From NCBI GenBank assembly GCA_021792135.1, contig JAJYVF010000002.1, positions 1 through 64,000 on the forward strand: DNA of 64,000 nt, read 5' to 3'. Both the position numbers and the translations under genes were made by a program. This stretch comes from Acidobacteriota bacterium (GTDB lineage Bacteria; Acidobacteriota; Terriglobia; Terriglobales; Acidobacteriaceae). The notes under the pieces are model-generated. The model did no database searches and was not told the origin of the DNA. It was given only the letters and a program-made list of their open reading frames with translations. Positions within the stretch are counted from its first letter, which is position 1. Every line of letters begins with the position of its first letter. Positions 1-64,000 of this stretch are shown piece after piece.

Positions 1-60
1 GGCCTCAACCTGCTTCAGCGCAGCGATGATCTGCGCCTCCGTGTGTCTGCTCCTGCTCAT
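1..60 (-). CDS. IS3-family transposase OrfA, N-terminal 20 residues only
   Basis: The 20 visible residues begin MSRSRHTEAQIIAALK, matching the start of IS3/IS911-type OrfA proteins, which open with a helix-turn-helix segment of the pattern (K/R)xRxTxEQIIxxLKxxE that binds the terminal repeats. The frame is open to the window edge. A Shine-Dalgarno-like AAGGGG precedes the ATG. Too little is visible to say whether the transposase is intact. Confidence 0.75.
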   Translation of the reverse strand, partial: MSRSRHTEAQIIAALKQVEA

Positions 61-125
61 CAGCCCTTCCCCTTTCCTTCGTCCAGATCGTATTCCGTTC
101 TGGACCGATTCTGGGGGTCAGGTCA
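1..125 (-). mobile_element. Terminal part of an IS3-family insertion sequence (truncated by window edge)
   Basis: Reading the minus strand, the outer end of the element is at about 125: positions 125-102 read TGACCTGACCCCCAGAATC and onward, a TGA-initiated, C-rich terminal inverted repeat as in several IS3 groups. It is followed by a purine-rich ribosome site (AAGGAAAGGGGAAGGG) and an ATG at 60-58 that opens an OrfA-like reading frame running off the window. The order (inverted repeat, short leader, orfA start) fits the left end of an IS3-type element. The other end and the target duplication lie outside the window, so exact family and completeness are unknown. Confidence 0.75.
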
Positions 126-448
126 GATCCTCGTCCGCTGGAGTGGCTCAAGCGTTAGGACAGTCCAAGTAGACTGCCGCGCAGCCGTCGACAGAGGCGC
201 ATTGGACGCTCATGTTGGCGCTTATGCTTCGATAGAAGACATGCTTATCCCCGGGCGTCGCAAGGTTTTCCTTCTAGATCCTTGCCGCCACTGCCAGGCG
301 CCGGGCAATCCCCGCAACCCGCGCCTCGTGAGCCCTGCCGCTTTCGAGATCACCAGATGATATTTCTTCGGGACTGGCTTCGGGATCCGACCGCGCCATC
401 GGCCTAATATAAGATCGATCCCATCCTGCTGAGGTCGTCGCGCTTTGA
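126..448. other. Intergenic or decayed DNA next to the IS end
   Basis: No convincing gene. On the minus strand a short open frame ends at about 287 with a charged, alanine/arginine-rich tail (ESGRAHEARVAGIARRLAVAARI after an in-frame ATG near 402), but it is under 60 codons, has no recognisable domain and no ribosome site. The stretch probably consists of gene debris between the IS insertion and the efflux-gene remnant that follows. Confidence 0.4.
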
Positions 449-592
449 GGCTTTGAAGTTACTGATGCGTTGGATGCGGATCGTCAACTCCTCACGGCGC
501 AGGATCAGTTGGCCACCAGTCGAGCCGATGCAGCGCGCGATGCCGTAGGCGTCTTCCGTTCCTTCGGAGGTAGTTGGCAACCTCCGAAATAG
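449..592 (+). pseudogene. C-terminal remnant of a NodT/OprM-type efflux outer-membrane factor
   Basis: The plus strand encodes, from about 458, VTDALDADRQLLTAQDQL followed by ATSRADAARDAVGVFRSFGG and SWQPPK, ending in TAG at 590-592. This is the conserved last helix of RND outer-membrane factors (xTDxLxVLDAERxLLxAxDxLAxSRAxxAxxxVALYRALGGGW). An in-frame stop lies just upstream (446-448), while the neighbouring frame gives RFEA at 441-452, so a frameshift separates it from any further upstream match. Only about 45 of roughly 470 residues remain. The fragment shows that a tripartite drug-efflux operon once stood left of the MarR/MFS genes. Confidence 0.6.
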
Positions 593-1067
593 CGTTGGCG
601 AAGACGTGAGGCAACTTTCTCGGTCTGGCTGCCGCTGCTGTCAATTTGTGGGAAAGATTTGTCTTTGCCCCTTGGGCTTTCCCCTTTTCGCAAACGAGGC
701 AAGATAAGTCCACAGACGGGGTAGTGTTTACTGGACTCTAATGGAGGATTCTTCACTTGGACGAAAAGTCGCCGACGCGTCCTTGTGGCAAAGCCGCCTG
801 CCATTCCGGGACCAAGAGAACCCGTCGCACATTTTACGGTAACCTGGCCGTTCGGGACCCAGGGCGTCCGGCCAAATATCGTCGGCGCATTGGCGATGAC
901 GCACTCGCCGGGAACTACCGCGCAGATCCGAGAACCGATGGCTCCTGCGAACCTTACCAGGGCGAACGTCTCAGTGCCGCCATGCGGCGAATTCCCGGGA
1001 ACGGCTGCGGCAGGACTGTCAACAGGTAAGCTGTACAGATAGACTGTATATATGAGATATTGATGGT
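593..1067. other. Gap upstream of the marR operon
   Basis: About 475 bases without a gene I can support. Open frames of 85-90 codons exist on the plus strand (757-1042) but lack ribosome sites, recognisable motifs and natural-looking composition. The right end carries the promoter region of the following operon: a perfect CTGTACAG palindrome at 1031-1038 and an AT-rich patch at 1045-1060. Confidence 0.4.
1031..1060 (+). promoter_or_regulatory. Possible promoter/operator of the marR operon
   Basis: The palindrome CTGTACAG (1031-1038) is followed by an AT-rich segment TGTATATATGAGATATTG just upstream of the GTG start at 1068. MarR regulators normally repress their own operon by binding dyads over the promoter, so this is the natural candidate. 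No good -35 hexamer is visible; the assignment is positional. Confidence 0.25.
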
Positions 1068-1520
1068 GTGAGTCATCGAAGGTCTCCCGTTCAGACCGAG
1101 GCCGCCTCAGTGCTTGCCGCCGAGATGCGTACGGTATTTCGCAGGCTCAAGATGCGCTACCGCGAGCACGGGGGCGGCAACGACCTGACGCCATCGCAGT
1201 CCTCGGTTCTGCTTCGTCTGGAAAAGGATGGATCGGCCACCGTATCAGGCCTGGCGCGACTGGAAGGGATGCGTCCGCAATCCATGAGCGCCGTCGTGGC
1301 TCCGCTGCAGGAATTGGGCCTGGTAAAGAGCGCGCCTGATCCGAGTGACGGACGGCAGACACTGATGTCTCTGACGCCCAAATGCCTGAAGTGGCTGCAG
1401 GAAGGCCGAGCCGCAAGGCAGGACTGGCTCACCACGAGCATCTCCAGGAAGCTTTCGGTTCAGGAGCGGGAAAAACTCCGGGCGGCACTCGAACTGCTCA
1501 ACCGACTCGTCGAGGATTGA
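1068..1520 (+). CDS. MarR-family transcriptional regulator
   Basis: 150 residues, typical MarR length. The central winged helix-turn-helix is clear: LTPSQSSVLLRLEKDGSATVS (helices 2-3, residues ~39-60), then LARLEGMRPQSMSAVVAPL as the recognition helix, and the wing LVKSAPDPSDGRQTLMSLT with the family-typical DxxDGR motif around residue 105. The N- and C-terminal helices form the dimer interface in this family. The start is GTG at 1068; an ATG at 1063 is out of frame. It leads an operon with the isochorismatase-like hydrolase (53-base gap), a small membrane protein and an MFS exporter. By family analogy it is probably a ligand-responsive repressor of that exporter; the ligand is unknown. Confidence 0.9.
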   Translation: MSHRRSPVQTEAASVLAAEMRTVFRRLKMRYREHGGGNDLTPSQSSVLLRLEKDGSATVSGLARLEGMRPQSMSAVVAPLQELGLVKSAPDPSDGRQTLMSLTPKCLKWLQEGRAARQDWLTTSISRKLSVQEREKLRAALELLNRLVED

Positions 1521-1573
1521 ACCCGGTATGTCCGGCGAATTGCTCACGCAAGTTTGCATCCCAGGAGGAGCCG

Positions 1574-2146
1574 ATGCCCCTGACTACTCTCGATCCCAAT
1601 ACGGCGTTGATCGTCATCGACCTGCAGAAGGGCATTGTCAGCGGAAGCTTCGTTCATCCGATCGAGGACATCATTGACCGGACACGGACCCTGATCCGGG
1701 TTTTCCGCGCAAATCGCCTTCCAGTGGCGCTTGTGAATGTGACGGGGCGGCCGCAGGGCCGGACAGAGCAGGGACCGCGCAGCGGCATATCGTTCTCCGA
1801 AGGCTGGAGCGACCTGCTACCCGAACTGGATCAGCAGCCGAACGATATTGTCGTAACGAAGCGAAGCTGGGGCGCGTTCGCAACGACGGATCTTGAACGG
1901 GAGCTCCGGGCGCGGGGTGTCACCCAGGTGGTTGTCACCGGAGTGGTGACATCCGGTGGCGTGGAGGCGACGGCGCGCCAGGCCTACGAGCAGGGCTTCA
2001 ACGTGACTCTGGCGGTGGATGGGATGACCGATATACGGGAGGCGGCGCACGAATACAGCATCGGGAACGTCTTCCCTCGTGTCGGCGAGACCGGTTCCAC
2101 GCAGGAAATCATTGCGCTGCTTGAGAAAAGGAGATCCGCATCGTGA
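1574..2146 (+). CDS. Isochorismatase-superfamily hydrolase lacking the catalytic cysteine
   Basis: 190 residues; starts at ATG 1574 just after GGAGGAG, rather than at upstream in-frame codons. The fold signature is clear: the active-site Asp in ALIVIDLQKG (D16), Lys in VVTKRSWGAF (K96) and the loop VTGVVTSGGVEATARQA. In cysteine hydrolases of the superfamily this loop reads TxxCVxxTAR; here Gly129 replaces Cys. True isochorismatases (EntB, PhzD type) also lack that Cys and cleave vinyl ethers with Asp and Lys, so the enzyme is more likely a vinyl-ether hydrolase or a divergent, non-amidase member than a nicotinamidase. Its stop overlaps the next start (GTGA), so it is translationally coupled to the membrane protein and exporter. 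Confidence 0.85.
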   Translation: MPLTTLDPNTALIVIDLQKGIVSGSFVHPIEDIIDRTRTLIRVFRANRLPVALVNVTGRPQGRTEQGPRSGISFSEGWSDLLPELDQQPNDIVVTKRSWGAFATTDLERELRARGVTQVVVTGVVTSGGVEATARQAYEQGFNVTLAVDGMTDIREAAHEYSIGNVFPRVGETGSTQEIIALLEKRRSAS

Positions 2147-2472
2147 ACTGGCTCTGGCTTGTGTCGTATTTCTTCGGGGGGCTCTTCGCGGCCAACGCCC
2201 TTCCGCATTTCGTCTCCGGCGTTATGGGGCGCGCCTTTCAGAGCCCCTTCGCCAGCCCGCCGGGCAAGGGGCTTTCCTCCGCTACCGTGAATGTTGTCTG
2301 GGGCTATGTCAATGCCGTGGCGGCGTATCTGCTGGTCGCACAGGTCGGCGCATTCGATCCGCGCCGGGCCAGCCATGCGATCGCTTTCGGGCTGGGCGTG
2401 CTGGGCATCGGCCTGCTTTCCGCCCATCACTTCGGCCGGTTCCACGGAGGCAGCGCGCCGTCGCGCACATGA
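2143..2472 (+). CDS. Small multi-pass membrane protein of unknown function
   Basis: 109 residues with about three hydrophobic segments: WLWLVSYFFGGLFAANALPHF near the N-terminus, VNVVWGYVNAVAAYLLVAQV in the middle and AIAFGLGVLGIGLLSAHHF near the C-terminus. The GTG start overlaps the upstream stop and its own stop overlaps the ATG of the MFS gene (ATGA), so it sits between two translational couplings. The conserved-looking N-terminal HF and C-terminal HHF may be functional. I do not recognise the family. Its position suggests a partner of the transporter or a protein involved in the same detoxification. Confidence 0.75.
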   Translation: MNWLWLVSYFFGGLFAANALPHFVSGVMGRAFQSPFASPPGKGLSSATVNVVWGYVNAVAAYLLVAQVGAFDPRRASHAIAFGLGVLGIGLLSAHHFGRFHGGSAPSRT

Positions 2473-3695
2473 AGAATCAGCTCTTCGCCACCTTCCGCTC
2501 TCTCCGCAGCTACAACTTCCGCCTGTGGATGGCGGGATCGCTGGTTTCCAACATTGGCACCTGGATGCAGCGCGTCGCCCAGGACTGGCTGGTGCTCACG
2601 CAGCTAACCCACCATGACGCTTCGGCACTGGGTATCGTCACGGGGCTGCAGTTCGCGCCGCAGCTCCTGCTGCTTCCGTGGACCGGCTCGGCGGCGGACC
2701 GGCTGAATCAGCGTGCTCTCCTGCTGTTCACCCAGGCGGCCATGGGGGTGCTGGCTCTGCTGTTGGGCGTTCTCACGTTCACCGGCGTTGTCCGGCTGTG
2801 GCACGTCTATGTCTTTGCTTTCCTCTTCGGTTCGGCCGCCGCTCTCGACGCTCCGGTACGGCAGACGTTCGTGACAGAGATGGTCGGCGAGGGCGACCTG
2901 CCCAATGCCGTCGCGCTGAACTCCACTTCGTTCAATGCCGCGCAGATGATCGGACCCGCCATGGCCGGCCTGCTCATCGCCGGAGCCGGCATGGGCTGGG
3001 CCTTTGTGTGTAACGGCCTGTCGTTCGCCGCAGTGCTGCTGTCGTTGTCTTTCTTCCACCTTTCCGAGCTGCGGAACAGCGCCCGCGCCCATCGCGCCCG
3101 ATCCGGATTCCGCGAAGGCCTCCGCTACGTCCGGGGCCGGCCGGACCTGATGGCCATCCTGGTCATGCTGTTCCTCATTGGCACCTTTGCGCTCAATTTT
3201 CCCATCTTCATCGCCACCATGGCCGTGAAGGTCTTTCACTCCGGCGCGCAGGCTTTCGGCCTGCTGTCCTCCATCGCGGCGGTTGGCTCGGTTTCAGGGG
3301 GATTGTTCGCCGCCAGCCGAAGGAAACCAGGTCTGCTCTCTCTGGCGTTCGGCTCCGCTGTCTTCGGCCTCGGCTGGACCTTCGGGGCTCTCGCGCCCGG
3401 CTACTGGTGGTTCGCGGGGGCTCTCGCGCTGGCCGGCGCGGCCTCTCTCACCCTCACCAACGGGACCAACAGCATCATGCAACTTTCCACCGACCCAGCC
3501 ATGCGCGGCCGGGTCATGGCGCTCCGCGTCGGCGTCGCTCTCGGCGGCATGACGCTGGGCGCGCCGCTCCTTGGCTGGATCGCCAACCGCTTCGGCCCGC
3601 GCTGGTCGCTCGCAGTGGGTGCCGGAGCGTGCTTCACCGCCGCCCTGGTTGGAGCCTGCGTGCTGGTCCGCCGAAGAGAGCTGCTGCTCACCTGA
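2469..3695 (+). CDS. MFS transporter, enterobactin-exporter-like (EntS/MFS_3 type)
   Basis: 408 residues from the ATG at 2469, which overlaps the preceding stop. It has twelve predicted hydrophobic segments and the characteristic start FRSLRSYNFRLWMAGSLVSN, then IGTWMQRVAQDWLVL, the pattern shared by the EntS/YfiS (PF05977) group. RLNQRALLLFTQ after helix 2 corresponds to the cytoplasmic motif-A region, and the conserved AALDAPVRQTFVTEMVG lies between helices 4 and 5. An alternative upstream frame start would overlap two genes and is rejected. It is the last gene of the MarR-led operon and is probably the effector the regulator controls, exporting a small amphipathic compound or siderophore-like molecule. 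Confidence 0.9.
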   Translation: MKNQLFATFRSLRSYNFRLWMAGSLVSNIGTWMQRVAQDWLVLTQLTHHDASALGIVTGLQFAPQLLLLPWTGSAADRLNQRALLLFTQAAMGVLALLLGVLTFTGVVRLWHVYVFAFLFGSAAALDAPVRQTFVTEMVGEGDLPNAVALNSTSFNAAQMIGPAMAGLLIAGAGMGWAFVCNGLSFAAVLLSLSFFHLSELRNSARAHRARSGFREGLRYVRGRPDLMAILVMLFLIGTFALNFPIFIATMAVKVFHSGAQAFGLLSSIAAVGSVSGGLFAASRRKPGLLSLAFGSAVFGLGWTFGALAPGYWWFAGALALAGAASLTLTNGTNSIMQLSTDPAMRGRVMALRVGVALGGMTLGAPLLGWIANRFGPRWSLAVGAGACFTAALVGACVLVRRRELLLT

Positions 3696-3979
3696 CGCCT
3701 TTCCCGGTACGAGCCCTGGTTAACGCCAACGGGCCAACCACTCCTCCAGGCGGTTCCGCGATTCACCCTGACGTAGAGTCGCCATCTCGGACATTGGAAT
3801 TCATTCGAAATGCGAGGCCAAAATACTCCTCGAGACTCGATTTAAGCCGTCAGAGTTTTCCCTTGCGAACCAGCCGTACTTCCGCGGGAAAGCGATAACC
3901 TCGCGTGGCTTTCTCAGTTCAGGTCGACGATGCTCGATCAGGGCCGGTATCCACAGCCTAGCCCAAGAAGGAGAGAGAC

Positions 3980-5122
3980 ATGCAAAAAGGCAGCCTGGTA
4001 CGGAGGACACGTCAAAACACCGCGGACGTCTGGGAGTTCAGATGGCGGGAACCGGGACCAGACGGGGTTCGGCGCCACCGCCGACTTGTCGTAGGGTCTG
4101 CAGTCGAGGTCGGAGACGAATCGGCCGCTCGTATGGCCGTCGCCGCCCTTCAACTCGAAATCAACATCGATGACGTTCGATTCAGGCAAAACACCGCAAC
4201 CGTTTCCGAGCTCTTCGAGCATTTCCTGCAACAGGAATTGAGAATGGAGTCTGGCTGGCGTACCTTTTCGACGCGCCACACCTACGAGGGCTACCTCCGA
4301 AAGTGGATCGTGCCGCGTTGGGGCTCAAGGGTTGTCGATAGTCTCAGAGCCGGCGAGATTGAATTATGGCTCCGATCGCTGCCTCTGGCGCGCGCGAGTT
4401 GCGCTAAGATTCGAAACCTCATGAGCGTTCTGTTCAACCACGGAATACGGCACGGAATTTCCAGAACGAATCCGATACGCCTGGTTCGCCAGAGCGCAAA
4501 GCGGAAGAAGGTCCCCTTCGCGTTGCCCGCCGATCAGATACAGCGGCTGGTGGCGGCTCTGCCCTTCAGGGAGAAAACCCTTGTGCTGCTGGCTGCCGGA
4601 ACCGGCCTGCGAATGAGTGAGCTCTTCGCGCTCAAATGGGCAGATGTTCACTTTGACTCGGGTGAGATCGATGTGGTGCGGTCGATTGTCATGCAGGTTG
4701 TCGGCCCCTGCAAGACAGAGGTGTCCCAGAGGCCGATTCCGATGGATCCTCTTTTGGCAGACGCTCTCAGAAGCTGGCAGGCCCAGACACGCTTTCGCGC
4801 ACCCAGCGACTGGGTCTTTGCGAGCGGGCAGACTCGGGGCAGGAAGCCGTATTGGGGACAGCCGCTCATGCGCAGCATCATTCGCCCAGCAGCGATCAAG
4901 CTCGGTATCGACAGCCGGATCGGATGGCACACCTTCCGGCACAGCTATTCAACCTTGCTGCGGATCACCGGAGCGGACATCAAGGTCATGCAGGAACTGC
5001 TTCGCCATGCGTCCAGCAGAATGACACTCGATACTTACACTCACGTGGTGACCGAGGCAAAGCGCAGAGCGCAGAGTGAGGTGGTGAAACTGCTTGTGAG
5101 CCCAGCTCAGGATGCAAGTTGA
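3980..5122 (+). CDS. Site-specific tyrosine recombinase (integrase)
   Basis: 380 residues; the start ATG follows AAGGAGAGAG. It has an N-terminal arm-binding segment (residues ~1-60, basic, with WEFRWREPGPDG), a SAM-like core-binding domain (~70-160, HTYEGYLRKWIVPRWG) and a C-terminal catalytic domain. All catalytic residues are visible: Arg211 (GTGLRMSEL), His317-x-x-Arg320 (WHTFRHSY), His343 (LLRHASS) and the nucleophile Tyr353 (LDTYTHV). The gene reads towards the 3' end of tRNA-Glu 169 bases away, the standard layout of an element integrated in a tRNA gene. Four TTGTGCCCA repeats lie in the gap. The enzyme appears intact, so excision is conceivable. Confidence 0.95.
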   Translation: MQKGSLVRRTRQNTADVWEFRWREPGPDGVRRHRRLVVGSAVEVGDESAARMAVAALQLEINIDDVRFRQNTATVSELFEHFLQQELRMESGWRTFSTRHTYEGYLRKWIVPRWGSRVVDSLRAGEIELWLRSLPLARASCAKIRNLMSVLFNHGIRHGISRTNPIRLVRQSAKRKKVPFALPADQIQRLVAALPFREKTLVLLAAGTGLRMSELFALKWADVHFDSGEIDVVRSIVMQVVGPCKTEVSQRPIPMDPLLADALRSWQAQTRFRAPSDWVFASGQTRGRKPYWGQPLMRSIIRPAAIKLGIDSRIGWHTFRHSYSTLLRITGADIKVMQELLRHASSRMTLDTYTHVVTEAKRRAQSEVVKLLVSPAQDAS

Positions 5123-5140
5123 TCAGTTTGGTGTGCGGGT

Positions 5141-5250
5141 TTGTGCCCATTTGTGCCCATGGGGAAATGACTGAAAAGAAAGGTGAAGATGCTGCCTTGA
5201 TATGTGTGCGGAGCAGGTTGCGGAGCATTTTTGTGCCCATTTGTGCCCAG
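5141..5250 (+). repeat. Four TTGTGCCCA repeats in two tandem pairs (putative integrase arm sites)
   Basis: TTGTGCCCA occurs at 5141, 5151, 5231 and 5241. Each pair has a 10-base period, one helical turn, and the two pairs are 90 bases apart, bracketing a short A-rich segment. They lie between the integrase stop and the tRNA 3' end. Direct 9-10 base repeats at this place are typical arm-type binding sites for the N-terminal domain of tyrosine integrases, or sites for an excisionase. The repeats are seen directly; the binding role is inferred. Confidence 0.65.
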
Positions 5251-5290
5251 ATCAGTCCGGGGCGATTTTCGCTAAGTCTCTGATTTGATT

Positions 5291-5368
5291 TGGCGTCCCC
5301 GACGGGATTTGAACCCGTGTTATCGCCGTGAAAGGGCGGTGTCCTGGGCCGGGCTAGACGACGGGGAC
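5291..5368 (-). tRNA. tRNA-Glu (anticodon UUC), CCA encoded
   Basis: On the minus strand the molecule starts GTCCCCGTCGTCTAG at 5368 and ends CGGGGACGCCA at 5291: a seven-pair acceptor stem GTCCCCG/CGGGGAC, discriminator G and encoded CCA. The anticodon loop CTTTCAC places UUC at 5332-5330, and the T arm contains GGGTTCAAATCCC. The D loop is two bases longer than in the common bacterial form, giving 78 nt. Its 3' end faces the integrase, so the gene is the likely attachment site and its 3' part should be duplicated at the far end of the element. Confidence 0.95.
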
Positions 5369-5717
5369 GTGTGTCAGCGGACTTTGCAATGCTGCATATG
5401 CCGCACCAAGCCATCTCCGACTGTACCAGGCACCACCGGCAAAGTCAAAGACCCGCTACAAAGCCGCGCTGCCGGAGACGGGACCGACGCACGCCCCAGC
5501 CCGCCGCCTCAATCCGCTCAGTGACGGCCAACTGTCGGCCGCACAAACCTGAAAGCGTCTCCCGGGTTGCCGCTTCATCCTGTTGGGCGCGGTTCAGCCG
5601 GGCGAGTCCTGAACACTTTGGCCGAGCCTGTCTTCAATGCCGTCCTGTCCCGGCGGTTCCCGGTACCCTGGTGCTCCCCATACTTCATCAGGCGGATGGA
5701 ACGCGCATCCCAACAGA
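5369..5717. other. Gap between tRNA-Glu and ilvE
   Basis: About 350 bases without a gene. It must hold the tRNA promoter (minus strand) at its left end and the ilvE promoter at its right end. An open frame continuous with ilvE runs through it from 5371, but this part has no family resemblance and no ribosome site and is treated as non-coding. No riboswitch or T-box structure is recognised. Confidence 0.45.
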
Positions 5718-5723
5718 TATAAT
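5718..5723 (+). promoter_or_regulatory. -10 element of the ilvE promoter
   Basis: A perfect TATAAT lies 35 bases upstream of the ilvE ATG. The -35 region about 17 bases further left (GATGGA, near 5695) is a poor match to TTGACA, so the promoter may depend on an activator or on the strong -10 alone. Confidence 0.45.
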
Positions 5724-5757
5724 CACTCTTGCGAGTCCGAAAGGAGCCGGCAGTTCC

Positions 5758-6696
5758 ATGCCCATCCAGACCACCGCCAAAATCTGGCACAACGGCAACC
5801 TCATTCCCTGGGACAAAGCCCAGATCCACGTCATGAGTCACGTGGTTCACTATGGCTCTTCGGTTTTCGAAGGCATCCGTTGCTACGCCCAGCCGGAGGG
5901 CGCCGCGGTCTTTCGCCTCCCGGAGCATATGCAGCGGCTGCTGGATTCCGCTCGCATCTACCGCATGAATCTGCCCTGGTCGCTCGACCAGCTCTGCTCG
6001 GCGGTTGTAGAACTGACGGAAGCAAACGGAGTTGCCCCCTGTTACATTCGCCCCATCGCTCTGCGCGGCTACGGCGAAATTGGTGTGAACCCCAGGGGCT
6101 GCCCCATCGAAGTTTACATCGCCAACTTCCCGTGGGGTAAATATGTCGCCGGCGAAGCGGCCGACGTCTGCGTTTCATCCTGGAACCGCCTGGCGCCCAA
6201 TACGATGCCTTCGCTCGCCAAAACGGGTGCCAATTACATGAACTCCCAGCTGATCCGCATGGAAGCCGACGTCAACGGCTACGCTGAGGGAATCGCTCTC
6301 GACGTGAACGGCTACCTCTCGGAGGGCTCAGGAGAGAACCTCTTCCTCGTTCGTAACGGCGTTCTCTATACCTCTCCGCTGGGCAGCTCGGTCCTGTCCG
6401 GCATCACCCGCGACTCCGTGCTCACCCTGGCTCGGCACTTCGGAATTCCGGTCATCGAGCAGCTGCTGCCCCGCGAACTGATCTACATTGCCGACGAGGT
6501 GTTCTTCACAGGGACTGCCGCGGAGCTCACGCCCATCCGGTCCGTGGATCGCATCCAGATCGCGGACGGGAAGCCCGGGCCTTTCACTCGGCAGCTCTCC
6601 GATGAGTTCCTGGGTATCGCCACGGGACTGAAGCCTGATCGCTTCGGATGGCTTACCCCGGTACACGTCACCGCCGAACAGAGTGTCACCGCCTGA
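5758..6696 (+). CDS. ilvE: Branched-chain-amino-acid aminotransferase
   Basis: 312 residues from ATG 5758, preceded by AAAGGAG at eight bases; the longer open frame upstream is rejected because similarity starts at IQTTAKIWHNGNLIPWDKA. It is a fold-type IV PLP aminotransferase: Schiff-base Lys155 in PSLAKTGANYMNS, HYGSSVFEGIRCY near residue 35, and the phosphate/substrate motifs SEGSGENLFLV and FFTGTAAELTPIRSVD. It catalyses the last step of Val, Leu and Ile synthesis with glutamate as amino donor, in the cytoplasm. It is monocistronic, with its own -10 element and a strong terminator directly after the stop. Confidence 0.95.
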   Translation: MPIQTTAKIWHNGNLIPWDKAQIHVMSHVVHYGSSVFEGIRCYAQPEGAAVFRLPEHMQRLLDSARIYRMNLPWSLDQLCSAVVELTEANGVAPCYIRPIALRGYGEIGVNPRGCPIEVYIANFPWGKYVAGEAADVCVSSWNRLAPNTMPSLAKTGANYMNSQLIRMEADVNGYAEGIALDVNGYLSEGSGENLFLVRNGVLYTSPLGSSVLSGITRDSVLTLARHFGIPVIEQLLPRELIYIADEVFFTGTAAELTPIRSVDRIQIADGKPGPFTRQLSDEFLGIATGLKPDRFGWLTPVHVTAEQSVTA

Positions 6697-6714
6697 TCTC
6701 AGTTTCATAGCTCC

Positions 6715-6745
6715 GAAAACGCCCGGCTTCCTGCCGGGCGTTTTC
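6715..6745 (+). terminator. Rho-independent terminator of ilvE
   Basis: A 13-base perfect inverted repeat, GAAAACGCCCGGC and GCCGGGCGTTTTC, with a five-base loop lies 18 bases after the ilvE stop. The T stretch is within the descending arm. Confidence 0.85.
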
Positions 6746-7135
6746 GCTTTGGTACGTATCAGCACTTGCCGGATGCAACGAAGTTTGCCAGCCCCCCCCT
6801 CTATTAAGAGTTACTGTGGTAAGCATATTTGACTCGAAGTCGGGGGCGCTAATCCCGCGCCAGATCGGCGATAAGGCCACTCGCAATTGAAACAATTCCC
6901 ATAAAATAGAATACTTATCCCCCATCCACACGACCGTCTGGTGACCTAAGGTACTAGCATTTCTTTCCGCCAACATCGATTCTGCTCCTACCGATAGCGC
7001 TAAGCACCGGCCAGATGTCCCTGCCGTAGCGTGCGCAGCACGCACGGTACAGGTGTCGTGTGTCGATGGCGTTTCTACAGGAGTGCCTGATGTCCGCAAG
7101 CCCTTTCTCCTCTCTCTGACCGCGCTTTTGGGGTA
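6746..7135. other. Gap between ilvE terminator and the Ig-repeat gene
   Basis: About 390 bases, noticeably more AT-rich at 6890-6960 than its surroundings, with no supported gene. Short frames near 7053-7130 give a hydrophobic peptide (KPFLLSLTALLGY) that could be an older leader, but they stop or run out of frame. The promoter of the following secreted-protein gene should lie here; I could not fit a known riboswitch (cyclic-di-GMP classes were considered). Confidence 0.35.
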
Positions 7136-9327
7136 TTGCATGCATGCTGCGCAAACCATCCTTCGTCTTCCGTTGTGCCTCCTGCCCGGCAGCAAGTTCG
7201 CCGGTTTCGCACGCGGCCTTCACGGCAGACCGCGCTGTTGACGCTGGCGCTCTTTTCCGCGGTCCTGGCACGAGCCTCAACCACCGCGGCCATCACCAGC
7301 CCCACGGCGGGCAGCGTCCTGCCCGGCTCCTCGGCCACATTTACCTGGTCCACCGTCAGCGGCGCCGTAACCTACCAGCTTTGGCTTGGGACCAACGGAC
7401 CAACGGTGTCGGATCGGGTAATCTCGGCGTCTATTCTCAGTCACAGTCCACAGCAGCCTCCATTTCGGTCACCGCTACCGGGCTTCCCACGAATGGAAGC
7501 ACTGTTTATGCCCGCCTCTTTGCCGATGTGAATGGAAACTGGACGGTCAGCGACAAGACGTATAAGGCTGCCTCCGGGGCGCCGGCCCTGAGCGCGCTCT
7601 CCTGCACGGGCTCTTCCTTCACCGGCTCTGCCACTGACACCTGCATCGTCGCCCTCAGCTCCGCCGCTCCCAGCAGCGGTGCTCAGGTCACCCTCGCCAG
7701 CAGCAACACCGCCGTCACCGTGCCGGCCAGCGTTGCCGTCCCCGCCGGCAACACCAGCGCCAGCTTCAGCGCGGCAATCTCAGCCGTCAGCTCGACCCAG
7801 ACCGGAACCCTGACGGCTGCCTCCGGCGGCGTCTCGAAGGCCCTGTCGCTCACCCTCAACGCCGCCACTCCGGCTCTCACCCTCAGCGCAGCCACCTTGT
7901 CCTTTGGCAATGTTTCGCTGAATACCCCGACCACGAAGACCGTCTCCCTGGAGTCGTCCGGAACCGCCTCGCTCACGATCAGCGGTCTGGCTCTCAGCGG
8001 CACCGGCTTCAGTGCTTCGGGTATCGCCACGCCGCTCACCCTGGCGCCCAACCAGACCGCAACCCTTACGGTGCAGTTCGATCCCACCAGTGCGGGGGCG
8101 GCTGCCGGCCAGGTCAGCATCACCACCAACGCCTCTTCTGGCGCTGCCCAGACCATCGCGCTCAGCGGTACCGGAACCTCATCGACACCAACCATCATCA
8201 GCCCTGCCCCAGGCTCCGCCCTGCCCGGTTCGTCGGCCACATTTACCTGGACCACGGTCAGCGGAGTCGCAACCTACCAGCTCTGGCTCGGAACCAATGC
8301 AGTCGGCTCCGGCAATATCGCGGTTTACTCCGCTGCGCCGAGCAGCGCCAGCACCATCTCCATCACGGCCACCGGTTTGCCGACCACTGGCGGCACCGTC
8401 TATGCCCGTCTCTTCACGGACATCAACGGTAACTGGCTCGCCAGCGATTACACCTATACCGCTTCATCAGCAGCCGCCGCGCTGAACGCTCTCGCCTGCG
8501 CCACTACCTCGATCACAGGGGCAGCCAGCGACGTCTGCAGCGTCAGCCTTACCGCTCCGGCTCCCACCGGCGGGTTTTCGGTGAGCCTTGCCAGCAGCTC
8601 CAGCGCTGTGACTGTGCCGGCAAGTCTCGCCGTCGCAGCCGGGGCCACAACAGCCACATTCACGGCAACCGCATCTGCCGTTACCACGGCGCAGGCGGCC
8701 ACCATAAGCGCCAGCGCTTCCGGCATCTCCAAAGCAGTCGCGCTGCAGCTGAATCCCGCAACCGCGGCGCTGACCCTCAGCACCGCCAGCGTCTCTTTCG
8801 GCACGGTGCCGCTCAATACTCCCTCCACACAGTCTGTCACCCTAACCTCATCCGGAACGGCAAACCTCACCATCAGCGCGCTGTCGCTCACCGGGACCGG
8901 TTTCACCATTTCGGGAATCGCTGCACCCCTGACTCTGGCTCCGGGTCAGTCCGCGAGCCTGAACGTGCAGTTCGATCCCACCACGGCGAGCTCGTTTACG
9001 GGAGCACTCACCATTTCCAGCAATGCTTCTTCCGGTGCCTCGCAGACAATCGCCCTCAACGGTACCGGAAACTCCACAACCTACGACGTGAATCTCACTT
9101 GGAATGCACCCACAGATACCAGCGATACGATCGCCGGCTACAACATCTACCGCTCCGCAGCTGGAAGCTCGAGCTACCAGCTGCTGAATTCATCGCCAAA
9201 TGCTTCCACCACTTTCAGTGATTCGAACGTCCAGAGCGTTCAGATCTATACCTACATCGTCACGAGCGTGGACGCTTCGGGTGTTGAGAGCCTTCCCTCC
9301 AACAGCATCGATCTAAGTATTCCCTGA
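7136..9327 (+). pseudogene. Secreted Ig-like repeat protein, interrupted by one frameshift
   Basis: Two frames together give one protein of about 720 residues. The first (TTG 7136, possibly a later GTG) encodes a signal peptide, TALLTLALFSAVLARAS, and the domain start TSPTAGSVLPGSSATFTW up to YQLWLGTN. The second carries on with VGSGNLGVYS to the stop at 9327. The switch sits on an 8-base tandem duplication at 7389-7404. Domains in order: SSATFTW..YARLF module, Ig-like module, choice-of-anchor D-type module (LSFGNVSLNTPTTKTVSL), the same three modules again (from ~8200), and a final fibronectin III domain (YDVNLTWNAP..YTYIVTSVD). Proteins of this build are secreted or surface-attached in Acidobacteriota. 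No catalytic domain is seen. Confidence 0.8.
7389..7404 (+). repeat. 8-base tandem duplication causing the frameshift
   Basis: GGACCAAC occurs twice in immediate succession (7389-7396 and 7397-7404). Removing one copy restores a continuous frame reading YQLWLGTN-GVGSGN, which matches the second internal repeat of the same protein (YQLWLGTN-AVGSGN). Confidence 0.85.
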
Positions 9328-9434
9328 ACCTCGCTCGCCGCGATCGGGAGTCTCAGAATCGCGGCGGCCCTAAACTGAGCAGGCCACCAGGATCGTGGTG
9401 CCCCTCAACCGCAAATTCGGCCCTTCATTCTGAC

Positions 9435-9469
9435 ACTGCCCGGTGCTCCTTCGCCGGGCAGTACTTTTT
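9435..9469 (+). terminator. Rho-independent terminator of the Ig-repeat gene
   Basis: The stem ACTGCCCGG (9435-9443) pairs with CCGGGCAGT (9454-9462) and is followed by TTTTT at 9465-9469. The rest of the 310-base gap before the next gene holds no gene. Confidence 0.8.
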
Positions 9470-9637
9470 CGCTCGCTCGGCTGAAGCTTCGCGTTCCCTC
9501 GACCTGCTCCAGCTCTCTTCCTGTCCTCGGCACTCGTGCCGGATCGTCGCGAAGGCCTGATAAGTATTTCCAGTCAGGGTCACGTATCCTTTTGTTTCCG
9601 CCGTTACGAAACTTTTTCACGAAGCTCGCGAGGTGGC

Positions 9638-11629
9638 ATGACTCAGCTCGACTTACCCGTGCGCCCCATCGGCCCTGCAGCCCAGGCCCTTCGGATTCTG
9701 GAGTTGCTCCTTGTCGCCTCGCTTCTGACAGGCCCGTTCTCCTGCTGGCACGCCGCATTCTCACAGCAGCAATCCCCGCCGGGCCTCGATCGGCGGATCG
9801 AGGCCCGTGCCATCATTGCCCACCTCAACGCCGTCATCCAGTTCTACCGGAGCGTCAACCAGCCCATCCAGAGGGCCGGCGAGCCCAACGACGTCATATA
9901 CCGCGATCAGGCGGTCGCTGAGGCCTCCCAGATCGCCCGCTACGCCTTCCAGTCCGCAAGAGCCGAGGCTCAACTGCTCGCTGAAGATTATGGGCAGGGA
10001 GCAGGCCCGCCATTGCAATCCGGTGAGCAGCAGCGGATTCAGACGGCCAGGGCACAGGTTCAGCAGAGAATTGCAGCTCTCCGTACCCGGCTCGCAATCG
10101 TGGACAGAGAAATTGCAACCGCCAGGACCGCCGCCTCCCTGCGGAAGCAGCGGCAGCAGCTTCAGGCTGCCCTCGACCTCTCCAGCGCGATGAACGACGC
10201 TCTTGGAAGAATCAGCAGCATCGCCGGAGGCGTTGGCGCTTCAGGGCTGACGGGCGACATCGACCGACTGCAGCAATCAGTCCCCGAACTCCAGAGCGGC
10301 AACAAGACCAGCAGCCCTCAGCTCATCACGGTCATGTCGGCTCTTTCCGCAGGCATCACAACTCAGGGCAGCGTCCTTTTCGATCTCCTGGAGACGCGGC
10401 ATTCGCTGCAGGACCTTATCGATCAGAATGAGCATCTCCGCCAGCGGGCTGTCAATCTTCGCGGTCCGATGCTGAATATTCTCCGCGCCCTCGTCCAGCA
10501 GGGCGAGCAACTCTCGGCACAGGCTGCACAGGCCCCGCCGCCATCAGCCAGAGCAGAAGCCAGGCTGCGCCACCAGCCGCCCGCACCGGAAGCGAAGGGG
10601 CCGTCTCCCGCCTCCTCCGGGCAGCCGCAGCTGGAAACCATCACCGCCAGGTTTAAGTCGCTCTCCGCCGCGACCGTTCCCCTGAGTCAGGAAATCATTC
10701 TGCTCGACCAGAGCCACGCCAATCTGATCGCGTGGCAGACAGCGATTGCCCGCGAATATAACCGGATTGCCGCAGCTCTGTTGCTGCGCGTGCTGGTCAT
10801 CGCAATTGCGCTGGTGATCATCATAGGGGGAGGGGAAATCTGGACCCGCGCGGCCAATAAGTACATCCGCGATATCCGCCGCCGCCGTCAGATCCTCGTT
10901 GTCCGCAGAGTGGTCGTCGGATTCCTCTCTGTCCTGGTCATTGTCTTTGGGTTTGTCACCCAGTTCCAGTCGCTGGCCACCTTTGCCGGATTCATCACCG
11001 CCGGCATTGCAGTCGGCCTGCAGACCATCCTGCTCTCCGTTGCCGCTTACTTCTTCATCATCGGGCGCTTTGGAATTAAAGTAGGCGACCGCATCACCAT
11101 CGCCTCAGTCACCGGCGATGTGATCGATGTCGGCCTGGTCCGCTTCTACCTGATGGAAATGGCAGGATCCGGCACCGAGCTCAAGCCGACGGGGCGAGTG
11201 GCGGTCTTCTCCAACGCGGTCCTCTTTCAGGCCCTGACTCCCCTTTACAAGCAGATGCCCGGCACCGGTTATGCATGGCATGAACTGATTGTGAAACTTA
11301 CCGACGCCGCCGACTACAGGACAGTCTGCGAAGCCATTGCGAAAGAGATTGAATCCGTCTACCGCACCTATCGTGAGAACATCGTTCGGCAGCACCAGGC
11401 CATACAGAACTGGATGCATGCCTCCATGGAGGTACCGGAGATCGAGTCGAGGCTTCAGTTCAGCGGCGGGGCATTCCAGCTCTGGGCACGCTTTCCTGTC
11501 GAACTGCACAACGCCGCGGCAACGGACGAAAAAGTCACCCGCGCCCTGCTCAATCTGATGGCGGCCAACCCCGCAGTCAAAACCGCGGTGGCCTCAACTC
11601 CCGTCATCCAGGCCGCAGTTCGAGGATAG
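9638..11629 (+). CDS. MscS-family mechanosensitive ion channel with long periplasmic coiled-coil domain
   Basis: 663 residues from ATG 9638, preceded by AGGTGG; a longer frame upstream lacks support. Order: N-terminal hydrophobic signal/anchor (LRILELLLVASLLTGPF, ~15-31), a long helical extramembrane region rich in Gln/Ala/Arg with coiled-coil character (~50-370), then clustered membrane helices (LLLRVLVIAIALVIIIGG ~380; VVVGFLSVLVIVFGFV ~420; pore helix FAGFITAGIAVGLQTILLSV ~450) and the MscS beta domain (FGIKVGDRITIASVTGDVIDV). The pore helix has the Gly/Ala spacing of MscS TM3. The soluble C-terminus follows (~510-663). It should gate at high membrane tension during osmotic downshift; the long N-terminal domain resembles the MscK/YbdG-like large forms. 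Confidence 0.85.
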   Translation: MTQLDLPVRPIGPAAQALRILELLLVASLLTGPFSCWHAAFSQQQSPPGLDRRIEARAIIAHLNAVIQFYRSVNQPIQRAGEPNDVIYRDQAVAEASQIARYAFQSARAEAQLLAEDYGQGAGPPLQSGEQQRIQTARAQVQQRIAALRTRLAIVDREIATARTAASLRKQRQQLQAALDLSSAMNDALGRISSIAGGVGASGLTGDIDRLQQSVPELQSGNKTSSPQLITVMSALSAGITTQGSVLFDLLETRHSLQDLIDQNEHLRQRAVNLRGPMLNILRALVQQGEQLSAQAAQAPPPSARAEARLRHQPPAPEAKGPSPASSGQPQLETITARFKSLSAATVPLSQEIILLDQSHANLIAWQTAIAREYNRIAAALLLRVLVIAIALVIIIGGGEIWTRAANKYIRDIRRRRQILVVRRVVVGFLSVLVIVFGFVTQFQSLATFAGFITAGIAVGLQTILLSVAAYFFIIGRFGIKVGDRITIASVTGDVIDVGLVRFYLMEMAGSGTELKPTGRVAVFSNAVLFQALTPLYKQMPGTGYAWHELIVKLTDAADYRTVCEAIAKEIESVYRTYRENIVRQHQAIQNWMHASMEVPEIESRLQFSGGAFQLWARFPVELHNAAATDEKVTRALLNLMAANPAVKTAVASTPVIQAAVRG

Positions 11630-11703
11630 AAGGCCGGCGCGGGAACCGGCTCACGGCCGCAACAATACACAGCAGGCGCAGCCCGTCCGCCCCCGGCGAA
11701 CGA

Positions 11704-11733
11704 AAGACCTGCGGAATATCTGCCGCAGGTCTT
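11704..11733. terminator. Bidirectional terminator between the MscS-type gene and the DUF4142 gene
   Basis: A perfect 11-base inverted repeat, AAGACCTGCGG and CCGCAGGTCTT, with an eight-base loop lies between two convergent genes. A/T-rich flanks are short on both sides, so it could serve either direction. Confidence 0.65.
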
Positions 11734-11771
11734 CGTTCCGATGGACTGTTCTCCGGCGCTGAATGCGGTTT

Positions 11772-12311
11772 CTAACTCATTGGCTGCGGCGGAGTCTTTC
11801 CCTGCTCCAGAGCCTTGGCGTCATCGAGGTGCTTTTGCAGAACCGGCAGCGCCTGCTCCGCGTAGGATTTCAAAGCCGGATTCTGCGCGTCGGCTGCTTC
11901 TTTCTTGTAGATCGCAATCGCCTTGGTGTGCCCGGCAACCATCTCGCGCAGGTAGCGACGATCGAATGCGGCGCCCTTGAGTTTCTGGAAGGGGTCGATC
12001 ATCGTCTTGTTGTTTTCGGCGTCTATCGCGTTGGGCCTCGTCAGGTTTGCCTGCTGCGCCAGCGTGTACAGCTGGTTGAAATCATTCGTGTGATCGGTAA
12101 CCAGCATCTTGCCGTAGTCCTTAACGTCCGGTTTGGCGGCCACATCCTGTGCCAGCTGGCCCAGGTTGGCCTCCACCATGTCGGTTTGTGCGGCGAAATC
12201 GACAAACTGCTGGTCGCTCATGGCCGCGTGGCCCGCAGCCGCCTTCTTTTGCGCCAGCCCGGGCATCGAGCAGAGAGCGATGCAGCCAACAGCCAGGATG
12301 AAACGTTTCAT
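11772..12311 (-). CDS. Exported DUF4142 domain protein
   Basis: 179 residues from ATG 12311, chosen because GGGAGGAATTTCG precedes it and a signal peptide follows directly (MKRFILAVGCIALCSMPGLAQ, cleavage after ~21). The mature part is helical: SDQQFVDFAAQTDMVEANLG, DVKDYGKMLVTDHTNDFNQL, FDRRYLREMVAGHTKAIAIY and LPVLQKHLDDA, the pattern of DUF4142, which belongs to the ferritin-like helical bundles and carries conserved His in the D(H)T, (A)GH and L..H positions seen here. The function is not established; such proteins are often general-stress inducible. It stands alone on the minus strand upstream of no obvious partner. Confidence 0.85.
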   Translation of the reverse strand: MKRFILAVGCIALCSMPGLAQKKAAAGHAAMSDQQFVDFAAQTDMVEANLGQLAQDVAAKPDVKDYGKMLVTDHTNDFNQLYTLAQQANLTRPNAIDAENNKTMIDPFQKLKGAAFDRRYLREMVAGHTKAIAIYKKEAADAQNPALKSYAEQALPVLQKHLDDAKALEQGKTPPQPMS

Positions 12312-12502
12312 CGAAATTCCTCCCAACCAGAATTTATACGCGAGAAGTGTATACCTCCAGGCTAGAAACCGCACGCCTTGCTCCCACTGCGATCCGCTGA
12401 GATGCTTCATCGCCGAGTACCGGGCGCAGCGTGCCGCCGGGCTATTGCAGCAACAAAGCCTGCGGGGCGATCCAGCAGGCCCTGAACTGCCGCTTGCCAT
12501 TC

Positions 12503-15151
<2,649 letters not shown>

Positions 15152-15301
15152 AACACCTCAGAGAGACTCAGCCGATCCCTGGCTCGGACAGGACTCGGAT
15201 ACGAAAAAGCGGTCGAGAATGGGCGGCCAGCAGTCAGTGACCGCCGGCCGCTGCACATCCCTGACCGCTTGATCCCTGGCCGGTTCTCGGCCTGCCCGGG
15301 G

Positions 15302-15805
15302 TCACGCTGCCGTCTTCGCTTCCTTCTTTCCGGTCTCGATCGGCTTTGCTCCGCTGCCGATCTCGACCTTGATCTGCTTGGGCTTCGCCTCAGCCCGCTT
15401 CTCCAGCTCCAGCCGCAGCACACCTGCGTCATAGCTGGCCTTCACGCTGTCCGGGTTCACGGTATTGGGAACCGTGAACGAACGGTAGAAGCTGCCGTAA
15501 CGGCGCTCAATCCTGTGGAAGTTCTCCTCCTTCTCTTCCTTTTCGAACTTCCGCTCGCCCCTGATGGTCAGCAGATTGTTCTCGAGCTGAATGTCCAGCT
15601 CGTTCTCCTTCATGCCCGGCACCTCGAGCTTCAGCACGACCTTGTGCTCGTCCTCATAGATATCGACGGGAGGCACAAATGCGGACGTGGTCATCATCAC
15701 ATCACCGCCCTCGCCCTGGCTGCGACCGAACTCCTGAAAGAGCGAGTTCATGCGGTTCTGCAGCGCGAGCATATCGCGAAATGGATCCCAGCGAGTAATA
15801 GCCAT
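15302..15805 (-). CDS. Small heat-shock protein, Hsp20/alpha-crystallin family
   Basis: 167 residues; the start ATG is preceded by GGAGGTTTTCC. The N-terminal arm ITRWDPFRDMLALQNRMNSLF is typical. The alpha-crystallin domain spans ~43-140 (VPPVDIYEDEHKVVLKLEVPG to GVLRLELEKRAEAKP), containing the conserved A/G-x-L signature as YDAGVLRLEL. The tail is Lys/Ala/Glu-rich, with IKVEIG as the likely inter-subunit I-x-V/I motif. It holds unfolding proteins in a refoldable state and hands them to DnaK/ClpB, which fits the adjacent clpB on the same strand. Its leader contains a strong GC hairpin (15838-15856). Confidence 0.95.
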   Translation of the reverse strand: MAITRWDPFRDMLALQNRMNSLFQEFGRSQGEGGDVMMTTSAFVPPVDIYEDEHKVVLKLEVPGMKENELDIQLENNLLTIRGERKFEKEEKEENFHRIERRYGSFYRSFTVPNTVNPDSVKASYDAGVLRLELEKRAEAKPKQIKVEIGSGAKPIETGKKEAKTAA

Positions 15806-15837
15806 GGAAAACCTCCGTACCCGGAAATTTGAAGTTG

Positions 15838-15856
15838 GGCCGCCCCTCGGGCGGCC
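15838..15856 (-). promoter_or_regulatory. GC-rich hairpin in the hsp20 leader
   Basis: In the transcript, GGCCGCCC and GGGCGGCC form a perfect eight-pair stem with a three-base loop about 33 bases before the hsp20 start codon. It leaves the ribosome site free and is too stable to melt at growth temperatures, so it is not a ROSE-type thermometer; it could protect the mRNA 5' end. Confidence 0.4.
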
Positions 15857-16316
15857 TGCATCACGTCTGATGAAAACTATAGCATAGAAGGTACAGAAAA
15901 TATGAGTCGTTGCGTATCATATCTTATAAAATTCGGTAAATTGCTGATAAAAGTGATCTTATATTCTGCAACTCCCCCGCTTTCCCCCGCCGCTCTTCCC
16001 GCGATCCACAGCCGGAGACGCCCTCCCTCCTGCGCCATGCGATACCTCCACCTGCCGGTGCGACCACCCTCCTGGTCCGGTTCCGCTTTGCGGGACGTTG
16101 GAGCTCGCATTTGTGATAGCCGGCACATCGCCAGGCTCCCCCTGTGACGGCCGGCACATACAGGTCCCCTCGCGCAGCGTCACAATCTTTCGTTTTTCAG
16201 ATTGCGGATGGCCACCGCACCGTACGAAACCCGCTCGCCCCGGCCGCCAGCACCGCAACGACGCTTATTCCACCCAACAGCAATGCCCCCGTCGGCGGCA
16301 GAACGGAGAACCTTCT
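15857..16316. other. Divergent intergenic region between hsp20 and ppdK
   Basis: About 460 bases. The left part (15880-15970) is AT-rich and holds the probable hsp20 promoter: on the minus strand TATGCTATAGTTTTC occurs near 15885-15870. The right part contains the imperfectly repeated GCCGGCACAT at about 16118 and 16152 and should carry the ppdK promoter. Open frames here on both strands are short and featureless. Confidence 0.4.
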
Positions 16317-19064
<2,748 letters not shown>

Positions 19065-19141
19065 CTCCGGCGCCCCCATCGTCCGGGGGGCGGCCCAGGC
19101 TTCTGCCGCACGTGTTTCATCTGTCGTACTTGCTGCTGTTT

Positions 19142-19183
19142 CCGCCGCGTTCTTCTCCGAGGAACGCGGCGGTTTTCGTTTTT
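19142..19183 (+). terminator. Rho-independent terminator of ppdK
   Basis: CCGCCGCGTT (19142-19151) pairs with AACGCGGCGG (19163-19172), and TTTTCGTTTTT follows. It lies 78 bases past the stop. Confidence 0.85.
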
Positions 19184-19267
19184 CGCCAGGAAGCAGAACC
19201 TGATTCTGTTCTCAGCCGTGGACGGGTACAATCCAGGTAAGATCAGCGATAAAGGTGGCGCAACGGC

Positions 19268-19924
19268 GTGATTGGGCGCTTTTTTCGGAGAGGGCGCGAT
19301 GGCGAGCTACAGGACCGGCCGACGACGCTGACGGGCCCCCGGATCCCACGGCACTCCAGCGGCTGGGCCGCCTTGCTGAAGCACCTGCGCGAGGAGCAGG
19401 GGCTCCGGGTTCTGGATATCGGGCCGACTTCCCCCCAGAACATCAATTTCCTGACCAACATGGGGCAGAGCGTCTATATGGCCGATCTGGTCCATGAGGC
19501 TCTGCATGGCGACTGGGAACTGCCTCCGGCGGAGGAGGGCGGAGAGCCGGGCTTCAATGCGGAGAAATTCTTTCAGTCGAACCTCAACTTCCAGGGACGC
19601 GAATTCGACGTTGTGCTGCTGTGGGCGACGCTGGACTACATCCCCAGCGGCCTGATCGTTCCTCTCGTAGCGCGGCTGAAGGAAGCGACCCGGCCCGCAG
19701 GCAAGGTGCTGGCGATCTTCCACAGCAAACCGACCGGACCCTACACCACCTACTGCCGCTACCACCTGACCGCCGACGCCGAGATCGAGATGCAGGAATC
19801 CGAGCCGTTCCCGGTGCAGCGCGTCTACACCAACCGCAGGATCGAGCAGCTCTTCGAGGGCTGGGGCGGCTACCGTTTCTTCCTCGCCAAAGATAATCTG
19901 TATGAGGTGATCATTACGAGATAA
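19268..19924 (+). CDS. Putative SAM-dependent methyltransferase-like protein
   Basis: 218 residues; GTG start at 19268 with AAAGGTGG upstream. A Rossmann-type SAM motif I is visible as LRVLDIGPTSPQNINFL (residues ~45-62), a motif II-like acidic strand end as SVYMADLVHEAL, a motif III-like EFDVVLLWATLDYIP (~113) and a post-motif RPAGKVLAIFHS. The N-terminus is basic. The glycine-rich loop is degenerate (DIGPTSPQN instead of D/E-x-G-x-G), so SAM binding is uncertain; it could be a structural relative of such enzymes. It stands alone between ppdK and gltX. I do not recognise a specific function. Confidence 0.6.
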   Translation: MIGRFFRRGRDGELQDRPTTLTGPRIPRHSSGWAALLKHLREEQGLRVLDIGPTSPQNINFLTNMGQSVYMADLVHEALHGDWELPPAEEGGEPGFNAEKFFQSNLNFQGREFDVVLLWATLDYIPSGLIVPLVARLKEATRPAGKVLAIFHSKPTGPYTTYCRYHLTADAEIEMQESEPFPVQRVYTNRRIEQLFEGWGGYRFFLAKDNLYEVIITR

Positions 19925-20061
19925 CGGCGGCGCGCTCGCCGGCATGTTTCCGGCGCCCTGAGGATCGCGACAGGACGTGGCAATCCCAAAGCCGGGCGGA
20001 CTGAAACGGGAAATGGCTGCGCATCACTCTGATACCGTCATCCGGACCACCTCAGATCCTT

Positions 20062-21534
20062 ATGACTGCTGATACAGAACAGAACATCCGCGTGCGGATC
20101 GCACCCTCGCCGACCGGCGACCCTCATGTCGGCACGGCCTACATCGGGCTCATCAATTTCCTCTGTGCACGGCAGCGCAACGGCAAATTCGTGCTGCGCA
20201 TCGAGGACACGGACCGCACCCGTTTCGTCTCCACCTCCGAACAGATGATCTTCGAGGCCCTGCGGTGGCTGGGGCTTTCCTGGGATGAAGGCCCCGACGT
20301 CGGCGGCCCTTACGGGCCCTATCGCCAGTCGGAGCGGACTGAGATCTATCGCGAGCACGCCGATCTTCTGCTCGCCAGCGGCAGCGCCTACCGGTGCTTC
20401 TGCACACCGGAAGAACTGGAGGCGGTGCGTCGCCAGCAGATGGCGGCGAGACTCCCCGCCCGCTATCCGGGCACTTGCCGCAGGCTTTCGGTCTCTGAAG
20501 TCGAAGCGAACCTGTCCGCCGCCAGGCCCTTCGTCATTCGCATGAAGGTGCCCGGCTCGGGGTCGACGACCTTTCGCGACGAACTGCGCGGCGCCATCAC
20601 TTTCGAACATACTAATGTCGACGATCAGGTGCTGATCAAGTCGGACGGCTTTCCCACCTATCACCTCGCCAACGTGGTCGACGACTATCTCATGCGGATC
20701 ACCGACGTGATTCGTGCAGAAGAGTGGATTTCCTCCACGCCCAAGCACGTGCTGCTCTACCAGGCCTTCGGCTGGCCGGTGCCGCGCTTCTGGCATATGC
20801 CCCTGCTGCGCAATGTGGACAAGAGCAAGATCTCCAAGCGGAAAAACCCCGTATCTCTGGTCTATTACCGCCAGGCCGGATACCTGCCGGAAGCCATGCT
20901 CAATTTTCTGGGGCTGATGGGCGGTGGAATGCCCGCGGACATCAATAATGCCACCGAGAAGTTCACGCTCGAAGACATGATGCAGCACTTCGACATCAGG
21001 AATATCCGTCCGGCGGGGCCGGTCTTCGACCTCACCAAGCTCCGCTGGCTCAATGGCGAATACCTGCGCGCCCTCTCGCCGCAGGCTTTTTATGGCGCGC
21101 TGCGCTCGACCATTCTTTCGGACCACTACCTCAGCCGCATCGCGGGCCTTGTCCAAACCCGCATGGAGACGCTCGGCCAGTTTGGCGACCTCACAAACTT
21201 CTTCTTCGCCGAAAACGTCCTTCCCCCGCCGGAGGTCTTCCTGCCGAAGAAGCGAAGCATCGAGGAGACCTTAGCCTTCGCAGCCGAACAGCTCGCAACC
21301 CTGGAGGCGACGGAATGGACGGCCGAGGCGCTGGAGCCGGCTCTGAAGCAGATGGGCGACGCCAAAGGCTGGTCTGTGAAGGAGAATTTCATGCTCCTGC
21401 GCGCCATCCTGACCGGGAGCACCATGAGCCCGCCCCTGCTCGAAAGCATGGTCATCTTTGGCAAGGCACGCACCCTGGATCGCCTGCGCCGCTTCCTCGA
21501 TGCGCAGAAGAAGACCGCCGGCCACAGGAAGTGA
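20062..21534 (+). CDS. gltX: Glutamate--tRNA ligase
   Basis: 490 residues; starts at ATG 20062. It is a class I synthetase with the HIGH-type signature RIAPSPTGDPHVGTAYIGL (HVGT ~23-26) and the KMSKS-type SKISKRKNP (~254-258). A zinc-site pattern, CFC at ~113-115 and YPGTC ~30 residues on, lies in the acceptor-binding insertion as in E. coli GluRS. The C-terminal helical anticodon-binding domain spans ~330-490. It charges tRNA-Glu and, if this organism lacks GlnRS, also tRNA-Gln before amidation; that cannot be decided from this window. The only tRNA in the window is its substrate (5291-5368), but at a distance. Confidence 0.96.
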   Translation: MTADTEQNIRVRIAPSPTGDPHVGTAYIGLINFLCARQRNGKFVLRIEDTDRTRFVSTSEQMIFEALRWLGLSWDEGPDVGGPYGPYRQSERTEIYREHADLLLASGSAYRCFCTPEELEAVRRQQMAARLPARYPGTCRRLSVSEVEANLSAARPFVIRMKVPGSGSTTFRDELRGAITFEHTNVDDQVLIKSDGFPTYHLANVVDDYLMRITDVIRAEEWISSTPKHVLLYQAFGWPVPRFWHMPLLRNVDKSKISKRKNPVSLVYYRQAGYLPEAMLNFLGLMGGGMPADINNATEKFTLEDMMQHFDIRNIRPAGPVFDLTKLRWLNGEYLRALSPQAFYGALRSTILSDHYLSRIAGLVQTRMETLGQFGDLTNFFFAENVLPPPEVFLPKKRSIEETLAFAAEQLATLEATEWTAEALEPALKQMGDAKGWSVKENFMLLRAILTGSTMSPPLLESMVIFGKARTLDRLRRFLDAQKKTAGHRK

Positions 21535-21616
21535 TCGCGGCTTCAACTTAGCACCTCATGATTGCTGGCGGCCTGACTGCAATCGTATCCCGGTCGCCTT
21601 CAGTGCGGTGGCGAAG

Positions 21617-22561
21617 TTACTGATCCAGCGGCGGCGATGGTTTGGCGTAATAGCCCGGGCGATAGCGGAGGATATAGCTTGCGGCGTTCAGGCCGGCGGA
21701 GGGTTTCAGTGTAACCCGGATGCGGCGGAAATCGCTCTCGCTGCGGCGAGGGACGGGGTAATAGCCAATCAGATACTGCGTGCGCAGGTCCTCGGAAACC
21801 TTCTCGAATGCCTCGCGAAGGTGGCCATATTCGGCATAGTAGTATTTGCCTCCGGTCTGCTCGGAGAGAGTGATCAGCGCATGCTCGCCGCCCGTATCCC
21901 GTCCGGCGTCATTCAGAATCGGCAGGTCAATGAGGCTGTAGACCATCACCTCGCCGCGAATCGCCTCGTCCAGCGCCTGCGGATAATCGACGCCCTGCAC
22001 CGTGTTGCCGCCGTCTGAAATCAGAACCAGCACCTTGCGTCCGCGGCGGGCGGCAAGGGTCTCGGCAGAGAGGTAAACGGCGTTATAGAGCGCGGTGGCC
22101 GGACCCGTGGAGAGGTTATCCAGCCCGGAGTCCAGCTGACGTATGTTCGAGGTGAAGGGGACCACCTCCCGCACGTCGGAGTTGAAATCGATGAGGTCCA
22201 GCCGATCGATGGGACGGATCATCGCACGGATGAACTCCCGGGCCGCGCGTTTCTCGATCTCCAGGTCCTTGCGCACCGAGCCGCTCGTGTCGATGGCGAG
22301 CACCAGCGAGAGCGGCATGTCCGTCTGCCGCTCGAAAAACGCGATCTTCTGCGGAACGCCGTCTTCAAAAACGGCGAAGTCATTCTGGGTTAGCCCGCCA
22401 ACCGGCGCTCCGGTTACATCCGTAACACTGAGAAATACGTTCACAAGGCGAACGTTGACGTGATACTGCGGAATCGACCGCGGCGGCGACTGTTGCGCAA
22501 GCGCCATTCCGGCGCAAAGCCAGAGTGCCAGCAATGCCGGCATGGGCCGGGTTCGCTTCAT
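21617..22561 (-). CDS. Exported VWA-domain protein of the acidobacterial VWFA-related type
   Basis: 314 residues; ATG overlaps the stop of the MoaD-MoaE gene (ATGA). Signal peptide MPALLALWLCAGMALAQ at the N-terminus. An N-terminal strand-rich segment (VNVRLVNVFLSVTDVTGAPV, then LTQNDFAVFEDGVPQKIAFF) is the hallmark preceding the VWA domain in this group. The VWA domain starts at LVLAIDTSGSV: DTSGS is the metal-ion-dependent adhesion motif, with Thr in LSTGPATALYNA and Asp in VLVLISDGGN completing it. C-terminal sequence: IRVTLKPSAGLNAASYILRY. It is probably periplasmic or surface-exposed and binds a protein partner through the metal site; the partner is unknown. Confidence 0.88.
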   Translation of the reverse strand: MKRTRPMPALLALWLCAGMALAQQSPPRSIPQYHVNVRLVNVFLSVTDVTGAPVGGLTQNDFAVFEDGVPQKIAFFERQTDMPLSLVLAIDTSGSVRKDLEIEKRAAREFIRAMIRPIDRLDLIDFNSDVREVVPFTSNIRQLDSGLDNLSTGPATALYNAVYLSAETLAARRGRKVLVLISDGGNTVQGVDYPQALDEAIRGEVMVYSLIDLPILNDAGRDTGGEHALITLSEQTGGKYYYAEYGHLREAFEKVSEDLRTQYLIGYYPVPRRSESDFRRIRVTLKPSAGLNAASYILRYRPGYYAKPSPPLDQ

Positions 22562-23316
22562 CGGATACGCTCCGAAGTCACCCCGGCTTCGGGCTTCAGG
22601 CGGGCAGGAAAGGGATCGCCCTGCGCCCAGACCACGCCGTCTTCGAAAAACTCCTTCTTCCAGATCGGCACCGTCCGCTTGAGCGTATCGATGATCCAGC
22701 GGCAGGCATCGAATGCCGCGGCACGATGCGCCGAAGCCACTGCAATCAGCACGCTGGTCTCTCCGATTTCAAGCCGCCCGAGGCGGTGAACGATGCAGAC
22801 GTCGCGGATGGGAAAGTCAGTCAGTGCCTGCTCCGCAATCTGCCGCATCTGCTTCAGCGCCATCTCCGGATAGGCCTCATAGAACAGATGAAGTGTGCGC
22901 CGGTCCCGCGTGTGGTTCCGGACGATGCCGTCGAATACGACCACAGCGCCGTCCTCGCCACGCTTCAGTGATCCGGCGAGCGTCGCTGAATCGATGCCGG
23001 TATTCGTGAGGGCGACCCAGGGATGGGTGGCAGGTGGGGCTGTCGCCGAAGGAAGCGAGGCAGACCCTCCGCTGACCGGCGGCAGCAGGGCGACCTCGTC
23101 ACCCTCGGCAAGTTCGTGCGCGCCGGATGCATATTCCCGGTTGACGGCGACCGCAATCGAGGACCAGAGAGGCGCGGTTGCATCCCCCTGGTGCGCCTGC
23201 GCGCGAAAAGACTCGATGAGATCCCGAACCGTCGCACCCGCGGGCAGGTCGATGGGACCCGCGGCTACCCCAGGGAGGTCGCGGAGAATACCGAAGGCGA
23301 GGACGTTGACGCGCAT
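22558..23316 (-). CDS. Fused molybdopterin synthase, MoaD (N-terminal) plus MoaE (C-terminal)
   Basis: 252 residues. The first ~84 are a ubiquitin-like MoaD ending in LLPPVSGG (Gly83-Gly84). After a Pro/Ala/Ser-rich linker (~85-100), MoaE follows, with GAVVVFDGIVRNHT, ASAHRAAAFDACRWIID and the active-site segment VPIWKKEFFEDG carrying the two Lys of MoaE. In separate subunits the MoaD C-terminal Gly is thiocarboxylated by MoaB/MoeB-type chemistry and inserted into MoaE; here it is internal, so it must be freed by cleavage, as reported for the MoaX fusion of mycobacteria. The gene is coupled to the VWA gene by a four-base overlap and no other moa gene is nearby. Confidence 0.9.
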   Translation of the reverse strand: MRVNVLAFGILRDLPGVAAGPIDLPAGATVRDLIESFRAQAHQGDATAPLWSSIAVAVNREYASGAHELAEGDEVALLPPVSGGSASLPSATAPPATHPWVALTNTGIDSATLAGSLKRGEDGAVVVFDGIVRNHTRDRRTLHLFYEAYPEMALKQMRQIAEQALTDFPIRDVCIVHRLGRLEIGETSVLIAVASAHRAAAFDACRWIIDTLKRTVPIWKKEFFEDGVVWAQGDPFPARLKPEAGVTSERIR

Positions 23317-23507
23317 GCACAGAATAGTATCCGGTACGGCTCACCGGTTGGACGGGCGGCGGCTCGGAAAGGATAGAGATCCCTGTCCCGGCAGTCCTCC
23401 GGAGCGCCCGCGCCCGTCGTAACCCTCGTCGCCTGTGGATCTTGTCCCTGAGGCCGGCACGTCCCGGGCAGCAACCCCCTCCATCCGGTGCGAGACAATA
23501 GAGGCAT

Positions 23508-24647
23508 ATGGAATTTGTTGATCTGAGGCAGCAGTACCGGCGCCGGAAGGCGTACATCGACGCCCGCATCCAGGCCGTGCTGGACCACGGCCGCTTCATC
23601 CTGGGCCCCGAGGTGCAGGAGTTGGAGGTGCGTCTGGCGAAGCGTGTGGGCGCCCGCCACTGTGTTTCCTCCGCCAGCGGGACCGATGCGCTGCTGATGG
23701 CGCTGATGGCGCTGGGAATCGGACCCAATCATGAGGTCATCACCACCCCGTTCACCTTCATTGCCACAGCGGAAATGATCACCCTCCTCGGTGCCAGGCC
23801 GGTCTTTGTGGATATCGAGAGAGGCAGCTACAACATCGACCCGAACCTCATTGAACCAGCCATAACGCCACTGACCAGGGCCATTCTGCCGGTAAACCTC
23901 TATGGCCAGCCCGCGGAATTGGAGGCCGTCAACCGCATTGCCGCCCGGCACGGTCTGACGGTCATCGAAGACGCGGCCCAGAGTTTTGGCGCACTGTACC
24001 GGGGGAAGCATTCGGGAAACCTGGGCGCCATCGGCTGCACGAGCTTCTTCCCCTCGAAGCCCCTTGGCTGCTATGGCGACGGCGGAGCGTGCTTCACCAA
24101 CGACGACCATCTGGCCGGGACCCTGCGCGAGCTGCGGAACCATGGCCAGCTGGCCCGCTACCGTCATTCCCGGGTGGGGATCAATGGCCGCCTGGACACA
24201 CTCCAGGCCGCCGTCCTCCTTGCGAAACTTGAGTTCTTCGACGAGGAGCTGGCTGCGCGCTCTGAGATCGCCGACCGGTACACCGCCTTGCTGCAGCACG
24301 TGGTGCGCACTCCGCGCGTGCTGCCGGACCGAAGCAGCGCCTGGGCGCAGTACACCATCGAGGTGCCGGATCGCCCCATCGTCGAACAAGCCTTGCAGGC
24401 TGGAGGCATACCGACTGCCGTGCATTATCCCCTGCCGCTCCATCTGCAGGCCGTCTACGCCGGCCTTTCGCTGGAAATGGGCTGGTTCCCGGGTAGTTTC
24501 CCGGTGGCCGAAGCTGCATCGGAGCGGGTATTGAGCCTGCCCCTGCATCCTTATCTGCGGCCCGGCGAGATCGAGCACGTCGCGGAGTCTCTCCGGGAAG
24601 CGCTGCACGGCCCCCTCGGAGACGAAGCCATGAACCTCCGCAGGTAA
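23508..24647 (+). CDS. DegT/DnrJ/EryC1/StrS-family aminotransferase
   Basis: 379 residues; ATG 23508. It has fold-type I PLP signatures: CVSSASGTDALLMALMALG (cofactor phosphate), TVIEDAAQSFGA (Asp-x-x-x-Gln over the ring) and the Schiff-base Lys184 in FFPSKPLGCYGDGG. The start MEFVDLRQQYRRRKAYIDA and the GINGRLDTLQAAVL segment are standard. The best-known relatives transfer an amino group to 3- or 4-keto sugar nucleotides (WbpE/WlbC-like) in polysaccharide or glycan synthesis. No other sugar-nucleotide gene adjoins, so the substrate cannot be inferred. Two residues past the conserved end, a MNLRR tail closes the protein. Confidence 0.9.
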   Translation: MEFVDLRQQYRRRKAYIDARIQAVLDHGRFILGPEVQELEVRLAKRVGARHCVSSASGTDALLMALMALGIGPNHEVITTPFTFIATAEMITLLGARPVFVDIERGSYNIDPNLIEPAITPLTRAILPVNLYGQPAELEAVNRIAARHGLTVIEDAAQSFGALYRGKHSGNLGAIGCTSFFPSKPLGCYGDGGACFTNDDHLAGTLRELRNHGQLARYRHSRVGINGRLDTLQAAVLLAKLEFFDEELAARSEIADRYTALLQHVVRTPRVLPDRSSAWAQYTIEVPDRPIVEQALQAGGIPTAVHYPLPLHLQAVYAGLSLEMGWFPGSFPVAEAASERVLSLPLHPYLRPGEIEHVAESLREALHGPLGDEAMNLRR

Positions 24648-25072
24648 CAGACCTGCACAAGGAGGGGATTGACACCCCGCAATGCTCCCCTGAGAATGAC
24701 CACAACCGACGGACCGCCGCGAAATGGCAGCACCTATCTCCCCGCGCAGGCAGCCCGCCCGGATGCCGCGTGTGATGCCTGATCCGCGATCGAGCACGAG
24801 CCAGAGCAGCACAAGGAGCGGTTTCGCGCGGTTGCCGGCACGGAGATCGGCAGCAGCCCGCGAGTTTCCCCGACAATCCGGGTTCATAACGACAGAAGAT
24901 TCCCCCTTCACCCCGGCAGACCTGCGGCATGATGGCGAAACTTTTCCGCCAGGGGTAGAAAGGAGGGCCGCGAGGCTCAGCCAATAAGAACAGGGGACGC
25001 CGTAATGGTTCGGCGATGTTTGCTGCCGGACCGCACCCTCACAGCACACAGAACGATACACAGGAGGTACGT
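24648..25072. other. Gap between the aminotransferase and the Cys-rich small protein
   Basis: 425 bases without a supported gene. Small hairpins are visible (for example TGGCG/CGCCA around 24930-24950 on the minus strand), but I could not fit RNase P, 6S, tmRNA or a known riboswitch. The promoter of the following small gene should lie in the last 100 bases. An 87-codon plus-strand frame (24724-24987) is Arg/Ser-rich and looks like noise. Confidence 0.35.
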
Positions 25073-25336
25073 ATGCAGGAAGAGCTTCAGATGCTTGATG
25101 AGTGGATACCGGAACAGATGGAACCAGGAACGCTCTTTGTGCTGGAGAATGCAGCCCCGATGGGGGACGAACGGAATCCTTTTGTGGCGGTGCTGGCCTG
25201 TCCCCGCTGTGGGGCGCTCGGGCTCATAACCCGGGCCCAGTTTGTCGGGCGGGAGTCGATGATCTGCGGCGGCGACGCCTGCTCTGCTGAGTATTACCTG
25301 AAGGGCGACGAGATCGAATATCGAAAACCTCACTAA
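25073..25336 (+). CDS. Small Cys-rich, zinc-ribbon-like protein of unknown function
   Basis: 87 residues; ATG 25073 follows a perfect AGGAGGT at seven bases, predicting strong translation. The N-terminal half is acidic (EELQMLDEWIPEQMEPGTLF). The C-terminal half has ACPRCGALGLI and, 20 residues later, MICGGDACSAEYY: a CxxC plus CxxxxC arrangement that could hold one zinc. It is monocistronic and closes with a very strong terminator. No family is recognised; a metal-binding regulator-sized protein is the most that can be said. Confidence 0.8.
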   Translation: MQEELQMLDEWIPEQMEPGTLFVLENAAPMGDERNPFVAVLACPRCGALGLITRAQFVGRESMICGGDACSAEYYLKGDEIEYRKPH

Positions 25337-25358
25337 CTTAGCGCTGAAGCCTAAAAAA

Positions 25359-25388
25359 CGTGCCTGCTGCTGCAGGCACGTTTTTTTT
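25359..25388 (+). terminator. Strong Rho-independent terminator of the Cys-rich protein gene
   Basis: CGTGCCTGC (25359-25367) pairs with GCAGGCACG (25372-25380) around a four-base loop, flanked by A6 on the left and T8 (25381-25388) on the right. Confidence 0.92.
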
Positions 25389-25489
25389 GTTGCATATAGG
25401 CAAAGTGAATTCGCTCAATGGTGCTTTCCTCTCACGACGGAAGGCTGCACTCACCCCAATCCTGAGTTATCCTCTACGGCGGAGGGTTC

Positions 25490-25936
25490 ATGGATACCAG
25501 ACAGATGGTCACCGAGTTAGAGGCAGAGATATCGCTGTTACAGCAGGTGAGGCAATTGCTGGCGGGAACCACCGGCGGCGGGCGCGCGGCGGGTAGCAGC
25601 CCGGCGGGCACCACGGGAGGAAGGCGCCCGCTGAGCCCGGAAGCGCGGGAGAGAATCGCGGCTGCCCAGAGAGCGCGCTGGGCAAAGGCGAAGCGGGCCG
25701 CGAAGAAGGCCGCGAAGAGGGCCGCAGCCAAAAGCGCGGCGAAGAATACGAAGCCGGCGCCTGCAACGAAGGCAGCAAAGAGCGCCCGGAAAAAGGCGGC
25801 GAAAAAGGTGGCGGCAAAATCTCCGGCCAGGTCTGCAGCGAATAAGGCTCCCCGAAAATCCGCGAGGAAAGCAGCGAGGGTAGCGGTACCCGCGCCGGTC
25901 GCGGCAGCTGCGAGTGCCCAAACCCCCGGAGCCTGA
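25490..25936 (+). CDS. Lys/Ala-rich histone H1-like basic protein
   Basis: 148 residues; ATG 25490 follows GGAGGG. The first ~25 residues form an amphipathic helix (RQMVTELEAEISLLQQVRQLL), followed by a Gly/Ser/Thr linker, a conserved-looking LSPEARERIAAAQRARWAKAK segment (~43-63) and then a long tail of AAKK/AKKA repeats with Pro, predicted highly basic. The composition matches bacterial histone H1-like tails that bind DNA without sequence specificity. The SPEARxRIAxAQRxRWAK segment recurs in small nucleic-acid-associated proteins. Probable role: nucleoid compaction or RNA/DNA binding, perhaps in stationary phase. Tail repeats make its length evolutionarily unstable. Confidence 0.75.
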   Translation: MDTRQMVTELEAEISLLQQVRQLLAGTTGGGRAAGSSPAGTTGGRRPLSPEARERIAAAQRARWAKAKRAAKKAAKRAAAKSAAKNTKPAPATKAAKSARKKAAKKVAAKSPARSAANKAPRKSARKAARVAVPAPVAAAASAQTPGA

Positions 25937-25983
25937 TCCATCCGGCGGTAAAGATTGTCAGCAGAGGTCTGCGCGAAGTGAGC

Positions 25984-26066
25984 GCACCCGAATTCGGGTG
26001 CAGGCTGTGCATCGGCGTCGATCTGCTCTGCCGGCCGGAGCACCCGGCGCAGGCGATCGGGTGCTC
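25984..26066. repeat. Two palindromes downstream of the H1-like gene
   Basis: GCACCCGAATTCGGGTGC (25984-26001) is a perfect palindrome; GAGCACCCG (26038-26046) and CGGGTGCTC (26058-26066) form a second hairpin sharing the GCACCCG half-site. Neither is followed by a T tract. They might stabilise the 3' end of the upstream mRNA or bind a protein. Confidence 0.5.
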
Positions 26067-26227
26067 TCCGCGCAGTTCTTATATGCATGAGGCGGAACGT
26101 TCCGGCCCATGCGCGTTACGATTGCATGCATCAAGGGCAGGCGGCCACAGGGTTGCATCGCGCAACACAAGCCCGGAGCAGGGCCTGTCGGTTTTCGCGA
26201 TGGCAGATCACCGATGAGGAGTCCCTC

Positions 26228-27160
26228 ATGCGCGAGCACGATCTGAGCGCCGAACCCACGCATTCCCGATGGAATCGGGCGCTCGCGCCGCGCCTGGAAA
26301 TCGACTCCGGAGACGTCGTCCATTTTCAGTGCGTCGACTCCAGCGGAGCGCAGGTGCGGGCCGGCATGAGCGCCGAGGAGTTTCTGCGCATCGACCGGAA
26401 CCGTATCCATGCGCTCACCGGCCCGGTTCTGGTGCGCGGCGCCCGCCCCGGCGACGTGCTGGAAATTGAGATCCTCGACATCGCCCATCAGCGCTGGGGC
26501 TGGTCGAGCGTTACGCCGGGTATGGGCTTTCTCAGGGAGCGCTTCCATCAGCCGTATCTCTTTACGTGGGAACTCGAGGCCGCCGAAACCCGCTCGCTGG
26601 CTCCCGCGGTGGTTCCGCTGCGTCCGTTTTGCGGAGTGATGGGCGTAGCTCGTGCGGTGGACGGAGAAATCCGCACGCGGGCGCCGGGAGACTTCGGCGG
26701 CAATATGGATGTCCGTGATTTATGCGCGGGCGCGCGGCTGTGGCTGCCCGTCTTCGTGGATGGCGCGCTCTTCTCCTGTGGCGACGGGCATGCCGCCCAG
26801 GGAGACGGCGAGGTATGCATTAACGGGATTGAATGCCCGTTAAATGTGACGCTGCGTTTTGTTCTCCACCGCGGTGACCCTTTGCGCGGTCCTCTCGTCG
26901 CATCCCCTCCTGACACGCAATCCGGCGGCCCGGCCTGGGTCGTGGTCGAGTCGGACGAGGATGCTCTGCGTGCTGCGCGCGATGCAACTTCGCGTATGGT
27001 GGATCTGCTGGTCCGGCTGTGGGGATTCACTGCGATTCATGCATACATCTTGTGCAGCGTGGCCATGCATCTGCGGCTGAGCCAGGTGGTCAACGACCCC
27101 ATGGTGACCGTAAGCGCTGCAATTGCGAAACACATTCTCCCTGAAAGACGCCTCTTCTGA
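26228..27160 (+). CDS. Acetamidase/formamidase family hydrolase
   Basis: 310 residues from ATG 26228, which has GAGGAG upstream; the longer frame from 26087 is not family-like. FmdA/AmdA motifs: THSRWNRALAPRLEIDSGD near the N-terminus, TGPVLVRGARPGDVLEIEIL, FCGVMGVA, then FGGNMDVRDL and GDGHAAQGDGEVC, which build the metal/substrate site, and a C-terminal YILCSVAMHLRLSQVV. It hydrolyses short amides (formamide, acetamide) to acid and ammonia in the cytoplasm. An Asp/Glu-Glu-Lys amidase of a different family follows 74 bases downstream on the same strand, suggesting a joint role in nitrogen release from amides. Confidence 0.9.
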   Translation: MREHDLSAEPTHSRWNRALAPRLEIDSGDVVHFQCVDSSGAQVRAGMSAEEFLRIDRNRIHALTGPVLVRGARPGDVLEIEILDIAHQRWGWSSVTPGMGFLRERFHQPYLFTWELEAAETRSLAPAVVPLRPFCGVMGVARAVDGEIRTRAPGDFGGNMDVRDLCAGARLWLPVFVDGALFSCGDGHAAQGDGEVCINGIECPLNVTLRFVLHRGDPLRGPLVASPPDTQSGGPAWVVVESDEDALRAARDATSRMVDLLVRLWGFTAIHAYILCSVAMHLRLSQVVNDPMVTVSAAIAKHILPERRLF

Positions 27161-27234
27161 CTGCGGGGTCTTCTCTTTAGCCGGTATGCACAACACGCCC
27201 GAATCGTTGCAGACTATTCTTTCTCAGAGTTGAC

Positions 27235-28542
27235 ATGCATATCAGTCCATCTCCCATAGCCACGCTGCTGGTCAGTTATCACCATGGTGAATCCCGGCCC
27301 CTGGACCAGGCACGCCAGTCGCTGCAGCAAGCCAACAGCAATGCCGGCCGGAACACCTATATCTCTCTCGATCCGGAGTGGGTGCTGTCCGAAGCTGAGC
27401 GTCTCACGCAGCCTGCTGACGATGCCCGGCAACCGCTCTTCGGTGTCCCCGTGTCACTCAAGGATTGCTTCGACCTCGAGGGGTTTCCCACCAGCATCGG
27501 CTCGAAGTTTTACGCTGCGCGAGGGCCTGCGTCGGCCGATTCATGGGTTGCCGAGCGGCTGCGGGGGAGCGGAGCGGTCATCATCGGCAAAGGGCACCTG
27601 CACCAGCTCGCTTACGGCATTACCGGCGAGAACCGCGATTACGGTGACTGCCTCCAGCCGGCGGACCCCACCCAATTGACAGGAGGCTCGTCCAGCGGCG
27701 CCGTCGCTTCGATCCAGGAAGGCTCGACTCTCGCCGCAATCGGAACCGATACCGGCGGATCGGTGCGCCTCCCGGCGGCCATTTGCGGCCTGGCGGGGTA
27801 TCGCAGTTCGCTGGGCGCTGGCGACTGGCGTGGCGGCTATCACCTGGCGCCAGCGTTCGACACCATCGGCTGGTTATTCCGCGATCTGCGGGATGCCCCG
27901 CTGCTGGCACATGCCCTCTTCGACCTGCCTCCGTATGCAGTCAGCCGTGAAGGTATTCGAGTCGGAGTCCTCAGCGGAGATTTCATGGACGAATGCGATC
28001 CCCCGGTCCGGCATTCCCTGCTCGAATGGCAGCAGCGGATCGCGCGCGCATCCGCTGCCGTCGAAACCTTCGTCGTTCCTGATTTCTGGTTCGACGCATG
28101 GGATATCTATGCCCCCCTGCAGGCCTCGGAGGCGTCACAGATTCACGCCGGGCACTTCCGGCAGTTCGAGCCGGCGATTGCCGCACGCCTCGAATGGGGT
28201 GCCGCGCTCACCGAGGAGGAAGTGCAGCGAGCGCGGAGCCGCCATCGGCAATACCGGCAAAGCCTCGAGTCGGTTTTCGGGCGCTTCGATTTTGTCCTCG
28301 CGCCGGTGACCGGCGTGAGCCGGCTTCCTGCTGGAGCCGATCACAGCAACGCCCGGACCTTGATTCTGCCCCACACTACACCCGCAAGCCTCGGCGGACT
28401 GCCGGCAGTGGTATTGCCGTCGCCCGGCTGTGGTGTCCAGCTGATGGCCGCGCGTAATGACGACCGCCGGCTCCTGCGCTTTTCTGCGCGCCTCGGAGAG
28501 TTCCTCGCGAAGGAAACGTCCGCATCCGGGCCGCATTCCTGA
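27235..28542 (+). CDS. Amidase-signature family hydrolase
   Basis: 435 residues; ATG 27235, with only a weak purine stretch upstream. The Ser-cisSer-Lys triad is visible: Lys in GVPVSLKDCFDLEG (~80), the Ser of the GGSSSGAVASIQEG loop (~153-155) and the nucleophile in IGTDTGGSVRLPAAICG (~179). The N-terminal helix lacks the usual GatA pattern and the C-terminal third is short, so it is not the aminoacyl-tRNA amidotransferase subunit (no gatB/gatC nearby). It hydrolyses an unknown amide, possibly the larger partner substrate of the formamidase next door. Confidence 0.88.
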   Translation: MHISPSPIATLLVSYHHGESRPLDQARQSLQQANSNAGRNTYISLDPEWVLSEAERLTQPADDARQPLFGVPVSLKDCFDLEGFPTSIGSKFYAARGPASADSWVAERLRGSGAVIIGKGHLHQLAYGITGENRDYGDCLQPADPTQLTGGSSSGAVASIQEGSTLAAIGTDTGGSVRLPAAICGLAGYRSSLGAGDWRGGYHLAPAFDTIGWLFRDLRDAPLLAHALFDLPPYAVSREGIRVGVLSGDFMDECDPPVRHSLLEWQQRIARASAAVETFVVPDFWFDAWDIYAPLQASEASQIHAGHFRQFEPAIAARLEWGAALTEEEVQRARSRHRQYRQSLESVFGRFDFVLAPVTGVSRLPAGADHSNARTLILPHTTPASLGGLPAVVLPSPGCGVQLMAARNDDRRLLRFSARLGEFLAKETSASGPHS

Positions 28543-28840
28543 GCTCATCCTCTGGCGAATTCCGCCGCCGGATCGCTGCCGTGCTTCGCGGCGGAGCCGC
28601 CGCCGATGCTGCCGCCCTCACTGCCCCGCGAGTCCTGTCGAGTGGACAAGCATCGACTGGTCATCGATAATTGCGTCCGGCTGCGAAATACTCCCTGTGC
28701 CTGCACGCATCATCCGCGATCCTGCAACCAGGCAACGTTTCCGCGGCGCAGTTTCGGCCGTAGAGGCGGACTTTGCGCTGCGGACCGCGGAGTGACTTTG
28801 GAGCCGCGCAGAATGACTTTCATCTCGGGGATGATGCTCC
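28543..28840. other. Gap upstream of the SMP-30-type gene
   Basis: About 300 bases with no supported gene. A GC-rich inverted repeat (GCGGCGGAGCCGCCGCC at about 28590-28607) is the only structure noted. Plus-strand open frames are short and Arg/Pro-rich without ribosome sites. Confidence 0.35.
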
Positions 28841-29971
28841 ATGTTCTTTGACAGGCCCGTTCAGCGTCTTGTTCTGAGTGCGATCACGATCACTGCCGTA
28901 TCGGCCTCTGCAGGATTGGGATGCAGGCAGGCCACTGCTCCTGCGCACCCGGCGGCCACTCCCCAGGCAAGACCCGCATCTTCGGAAACCCAACTCGCTC
29001 CCACCATCGAGCGACTCGATCCGGAAATGAATCACATCGTGCCCACAAACCCTGTGCTTGAGAGAGTGGTAACCGGGATGAAATGGACGGAGGGGCCCGT
29101 CTGGATGCCCGCGGGTTATCTCGTGTTTGCCGACATACCCAGCAACAGCATTCGTAAGTGGGTGCCGGGCTCCGGCGTCAGCATCCTTATGCAGCCCAGC
29201 GGATACAAGGGTTCAGCTCCCTACGGCGGCCCTGAGCCGGGATCGAATGGCATGACGCTCGACAGCCGTGGCCGCCTCACCGTGGCGGGCCACGCGCAGC
29301 GCGATGTGTGGCGACTCGAGGATCTGAATCCCGGCGGCCAGATTACAATTCTGGCCGATAAATACCGTGGCAAACAGCTGAACAGTCCCAACGATCTGGT
29401 TTACAAGTCTGACGGATCGCTCTATTTCACCGACCCGCCCTATGGGCTGCGCACCCAGAAGGACAATGACCCGGACAAGCAGCTCAGGGTGAATGGCGTC
29501 TACCGCATTCCCCACGCTCTCGACCACAAGCCCGGCGCGCCCCCGGACCGCGCCGGCCTGGAGCTGCTCATCAGCGACCTTCCCCGGCCGAATGGAATTG
29601 CCTTTTCTCCCGACGAAAAATATCTCTATGTCGACAACTCTGAGCCGAAGAAGATCTGGATGCGCTATACCGTCAAGTCCGACGGAACCCTGACCGACCC
29701 GAAGCTTCTTCTGGACGCCACCTCCGACCCCCGGGTCGGTGCACCTGACGGCATGAAGGTCGATCAGCAGGGAAACATCTACAGCGCAGGTCCGGGAGGC
29801 GTGTGGATCATTTCGCCCGCCGGGAAACATCTGGGCACCATCGAGATGCCGGAGAGGGTCGGCAACCTGACATGGGGAGACGCCGATCATCAGACGCTCT
29901 ACATCACCGCAAGCACGAGCGTCTATCGCATCCGTCTCATGATTCCGGGCATCTATCCCGGGCCGCACTGA
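28841..29971 (+). CDS. Exported SMP-30/gluconolactonase-type six-bladed propeller hydrolase
   Basis: 376 residues; ATG 28841, with GGGG upstream. The N-terminus is a signal sequence (VLSAITITAVSASAGLGC) whose Cys could be lipidated, though the -3 position (Gly) is not canonical; an Ala/Pro/Thr linker follows. Propeller motifs: MKWTEGPVWMPAGYLVFADI (metal-ligand Glu in TEGP), GSNGMTLDSRGRLTVAGHAQRDVWR, LNSPNDLVYKSDGSLYFTDPPYG (Asn-Asp metal ligand), RPNGIAFSPDEKYLYVDNSE and GAPDGMKVDQQGNIY. These are the divalent-metal lactonase residues of the LRE/gluconolactonase group. It likely opens a sugar lactone in the periplasm. It is convergent with the P-type ATPase gene. Confidence 0.9.
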   Translation: MFFDRPVQRLVLSAITITAVSASAGLGCRQATAPAHPAATPQARPASSETQLAPTIERLDPEMNHIVPTNPVLERVVTGMKWTEGPVWMPAGYLVFADIPSNSIRKWVPGSGVSILMQPSGYKGSAPYGGPEPGSNGMTLDSRGRLTVAGHAQRDVWRLEDLNPGGQITILADKYRGKQLNSPNDLVYKSDGSLYFTDPPYGLRTQKDNDPDKQLRVNGVYRIPHALDHKPGAPPDRAGLELLISDLPRPNGIAFSPDEKYLYVDNSEPKKIWMRYTVKSDGTLTDPKLLLDATSDPRVGAPDGMKVDQQGNIYSAGPGGVWIISPAGKHLGTIEMPERVGNLTWGDADHQTLYITASTSVYRIRLMIPGIYPGPH

Positions 29972-30028
29972 TCCCAGCCGGAGGGATAGCCGTCGCCCGG
30001 AAGCGCTGCCGGCATCCCCCGGGCCTGC

Positions 30029-31963
30029 TCAGCTCCGGCATGAATTTGTAACAGCAGCAGGAGCAGGTTCCGTCTCCTCCGCCACGGCCTCCGGTTCCGG
30101 TACGGCGAAATCGCTCAGATCCGTGCCAGGGAGAATCATCCGCAGTGAATTCAGGATGGAAGCCAGGTCGATCAGCTCCTGCAGAATCGCTCCCTCGATC
30201 GGCGTGAGATAGCCGAACGCGCCCGCGACCATGCCGGCGCCGCTCAGCAGCATCCCTCCGAGCGCGCTGGTGAGACCGATCTGCCGCATCCGCCTGCCGA
30301 TATGGATCAGCACATCGACACTGGCCAGGGATGACTGCAGAATCACCGCGCCCGCCGCCTCCGACGTGATGTCGCTGCTGACCCCGAGCGCTATGCCGGC
30401 CGTTGCGTTCATCATCGCAGGAGCGTCGTTGATGCCGTCCCCGAGATAGAGGGTTGCGCCCTTCGCCGTCAGCTCGCGCACAATCGCCAGCTTCTCTTCC
30501 GGGCTCTTTCCTCCGTAGACATGGGAGATCCCCATATTCTCGGCAAACAGGTTCACCTCCGATGGCCTGTCGCCCGACAGCAGGACAATCTTATCGATGC
30601 CATGGCGCGACTCCACATGGCTCAGAAACGGCTTGCTCTCAAACCGCGGCTCGTCATGGAAGCGGATCAGCCCGGCCAGCTTGCCGTCCACCACGATGAC
30701 GCATTCAAGGCCCGTTGACACGGCCGAAAGGCGAGCGGCCAGTTCCGGGGCCAGCTTCTGCCGTCCGGTCAGCAGCACGTGGTGCGCATCCAGATGTCCG
30801 GCCAGCCCGTGCCCCGGGGATTCCGAAACGTCCTGCGCGGGCAGGAGAGGGATTTCTTCCTCTTTCGCCGCGCGCAGAATTGCCCCCCCCAGCGGATGCT
30901 TCGAGTACCGCTCGAGGCTGGCGGCAAACTGCAACAGCGCGCGCCGCGGCCATGCGCCTGTCTGGATGATCTCCGTAAGGTGCGGTCTGCCGTAGGTCAG
31001 TGTGCCGGTTTTGTCGACGATCAGCGTTCTGCACTGGTCCGCCTTTTCCAGGATCGACGGATCCTTGACGACGATTCCATGCTTCGCCGCGACCGAAATT
31101 GCGCCGATCACGGCCACGGGAATGGCCAGCAGCAGCGGACACGGGGTGGCAATCACCAGCACGGCAAGAAATCGCTCCGGCACGCCGCTCACCGCCCAGC
31201 TCAGCAGCGCTAGTCCGACAGCAAGCGGTGTGTACCAGCTCCCCAGCCGGTCGCCCAGTCTGCGAATGCGCGGCCGGTTCTGCTCCGATGCGTGCAGAAC
31301 TTCAACGATCTTCGCGTAGCGCGATTCGCTGGCAGGCCGCGTCGCCTCGATGGTCAGAGCCCTGTCCCCGTTGATCGCACCGGAGAGCACGGCGGTCCCC
31401 GGCGCTTTGCCAATCAGAAACGGCTCGCCCGTAAGATACGACTCATCCATCGTCCCCGAACCCCCGGTCACGACCCCGTCAACCGGACAGAGTTCATGCG
31501 GGTACAGCATCAGCCGGTCGCCGACCGCCACGGAAGAGGCCGCAACGTCGCTGGTCGATCCGTCTGCGGTCATGCGATGGGCAACCTGCGGCATCCGCCT
31601 CGAAAGAGCACTCAGAACCGACGACGCCCGTCCCGTCGCATACTCCTCCAGCGCTTTCCCGCCCGAGAGCATCAGGATCACGATCGCCGCCACCCAGTAC
31701 TCATCCAGGAAGAGCGCGCTTACGATCGAGATGAACGCCAGGATATCGACGCTGAAGTTGCCCTTCAGGATCTCCCGTAACAGTTCGATGGAGAGCGGCA
31801 CGGCGGCTGTCACAATAGCGCACAGCAGCACCAGGTTGGAGGGAATCCCGATCAGCAGATGCCGCCCCGACCAGGCGGCAAGCATGCCGCTGAGCATGAA
31901 GGCGGCGATCACCCAGTGAGACAGCGAAACGGGGGAACCGGCAGGGGGTGGCGGCCGCTTCAT
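30029..31963 (-). CDS. P1B-type metal-transporting ATPase with a TPCP membrane motif
   Basis: 644 residues. Motifs in order: actuator domain with DESYLTGEP (TGE ~178-180); the metal-site helix with IATPCPLLLAIPVAV (TPCP ~273-276); DKTGTLT with phospho-acceptor Asp317; the P1B-specific SKHPLGGAI in the N domain; and the hinge LGDGINDAPAM. No N-terminal metal-binding (GMTCxxC) domain is present; the C-terminal ~35 residues are Glu/Pro/Ala-rich. Cu and Zn/Cd pumps usually have CPC; TPC(P) is reported for a minor P1B-5 group linked to Ni/Fe, so the metal is not the usual Cu or Zn by this motif. It starts 10 bases after the preceding gene and ends the leftward operon. Export from the cytoplasm is expected. 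Confidence 0.88.
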   Translation of the reverse strand: MKRPPPPAGSPVSLSHWVIAAFMLSGMLAAWSGRHLLIGIPSNLVLLCAIVTAAVPLSIELLREILKGNFSVDILAFISIVSALFLDEYWVAAIVILMLSGGKALEEYATGRASSVLSALSRRMPQVAHRMTADGSTSDVAASSVAVGDRLMLYPHELCPVDGVVTGGSGTMDESYLTGEPFLIGKAPGTAVLSGAINGDRALTIEATRPASESRYAKIVEVLHASEQNRPRIRRLGDRLGSWYTPLAVGLALLSWAVSGVPERFLAVLVIATPCPLLLAIPVAVIGAISVAAKHGIVVKDPSILEKADQCRTLIVDKTGTLTYGRPHLTEIIQTGAWPRRALLQFAASLERYSKHPLGGAILRAAKEEEIPLLPAQDVSESPGHGLAGHLDAHHVLLTGRQKLAPELAARLSAVSTGLECVIVVDGKLAGLIRFHDEPRFESKPFLSHVESRHGIDKIVLLSGDRPSEVNLFAENMGISHVYGGKSPEEKLAIVRELTAKGATLYLGDGINDAPAMMNATAGIALGVSSDITSEAAGAVILQSSLASVDVLIHIGRRMRQIGLTSALGGMLLSGAGMVAGAFGYLTPIEGAILQELIDLASILNSLRMILPGTDLSDFAVPEPEAVAEETEPAPAAVTNSCRS

Positions 31964-31973
31964 GATTTTTCGC

Positions 31974-32306
31974 TTACGCCGGCTTGCCCATGGGCCTCTG
32001 GAAGTGCAATACAGAGGCTTCGCCTACCGCGGGCCGGGGGACGACCACCCAGCTTTCCACCTTCCCCCTGGCTGAGGTCTGGCGGGACTCGAGGACCAGG
32101 CCCTCGTTTGTCCACCGCTTAATGACCAGTTTCTTCGAGCAGTCGCCGCAGAGCCAGAAGTACCTCGAGCGCGGAACAAATACAGGGAATCCCGCCGGCT
32201 CACCCAGAAGCCTCTTCTCCAGCGGCCCGTCCAGTTCCAGCAGACGCAGCGTTCCGCCGCGCAGATACAGCAGATTGTTACTGCATTCCGGATTCGCACA
32301 TTTCAT
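31974..32306 (-). CDS. Small zinc-finger-like protein of unknown function
   Basis: 110 residues; ATG 32306 follows GAGGAGCG. It opens MKCANPECSNNLLYLRGG and carries a second Cys pair in YFWLCGDCSKKLVI (~50-60), so CxxxxC and CxxC could bind one metal ion. Between them lies LFVPRSRY-like basic sequence; the C-terminal 40 residues look flexible. Family not recognised. It sits between the universal stress protein and the metal ATPase, 46 and 10 bases away, so it is in the same transcript and may sense or deliver the metal. Confidence 0.78.
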   Translation of the reverse strand: MKCANPECSNNLLYLRGGTLRLLELDGPLEKRLLGEPAGFPVFVPRSRYFWLCGDCSKKLVIKRWTNEGLVLESRQTSARGKVESWVVVPRPAVGEASVLHFQRPMGKPA

Positions 32307-32352
32307 GAGTTCGCTCCTCGGACACAGCCGCCCGGGCGGGCGCTGCGCGGCG

Positions 32353-33309
32353 TTACGCTATGGATCCCGCTTGCATTTCCTGCATTTCGACTGCATGCCG
32401 TGCCTCAGCCTTCACGGGGCTTCTCAGCGTCACGACCGGACACCTGGCTTCAGCAATGACCTGATGAACAATGTCATGCAGCGCGCGGGCTTTCGGGGGC
32501 AGGTTCAGGGACAGCGAAGAGCCCAGCACGATGAAATCCCGATGAGGGCATACCGCTTCCTCCACGATGGCTCTGGCTGTGTCTCCCTCGCGGATATAAA
32601 TCTCCGCCGGCCAGGTGAGCTTCTCTCCGTCATTGGCAAGTGCGACAAGGCGGGCGCGGGCGGTGGCTCGCGCCTTGATCCGCTGCTCATAGGGCAGACC
32701 CGCTGTTTCCAGCACATGCAGCAGCGTCAGCCGTGAGCCGTTCTCCTCCGCAAGATCTCGGGCAAAATCAAGGTGAGCGGCCCGGTCCGTGTGCAGAGAT
32801 ACGGGAAGAACCACCCTGCCGGGCATTTTGTCTCCATCGCTGGCCAGCGCTACCCGGCGGCCCACGACGCAGACCGGGACATCCAGACCTGCCATCAGCT
32901 CTCTGGCAAACGCGCGATCGAGCGAGCGCCGCGTACTGCGCCCAGGCCGCACCGCCACCATGACCGTGTCCACGCTCCGCGACCTCGAGAGGGCAAGAAT
33001 CTCTTCTGCCGCCTGGCCAAACATGACCTGCGGCTCGCACTCGACCCCCTGCCACTGCAGCTGCAGGGCAGCGTATTCGAGCTTCTCGCGCGCAGTATCC
33101 ATAAAGGCGATGCGCAGGATCTGCGCCAGTCGCGGTTTCTCTTTTTCGACCAGCAGAGGTGGCTGAACGACATGCGCCAGCAGGAGTCTTGCTCCCGTCC
33201 GCTTTGCCTGGGCCGCGGCAACGCGCATCAGCACCCCATCGTCTGCCAGTTGTGTGACTACGAGGGTCACCTTAGAACTTCGGCGATACGGTATGCCATC
33301 TGAACTCAT
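32353..33309 (-). CDS. Tandem universal stress protein (two Usp domains)
   Basis: 318 residues with two Usp folds, about 1-150 and 160-300. Domain 1: VTLVVTQLADDGVLMRVAAAQAK, LLLAHVV, and C-terminal VDTVMVAVRPGRSTRRSLDRAFARELM. Domain 2: GRVVLPVSLHTDRAAHLDFARDLA, LTLLHVLE, and DFIVLGSSLSLNLPPKARALHDIVHQVI followed by RCPVVTLRSP. The ATP-binding G-x2-G-x9-G-S/T loop is not clearly preserved in either (RPGRSTRRS; GSSLSLNLP), so it may belong to the non-ATP class. Tandem Usp proteins rise in growth arrest, hypoxia and oxidative stress. Second gene of the leftward operon, 81 bases after the response regulator. Confidence 0.9.
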   Translation of the reverse strand: MSSDGIPYRRSSKVTLVVTQLADDGVLMRVAAAQAKRTGARLLLAHVVQPPLLVEKEKPRLAQILRIAFMDTAREKLEYAALQLQWQGVECEPQVMFGQAAEEILALSRSRSVDTVMVAVRPGRSTRRSLDRAFARELMAGLDVPVCVVGRRVALASDGDKMPGRVVLPVSLHTDRAAHLDFARDLAEENGSRLTLLHVLETAGLPYEQRIKARATARARLVALANDGEKLTWPAEIYIREGDTARAIVEEAVCPHRDFIVLGSSLSLNLPPKARALHDIVHQVIAEARCPVVTLRSPVKAEARHAVEMQEMQAGSIA

Positions 33310-33390
33310 CTCTCACCTCAGCTCAACGTTTCTTCCGGACCAGCATTCAACTCTTTTGGCGGTACCGACTACCGATGGATCGCGCCAAAC

Positions 33391-33843
33391 TCATGGCGTT
33401 TTCAGAAGCTCCGACAGCACATCCAGCATCGTTCCGGATGCTCCCTTCGGCAGGATGTGGTCGAAGCAGGCGGCTTCCCCCTCGGGGATATCTGCGGATG
33501 CCGAGATCAGGATCAGGCGGCTGCCGCGTCCCAGGTGCCGCATGCATGCAGCCAGCACGCCGCCGTTCATCAGCGGCATACGGTAGTCCAGGATCACAGC
33601 GTCGAATGTTCCGCTCAGGTACAGCCGGAACCCGTCGACAGGATCCGCTGCCGTCGATACTGAATATCCGGCCCGCTCCAGAAGCGCGCGTCGGCTTTCC
33701 AGAACCCGGGCATCGTCATCGATGCACAGCAGCCTTCCGCGACGGAGACGGGTTAGATTGTCCTCCGGGTTCTCCGCACCCTTCAGGAGAAACCCCGGGG
33801 TTGTCACACCCTTAGTCTCCTTTGCCGGCATCTCTGGCGCCAT
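33391..33843 (-). CDS. Single-domain (receiver-only) response regulator
   Basis: 150 residues from ATG 33843 (GAGGTGCGC precedes it; an in-frame GTG six bases upstream falls inside that ribosome site). After a ~35-residue extension, the receiver follows: acidic LLCIDDDARV, phospho-acceptor Asp in AVILDYRMPLMNGG, Ser/Thr in LILISASAD and Lys in HILPKGAS. No output domain remains. Such proteins act by protein-protein interaction or as phosphate sinks; the partner kinase may be the one at 35493. It is the first gene of the leftward operon, preceded by a near-consensus sigma-54 promoter. Confidence 0.9.
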   Translation of the reverse strand: MAPEMPAKETKGVTTPGFLLKGAENPEDNLTRLRRGRLLCIDDDARVLESRRALLERAGYSVSTAADPVDGFRLYLSGTFDAVILDYRMPLMNGGVLAACMRHLGRGSRLILISASADIPEGEAACFDHILPKGASGTMLDVLSELLKTP

Positions 33844-33909
33844 GCGCACCTCGCAGACTGGCAGGCCTTTCTTTGCTCCTGCCTCACAGATGGAGATGCG
33901 AGCAACACT

Positions 33910-33925
33910 TGCATGCAGCGTGCCA
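33910..33925 (-). promoter_or_regulatory. Sigma-54 promoter of the leftward stress operon
   Basis: The minus strand reads TGGCACGCTGCATGCA, against the RpoN consensus TGGCACGNNNNTTGCW: the -24 half is perfect, and the -12 GC is at the exact spacing, with a single mismatch (A for T). The predicted start is near 33899, giving a leader of about 56 bases before the response-regulator ATG. The gene for an NtrC-type activator lies in the divergent operon. Confidence 0.75.
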
Positions 33926-33996
33926 TGAACCCATCCCCTCGCCCCCGGTCCAACCCCGCGTCACGATGGATCCCAGCCCCTGGCGCCTTGGATGAT

Positions 33997-34060
33997 TGTC
34001 AGAAAATTGCGACAGAACGTCCTGAGTCCTGGACAATTCGCGTGACTCAACCGCGCTGTC
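33997..34060. promoter_or_regulatory. TGTC/GACA dyads, candidate binding sites of the NtrC-type activator
   Basis: TGTCAGAAAATTGCGACA (33997-34014) is a dyad of TGTC-N10-GACA. Further half-sites GGACA (34031-34035) and TGTCC (about 34057-34061) and a GAGTC/GACTC pair (34024-34048) follow. The main dyad is 80-90 bases from each flanking sigma-54 promoter, the usual distance of an upstream activating sequence. Confidence 0.5.
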
Positions 34061-34094
34061 CTTCGCGATGCGGGCCTTCCGCTTCCCCCTGAAA

Positions 34095-34110
34095 TGGCGG
34101 TTCAGATGCT
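34095..34110 (+). promoter_or_regulatory. Probable sigma-54 promoter of the rightward stress operon
   Basis: TGGCGGTTCAGATGCT has GG and GC at the exact 10-base spacing, TGGC in the -24 half and TGCT in the -12 half, with the same A-for-T change as the opposite promoter. The outer -24 bases (GGT for ACG) are not conserved. A start near 34121 would give a ~43-base leader before the rubrerythrin GTG. Confidence 0.5.
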
Positions 34111-34163
34111 ATCTCTTCACTGATCGTTCAGCCGGTGCGCAGAATGTGATCGGGAGGTGCGCC

Positions 34164-34793
34164 GTGCGCTGTAACAACCGAGCCTTGTACATCCTGGGAT
34201 ACGCGCTGGCCGTTGCCTTCGCGGTGCTCTCATCGGCTCCGGGTTCCTGGGCTGCCACCACGCCTGAAAATCTGCGTGCCGCCTGGCGCTCCGAGCTCCG
34301 AGATCATTCCCGGTACCTGGCCTTCTCCCAGCGCGCCAGGGCCGAAGGATACGGCGAGGTAGCCAGCCTGTTTCGTGCAGCCGCACGCGCCGAAGCCATC
34401 CACGCGCAAAACCATGCCGCCGTCCTGCGCAGCCTCGGTGACTGGGTCCAGCCCCGTCTCGATTTCCCGGAAGTCAAATCCACACACGAAAACCTTCAGT
34501 CTGCCATCGCGGAAGAGACGCGGGAGCATGACGTGATCTATCCCGAGTTCCTGCATCAGGCTGAGAGAGACGACAACGCCGCTGCTGCCAGGACCTTCTC
34601 TCTGGCAGGAACCGCCGAGGCGGAGCAGGCCTTCCTTTTCCGGCAGGCTCTGGCCAGCCTCAACAAGCTGAAGGGTTCCGTGAAGAGAACGTTCTATGTT
34701 TGCCCGGTCTGCGGATATATGACCGAGCAGATCGCATTCGCGAAGTGCCCCTCCTGCTTCTCGCCAAAGCAACGATTCGAGGCAGTTTCATGA
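34164..34793 (+). CDS. Exported rubrerythrin-like protein (ferritin-like diiron plus rubredoxin-like domain)
   Basis: 209 residues from GTG 34164, chosen because GGGAGGTG lies at the right distance and a signal peptide follows (ALYILGYALAVAFAVLSSAPGSWA, cleavage ~30). Helices of the four-helix bundle: LRAAWRSELRDHSRYLAFSQRARAEGYGEVASLFRAAARAEAIHAQNH (first Glu and ExxH pair) and ENLQSAIAEETREHDVIYPEFL to FSLAGTAEAEQAFLF. The usual final E-x-x-H appears as E-Q-A-F, so one His ligand may be lost. The C-terminal rubredoxin-like knuckles are YVCPVCGYM and AKCPSCFSP. Rubrerythrins reduce peroxide and are normally cytoplasmic; a secreted one is unusual. First gene of the rightward operon. Confidence 0.88.
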   Translation: MRCNNRALYILGYALAVAFAVLSSAPGSWAATTPENLRAAWRSELRDHSRYLAFSQRARAEGYGEVASLFRAAARAEAIHAQNHAAVLRSLGDWVQPRLDFPEVKSTHENLQSAIAEETREHDVIYPEFLHQAERDDNAAAARTFSLAGTAEAEQAFLFRQALASLNKLKGSVKRTFYVCPVCGYMTEQIAFAKCPSCFSPKQRFEAVS

Positions 34794-34834
34794 AGACGCA
34801 GAAGAGATCGGATGCGCACGGGGGTTGGTCATGA
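34790..34834 (+). CDS. Possible 14-codon coupling ORF
   Basis: An ATG overlaps the rubrerythrin stop (ATGA), and the frame encodes MKTQKRSDAHGGWS, ending in a TGA that overlaps the ATG of the next gene (ATGA again). This exactly fills the gap and could pass terminating ribosomes from one gene to the next. It may also be coincidence. Confidence 0.3.
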   Translation: MKTQKRSDAHGGWS

Positions 34835-35367
34835 CACCGCTTCTCCTATCCCCCGTCTGGTACTCCATGCACCCCATGGTGGTCCATTTTCCGATTGCCC
34901 TGCTCCTGGTGACACCGCTGTTCATCCTCATCGGTGCGGCACTGCCTCCGGCGCGCGGACGCCCCTACATGATCGTGGCCCTCATGCTCCTGGCCCTGGG
35001 CACCGCCGGTCTCTTCGTGGCATTTCCTACCGGTCAGACAGCCGCGGCAACGGCGCCGCGGAGCCAGGCCGCCGGCTTCCTGCTGCAAACGCATCAGGCG
35101 CTTGCTTCTGAAACCAGACTCATCTTCGCCGTGCTCTTCGTGATTGATCTGGGCGTTGTCCTGATCCCCGCCTATCTGCATCGGCCGGAAAGCCGCCTGT
35201 TTTCTACCGTCTTGCCACTTTCATTTCTTCTTCTCTATTCCGCGGGGGCCGTGTTTCTGATAAATACAGCCCATGCCGGCGATATGCTGGTCCACGGATC
35301 CGAGGTCCACCCCAACAGCTCTGCATCCCAGATCCAGCCGGGGACGACCGAGGCTCCTGGAAACTAA
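34831..35367 (+). CDS. DUF2231-type four-helix membrane protein
   Basis: 178 residues from ATG 34831 (GGGGG six bases upstream; a TTG six bases earlier is possible). Four membrane segments: VVHFPIALLLVTPLFILIGA, MIVALMLLALGTAGLFVAF, LIFAVLFVIDLGVVLIPAYL and VLPLSFLLLYSAGAVFLINT. The family-typical MHPMVVHFPIAL begins helix 1 and HQALASETR precedes helix 3; these conserved His are suited to heme or metal binding but no such role is proven. The C-terminal tail is polar. It lies between an exported rubrerythrin and a histidine kinase and may link envelope redox state to one of them. Confidence 0.85.
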   Translation: MTPLLLSPVWYSMHPMVVHFPIALLLVTPLFILIGAALPPARGRPYMIVALMLLALGTAGLFVAFPTGQTAAATAPRSQAAGFLLQTHQALASETRLIFAVLFVIDLGVVLIPAYLHRPESRLFSTVLPLSFLLLYSAGAVFLINTAHAGDMLVHGSEVHPNSSASQIQPGTTEAPGN

Positions 35368-35492
35368 AGTAACCACGTCCGGGGGCTGTGTCACATCGCC
35401 TCTCCGCCGAGCTGGCATACCCTGTCCGCAGAAGAGGCAGCCCCGCGTCACTGCCCCACGCAGGCCTCTGCCGTTCCAACCCCCGGATCGCC

Positions 35493-36830
35493 ATGGATAC
35501 TGAGAAACCATCCGCGCAGCTCCTCTTCTCGAACCTCGATACCGACGGCCTCCGCCGCCAGCAGACTGCCTTCTGTATCCTCACCCTCTTTGTCCTCGCC
35601 ATGCTCCTCCTGCTGCACACGCTGTTTGCTGTTGTGCTCGGGGAGCCTTCGCTGCCGGTGCTGGGGGTTCTGGGGCTCAGTTTTGTCCTGCGGATGCTCG
35701 AACTTGTCTGGCTGCAGAACCGCCGCGACCCCATGACGCCACGCGTCGCCAGGCTCGATGGCGCAGTCTCCATCCTCTCGTTGTTCCTTCTCGCCGGCCT
35801 TCTCGCATGGCTCACCAACCGCGATCACAGCCCCTACCAGGTCCTTCTCGCTATCCCTGTTCTCCAGTCCGCCTTCCTGTTTGGTCTTCCGACCACCGTC
35901 GTCACCATCCTGGGCGCCAACGCGACCATCTTTCTCTGGCTCTGGCGCTACTTCGCGCAGCATCCTCAGCCCCACACAGCTGAATATGCCGAATATCTCG
36001 AGGGTGGGATGCTGGCCGTTGTCTTTGCTCTGATGGGGCTGCTCGTCTGGTTCCTCGTCTCGCAGTGGCGCATGAACCAGAAGCAGCTCGCCGCAACTCT
36101 CACCGATCTCCACGCGGCGCGTGAACGGCTTGTCGATGAGGAAAAGCTCGCCGCCATCGGACGCCTGGCAAGCGGCATTGCGCATGAGATCCGTAATCCC
36201 GTTGCCATGATCATGAGCGCTCTCAGCATCGCGGCTGATCCATCCATGCAGGCCAGCGAGCGCGAGGAGATGTTTGCCATCGCCAGCCACCAGGCCGACC
36301 GCCTTTCCTCTCTGACCACCGATTTTCTGACCTACGCGCGACCCACCGTGCCACGGCGCTCCCCTGTCCTGGTCGGCGATCTGCTCTCCGGAGTTGAGGG
36401 ATTCGCCCGCGTCCGGGCGGCGGGACGACCGATCCGGATCTCCTGCCGCACGGCTCAGGAGGTCACCGTTGCCATCGACGCCTCGCAGGCGGAAGGCGCC
36501 CTGCTTAACCTTACCCTCAACGCCATCGATGCAGTCGCAGAGTCCGGCGCAATCAGTATCAGTTCCGCCATCGCCGCCGGCCTGCTCCGCATTGACGTGG
36601 AGAACTCCGGCCCCGCCATCTCCGAACCGCAGATGGAGAGAATTTTTGAGCCTTTCTTCACCACCAAGCCCGCCGGAACCGGACTTGGGCTGGCAATTGC
36701 TAGAGGTGTCGCCAGAGCCCACGGCGGCGATCTGTGGGTGAGCAGAAATGAAAACGGATGCGTCGTCTTCACCATGACGCTGGGCATCGATGCGGCGGGT
36801 GGCGGCGAACAGGAGGCGGCCGATGGGTAG
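35493..36830 (+). CDS. Membrane sensor histidine kinase (NtrB-like partner of the sigma-54 activator)
   Basis: 445 residues from ATG 35493. The N-terminal ~190 residues hold about six membrane helices (CILTLFVLAMLLLLHTLF; VLGVLGLSFVLRML; AVSILSLFLLAGLLAWL; VLLAIPVLQSAFLFGL; MLAVVFALMGLLVWFLV) with little periplasmic loop, so the stimulus is likely membrane-borne. The dimerisation box is IGRLASGIAHEIRNPVAMI (phospho-His231), followed by an HATPase with N box LLNLTLNAIDAV, IFEPFFTTKPAGTGLGLAIAR and HGGDLWV. No PAS or HAMP is evident. It overlaps the activator gene by eight bases, so the two form a cognate pair. Confidence 0.92.
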   Translation: MDTEKPSAQLLFSNLDTDGLRRQQTAFCILTLFVLAMLLLLHTLFAVVLGEPSLPVLGVLGLSFVLRMLELVWLQNRRDPMTPRVARLDGAVSILSLFLLAGLLAWLTNRDHSPYQVLLAIPVLQSAFLFGLPTTVVTILGANATIFLWLWRYFAQHPQPHTAEYAEYLEGGMLAVVFALMGLLVWFLVSQWRMNQKQLAATLTDLHAARERLVDEEKLAAIGRLASGIAHEIRNPVAMIMSALSIAADPSMQASEREEMFAIASHQADRLSSLTTDFLTYARPTVPRRSPVLVGDLLSGVEGFARVRAAGRPIRISCRTAQEVTVAIDASQAEGALLNLTLNAIDAVAESGAISISSAIAAGLLRIDVENSGPAISEPQMERIFEPFFTTKPAGTGLGLAIARGVARAHGGDLWVSRNENGCVVFTMTLGIDAAGGGEQEAADG

Positions 36831-38238
36831 GATTCTGATCGTGGACGACGAGCCGGGGATGAGGAGAATCCTGGCTGCGAACCTCCAGCGCGATGGCCAT
36901 GTGCTGGCTGAGGCTTCGGGTGTCATCGAAGCCAGGGCGCTGCTCGCACGCGATGAGTACGATGCGGTACTGACCGACCAGAAGATGCCCGACGGCAGCG
37001 GTCTCGACATTCTGCACGCCGTTCAGGAGGACGATTCCACCACCTCCGTCGTCTTTCTCACCGCTGTCGGCACCCTCGAACTGGCGGTTGAGAGCATGCG
37101 CCAGGGCGCCTTCGACTTCCTCACCAAGCCCTTTGTTCCCGATGTCGTCCGGTCCGCGGTGAAACGCGCGTGCGAGCGTACGGCTCTGCTGCGCGAAAAC
37201 GCCGTGCTGCGTACCGCTGTCCAGAAATTCGAGGGCGCCGATGAGATTCTCGGCAACAACCTCGCCATGCAGCTGGTGCGCAACATGATTGCGCGTGTGG
37301 CTCCCACCAATTCGACCGTCCTGATCACCGGCGAGACGGGAACCGGCAAGGAACTGGTAGCCCGGGCCATCCACCGCAACAGCGCCCGCGCGCGTAACCC
37401 CTTCATTGCCATCAACTGTGCCTCGGTAACCGAGACCCTTCTGGAAAGCGAGCTCTTCGGCCATGAAAAGGGCGCGTTCACCGGCGCGGACAGGGCGAGG
37501 GCTGGCCTCTTTGAAGCAGCTCACGAAGGAACCCTCTTCCTCGACGAAGTCGCGGAAATGTCCCCCGCCGCTCAGGCCAAACTGTTGCGCGTCCTCGCCG
37601 ACGGAGAGATCCAGCGGGTGGGTTCCACCGTCACGCGGCGCGTCAACGTCAGGGTTCTGGCCGCCACCCACCGCAACCTGCAGGAACAGGTCCAGCAGGG
37701 GCGGTTCCGCGAGGATCTCTACTATCGCCTGGCCGTGCTGCCCATTCAGCTTCCGCCCCTGCGCGAGCGGAAAGAGGACCTCAGCGAACTCTGCCGGATG
37801 CTAACCGCCAGGGTCGCTGCGGAAATCAAGGTTCGGCCCAGGCCTCTCAGCGCCGCCGCCGAAGCAAAGCTGGCGGAATATTCCTTCCCCGGCAACGTCC
37901 GGGAGCTCCGCAATCTTCTCGAGCGAGCGCTGATCCTGGGTCAGAGCGCGGAGCTGCAGCCCGAGGACTTCCCGCTCCAGCCTCCCCCCTCACAGCCCCT
38001 GAACAGCGAAATGACCATCGAACAGCTCGCAGCGCATCTGCCCCCGCATCTGGATCTCCGTGAGACCCTCAGCCGCCTCGAACGATTACTCATCCTGCGC
38101 GCCCTCGAAGGCGCTGATGGCGTTCAGGCCGAGGCAGCCCGGCAGCTGGGACTTTCACGCAGCGATCTCGGCTATAAGGTCGGCAAATACTCCATCGCTG
38201 GAATCCTGCAGCCTGGCGGACAAAGAACCATGGTATAA
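36823..38238 (+). CDS. NtrC-type sigma-54-dependent response regulator
   Basis: 471 residues; ATG 36823 with AGGAGG upstream. Receiver domain 1-120 (ILIVDDEPGM, Asp52 in VLTDQKMPDGSG, Lys in FLTKPF). AAA+ domain ~140-375 with Walker A GETGTGKE (~170), the sigma-54-contact loop GAFTGA (217-222) intact, Walker B GTLFLDEV and the arginine-finger region REDLYYRL. A C-terminal Fis-type HTH (AARQLGLSRSDLGYKVGKY). With all motifs intact it should activate sigma-54 promoters after phosphorylation. Two such promoters flank the intergenic region upstream of its own operon, implying positive autoregulation and control of the leftward operon. Confidence 0.95.
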   Translation: MGRILIVDDEPGMRRILAANLQRDGHVLAEASGVIEARALLARDEYDAVLTDQKMPDGSGLDILHAVQEDDSTTSVVFLTAVGTLELAVESMRQGAFDFLTKPFVPDVVRSAVKRACERTALLRENAVLRTAVQKFEGADEILGNNLAMQLVRNMIARVAPTNSTVLITGETGTGKELVARAIHRNSARARNPFIAINCASVTETLLESELFGHEKGAFTGADRARAGLFEAAHEGTLFLDEVAEMSPAAQAKLLRVLADGEIQRVGSTVTRRVNVRVLAATHRNLQEQVQQGRFREDLYYRLAVLPIQLPPLRERKEDLSELCRMLTARVAAEIKVRPRPLSAAAEAKLAEYSFPGNVRELRNLLERALILGQSAELQPEDFPLQPPPSQPLNSEMTIEQLAAHLPPHLDLRETLSRLERLLILRALEGADGVQAEAARQLGLSRSDLGYKVGKYSIAGILQPGGQRTMV

Positions 38239-38338
38239 GAGGCTGTGCCGGGCGGCGTTTCCGGTCCGGCCGTCCGGCAACATGGCAATGGACTTCCCTC
38301 GCGGCGGGTTACCAAACTGCATCCTTGAAGGACACTCG

Positions 38339-39103
38339 TCAGGAGACCATCGGCAGGGATTCCCAGCGATCCTGGTCGTGGCGCACGAAGGCTTCGGCAT
38401 ATGTCACGCCCAGCTCGGAGCCGCGGAACCTGTTCATCAATTGATGCACGCTGTAAAACTCTTCCGGGTTCTGACTGGCGTGGGCGTAACAGGCTTCGCG
38501 TTTGCGTGCCTCCGTTGCGGTGATGTCCACCAGTCTGGTGGGCCGGAAGGTTTGAGTCTGGATGCCCGACATGACTTCGGTGTAGTAAAGCTCAAATCCC
38601 CGGTTCATCTTCAGCCACGCGTCATAGACCAGCAGCGATGTGGCTCGATGGTCGCGATGGGAATCGACAGGCCACGGCGCAAAGACCAGGTCCGGCTTCT
38701 CGGCGGCAAGCAACTCGCCAACCTGCTGGTAAGTCGCGTTGGTCACTTCACTGGCCCCGTCAATCTGCCCGGCGAATAAAGCCCGTGCCCTGAGGATGGC
38801 ACACGCCCTTTCCGCCTCAGCCGTACGAATGCGCGCCGCTTCCGCATGGGATTTGCCAGGGATTCCGGCTTCGCCCCGGGTGAGATAAAGCGCCACCACT
38901 TCGTGACCAAGATCAGCATAGCGAGCCATGGTCCCTCCGGCAGAAGACTCCGGATCGTCCGGATGGGCTCCGGCAACAATGACCTTCAGCCTGCGGGAAG
39001 CAGCCATCCGGGGGACCTCCTCGGCGAGCAGCGGGAGTCCCATTGCGGCAATGGCGGCGCGGCCGGACGACGTTATCAACGCTCTCCGGGAAATGGGTTT
39101 CAT
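38339..39103 (-). CDS. Tat-exported PIG-L family deacetylase
   Basis: 254 residues from ATG 39103. The N-terminus PISRRALITSSGRAAIAAMGL fits a twin-arginine signal (SRRAL). The LmbE/PIG-L motif AGAHPDDPESSAGGTMARY (zinc ligands His-Asp-Asp) and the second HRDHRATSLLVYDAW with the third His ligand are intact; TRGEAGIPGKSHAEAARIR between them is the common substrate-loop sequence. These enzymes remove N-acetyl groups from sugar substrates. It stands alone, so the substrate is unknown. An upstream GTG start would add 11 residues without support. Confidence 0.88.
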   Translation of the reverse strand: MKPISRRALITSSGRAAIAAMGLPLLAEEVPRMAASRRLKVIVAGAHPDDPESSAGGTMARYADLGHEVVALYLTRGEAGIPGKSHAEAARIRTAEAERACAILRARALFAGQIDGASEVTNATYQQVGELLAAEKPDLVFAPWPVDSHRDHRATSLLVYDAWLKMNRGFELYYTEVMSGIQTQTFRPTRLVDITATEARKREACYAHASQNPEEFYSVHQLMNRFRGSELGVTYAEAFVRHDQDRWESLPMVS

Positions 39104-39578
39104 GCTCGTAGTCTCCGCTCCCTCCCAACGGATCACCGGCAGACCGCAGATTACTACAGCCCTGCGGCGCGCATTGGGCGCGTGGTCGGCCAGCCGGAAC
39201 CGCCGCTGCGCCCCTGCCGCCCCCTCCGATTACCTGCGTACTGCACTGCCCGCGATTCTTCTTGCTTCCCCCCGCCGCATCCGCCTACGCTGAAAGGCAT
39301 GAAAGCTCTGTCCTGGCGACAGAGCTTTTCCCTTTTGGCGGGAACCACGGGAGCGCGCAGCACCGAACCCTGTGCACCCCGGCTCAGGTCGGCTCGTCGC
39401 CGCTCCCTGAGAACTGGGATCCGTTCGGAGCAGGATGGTGTAGTAGTAACGAAACAAGCACGGGGGCCGAAATAGCCGACCCTTTGGAATCATCAGCTTC
39501 CCGGGGGGGACGATGCCCCAAAAAAGTCAGTATTTTGGCCCCACCCCCCTCCAGGACGTAACTCCGGCGATAACCCCG
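39104..39578. other. Gap between the deacetylase and the oxidoreductase operon
   Basis: 475 bases, no supported gene. It holds the terminator-like hairpin at 39302-39328 and, at 39500-39560, a C-rich stretch with CCCCAAAAAAGTCAG and GGCCCCACCCCCC that looks like an interspersed repeat rather than a regulatory region, though no second copy is in the window. Confidence 0.4.
39302..39328 (+). terminator. Terminator-like hairpin
   Basis: AAAGCTCTGTC (39302-39312) and GACAGAGCTTT (39318-39328) form a perfect 11-pair stem with a five-base loop, followed by TCCCTTTT on the plus strand. No plus-strand gene ends nearby, so its transcript is unclear. Confidence 0.5.
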
Positions 39579-40475
39579 CTACATTAGCTCCTCGATGAAG
39601 GTCCGGGCCACAGCCGGGTCGATGTGTTCGGGGCGGCCGACCATCGGTCCGTCTTTGAGTACCGGCTCGGCCTGATCGAGCGAGGGCAGGTCGGTCCGCT
39701 CGTAGAACTTGCCGATGGGGATCTCGTCTCCCCAGATCGTGGACTTTTCCATGGCCGCGACCCAGTCGGTCGCGTCGTAGCTTGCATCGTCTTCGAGCCT
39801 CTTCACCCGCGGCCGGAACCACTGGAAGGTGTTGTCGTGGTTATAGGTCACGCAGGGACTGAAGACGTCCAGAAAGGAGAAGCCCTTGTGCTGCAGGCCC
39901 TGCTTGATCAGGTCGGTCAGATGCTTCTGGTCGCCGGAGAAGCCGCGGGCGACAAAGGTGGCTCCGGCGGCCAGGGCCATGGTGATCGGATTGATCGGTC
40001 CTTCGACGTTGCCGTGCGGCGAGCTTTTGGTCTTCATGCCGAGACGGCTGGTGGGCGAGGTCTGCCCGGTGGTCAGGCCGTAGATCTGGTTGTCCATGAT
40101 GATGTAGGTCAAATCCACGTTGCGGCGCATGGTGTGGGTGAGGTGGTTGCCGCCGATGCCGAGGCCGTCGCCGTCGCCCCCGGTCACCAGCACGGTGAGC
40201 TCCGGGTTGGCCATCTTTACGCCCGAGGCGATGGGCAGCGCCCGGCCATGCAGCGTGTGCATCCCATAGGTCTCGATGAAGCCGGGGAAGTTGGACGAGC
40301 ATCCGATGCCGCTGATGGTCACCACCTGGTGGTTGGGAATCTGGAGGTCGACGAGGGCCTTCTGCACCGCGGCCAGCACGCCATAGTCGCCGCAGCCGGG
40401 GCACCAGTCGGGATCGACGCGGCCCTTGAAATCGGCCACGGTGAGCGGCTTCGGGGTTTCAACAGTTGTCGCCAT
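39579..40475 (-). CDS. 2-oxoacid:acceptor oxidoreductase, beta (TPP-binding) subunit
   Basis: 298 residues from ATG 40475; AGGAGACGAGCA precedes it directly after the alpha stop. Thiamine-diphosphate motif GGDGDGLGIGGNHLTHT (GDG..N) at ~115 and an N-terminal Cys-rich start, DPDWCPGCGDYGVL, with another Cys in ISGIGCSSNFPGF; these hold the 4Fe-4S cluster in KorB/VorB-type subunits. MDNQIYGLTTGQTSPTS is the standard following segment. With the alpha subunit it oxidatively decarboxylates a 2-oxoacid (2-oxoglutarate or pyruvate, undecided) with ferredoxin. Ends the two-gene operon. Confidence 0.93.
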   Translation of the reverse strand: MATTVETPKPLTVADFKGRVDPDWCPGCGDYGVLAAVQKALVDLQIPNHQVVTISGIGCSSNFPGFIETYGMHTLHGRALPIASGVKMANPELTVLVTGGDGDGLGIGGNHLTHTMRRNVDLTYIIMDNQIYGLTTGQTSPTSRLGMKTKSSPHGNVEGPINPITMALAAGATFVARGFSGDQKHLTDLIKQGLQHKGFSFLDVFSPCVTYNHDNTFQWFRPRVKRLEDDASYDATDWVAAMEKSTIWGDEIPIGKFYERTDLPSLDQAEPVLKDGPMVGRPEHIDPAVARTFIEELM

Positions 40476-40485
40476 TGCTCGTCTC

Positions 40486-42264
40486 CTAAACCATGATCTC
40501 GTGCGCCGGGACCGACAGCGTCGTTTCCCCGGCCAGTTGTTCGCGGACCGCTTCCACGATGTGGTGCGGCATGAAGGGCTCGCCGTCGTACTTGCGGATG
40601 TGGCCGTCCGCCACAAAGCTGGTCTCGCTGCGCAGGTAGCGCGCGAACTGCCCGGTGTAGTTGTTCTCGACGATAATGGTGCGCTTTGCGCCGCGCAGCT
40701 CATCGAGGATGGCTTCGCCGTGCAGCGGAACGAGCCAGCGGATCTGGAGCTGGTTGGCCGTGATGCCCTGCTCGGCAAGCTGGGCGCGGGCCTCCTCAAT
40801 CACCCCCTGCGTCGATCCCCAGCCGATGAGCGTGACATCGGCATCGCGCGGCCCCTGGAGGCGCGGCGGCGGCACGGCGTGCTCGATGCCCCGGACCTTG
40901 CGCATGCGCTTCTCCATCATGGCCCGGCGCTTGCCGGCGTTGGTGTACATGTCGCTGATGAGGACGCCGTCCTCGTCGTGTTCGTCGCTGGCCACCACGT
41001 GCGTATAGCCGGGAACGCCGGGGATGGCGCGGGGCGAGACGCCGCTGTCGGTGATGAGGTAGCGCTTGTAGCTGCCGTCACCGTGGCCGTTGGGCGCGGT
41101 GATCATTTCGCCGCGATCAACGTGCGGGGCGAAGTCCAGCACCTTCGGATCGACGCTGAGGCGGCCTTCGGAGAGCAGCAGGTCGCAGAGCACGATGCCG
41201 GGGACCTGGAACTTGTCGGCGACGTTGAAGATCTCCGGGATGAGGGTGAAGCAGTCGGCGATGTCGACGGGGGCGGCGATGACGCGGGGGTAGTCGCCGA
41301 AGGCCGCGCCCAGCATCTGCCAGAGGTCGCCCTGCTCAGTCTTGGTGGGGACGCCGGTCGACGGACCCGCGCGCTGGCAGTCGATGACGACGACGGGGAT
41401 CTCAGCCATAGCGGAGAGGCCGAGCGCTTCGGTCATGAGGGCGAATCCGCCGCCGGAGGTGGCGCACATGGCGCGGACGCCGGCCTGAGCCGCGCCGATG
41501 GCCATGTTGATCACCCCGATCTCGTCTTCGACTTGGCGCACCATGATGCCGGCCTTGCGGCCGTTGGCGGCCATCCAGTGCAGGACGCCCGTGGAAGGGC
41601 TCATGGGATAGGCGCAGTAGAACTTAACGCCGGCTGCGGCTCCGCCCATGGCCAGCGCGGTGTTGCCGCTGAGAACGGCGTAGCGGCTATCGGTCATGGG
41701 CAGCAGCGTGGCAAAGGGCTGGAAGTGCTGCGTGGCGTAGTCGTAGCCCGCGCGGGCCACGGCGATGTTCTCGTCGGCGACGGCGGGGGCCTTTCTGCCG
41801 AACTGCTCGCGGATGACGGCTTCGAGGGACTGGAAGCCGATGCCCGTCATGCTGAGTGCTGCACCCATGGCCAGGGTGTTCTGGGCGACCTTGTTGCGGG
41901 TGATGTCGGCCAGGGTGGAGACGGGCAGCGGGCAGAGCTGGACGCCCTCGGCGTGCTCGCCGGGCTTGATGGTGTCGGCGTTGTAAATGCAGGCGCCGCC
42001 GGGGCCGAGGAGGCGGAGATGGCGGTCCACCGTGTCCTGATTGAGGGGGATCAGCAGGTCGAGGGAGTCGCCCATGTTGGTCACCGGGTCGGGCCCGGTG
42101 CGAATGGTCAGGAAGGTGTGCCCGCCGCGGATGATGGACTGGTAGGCGTTGTAGGCGTTGAGGTGAAGACCGCGACGGCTGAAGATTTTCGCGAGGATGT
42201 CGCCGGGGGTGGCAACACCCTGCCCGGCGGCACCTCCGATACCGATGGAGAACGTATGACTCAT
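40486..42264 (-). CDS. 2-oxoacid:acceptor oxidoreductase, alpha subunit (gamma-alpha fusion)
   Basis: 592 residues from ATG 42264 (CGGAGTGGAC upstream; an upstream start has no match). The N-terminal ~200 residues are the gamma domain (IGIGGAAGQGVATPGDILAK to QNTLAMGAALSMTGIG), followed by the alpha domain: YAVLSGNTALAMGGAAAGVKF, YPMSPSTGVLHWMA, QVEDEIGVINMAIGAAQAGVRAMCATSGGGFALMTEALG. The fused order is typical of KorA-type enzymes. It pairs with the TPP-binding subunit 10 bases downstream. The substrate, 2-oxoglutarate or another 2-oxoacid, cannot be fixed from motifs. CoA-dependent with ferredoxin as acceptor. Confidence 0.93.
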   Translation of the reverse strand: MSHTFSIGIGGAAGQGVATPGDILAKIFSRRGLHLNAYNAYQSIIRGGHTFLTIRTGPDPVTNMGDSLDLLIPLNQDTVDRHLRLLGPGGACIYNADTIKPGEHAEGVQLCPLPVSTLADITRNKVAQNTLAMGAALSMTGIGFQSLEAVIREQFGRKAPAVADENIAVARAGYDYATQHFQPFATLLPMTDSRYAVLSGNTALAMGGAAAGVKFYCAYPMSPSTGVLHWMAANGRKAGIMVRQVEDEIGVINMAIGAAQAGVRAMCATSGGGFALMTEALGLSAMAEIPVVVIDCQRAGPSTGVPTKTEQGDLWQMLGAAFGDYPRVIAAPVDIADCFTLIPEIFNVADKFQVPGIVLCDLLLSEGRLSVDPKVLDFAPHVDRGEMITAPNGHGDGSYKRYLITDSGVSPRAIPGVPGYTHVVASDEHDEDGVLISDMYTNAGKRRAMMEKRMRKVRGIEHAVPPPRLQGPRDADVTLIGWGSTQGVIEEARAQLAEQGITANQLQIRWLVPLHGEAILDELRGAKRTIIVENNYTGQFARYLRSETSFVADGHIRKYDGEPFMPHHIVEAVREQLAGETTLSVPAHEIMV

Positions 42265-42560
42265 GTCCACTCCGCTGAATAGTAAGGACCCAGGCGTGGG
42301 ATGCTCCACCCCACGACACCCACCTGGCGGGTGTCGGGGAACCTGGCTCGTTCACCCCGTCACGCAGACGTGCCGGGAACTCCGACTTCCGAAACGCGAA
42401 CCAGCATACACCTCCGTGCAGACGTTTCGACAGGGGGGTGGGGCTACGGCGTCTACGGAGAAGCGGTCTTGTGTGGAGAACCTTTCGGTGTCGTCGCCTC
42501 CTGTTGGTCGCGACGGCGTTGAGAGGAACCGCTTTGCGATACACCATCTCCAAAAACGCT
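42265..42560. other. Intergenic region made of repeat-like sequence, before the oxidoreductase operon
   Basis: Nearly 300 bases between tlyA and the alpha-subunit gene, holding a hairpin-rich stretch (CACCCACCTGGCGGGTGTCGG around 42318-42338) and, at its left end next to tlyA, a copy of repeat family B (42501-42560). The promoter of the leftward operon should be near 42270-42320. No gene is supported. Confidence 0.5.
42501..42560 (+). repeat. Interspersed repeat B, copy 1
   Basis: Begins CTGTTGGTCGCG and continues CGGCGTTGAGAGGAAC, ending AAAAACGC against the tlyA stop. The first 28 bases match copy 2 (52998) at 25 positions, and the ends align. Between the conserved ends the sequence is variable. 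Confidence 0.65.
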
Positions 42561-43439
42561 TTACCGCCAGAGAGCATGCAGCAGAAACTCGCGATTGCCT
42601 TCGGCGCCCGTGATGGGGGAGTCGATGACCTCGATGGAGGTGCCGCCGAGTTGTTCCACGCAGACGCGGATGCGGTCCTGGGCTCGCTGGTGAGCTTCGG
42701 GATCGCGTACGATGCCGCCTTTGCCGACGTGTTCGCGGCCGGCCTCGAACTGAGGTTTGATGAGGATGACGGCCTGAAGGCGAGGAGCACTTCCCTCAGG
42801 GGCTGAAGTCCCTTCGCCCTGGGGTGAAGTTTCGGCATGGCTAAAGCCGTGCCCCTTCGAGACAGCACTCTGCCCGATGGGTGCTTCAATCCCGGCGGCT
42901 GGTCCGGGAAGCGCCTCTGGAGGGGAGCAGCGGCGGACGGCTGCAAGCACCGGGGGCAGGACCAGGGTGGCGGAGATGAACGACACATCGACAGCGACGA
43001 AGGAGATGCCGGGGGGCAGATCGCCGGGATTGAGCAGGCGGGCGTTGGTGCGCTCCATGAGCGCGACGCGGGGATCGTCGCGCAGACTCTGGGCAATCTG
43101 GCCGTAGCCGGTGTCGATGGCCAGGACGCGGGCGGCGCCGTGCTGCAGCATGCAGTCGGTGAAACCGCCGGTGGAGGCTCCGACGTCGAGGCAAGAGCGG
43201 CCGCGAAGGTCGATGTTCCAGCAGGCCAGGGCCGCTTCCAGCTTGAGGCCGCCCCGGCTGACGTAGCGCAGTTCGCCGCCGAGGAGGCGGATGGGGGCGG
43301 TATCGGGGACAGAATGACCGGGCTTGTCGGCCTTCTGTTCGTCGACGAGCACCCGCCCGGCGAGGATCAGCGCCTGGGCTCGTTCCCGCGTGGCGGCCAG
43401 GCCTCGTTCCACCAGCAATTTGTCGAGACGGATTTTCAT
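42561..43439 (-). CDS. TlyA-family RNA (2'-O) methyltransferase with an in-frame insertion
   Basis: 292 residues from ATG 43439, versus about 245-270 for the family. N-terminal S4 RNA-binding domain (MKIRLDKLLVERGLAATRERAQALILAGRVLVD), then a Rossmann domain with SCLDVGASTGGFTDCMLQ (SAM), DTGYGQIAQSL and VDVSFISATLVLP. The conserved IKPQFEAGREHVGKGGIVRD follows only after about 50 extra residues (~171-220: Gly/Ser/Pro/Glu-rich). That insert contains repeat A (42793-42811) and reads through without a stop. TlyA methylates ribosomal RNA cytidines (2'-O) and is sometimes called a hemolysin. The insertion sits in a loop, so activity may be retained. Confidence 0.9.
   Translation of the reverse strand: MKIRLDKLLVERGLAATRERAQALILAGRVLVDEQKADKPGHSVPDTAPIRLLGGELRYVSRGGLKLEAALACWNIDLRGRSCLDVGASTGGFTDCMLQHGAARVLAIDTGYGQIAQSLRDDPRVALMERTNARLLNPGDLPPGISFVAVDVSFISATLVLPPVLAAVRRCSPPEALPGPAAGIEAPIGQSAVSKGHGFSHAETSPQGEGTSAPEGSAPRLQAVILIKPQFEAGREHVGKGGIVRDPEAHQRAQDRIRVCVEQLGGTSIEVIDSPITGAEGNREFLLHALWR
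42793..42811 (+). repeat. Interspersed repeat A, copy 1 (inside tlyA)
   Basis: CCCTCAGGGGCTGAAGTCC, followed by an imperfect palindrome GGCATGGCTAAAGCCGTGCC (about 42834-42853). One mismatch to copy 2 at 56188-56206. It encodes part of the extra segment of the tlyA product on the minus strand. Confidence 0.65.
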
Positions 43440-43588
43440 GGGCGAAGTGGACCGCATCCAAAATGATTTGATGATTTGCGCTTCGGCACCAGAAATTTCG
43501 GGCGGCAAAGCAACCTTCCCGGGATGCTGATGCCATGCCGCGCCCCTGGCGATTAAGCTGGATGTGAGACTGTCTCGATTATCCTCCG

Positions 43589-44143
43589 ATGGATACCCAC
43601 CTCACCGACGACGACGAGCAGCGGCGCCTGCACCCGCTGAACTGGATTGGATGGATCCTGGCCGCGCTGCTTCTGGCGGCCGCGGCGGGACTGGCGCACC
43701 ACGCAGCCCGGCTGCAGCGGCAGCTGAACGCGTCGGAGGGGAACGCTTCGCAGCTGCAGGCGCAGCTGAATCACGCCAGTCAAATTGTCGCAGTGCTGAC
43801 CTCGCCGGAGGCAACCCACATTCTGCTGACGGAGAACCGGCAGCCGCCGCATCCGGTGGGGCAGGTGAGCTGGCTGGCGGATAAGGGGGCGCTGGCGTTC
43901 GTCGCGGGTGGACTGCGTCCGATCTCTGCGGACAGGACCTATGAGCTGTGGCTGGTCCCGGAGCGCGAAAAGGCGCCGATTCCGGCGGGACTGTTTCGTC
44001 CCAATGCGGAGGGGGGCGCCACCGTGGTTCTGCCGCCGGTCCCGGCGAATACGCAGGCGAAGAGCTTCATGGTGACGGTCGAGCCGGCGCAGGGATCGGA
44101 GACGCCATCGCTGCCGATCGTCATGCAGGGGCAGGCGCCGTGA
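43589..44143 (+). CDS. Membrane protein with RskA-type anti-sigma C-terminal domain, lacking the sigma-binding domain
   Basis: 184 residues; ATG 43589. One membrane helix, WIGWILAALLLAAAAGLAHHAA (~19-40), and a coiled-coil stretch (LQRQLNASEGNASQLQAQLNHASQIVAVL). The extracytoplasmic part shows the RskA signature: GQVSWLADKGALAFVAGGL, SADRTYELWLVPEREKAPIPAGLFRP and VTVEPAQGSE. The N-terminal ~18 residues are too short for an anti-sigma (ZAS) domain and no sigma-factor gene adjoins. No ribosome site is visible ahead of the start, so an earlier start could exist, but stops intervene. It may sense a signal for another partner or be a relic. Confidence 0.8.
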   Translation: MDTHLTDDDEQRRLHPLNWIGWILAALLLAAAAGLAHHAARLQRQLNASEGNASQLQAQLNHASQIVAVLTSPEATHILLTENRQPPHPVGQVSWLADKGALAFVAGGLRPISADRTYELWLVPEREKAPIPAGLFRPNAEGGATVVLPPVPANTQAKSFMVTVEPAQGSETPSLPIVMQGQAP

Positions 44144-44227
44144 GTTGCTCTCCGCTCCCGCGAACCGCGATACACTGCCCCTTACGGCAGCCGCGCATGG
44201 CGCGCGCTTGGGAAACCTGACTTCGCT

Positions 44228-44965
44228 ATGACGACAAAACCGCCCGTCACACTTGCAGTGGATATCGGCGGCACAGGACTGAAGGTGCTGTGCCTGGATC
44301 ATAAGGGCAAATCGCTGACGGAGCGGCTGCGAACGCCGACTCCCAGTCCGGCCACGCCGGCGCGGCTGCTGGCGGCGCTGGACAAGCTGAAGGCGCAGAT
44401 GCCCGCGTTCGACCGGGTGAGCGTCGGGTACCCAGGCGTGATTAAGCGGGGCGTAGTGCTGACGGCGGTGAATCTGCACCCGAAGTGGATCGGCTACCCG
44501 CTGCGGGCCGAGCTGGAGAAGCGCTGGAAGAAGCCGGTGCGGGTAGCCAATGATGCCGCAGTGCAGGGATTTGGTGCGATTCAGGGGCATGGCGTGGAGA
44601 TGATCATCACGCTGGGAACGGGGATGGGCTCGGCGCTGTTCACGGATGGGAGGCTCTGCCCGGGGCTTGAGCTGGGGCATCATCCGTGGCTGGAAAAGAC
44701 CTACGAGGACTACCTGGGGCGGCGCGGCCTGAAAAAATACGGCGAGAAGAAGTGGAACAAGCTGCTGCAGAAGGCCATTGCCCAGACGGAAGCGACCTTC
44801 AGCTGGGATCACCTGTACCTGGGCGGCGGCAACACCAAGCTGGTGAAGATGGAAACCCGTCCGGAAGTCTCGATCGTGTCGAATCTGGACGGGCTGCTGG
44901 GTGGTGTGGCGCTGTGGAGGGATGAAGACAGCGCGCAGGTTCAGCGGTTAGCTGGTAGCCGGTAG
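44228..44965 (+). CDS. ROK-family kinase, polyphosphate-glucokinase type
   Basis: 245 residues; ATG 44228. The N-terminal phosphate motif is LAVDIGGTGLKVLCLD, then VSVGYPGVIKRGVV, and the catalytic Asp in RVANDAAVQGFGAI (~116). Adenosine/polyphosphate motif LGTGMGSALFTDGRLCPGLELGHHPW. The absence of the ROK zinc CxCGxxGC cluster and the TAVNLHPKWIGYPL loop are typical of the polyphosphate-glucose phosphotransferase branch, which uses polyphosphate, ATP or both. The gene starts 84 bases after the RskA-like gene on the same strand; no other polyphosphate gene is nearby. Confidence 0.85.
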   Translation: MTTKPPVTLAVDIGGTGLKVLCLDHKGKSLTERLRTPTPSPATPARLLAALDKLKAQMPAFDRVSVGYPGVIKRGVVLTAVNLHPKWIGYPLRAELEKRWKKPVRVANDAAVQGFGAIQGHGVEMIITLGTGMGSALFTDGRLCPGLELGHHPWLEKTYEDYLGRRGLKKYGEKKWNKLLQKAIAQTEATFSWDHLYLGGGNTKLVKMETRPEVSIVSNLDGLLGGVALWRDEDSAQVQRLAGSR

Positions 44966-45048
44966 CGGGTGGCCTGTGGTTGCCGGTCATGAGGAGATCA
45001 GCGCACCACCGCCTGCATCCCTCTTCTGCCGACGGCAGGCAAAAGCGG

Positions 45049-45070
45049 GGCACCCGCACCCCGGGGTGCC
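45049..45070. repeat. Hairpin downstream of the ROK kinase
   Basis: GGCACCC (45049-45055) and GGGTGCC (45064-45070) form a seven-pair stem between the ends of two convergent genes (ROK kinase and carB). A T tract is missing, so it is a poor terminator. Confidence 0.4.
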
Positions 45071-45092
45071 ATGGCGCCATGAAGAGTGCTGC

Positions 45093-48383
<3,291 letters not shown>

Positions 48384-48469
48384 GTTCCGTCTGCTGCTCT
48401 CAGTGTCTCAGGTTCATAAAAATGGCGGGAGATGAACCCCGCCCCTTGCAAAGCCTCTTCAGAAGGACT

Positions 48470-49597
48470 TCACCCCTTCCACTCCTCCATCATTTTGCGG
48501 AAGTCGCGGAAGAGGTAGTGCGAATCGTGGGGGCCGGGGCTGGCTTCGGGGTGGTACTGCACGCTGAAGAGCGGCAGGTTGCGATGGCGCAGGCCCTCGA
48601 GCGTGTTGTCGTTCAGGTCGATGTGCGTCAGATCCACTTCGCTGGGATTGAGCGAGCCCGGGTCGACGGCGAAGTTGTGGTTATGGCAGGTGATCTCGAC
48701 CTTGCCGTTTTCCATGCACTTAACCGGGTGATTGCCACCGTGATGGCCGAATTTGAGCTTGTAGGTTTTGCCGCCGAGGGCGAGGCCGATGAGCTGGTGG
48801 CCGAGACAGATGCCGAAGATCGGCGCGCGGCCGGCGAGGCGGCGGATGTTTTCCTGAGCGTAAGTGACCGGCTCCGGATCGCCGGGGCCGTTGGAGAGGA
48901 ATACGCCGTCGGGTTTGAGGGCCAGCACGTCTTCGGCGGAGGTCTGCGCCGGGACCACGGTCACGCGGCAGCCTTCGGCATGGAGCATGCGCAGGATGTT
49001 CTTCTTGATGCCGTAGTCGTAGGCGACAACGTGCAGATCGGGGCTCGCGATGGCCGGCTCTTCATCGGCACGCAGCGGGTCGGGGCCGTCATTCTGCCAC
49101 TCGTAGCGGTCCCTGGTGGTGACCACTCCGGCGAGGTCGGTGCCATCCATCTTGCGGATGGAGCGCGCCGTCGCAATCAGGACGTCGGGATCGGATTCGA
49201 TGGTAGAGATGACGCCGCGCATGACGCCGTTGCTGCGGAGATGGCGGACGAGGGCGCGTGTGTCGATTTCCGAGATGACGGGAACGCGCCAGCGCTCCAG
49301 ATATTCATCGGCGACCTGCTGGGAACGCCAGTTGGAGCTGATCGGCGAGAATTCCCGCGTGACCAGGCCTTCGATGTACGGCTTCGCGGCTTCGTTATCG
49401 GCGGCGTTGGTGCCGTAGTTGCCGATCTGGGGATTGGTCAGAACGACAATCTGCCCGGCGTAGGAGGGATCGGTGAAGATCTCCTGATAACCGGTCAGCG
49501 ATGTGTTGAAAACAACTTCTCCGCGGCATTCGCCCTGGGCGCCGTAGCCTTCGCCCCTGAAGATGCGCCCGTCTTCGAGCGCAAGGATTGCCTGCAT
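48470..49597 (-). CDS. carA: Carbamoyl-phosphate synthase small (glutaminase) subunit
   Basis: 375 residues; ATG 49597. N-terminal domain ([44 protein letters not shown]) and a C-terminal class I glutaminase: nucleophile Cys (~264) in [33 protein letters not shown], and His/Glu in [18 protein letters not shown]. It hydrolyses glutamine and channels ammonia to CarB. First gene of the carAB pair. No PyrR or ArgR box is recognised upstream. Confidence 0.97.
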
Positions 49598-49698
49598 GGA
49601 TACTCCGAGGACTGGATTCTTCTGATTCTATCAGGGAGAGGCGGACGATTTCCTGCCATCGCGGTGGGAAACGAGGACCGTAATCGAGGCTGGACGGA

Positions 49699-49722
49699 AA
49701 GGCCCGCCGAGGCGGGCTTTCC
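49699..49722 (-). terminator. Terminator of the TolC-family gene
   Basis: On the minus strand GCCCGCC-TCG-GGCGGGC is followed by CTTTCC; it lies just after the TolC-family stop and before carA. Confidence 0.6.
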
Positions 49723-49732
49723 GGGTGTTCTC

Positions 49733-51907
49733 TCAGTTCTGCGGAGGCGTTGAGGAGGGCGGCTGCGGTTGGACCTGCGCAGGAGGCTGGCCCTGCTCCT
49801 GCCGCTGCAGCTGCTGCTTCTGGGTGGGCGGTGTCACTTCCGGTTCGGGTTTGGCCGGCTGGATACCCGGGATAGAAGGTGGGGTCTGTACATTGCCGCT
49901 GGCCGCATCGATGATCGAGATCCCGTAACGGTCGAGGGTGCTGGCCAGCACCTCGCGCAGAGCGGCGCGGTCCATGGCGTACTGCGTGGTGGCCGAGATG
50001 AGGCTGTCTTCCGCCGCCGCAAGGTTCTTCTCCTGCTGCAGCACGTTGGCGGTGGTGGAGGCGCCGAGGTGGAGCTTTTTCTCCTCCGCATCCAGGCTCT
50101 GGCGGTTGTAATCGCGATTGGCCTCGGCGGACCTGACCGCCGCACGGTCGTTGGTCAGCGCGTACTGGTCATTGACCACGTTCATCCGAATCTGTACGTA
50201 GACCTGTTGAAGCTGCAACTGCGCCTGGCGGTACTCCAGCTGGGATCGCGCCTGTTCAGACTGCGCGCGGCGGTTGCGGAGGGGAACGTTGAGGTTGAAC
50301 ATCACACCCTTATTCGGCGCGCTGCTGTTGAAGAGATTGCCGAAGACGGTGCTGTAACCGGCCCCCGTCAGCGAATGGCAGCCGCCGGGGACACCGAAGG
50401 CCACCAGAAGGCCGTTATTGCAGTAAGGACTGACAGAGCCACCGAGTGCGGAGGCTCCGTAAAAGGCCTCGACGTCCAGCACGGGAAGCAGCGCGTTCCT
50501 TTCGCCCTTCAGCGTGATCTCGTCATTTCTGAGATTCAGGATGCCCTGCTCGATGGCGGGGCTGTTCGCGTCCGCTTCGCGGACGAGTTCGTCGGCACCC
50601 ATATGCTCTTCCGGCGTCTCCTCGAGGCTGACGCGATCGGTGGGAATGACCGGGGCATTGGCCAGCACGGGATCGTCCAGGTTGCGGGAGATGGCCTGCT
50701 TCATCACCAGCTGCTGGTACTCCAGTTTGTTTTCCGAGGCGATCAGGGCCTGCTGATCGCTGGCCATCCCGCTGCGGGCATTGACGACATCAAGCGGGGC
50801 CAGGCTGCCGATCTGCAGCTGCTTCTCGTTATCCTGCACCAGGCGGGTGGATTGGGCGAGGGCGCGCTCCTTGGACTGCACGTCCTCATAGGCGCCCACC
50901 AGCCCCCAGTAGATGTTCTCGACCTGATTGATCGTATAGAGGAGCTGCGCGCGGAAAGCCGAATCGGCAATGCGCCGGTCATTTTTTGCCTGGACGATGA
51001 AACGGCCGTTGACACCCCAGCCAAGCCCCTGCAGAAGGTGCTGCGTCAGCGCAAAGTTGAAGGTGGACTGCAGGGTGGGGCTGAAGAAGTCGAACGGATT
51101 ATCCGTTGTCAGCCGCGTGTTCTGGAAGCTCACCTGCATGGTGGTGCCGGTCATGAAGCCCTGGTTGTAGGTGAAATTGTAGGTATTGGTGTTCTGGTTG
51201 ATGGCCGGCAGGCCGCCGGAAAAGATCGGGCTCTGTTCCGGCTGAATCATGTGATTCAGCTCGATGGTGCCGGTGAGGGACGGATCGAGGAGTACCGGCA
51301 CTGTGCCGCCGCCGCTCGTGGTACGCTGAACGCCCCCAAATCCGGCACCGGCGCCGCCGGCCGCAGTACTGGTTCCGCCGGGGCCGCCGCCCACGGGAGT
51401 GGCGGTCGTGCCCCCGCCGAGGGTGTTGGTCACGGTCCCGGCGTTAACACCGAGCAGCGTGTTGCCGGAGCGGGCGCGCAGCAGGTCCGTATCGGCAATA
51501 TCGAGATTGATCCGCTGGATGGCGATATCGTAGTTATTCTGGAGCGCCAGCAGGACAGCATCGCCCAGACTGAGATAAATCTTGCCGCTTTTCACCAGGT
51601 CGTCGAGCTGCAGCGAATTGAGAAAATTGGGCCGCGGCACGCTGGTGGGCAGATAAGGTGCTATGGGGTTAGGCCAGTATCCGCGCATCTTCGTAAAATC
51701 GCGGCCTGAGGGCCGCATGAAGAGCGGCTGCGTTAAATTCGGCGCAGGCTCGGGCGGAAGGCCCGGGGCAGCGGGAGTGTTCTGCTGCGGGGCCTGGGCC
51801 CACGACGGAGCGGTTCCGACGAGTATGCAACCGATGGCCGCTGCAGCTTTGAGTTTTTGGAAGAGGGTACCCTGACTTTTTTCGCGACAGTTACGGGAAA
51901 CTGACAT
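49733..51907 (-). CDS. Large TolC-family outer-membrane efflux protein
   Basis: 724 residues from ATG 51907, preceded by AGGAGTGGAG; an upstream in-frame ATG adds 21 residues. Signal peptide KLKAAAAIGCILVGTAPSWAQ. Two TolC repeats: the first from ISLGD-like YLSLGDAVLLALQNNYDIAIQRIN with a Gly-rich insertion (~165-205) to LLYTINQVENIYWGLVGAYEDV; the second from PAIEQGILNLRNDEITLKGERNALLPVLDV through NLNVPLRNRRAQSEQARSQLEYRQAQLQL to AALREVLASTLDRYG. The C-terminal ~50 residues are Pro/Gln-rich. The length exceeds the usual ~450-500 because of the Gly insert, large loops and tail. No inner-membrane pump or adaptor adjoins. Confidence 0.88.
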   Translation of the reverse strand: MSVSRNCREKSQGTLFQKLKAAAAIGCILVGTAPSWAQAPQQNTPAAPGLPPEPAPNLTQPLFMRPSGRDFTKMRGYWPNPIAPYLPTSVPRPNFLNSLQLDDLVKSGKIYLSLGDAVLLALQNNYDIAIQRINLDIADTDLLRARSGNTLLGVNAGTVTNTLGGGTTATPVGGGPGGTSTAAGGAGAGFGGVQRTTSGGGTVPVLLDPSLTGTIELNHMIQPEQSPIFSGGLPAINQNTNTYNFTYNQGFMTGTTMQVSFQNTRLTTDNPFDFFSPTLQSTFNFALTQHLLQGLGWGVNGRFIVQAKNDRRIADSAFRAQLLYTINQVENIYWGLVGAYEDVQSKERALAQSTRLVQDNEKQLQIGSLAPLDVVNARSGMASDQQALIASENKLEYQQLVMKQAISRNLDDPVLANAPVIPTDRVSLEETPEEHMGADELVREADANSPAIEQGILNLRNDEITLKGERNALLPVLDVEAFYGASALGGSVSPYCNNGLLVAFGVPGGCHSLTGAGYSTVFGNLFNSSAPNKGVMFNLNVPLRNRRAQSEQARSQLEYRQAQLQLQQVYVQIRMNVVNDQYALTNDRAAVRSAEANRDYNRQSLDAEEKKLHLGASTTANVLQQEKNLAAAEDSLISATTQYAMDRAALREVLASTLDRYGISIIDAASGNVQTPPSIPGIQPAKPEPEVTPPTQKQQLQRQEQGQPPAQVQPQPPSSTPPQN

Positions 51908-52145
51908 GGACTGTCTCCACTCCTGTGAGCAATACGCTGCGGACCTCGGAACAGACGCATACCCCCGCACTGCGACTATGCACGCCCAGGCCCAGGAAAC
52001 CGATTCGGCTCCTCAGCAATACGCGGTGAGCCTCGGCCCGGTTCCACAGACTGTTAACCACGTTCAGGAAAGCTGAGTATATCTCAGAGATTCGATGATT
52101 CCGGAGATAACTCTGGTGCAACAAAGTGACCCAAAAAGTTAATCT

Positions 52146-52931
52146 ATGAGCGCGAGATCGGCAGAGGGGTCCAACTGGAAAATCACCGTCGCCTATGACG
52201 GCACCGACTTCCGCGGATGGCAGGTGCAGCCGCATTGCGTGACGATCCAGGGCGCGCTTGCCGATGCCATCGAGCGCGTCACCGGCGAGCGTGTATTGCC
52301 GCAGGGCAGCGGACGCACCGACGCGGGTGTCCATGCACGCGGGCAGGTGGCGTCGTTCTTCCTCCTGGCGCCGATTCCGGAGGCAAGCTTACTGCGGGCG
52401 CTGAATCGTGCATTGCCGGAATCGGTGCGGGTGCTTCATGCTGAGCGAGCCGCGGCGGAGTTTCATGCGCGGCATTCGGCGCGTGCGAAAACCTATGAGT
52501 ACCGGATCTTTCGTGGCGAGATTTGTCCTCCGTGGACGGCCCGCTTCGCGTGGGCGCTGAACTGGCCTCTGGATGTGGAAAAGATGCAGTCGTCGGCACA
52601 GATCGTCGTGGGCACTCACGATTTCACTTCATTTGCGGCAAACAATCCGGACCAGTCGGCGCGCTGCGGGGGAAGTTCGCCGGAGGAAGGAAATATCCGC
52701 GCCATCTTTGCATCGCAGTGGAGGCATGAGGACGATCTGCTGATTTACCGGGTGCGAGGCGATGGCTTTCTGCACCACATGGTGAGGAATCTGGTGGGAA
52801 CCTTCGTCGCTGCGGGGCGCGGGCGAATCGCGCCCGCGGAGATAAGACGCATTCTGGAAGCAAGATCGCGTTCGGCAGCCGGCGCGACCGCTCCGGCGCG
52901 GGGATTGTTTCTCGACAGTGTGGAGTACTGA
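52146..52931 (+). CDS. truA: tRNA pseudouridine synthase A
   Basis: 261 residues; ATG 52146. The start IAYDGTDFRGWQVQP-like sequence (VAYDGTDFRGWQVQPHCVTIQGAL) and the catalytic Asp59 in GSGRTDAGVHARGQVASF are standard, as are KTYEYRIF, GTHDFTSFAA and the C-terminal FLHHMVRNLVGTFVAAGRGRI. It isomerises uridines 38-40 in the anticodon stem of tRNAs. No ribosome site is seen ahead of the ATG. The upstream 240 bases separate it from the divergent TolC-family gene. Confidence 0.96.
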   Translation: MSARSAEGSNWKITVAYDGTDFRGWQVQPHCVTIQGALADAIERVTGERVLPQGSGRTDAGVHARGQVASFFLLAPIPEASLLRALNRALPESVRVLHAERAAAEFHARHSARAKTYEYRIFRGEICPPWTARFAWALNWPLDVEKMQSSAQIVVGTHDFTSFAANNPDQSARCGGSSPEEGNIRAIFASQWRHEDDLLIYRVRGDGFLHHMVRNLVGTFVAAGRGRIAPAEIRRILEARSRSAAGATAPARGLFLDSVEY

Positions 52932-52997
52932 GCGTGGTGCCATGGGGCTTTCTGAATGACTGTGCCGCTCTTAAGATGCGCTCCATGCCGTCCCTTG

Positions 52998-53057
52998 CTG
53001 TTGGTCGCGCGGGCGTTGAGACGAACGGCCTCCGGAACCACGGATTCAGAAAACGCG
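52998..53057 (+). repeat. Interspersed repeat B, copy 2
   Basis: CTGTTGGTCGCG then GGGCGTTGAGACGAAC, ending CAGAAAACGCG. It lies between truA and the M20 hydrolase, 16 bases before the latter's start codon, in the same orientation as copy 1. Confidence 0.65.
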
Positions 53058-53073
53058 TTAGGCTGAAGCTTTC

Positions 53074-54291
53074 ATGGGATCGCCGACACCTGCATTCGCA
53101 TCCATCGCCCGGCTGGCCGCCGACCGCCAGGTCCACCACGCGTTTCAGTGGCTGCACCTGCAGGAGCAGCGGATCATGCAATGGCAGAGGGAGCTGGTGA
53201 GCATCCCGGCTCCGCCCTTCGGGGAGCGGGCGCGCGGCGAGTGGCTGCTGGCGCGCTTTCGCGAATTGGAACTGGCCGATCCGCACATCGACGAGGCCGG
53301 GAACGTTGTCGCGACCCGGGCGGGTATGGGACCGGAGGCAGGGCGGATCCTGTTGTCCGCGCACATCGATACGGTCTTCCCGGCAGGCACACCGATTGAG
53401 CCGGTACAGCGCGGGTCGCGCCTGGAAGCGCCGGGCGCCTGCGATAACGGGGCGGGGGTTGCGGCGATGCTGGCCACAGCCGCTGCCCTCCAACAGGCAC
53501 GAATCGCCACGGAGTGCGGCGTGGTGTTCATCGGAAATGTGGGAGAAGAAGGCGAAGGCAACCTCAGCGGCATGCGGCACATTTATCGCAATGCGGCTGT
53601 ACGCGATGGAATCCGGGCGCACTTGGTGCTGGACGGCGCGGGCCAGGAAGCGACCGTCACGCATGCGCTCGGCAGCCTGCGGTTTCTGGTGACGATCAGT
53701 GGGCCGGGCGGACACGCGTGGACCGACGCAGGCAGACCCAACCCCATTGTGATTCTAAGCTCGGCAATCCACCGCCTGGCCGAAGTGGCTCTGCCGGATT
53801 CGCCACGGACGACGGTGAACGTGGGCACGATCGAGGGTGGCACTGCGGTCAATGCGATTCCGGAGCAGGCGACGGCACGCTTCGATCTGCGCTCCACCGA
53901 CCCGCAGCAGCTGATCCGGCTGGAGGTGCTGCTGCGCCGGGCGGTAGAGGATGCGGTGCTGAATGCCGGACGCGGCGGGCGGCAGGAATCGAATGGGACC
54001 CGGTGGAAGCTTGAGAAGATCGGCCACCGGCCTGCGGGACAGCTGGCGCAGAACTCGCGTCTGCTGGAGGTGCTGCGTGCTGTCGATCGGCACCTCACCA
54101 TCCGGAGCGAGGCACGCGTGGCCTCGACGGACGCGAACATTCCTCTCTCGCTGGGCGTGCCTGCGGTCAGCATCGGCGGGGGCGGCGAAGGCGGCGGCAT
54201 TCATACCTTCGCCGAGTGGTACGACGGCCGGGGACGCGAGCTGGGGCTGCGGCGTATCCTGCTTCTGCTGCTGGCAATGGCCGGGAGCTAA
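53074..54291 (+). CDS. M20-family metallo-hydrolase (peptidase/deacylase)
   Basis: 405 residues; ATG 53074. Di-zinc residues: ILLSAHIDTVFP (His-x-Asp), GACDNGAGVAAML (Asp bridging), FIGNVGEEGEGNLSGMRHI (catalytic Glu-Glu) and GEGGGIHTFAEWYD (C-terminal His). The lid domain (~195-310) includes ISGPGGHAWTDAGRPNPIVIL with the dimer-interface His. No signal peptide. It cleaves an N-acyl or peptide bond; the substrate is unknown. The following amidohydrolase starts three bases after its stop, so the two are cotranscribed. Confidence 0.9.
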   Translation: MGSPTPAFASIARLAADRQVHHAFQWLHLQEQRIMQWQRELVSIPAPPFGERARGEWLLARFRELELADPHIDEAGNVVATRAGMGPEAGRILLSAHIDTVFPAGTPIEPVQRGSRLEAPGACDNGAGVAAMLATAAALQQARIATECGVVFIGNVGEEGEGNLSGMRHIYRNAAVRDGIRAHLVLDGAGQEATVTHALGSLRFLVTISGPGGHAWTDAGRPNPIVILSSAIHRLAEVALPDSPRTTVNVGTIEGGTAVNAIPEQATARFDLRSTDPQQLIRLEVLLRRAVEDAVLNAGRGGRQESNGTRWKLEKIGHRPAGQLAQNSRLLEVLRAVDRHLTIRSEARVASTDANIPLSLGVPAVSIGGGGEGGGIHTFAEWYDGRGRELGLRRILLLLLAMAGS

Positions 54292-54294
54292 ACC

Positions 54295-56052
54295 GTGAAA
54301 GCCCTCGTCGTCCTGATCGCATTCCTCATGACTGCTCCTCTTGTTCCCGCGCAGGCACACAACTCCGCGGACGCCGTCTTTTACCACGGCAACATTCTGA
54401 CCGGCGTGGATCTCGAAGACGCACATCCACAGCGTGTTTCTGCGCTGGCGGTGGCGCATGGAGAGATTGTCGGGACCGGGTCCGATGCCGATGTGCTGGC
54501 GAAGTACAGGGGACCGCGCACAAAGAGAATCAACCTGCGGGGCGCCTTCGTGATGCCGGGTTTCAACGACGCGCACGCCCACCTGGGGATGGGCGGCCGG
54601 ATTCTGCTGTCGGTCGATCTGCTGGGCGTGAAATCGCTGGCTGAGATGCAGGCGCGGATTCGCGCCGCGGCGCAGAAAGCCGCGCCCGGGCAGTGGCTCA
54701 CGGGCGGCGGCTGGGATCATACGCTCTGGCCTGGAGGGAAACTGCCGGACCGGCGGGATATCGATGCTGCGACGCTGGGACATCCGGCGATCTTCACGCG
54801 TGTGGACGGCCACATCGCTGTTGCGGATTCGGCGGCGCTGGCCGCCGCGGGTATCACGCGCGCGACACCGGCGCCAGAGGGCGGCGAGATCGATCATGCG
54901 GCGAACGGCGAGCCGACGGGAATCCTGCGGGAGACGGCACAGTCGCTGGTCCGGGTGCCTCCGCCGACGCCGGAACAGCGCAGACGCGGGCTGGAGCTGG
55001 CGATCCAGGATGCGATTTCGCATGGCGTGACCACGGTGCAGGATTTCTCCGACTGGGACGATTTCCTGGCAATGGAGCGGATGGAGCGCGAGGGCCGGCT
55101 GCCGGTGCGAATCTCGGAGTGGATTCCCTTCGCCGAGCCGCTGAGCATCGAGAAAGAGCAGCGCGCGCAGCATCCGAAGACGGACCGGATGCTGCGCACG
55201 ACGATGCTGAAGGGCTTCATGGATGGCTCGCTGGGCTCGCGCACGGCGGCGCTGCATTTGCCGTACTCGGACGATCCGGGGAACTCGGGCATTCCGCGCT
55301 TCGAGCAGAGCCAGCTGAATGCCATGGCCATCGAGCGGGCGAAGGCCGGGTTTCAGATGGGCTTTCACGCGATCGGCGATCGGGCCGTGGACATGGCGCT
55401 GAACGCCTTTGCCGCAGCCGAAGCAGCGCTGGGACCGCCGATGCGCATCGTGCCCCCGCGCGTGCCGCCGGTGCGAAAAGGGGCGCAGCCGGAGTACCGG
55501 CCGGCCACCATTTTCCCGTTCATCAACCTGCGCTATCGGATCGAACACAGCCAGGTAGTGACTCCCGGGGATTTCGCGCGATACAAAGAGCTGGGCGTGA
55601 TCGCATCGATGCAGCCGAACCATCTGCTGACGGATATGGCGTGGGCTGAAAAGCGGCTGGGGCCGGAGCGGTCGAAGTATGCCTATGCGTGGAAATCGTT
55701 TCTCGACGCACATGTGCCGCTGGCATTCGGGACCGATTATCCGGTCGAACCCATCACGCCTTTTCGCGGAGTCTATGCGGCCGTGACACGGGAGAATGAG
55801 GCGGGCACGATGAGCTTTCATCCCGAACAGAAGCTGACCATCTGGCAGACACTCTATGCCTACACGCAGGGATCGGCGTTTGCGGAGTTCGCGGAGACGT
55901 GGAAGGGAAAGCTGGCGCCTGGCTTCGTTGCGGATTTCGTGGTGCTGGACCGCGATCTGACGGCTATCCCTCCGCATGAGATCCTCGGCACAATCGTGCT
56001 GAGGACGGTCGTCGGCGGAAAGACGGTCTATACCCGGCCGGCCTCTCGATAG
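54295..56052 (+). CDS. Exported YtcJ-type amidohydrolase
   Basis: 585 residues; GTG 54295. Signal peptide LVVLIAFLMTAPLVPAQA. Amidohydrolase-3 motifs: GAFVMPGFNDAHAHLGMGG (HxH metal site), GHIAVADSAAL, LKGFMDGSLGSRTAALHLPY (the carboxylated-Lys position), GFHAIGDRAVD (His ligands), RIEHSQVV and PLAFGTDYPVEP (Asp acid). YtcJ-like enzymes cleave amide or formamide bonds of unknown compounds. It follows the M20 hydrolase by three bases. A long stretch at ~360-395 (PPRVPPVRKG) is an insert relative to shorter relatives. Confidence 0.9.
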   Translation: MKALVVLIAFLMTAPLVPAQAHNSADAVFYHGNILTGVDLEDAHPQRVSALAVAHGEIVGTGSDADVLAKYRGPRTKRINLRGAFVMPGFNDAHAHLGMGGRILLSVDLLGVKSLAEMQARIRAAAQKAAPGQWLTGGGWDHTLWPGGKLPDRRDIDAATLGHPAIFTRVDGHIAVADSAALAAAGITRATPAPEGGEIDHAANGEPTGILRETAQSLVRVPPPTPEQRRRGLELAIQDAISHGVTTVQDFSDWDDFLAMERMEREGRLPVRISEWIPFAEPLSIEKEQRAQHPKTDRMLRTTMLKGFMDGSLGSRTAALHLPYSDDPGNSGIPRFEQSQLNAMAIERAKAGFQMGFHAIGDRAVDMALNAFAAAEAALGPPMRIVPPRVPPVRKGAQPEYRPATIFPFINLRYRIEHSQVVTPGDFARYKELGVIASMQPNHLLTDMAWAEKRLGPERSKYAYAWKSFLDAHVPLAFGTDYPVEPITPFRGVYAAVTRENEAGTMSFHPEQKLTIWQTLYAYTQGSAFAEFAETWKGKLAPGFVADFVVLDRDLTAIPPHEILGTIVLRTVVGGKTVYTRPASR

Positions 56053-56187
56053 CGGTCAGGCCCGGCACAGCAACCATCCAACCCGTGCCTGCAGCCGCCG
56101 GATGAAATTCACGCGGGCCTCAGCCCTGCCCAGTTACAATCGAAGGATAATTGCCTGTGGTAAAGATCGGAGCTTCAGGAAGACGGA

Positions 56188-56206
56188 CCCTCAGGGGCTA
56201 AAGTCC
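56188..56206 (+). repeat. Interspersed repeat A, copy 2
   Basis: CCCTCAGGGGCTAAAGTCC, one mismatch to the copy inside tlyA, in the ahcY leader region. The following sequence (ATGGCCCCTTCG) weakly resembles GTGCCCCTTCG downstream of copy 1. Confidence 0.6.
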
Positions 56207-56325
56207 GGTGATTTTGCGACACGTATGGCCCCTTCGCCTGCGCTCCGGGCAGGCTGTGAAGCCGTTCCCCGTCAAAACAAGGCCTGCACCACAGGCTGAT
56301 AACTGCACTCAGGAGACTGCCCACG

Positions 56326-57771
56326 ATGGCAACTGCCACCCTGGAACGTAACGCCGCCACCTACAAAGTAGCCGACCTGTCGCTCGCTGACTGGGGGCGC
56401 AAAGAGATTTCCATCGCCGAACACGAGATGCCCGGGCTGATGGCCATTCGCCGCAAATATGCCGCAGAGAAGCCGCTGGCCGGAGTTCGGGTTTCCGGAT
56501 CGCTGCACATGACGATCCAGACAGCTGTGCTGATCGAGACGCTCAAGGATCTGGGCGCAACCGTTCGCTGGGCCAGCTGCAACATCTTCTCGACGCAGGA
56601 TCATGCCGCCGCCGCGATTGCCGCCGCGGGGATCCCGGTCTTTGCGTGGAAGGGCGAGACGCTCGAAGAGTACTGGTGGTGCACGCTGCAGGCGCTCAGC
56701 CACTCCGATGGCAAAGGGCCGCAGCTGATCGTGGACGATGGCGGGGATGCGACGCTGCTGATCCACAAAGGCTATGAGCTGGAAGAGGGCGACAACTGGG
56801 TCAACACGCCTTCTTCGAGCGAAGAAGAGCAGGTCATTAAGAAGCTCCTCAGGGATGTTTACGCCGAGGATCCGCAGCACTGGCACAAAGTGGTACGGGA
56901 GTGGCGCGGCGTCTCCGAGGAAACCACCACGGGCGTACACCGGCTCTACAAGATGAAGGAGCAGGGCAAGCTGCTGGTGCCGGCGATCAACGTCAACGAC
57001 TCCGTCACAAAATCGAAGTTCGACAACCTGTATGGCTGCCGCGAATCGCTGGCCGACGGCATTAAGCGCGCCACCGACGTGATGATGGCGGGCAAGGTCG
57101 CGGTCATCTGCGGATATGGCGATGTGGGCAAGGGCTCGGCGCATTCCCTGCGCGGCATGGGCGCGCGCGTCATCGTGACGGAGATCGATCCCATCAATGC
57201 GCTGCAGGCGGCGATGGAAGGCTTCGAAGTCACGACCATCGAAGACACGCTGGGACGAGGCGATATCTACGTCACCTGCACGGGCAATGTCGACATCATC
57301 ACGCTCGATCACATGAAGAAGATGAAGGATCAGGCCATCGTGTGCAACATCGGGCACTTCGATAACGAGATTCAGATGGACAAGCTGAATCAGGCCCCCG
57401 GCGTGAAGAAGACGAACATCAAGCCGCAGGTGGACCAGTACACATTCCCGGCGGAAAAGGGCAAGCCGGAGCACAGCATCTTCATCCTGGCGGAAGGCCG
57501 CCTGGTGAACCTGGGCTGCGCGACGGGGCACCCAAGCTTCGTCATGAGCAACAGCTTCTCCAACCAGACGCTGGCGCAGATCGATCTGTGGAAGAACCGC
57601 GACACCTACACGATCGACGTCTATACACTGCCCAAGCGGCTGGATGAGGAAGTGGCACGGCTGCACCTCGAGAAGATCGGCGTGAAGCTGACGAAACTCA
57701 CACCGGCCCAGGCCGAGTACATCGGCGTGTCCCCCGAGGGTCCCTACAAGTCGGAGCATTACCGCTACTGA
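56326..57771 (+). CDS. ahcY: S-adenosylhomocysteine hydrolase
   Basis: 481 residues; ATG 56326 follows AGGAGA. Substrate domain: [44 protein letters not shown] domain with [18 protein letters not shown] (GxGxxG, ~265) and [15 protein letters not shown]; catalytic Lys and Asp in [12 protein letters not shown], His in [10 protein letters not shown] and the C-terminal KSEHYRY (Lys-x5-Tyr). An insertion of ~40 residues around 150-190 ([19 protein letters not shown]) is typical of bacterial forms. It removes the product inhibitor SAH, giving adenosine and homocysteine. metF follows 73 bases downstream; no SAH riboswitch is visible upstream. Confidence 0.97.
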
Positions 57772-57844
57772 TGCGAGTTGCCATCCGAACCGGGTTTGCG
57801 CAAGCAGGCCCGCTTTCCGGATGGGCAGGACAGGTGCTGCCAGC

Positions 57845-58702
57845 ATGGATTCCTCGTTCGGTGTCTCCTTTGAATTGTTTCCGCCCCGCACACCCGAGGG
57901 CGTGGCAAAGCTGCCTGCCGTCATCGGACAGCTGGCTGCTGCGCGCCCCGACTATTTCTCCATCACGTACGGCGCCGGCGGTTCCAATCAGGAGGGCACT
58001 TACGAGACCATGATGACGGTGGTCAGGCAAACCGGCGTGGAAGCCGCGCCGCACCTGACCTGCGTGGGCTCGACGCGCTCCCACATCGCTGCCCTGCTCG
58101 ACCGCTATCGCGAGGCGGGCGTGAAGCGGATTGTCGCGCTGCGCGGCGATCTGCCTGCTACGGCGATGAGCCCTGCCGCGCCGGGTGATTTTCATTACGC
58201 CAATGAGCTGGTCAGCTTCATCCGCGCGACCCATGGCGACGCCTTCAGGATCGAAGTGGCCGCGTATCCGGAGATGCATCCGCAGGCGCCAAACCCCGGT
58301 GTGGACTTCGAGAACTTTCGCCGCAAGGTGGACGCTGGCGCGGACGGAGCGCTGACGCAGCTCTTCTACAACGTCGAGGCCTACTTCGATTTCATGGATC
58401 GCTGCGCCCGAGCCGGAATCCGTATCCCGGTGGTGCCCGGCATCATGCCAATTACCGGCTTTGCGAACACGGTGCGCTTCTGCACCGGCTGCGGGGCCGA
58501 CCTGCCGCGCTGGGTGCGCCTGCGTCTGGAGGAGCTGCAGGACGATAAGGCGGCGCTGATGGACTTCGGCATCGGTGTAGTGACGCGGATGTGCGAGACG
58601 CTGCTGCGAAACGGGGTACCCGGGCTGCACTTCTACACCGTCAATCAGGCCGAACCTACCCTGCGCCTGTGCCAGAACCTGAAGCTCTGCCTTCCTGCCT
58701 GA
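57845..58702 (+). CDS. metF: 5,10-methylenetetrahydrofolate reductase
   Basis: 285 residues from ATG 57845 (AGGTG upstream; another ATG at 57821 lacks a ribosome site). Flavoprotein barrel: FGVSFELFPPRTPEG (catalytic Glu in FEFFPP-like motif), YFSITYGAGGSNQEGT, APHLTCVGSTR (HLTC), IVALRGDLP, and GADGALTQLFYNVEAYFDF (Gln-Phe substrate motif), GLHFYTVNQAEPT. It reduces methylene-THF to methyl-THF, feeding methionine synthesis from the homocysteine released by AhcY. Convergent with the cysteine desulfurase. Confidence 0.96.
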   Translation: MDSSFGVSFELFPPRTPEGVAKLPAVIGQLAAARPDYFSITYGAGGSNQEGTYETMMTVVRQTGVEAAPHLTCVGSTRSHIAALLDRYREAGVKRIVALRGDLPATAMSPAAPGDFHYANELVSFIRATHGDAFRIEVAAYPEMHPQAPNPGVDFENFRRKVDAGADGALTQLFYNVEAYFDFMDRCARAGIRIPVVPGIMPITGFANTVRFCTGCGADLPRWVRLRLEELQDDKAALMDFGIGVVTRMCETLLRNGVPGLHFYTVNQAEPTLRLCQNLKLCLPA

Positions 58703-58732
58703 TAGGGCCGAGGGAAGCAGAGCGGCCAGCGC

Positions 58733-59905
58733 TCATTTTGCGGCTTCGGCCATGACCTTTTTGTAGATCGGCGACAGTTCGCGCAGACGCGCCACCGCGG
58801 CGGGGACGATCTCCAGCGAATAGTCGACGTCGGCATCCGTGTTGAGCTTGCTGAGGCTGAAGCGCAGGCTGGCGCGGGCGTCCGCCAGGGACAGCCCCAT
58901 CGCCTTCAGCACATGCGACGGCTCGGTGGAACCCGACGAGCAGGCCGATCCGCCGGAAACCGCCAGGCCCTTGAGGTCGAGAGCGATGACCAACGCTTCG
59001 CCTTCGAGATGACGGAAGCAGATGTTCGTCGTATTGGGGACGCGCGGCTGGCCCGCCCCATTAACCACGCATTCATCGATCGCGCCCAGCAGGCCGTCTT
59101 CAAGGCGATCGCGCCGGAGGCCGATGGCTTCGACAGCACCGTCGCTCAGGCCGGCGAGCGCGATCTCCGCAGCCTTGCCCAGCCCCACGATTCCGGGGAC
59201 GTTCTCGGTGCCGGCGCGGCGCTGGCGCTCATGGGCTCCGCCGAAGACCAGAGGCTCGAAACGCGTGCCGCGGCGCACATAAAGGACGCCAATACCCTGT
59301 GGCGCGTGGAGCTTATGGCCGGAGAGGCTGAGCAGGTGGCAGCCGATTGCTGACACGTCAATGGAAATCTTGCCCGCGGCCTGGACTGCGTCGGTGTGGA
59401 AGGAGACCTCGGCCTCGGCGGCAATCCTGCCAATCTGCTCGACGGGCTGGATGACGCCTGTCTCGTTGTTGGCCATCATGACGCTGATGAGCTTTGTCCT
59501 GGGCTTCAGCGCCCGGTAGACATCGAAGGGATCGACAAGGCCGCCGGACGAGACCGGCAGAAAGGTGACCTCGATGCCGCGCTCCTGAGCCTTCTGCGCC
59601 GCATGCAGCACGGCATGGTGCTCGATGGACGAGGTGATGAGGTGGTCTCCGGGGCGCAGGATTCCGAAGATGGCGGTGTTGTCGCTCTCGGTGCCGCCGG
59701 AGGTGAAGACGATCTCGGTGGGACGGCAGTGCAGCAGTGCCGCAACCTGCTCGCGGGCGCGCTCGACCGCTGTGCGGGCATGCTGGCCGTGCTGGTGGAT
59801 CGAGGACGCGTTACCAAAAGCGTCGGTGAAAAACGGCCGCATCGCCTCAAATACCTCGGGCAGAACCGGGGTGGTCGCATTGGCGTCCATGTAGATGCGG
59901 CGCAT
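58733..59905 (-). CDS. Cysteine desulfurase (NifS/IscS family)
   Basis: 390 residues; ATG 59905, which keeps the MDANATTPVLPEVFEAMRPFF start. PLP contacts: TSGGTESDNTAIFG, SSIEHHAVLH, NNETGVIQPVEQI; Schiff-base Lys198 in LSLSGHKLHAPQGIGVLYV; active-site Cys322 in SGGSACSSGSTEPSHVL, set in the short class I loop. It transfers cysteine sulfur to a scaffold or carrier for Fe-S, tRNA thiolation or cofactor synthesis. No iscU or tRNA-thiolation gene is adjacent, so the exact partner is not known. Confidence 0.95.
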   Translation of the reverse strand: MRRIYMDANATTPVLPEVFEAMRPFFTDAFGNASSIHQHGQHARTAVERAREQVAALLHCRPTEIVFTSGGTESDNTAIFGILRPGDHLITSSIEHHAVLHAAQKAQERGIEVTFLPVSSGGLVDPFDVYRALKPRTKLISVMMANNETGVIQPVEQIGRIAAEAEVSFHTDAVQAAGKISIDVSAIGCHLLSLSGHKLHAPQGIGVLYVRRGTRFEPLVFGGAHERQRRAGTENVPGIVGLGKAAEIALAGLSDGAVEAIGLRRDRLEDGLLGAIDECVVNGAGQPRVPNTTNICFRHLEGEALVIALDLKGLAVSGGSACSSGSTEPSHVLKAMGLSLADARASLRFSLSKLNTDADVDYSLEIVPAAVARLRELSPIYKKVMAEAAK

Positions 59906-60017
59906 ACTCTCGATTGTAGCGGCGTGGCCGGGTGGGGCGTTTGCGCGCGAGGGTGGAACGGCCCGCCAGCCGGGGCTGGTTTCAGGCAAAATGAGGAAGG
60001 AAGGCTCAGGAGACTCC

Positions 60018-60716
60018 ATGCGGGTGCTGGTCGTGGAGGACGAGGAGCGCGTGGCGGAAAATATCGCCGCTGCACTGCGCGAGAACGCCGGCCAGGCGGT
60101 GGACATTGCCCGCAGCGGCGCCGACGGGGTGGAACTCGGACGCCAGCCCAATTACGACCTGATCGTGCTGGACCTGATGCTGCCGGAGATCAGCGGCGCC
60201 GAGGTGCTCCGGGCCATCCGGTCGAGGGGCCAGACGGCGCCCGTCCTGGTGCTGACCGCCGTTGCGGAAAAAGCCTCCATCGTCAGCCTGCTGAATGCGG
60301 GCGCCGACGACTACCTTGCAAAGCCCTTCGACCTGGGCGAGCTGCTGGCCCGGGCCAAGGCGCTGATCCGGCGCGGGAAAGGGGTCAGCCATCCAAGGAT
60401 CGAGGTCGCGGACTTGGTGATCGACACGATCGAGAAGACGGTGACGGTGGCTGGGAAGCTTGTGGAGCTATCTCCCACGGAATACCGGGCTCTCGAATAC
60501 CTGAGCCACCGGCCGCGCTCGATTGTCTCGAAACAGGTGCTGCTCGAGCATCTCTACGACTACAACTGGGAGCATCACTCCAACGTCATCGAGGCGCATA
60601 TCTCGAATCTGCGCCGCAAGCTGAACCGCGGTGGCTCGCAGTGGATTGAGACGCTGCGCGGCCGCGGGTACCGCCTGCTTGCTGCGGTGCCCGCGGAACG
60701 GAGGGCTGCGCTGTGA
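60018..60716 (+). CDS. OmpR/PhoB-family response regulator
   Basis: 232 residues; ATG 60018 with CAGGAG upstream. Receiver (RVLVVEDEERVAENIAAAL; Asp52 in LIVLDLMLPEISGAEVL; Lys in DYLAKPFDLGEL) and C-terminal winged helix (LSPTEYRALEYLSHRPRSIVSKQVLLEHLY; SNVIEAHISNLRRKL; IETLRGRGYRL). It overlaps the downstream kinase by four bases (GTGA). It starts 113 bases from the divergent desulfurase. The regulon is unknown. Confidence 0.95.
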   Translation: MRVLVVEDEERVAENIAAALRENAGQAVDIARSGADGVELGRQPNYDLIVLDLMLPEISGAEVLRAIRSRGQTAPVLVLTAVAEKASIVSLLNAGADDYLAKPFDLGELLARAKALIRRGKGVSHPRIEVADLVIDTIEKTVTVAGKLVELSPTEYRALEYLSHRPRSIVSKQVLLEHLYDYNWEHHSNVIEAHISNLRRKLNRGGSQWIETLRGRGYRLLAAVPAERRAAL

Positions 60717-62155
60717 AGCGGTATTCCCTGCGCCGCCGCCTGATTGCCGCCGTCCTGCTGCTGGAGTGCGCGCTGGTGGCGGGCATGAGCGGCGCGACCC
60801 TCGTCTATACCTGGCGAGAGCAGGTCCATGCCTTCGACCTGATGCTGCGCGGACGGGCCGACTCGCTGCTGGGGCAGGTGCATGACGCCGAGGATGTGAA
60901 CGATGACGTGACCATCAACCTGGCCGCTCTCGATCTGCATCGCGGTGACCTGTGGATGGCGCGGGATCAGAACGGCCGCGCGCTCGCAACCTCGGCTGGC
61001 TGGGAAGCCCCTGTTGCAGCCGCGCTCGGGAACAGGCAGGACGCTCACAATTTCCGCTTTGAGGGCCGCGGCTTTCGCGGGCTCGTGCTGCACGGCATCC
61101 GGCAGATCGATGCCGATGACACCGGCCCGGGCATTGCGCGGCCGGTGACCATTTTCTATGCGGCGTCGCTCCATCCGGTCTGCGCCGCCCTGCGACGGGC
61201 TGCGCGATTTCTGCTGATCTCCGGCGGACTGCTGTTGCTGATTACGGGTGTAGCGCTGACCTTCCTGCTGCGGCGTGGGCTCGCGCCTCTCGAGCAGCTG
61301 AGCGAGGCCGCCGCGGCCATGACGCCCAGGCAACCGCGTTTTTACGCTCCGGAGAGCGCACAGGCAACCACGGAACTGGCCGTGCTGGGGGGCGCCCTGG
61401 AGTCGGCGACGCAGAGGCTGGAAGAAGCTTTCCGCCAGCAGCGGGTCTTTGTGCACGATGCCGCTCACGAGCTGAAGACCGCGGTGACGATCGTGAAGTC
61501 GTCGCTGCAGTTGCTGGCTTTGCGGCCGCGGAGCGCGCGCGAGTACTCGAGCGGGCTCGAAACCTGCCTTGCCGACTGCGCGCGGATGGAAGATTTGGTG
61601 CAGCGCATGCTGCAGCTGGCGCGCTTCGAACGCGAACCGGCCAATCACAACACCCGCTGCGATCTGGTCGAAGTGGCCCGCGATGTGGCCGCGCACATGG
61701 AAACGCTGGCGGAGATTCGGCGTGTGAACATCGCCATTGATGCGCCGGGATCTGCGCTCGTGCCTCTGGCCGAGGAGGCCTGCGGCTCGCTGCTTGCAAA
61801 TCTGCTGCTGAATGCCGTGCAGCACACACCGGCGGGAGGATCGGTGAAGGCGAGCATTGCCGCCGGTTCCGAGGTCGCGCTCGAGGTGCGGGATACGGGC
61901 AGCGGAATTCCGCCCGAGGACATTCCCCATCTCTTCGACCGGTTCTGGCGCGGCGACAGCTCGCGGTCCAGAAGCACCGGCGGTACGGGCCTCGGACTCT
62001 CCATCTGCAAGGCGATCGTGGATTCCTGCGGCGGCCGGATCGAGGTCAGCAGCCAGCTGGGCGAAGGAACGTGCATGCGCGTCAGCCTGCCGCCGGTCGC
62101 AGGAGACGCGGCGGTCGCCGAACGCTCCACAGCGAAGGAACCGGCGATGCACTGA
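60713..62155 (+). CDS. Sensor histidine kinase
   Basis: 480 residues; GTG start overlapping the regulator stop. Two membrane segments, LIAAVLLLECALVAGMSGATL (~11-31) and FLLISGGLLLLITGVALTFLL (~166-186), enclose a ~130-residue sensor. A HAMP-like segment (RGLAPLEQLSEAAAAMTPRQ) precedes the dimerisation box VFVHDAAHELKTAVTIVKSSLQLL. HATPase: LLANLLLNAVQHTP, VRDTGSGIPPEDIPHLFDRFWRG, STGGTGLGLSICKAIVDSCGG. Typical envelope-type kinase; the stimulus is unknown. Confidence 0.93.
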   Translation: MKRYSLRRRLIAAVLLLECALVAGMSGATLVYTWREQVHAFDLMLRGRADSLLGQVHDAEDVNDDVTINLAALDLHRGDLWMARDQNGRALATSAGWEAPVAAALGNRQDAHNFRFEGRGFRGLVLHGIRQIDADDTGPGIARPVTIFYAASLHPVCAALRRAARFLLISGGLLLLITGVALTFLLRRGLAPLEQLSEAAAAMTPRQPRFYAPESAQATTELAVLGGALESATQRLEEAFRQQRVFVHDAAHELKTAVTIVKSSLQLLALRPRSAREYSSGLETCLADCARMEDLVQRMLQLARFEREPANHNTRCDLVEVARDVAAHMETLAEIRRVNIAIDAPGSALVPLAEEACGSLLANLLLNAVQHTPAGGSVKASIAAGSEVALEVRDTGSGIPPEDIPHLFDRFWRGDSSRSRSTGGTGLGLSICKAIVDSCGGRIEVSSQLGEGTCMRVSLPPVAGDAAVAERSTAKEPAMH

Positions 62156-62247
62156 CCCGCGGCAGAGGGGACAGGCGGCCATCCCGGCACCGAACAACGC
62201 TGAAGCACAGAGGGGGACCGGACGCACGAGCATCCAGCCCCGCAATC

Positions 62248-64000
62248 CTACAGCGACAGCTCGCCGCGGATCAGATCCTTTCCCTCGGTGAGAGCAAAAC
62301 CCAGCTTCTGCGAGAGCTTCCGCATGCGCGTGTTCTCCGGCAGGAAATGGATGAGCACGCGCTGGATGCCTTCGGCGCGGGCCGCTGCCAGGCCGCGGCG
62401 CATCAGTTCCTCGCCCAGGCCCTGGCCCTGGAAATCGTCGGCAATGACGACGGCCATGCTGCCCGTGACACGGTCCTCGTGATGGATCGTGCGGCTGACA
62501 CCGGCGATGATTGACGCGCCTTCCGGATCCTTCTTCTCCGCGACAAGAGCGAGCTCCCGGTCGTAGTCGATGAAACAGATGCGGGTCAGCCGTTCGTGAG
62601 CGGTGCGCGCGCTGAGATCGAGCGACGTGAAGTAGCGCTGGACCACGGTGCGCTCCGAGAGGCGGTCGTGAAACTCGACAATGAGCGATTCGTCTTCCGG
62701 GCGGATGGGGCGAACCATCAGGTTCTCGCCCGATCTCGAGGTCCAGGGAGCCACATACTGCACCGGATAGGGCCGGATGGCGGGCCGCGGAAGCTCTTCT
62801 TCCTTCATCTCCGGACCGAAGAGGACGATGCGGGCGTCGAGAGCAATCAGCCCGTCCGGCGAGGCCAGCAGCGGGTTGATGTCGATCTCGCTGATCCAGC
62901 GCTGCTCAACCACCAGCTCGCTGAAGCGCACGACGAGCTCATCGAGCGCGGCCAGGTCGATGGATTTGCGGCCCCGCACGCCTTTCAGAGCCGTGAAGAT
63001 CTTTGTCTGCTCCATCATATGGCGGGCGAGATTGGCGGTCAGCGGAGGCAGGGCGAGCGCGCGGTCTTTCCACACCTCGACCAGCTGGCCGCCGGTCCCG
63101 AAGAGAAGCACCGGACCGAGCTGGGGATCGATGCTGCTGCCGATGATCAGCTCGTACCCATCCAGTTTGGAGAAGGGCTGAACGGTTACGCCGAGGAAGT
63201 GCTCCGCGCCGACTTTTTCGGTGACCGAGGCGCGGATCTGATCGAAAGCCTCGGCCACCTGGGTCACGGTGCGCAGGTTGAGCTTCACCCCGCCCACGTC
63301 TGTCTTGTGGGTGATGGTTTCAGAGTGCAGCTTGAGCACGACCGGATAGCCGATCTCCGCGGCTCTGTGAACGGCTTCCTGGGCCGTGCGGGCCAGCTCG
63401 GTGCGAACGGTGGGAATACCGTAAGCCGCGAGGAGCTGCTTCGATTCGTACTCGGTAAGAATGGTGCGGCCGCTCGCGCGGACCTGACTGATGATGCTGC
63501 CGGCGGTTTCGCGATTGGTGCTGACGTAATCGGCGGGACGCGCCGCGGGCGTCTCATACAGGTCGCGCAGCTTGCTGGCGTATTTCCAGGTGAGGACGAA
63601 GGTCTCGGCGGCCGCGTCGGGATACGGGAAGACAGGAATACCGGCCCGCTTGAGGATGGACTCCCCCTCGGCCACCACATCCCCGCCCATCCAGCTGGCG
63701 ATGACGGGCTTGCCGGTGGAGTGGGCGTAGGGAGCAAGATGCTGGGCCACTTCGGTGGCATCGGTCATGCCCTGCGGAGTGAGGATAACCAGCATGCCGT
63801 TGGTGTTCGGGTCCTTCGAGGCGATTTCGAGGGCCTTCGAGTAGCGGTCGGCCTCGGCGTCGCCGAGGATGTCGACAGGGTTGTTGTGGCTCCATGCCTC
63901 GGGCAGGAAGCCGTTGTAGGTGGCAAGGGTTTCGGGGGACATCTCCGTCAGTTCACCGCCGGCGGAGATGAGCGCATCGGTGGCCAGCACGCCGGGCCCC
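62248..64000 (-). CDS. NDP-forming acyl-CoA synthetase fused to a GNAT acetyltransferase (5' end outside window)
   Basis: The frame is open to the window edge, so the N-terminal CoA-binding part is missing; about 583 residues remain. Visible order: succinyl-CoA-ligase-like domain (PVDILGDAEADRYSKAL, VILTPQGMTDATEVAQHL), ATP-grasp domain (LTEYESKQLLAAYGIPTVRTELA, YPVVLKLHSETITHKTDVGGVKLNL, ISEIDINPLLA) and a C-terminal GNAT domain (NLMVRPIRPEDESLIVEFHDRLSERT, VVIADDFQGQGLGEELMRRGLAAA). This is the architecture of the Pat/PatZ-type protein lysine acetyltransferases, in which the synthetase half may be inactive and a regulatory acetyl-CoA sensor. Confidence 0.92.
   Translation of the reverse strand, partial: GPGVLATDALISAGGELTEMSPETLATYNGFLPEAWSHNNPVDILGDAEADRYSKALEIASKDPNTNGMLVILTPQGMTDATEVAQHLAPYAHSTGKPVIASWMGGDVVAEGESILKRAGIPVFPYPDAAAETFVLTWKYASKLRDLYETPAARPADYVSTNRETAGSIISQVRASGRTILTEYESKQLLAAYGIPTVRTELARTAQEAVHRAAEIGYPVVLKLHSETITHKTDVGGVKLNLRTVTQVAEAFDQIRASVTEKVGAEHFLGVTVQPFSKLDGYELIIGSSIDPQLGPVLLFGTGGQLVEVWKDRALALPPLTANLARHMMEQTKIFTALKGVRGRKSIDLAALDELVVRFSELVVEQRWISEIDINPLLASPDGLIALDARIVLFGPEMKEEELPRPAIRPYPVQYVAPWTSRSGENLMVRPIRPEDESLIVEFHDRLSERTVVQRYFTSLDLSARTAHERLTRICFIDYDRELALVAEKKDPEGASIIAGVSRTIHHEDRVTGSMAVVIADDFQGQGLGEELMRRGLAAARAEGIQRVLIHFLPENTRMRKLSQKLGFALTEGKDLIRGELSL

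Follow-up and report, generated by a model that had tools for sequence, protein, structure and literature searches.

A survey of prokaryotes reports 206,991 genes with reading-frame transitions among 1,106 genomes (PMC3711429). Short duplications within coding sequence are also described as reversible: passages of PMC4243769 and PMC4022640, citing Waite et al. 2001 and 2003, present tandem duplications that reversibly switch the capsule genes of pneumococcal serotypes 3, 8, and 37, and a passage of a review presents microhomology-mediated tandem duplications, described as reversible, in the ssp1 gene of a fungus (PMC13207564).

The gene described here shares features with each of these systems. 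As in frameshift pseudogenes, a member of a gene family is interrupted by small frame-changing mutations while its relatives are intact; the difference is that one lesion here is a clean 8-base tandem duplication and that its ancestral form is kept in the second unit of the same gene. With the capsule genes, as those passages present them, it has in common a short spontaneous tandem duplication in coding sequence that would destroy function, but reversibility is reported there, whereas here there is no sign of reversion and a second lesion is probable. In ssp1, a gene of fission yeast, a short coding segment is, in the passage concerned, likewise duplicated between tiny direct repeats (here GG) with loss of the frame, but that case is fungal and is described as reversible. 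At the protein level, the gene resembles the choice-of-anchor D or ASH (ASPM-SPD-2-Hydin) repeat proteins in having two ASH-like domains above curated cut-offs, although the broken domain is a different one, an Ig-like sandwich. A literature search on this domain family in Acidobacteria gave only general papers among the matches listed.

Genomic setting and organization of the gene

The window, the whole stretch of 64,000 nt that was analyzed, corresponds to bases 1 to 64000 of contig C41 in a 5.1-Mb draft genome (77 contigs) of a soil bacterium of the Acidobacteriaceae, and it contains no N. Three named loci were matched by the protein of the gene, the two closest being metagenome-assembled Acidobacteriaceae. 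The gene is made of two units and a final segment with weak likeness to FN3. In each unit an Ig-like domain (domain A) comes first, then a stretch without assignment, then a domain of ASH/HYDIN type, and the second unit can be used as an internal reference for the first. In frame 2, whose codons start where position mod 3 = 2, the sequence is open between 7091 and 7528 and stops at TGA 7529-7531, while frame 1 is open from 7120 to 9324 with its stop at 9325-9327. The features are as follows.

7080-7092, + strand: family leader, RBS-like GGAG (7080-7083) and start ATG (7090-7092), frame 1, assigned with a matrix of 16 relatives
7093-7119, + strand: probable first frame lesion, net change from frame 1 to frame 2, C/T-rich, ending at the premature TGA 7117-7119
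7196-7276, + strand: segment resembling a signal peptide, with a basic stretch, a hydrophobic core, and an A-R-A end, by eye in the frame 2 translation
7283-7396, + strand: N-terminal portion of Ig-like domain A1, frame 2
7389-7406, + strand: second frame lesion, from frame 2 to frame 1, formed by the tandem duplication of 8 bases (GGACCAAC x 2.25)
7397-7581, + strand: remainder of Ig-like domain A1, frame 1
7529-7531, + strand: stop met by frame 2 past the duplication (open reading frame 7136-7531)
7870-8175, + strand: in repeat unit 1, an ASH/HYDIN-like domain (choice-of-anchor D), frame 1, best stretch for PF22073
8182-8475, + strand: Ig-like domain A2, intact internal reference copy
8770-9063, + strand: ASH/HYDIN-like domain of repeat unit 2, best stretches for PF22544 and PF15780
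9079-9327, + strand: C-terminal fibronectin-type-III-like segment and stop (PF24031, E 0.017, weak and below cut-off)

A GTG in the downstream frame shares bases with the TGA at 7529-7531 (GTGA, window 7527-7534) and could be a translational restart site, though it is probably due to chance.

Pfam PF22544 and PF15780 each matched two stretches of the gene, scoring 67.5 and 63.2 against curated cut-offs of 25.5 and 27, values that assign these domains to the ASH/choice-of-anchor D group. NCBIfam NF012200 also matched two stretches (127.3; curated cut-off, 45). Domain A received no Pfam assignment above cut-off in this gene, and it was present in 13 of 100 genomes searched, including the genome under study. 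The AlphaFold2 model of A2 (mean pLDDT 95.3) was a seven-stranded sandwich, as expected of an Ig-like fold. Searched with Foldseek, the model gave 1,713 PDB matches, none of them with E < 0.001; the 50 listed include many Ig, FN3, and pilus-chaperone folds, with TM scores by query length of up to 0.75 among the matches listed. According to this model and the alignment, the break maps to the loop after the third strand of domain A. A segment like the signal-peptide-like one also lies between the leader and the first domain in relatives' genes. From this segment, recognized by eye, and from the domain types, the protein would be located at the surface; no C-terminal anchor was seen by eye in the translation of the gene.

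Two other observations concern the surroundings and the family. A tyrosine integrase gene (Phage_integrase, E 4.6e-27) adjoins tRNA-Glu(TTC), other strand, 5291-5368 (region 3980-5368), and TTTGTGCCCA is found twice in tandem at 5140-5160 and 5230-5249, between the two genes; these tandems are perhaps integrase arm or attachment sites. At another locus (L076, G000:C63:1-2112), where the contig begins inside the gene, the repeats of a relative are fused to what looks by eye like a glycoside-hydrolase-type domain.

An 8-base tandem duplication coincides with a change of frame

The preliminary description had noted an eight-base tandem duplication, one copy of which has to be removed to recover the frame and the internal repeat match, and this observation holds. 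Positions 7389 to 7406 read GGACCAAC GGACCAAC GG, or 2.25 copies of period 8, with the tandem at 7389-7404. Up to this point the two units form a direct repeat (7272-7395 and 8174-8297, 79% identical) at an offset of 902, while the homologous sequence past the duplication lies at an offset of 894, or 298 codons, a change of exactly 8 bases. When the intact A2 (8182-8475) was used as the query, A1 was recovered in two frames, as 7283-7411 and 7396-7581. Differences between the units, counted before the site by the codon positions of frame 2, were 8/5/14 of 41 each, with an excess in the third position, and after the site, by those of frame 1, 69/53/141 of 256/255/255. The G+C content by codon position also changes frame at the duplication. 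The frame change is real on this sequence, and the internal repeat of the gene shows the single-copy state to be ancestral.

Exact period-8 tandem pairs numbered 13 in 464 kb of the same genome, against a mean of 10.6 expected from five fifth-order Markov simulations; the other 12 were checked solely for an open frame across them. Such a pair is in itself ordinary; chance does not account for its falling together with the frame change and the 8-base change in offset. It is thus its position, together with the frame change, that marks the pair as a mutation. The 18-base run occurs once in its own genome and is missing from all 11 further genus members searched, each species being represented by one genome. 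From its extra GG it would follow that, before the duplication, the unit was bounded by GG on either side, in keeping with slippage over two bases. Slippage driven by a hairpin was discarded, as the DNA fold at the site was no better than that of shuffles (z 0.71), and so was a known RNA element at the site, the sole Rfam match in the window being a tRNA.

A 727-codon open reading frame (7144-9327) spans the duplication in frame 1. It was rejected as a real full-length protein because both the codon statistics and the internal repeat place the coding frame of 7283-7396 in frame 2. That frame 1 is open across about 7121-7396 is unremarkable, this being the case in 2,305 of 5,000 codon shuffles.

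Start codon and a probable lesion near the start

A common leader precedes the gene in many relatives within the genus: GAGGTG, a few bases, and then ATG (GTG in some), with a C/T-rich stretch behind it in one group. With a 51-base matrix derived from 16 relatives' leaders, the window being excluded, ATG 7090 ranked first among 63,949 positions of the + strand with 17.6 bits, the next reaching 11.6. The 16 training leaders scored from -7.7 to 32.5 when left out one at a time (14 at 10.5 or more, two below zero). Over both strands of 464 kb, 17.6 bits were reached at three of 927,900 positions, ATG 7090 itself included; one of the other two was inspected and had no family gene. Most of the score comes from the RBS part and the ATG (11.6 bits, reached at 48 of the 927,900 positions), and the match after the start adds 6.0 bits (reached at 1,248).

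Among 47 family open frames, the best leader match reached at least 10.0 bits in 25, always in frame. Fifteen of these leaders belonged to the training set, for which they had been picked in frame. This leaves an independent count of 10 of 10, in which some near orthologs of training genes are included. A 10-bit leader was absent from the remaining 22 open frames, fragments among them, and no out-of-frame leader of at least 10 bits appeared among the two best matches listed per gene. The form GAGGTG(N)3-8ATG was seen before secreted repeat-protein genes of the genus at L012, L073, L082, L084, L085, L087, L088, and L089, and further at L100, L143, L149-L151, L160, and others. One leader group carries an N-terminal motif like M-x-x-x-V-V-P-P-P-F-G-R, with a run of six or seven C within the first dozen codons in four of six aligned members.

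Read from ATG 7090, frame 1 has nine codons before the TGA at 7117-7119 and is out of frame with the secretion signal. The matching stretch is read through without a stop in six relatives' genes at five loci. As no stop interrupts frame 2 from 7091 on, the place of the displacement must be within 7093-7119. The N-termini of relatives matched frame 2 best, if weakly (E 0.018 vs 0.31 and 0.76 for the other frames). This frame has no ATG before the signal-peptide-like segment, its first standard starts being TTG 7136 and GTG 7175. A second start region at 7158-7175, resembling the start of one relative, was discarded because GTG 7175 scores poorly and 7158 offers no standard start in frame 2. With the start assigned by similarity to the relatives' leader, a second frame lesion within 7093-7119 is probable: ATG 7090 is out of frame, whereas all 10 independent leaders are in frame. 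The duplication, to which the silencing of this Ig-repeat gene had initially been attributed, does displace the frame but is then not the whole cause, as translation from ATG 7090 already ends at the TGA.

Intact and broken relatives

The search for the family gave 303 matches in 112 locus-and-strand groups from 164 loci, many of them overlapping. Frame changes within 250 bases were found in the gene of the window (eight overlapping loci of it), at N in two places (G011, loci L015 and L091; G002, locus L100), and without N in a single fragment from another genus of the family (G067, locus L164). Within the same genus, the other genes at the loci examined kept their frame except where N runs occur. 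At L109, L114, L163, and L032, the internal stops of the matches look like natural gene ends. L100, which has the closest relative for the start and first domain, is in one frame from the leader ATG past the place of the duplication, its N run lying further on. In the same genome, four relatives (L073, L074, L075, and L078, the last cut by a contig end) are free of stops from their leaders, and 19 of 19 matches have no internal stop, two of them being parts of this gene. As expected of a pseudogene, the homologous coding sequence is interrupted relative to these intact relatives.

The fragment from the other genus (G067:C1:442500-446000, in a single-contig genome) contains at least two domain A copy remnants around 1000-1540, in different frames, with neither N nor an exact tandem repeat of period 4 to 30 at the break. 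It looks like an independent decayed remnant, and its being broken without a tandem repeat indicates that decay occurs in these repeat families. Comparison at the DNA level with 60 relatives gave, besides the own genome, only three short matches of 38 to 86 bases. Among the 11 other members of the genus, ilvE-like matches (77 to 90% identity) were found in nine and mscS-like matches (61 to 64% identity) in three, none of them tied to this gene.

A probable young pseudogene and its alternatives

We consider that the gene is probably a recent pseudogene or strain-level null allele with two frame lesions, belonging to an Acidobacteriaceae family of secreted proteins with Ig-like and ASH/HYDIN-like repeats. 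The first lesion would lie within 7093-7119, just past ATG 7090, with translation stopping at 7117-7119, and the second is the duplication at 7389-7404, which probably arose by replication slippage between the two GG that flanked the unit when it was single. Translation initiated at ATG 7090 would give nine codons, and a ribosome using the weaker frame 2 sites (TTG 7136 or GTG 7175) would make a signal peptide and half a domain, ending at 7531. The remaining domains have an open frame but no signal, so that no complete secreted protein would be expected. As the two displacements cancel, the start codon and the C-terminal domains are in the same frame, which is of no use given the intervening stop at 7117. 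Apart from the lesions the reading is open over ~740 codons, so that decay, if any, is young.

The start is where a simpler account would differ. If translation began at TTG 7136 or GTG 7175 in frame 2, the duplication would be the sole lesion and the gene a recent knockout. TTG 7136 could be a real start: frame 2 is open from 7091 and contains the signal-peptide-like segment and the first half of A1, and this codon gives M-H, as several relatives begin. However, its leader score (-13.2) ranked 3,257 of 63,949 and that of GTG 7175 (-33.0) ranked 40,753, against the first rank of 7090, and no well-spaced RBS was seen by eye before either, so that we regard a single lesion as unlikely. Still less probable is that one or both lesions are absent from the DNA of the cell, as errors of sequencing or assembly. 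The genome is a draft in 77 contigs, and two of them (C63 and C77) end inside family genes, which indicates that repeats did trouble the assembly. The duplicated stretch, in contrast, is only 18 bases, far under the usual read length, and has unique flanks; the window is free of N, and both the four relatives from their leaders on and all 19 matches in the same genome are clean. Errors in short-read data do not typically take the form of an 18-base tandem.

The reversible slip-strand switch that had been proposed for the 8-base unit fared worse, and we consider it very improbable. In its favor are a perfect tandem, a unit not divisible by three, a location toward the 5' end of a gene for a secreted repeat protein, and the reversible duplications described for pneumococcal capsule genes in passages of PMC4243769 and PMC4022640. 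Duplications of this kind there and in a fungus make the mechanism possible, but no sign of reversion was seen here. The copies are only 2.25 and the density of period-8 pairs is near chance, whereas a contingency locus would have copies enough for hypermutability and a density above chance; none of the 11 other genus members searched has the run, the only further frame breaks seen in the genus at the loci examined are those at N runs, and the broken fragment of the other genus has no tandem repeat at its break. The lesion near the start, if real, would also mean that one slip does not turn the gene on. A gene out of frame at the duplication and likely near its start is more in keeping with ordinary decay than with a reversible switch. 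A broader version, with the 5' end of the family as a contingency region in which both the C/T-rich stretch behind the start and first-domain duplications slip, the window member being doubly shifted, is slightly more doubtful still. If true, it would be a phase-variation system in Acidobacteriota; a literature search on phase variation or pseudogenes in this phylum yielded no such system among the matches listed, judging by title and start of abstract. As for programmed ribosomal frameshifting, the sequence on each side of the site looks coding in its own frame, and the two could be joined in this way, but by eye there is no slippery heptamer in the required phase, the site has no unusual folding (the DNA fold z-score given above), and aligned relatives encode the domain in one frame, which leaves this reading with a negligible probability.

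Implications

The main value of the finding is corrective. Automated gene prediction could present the 727-codon frame that begins at ATG 7144 as a protein, although its first ~80 residues look out of frame and lack the secretion signal. For the family as a whole, comparison of leaders would offer a simple route to likely starts and to its broken members.
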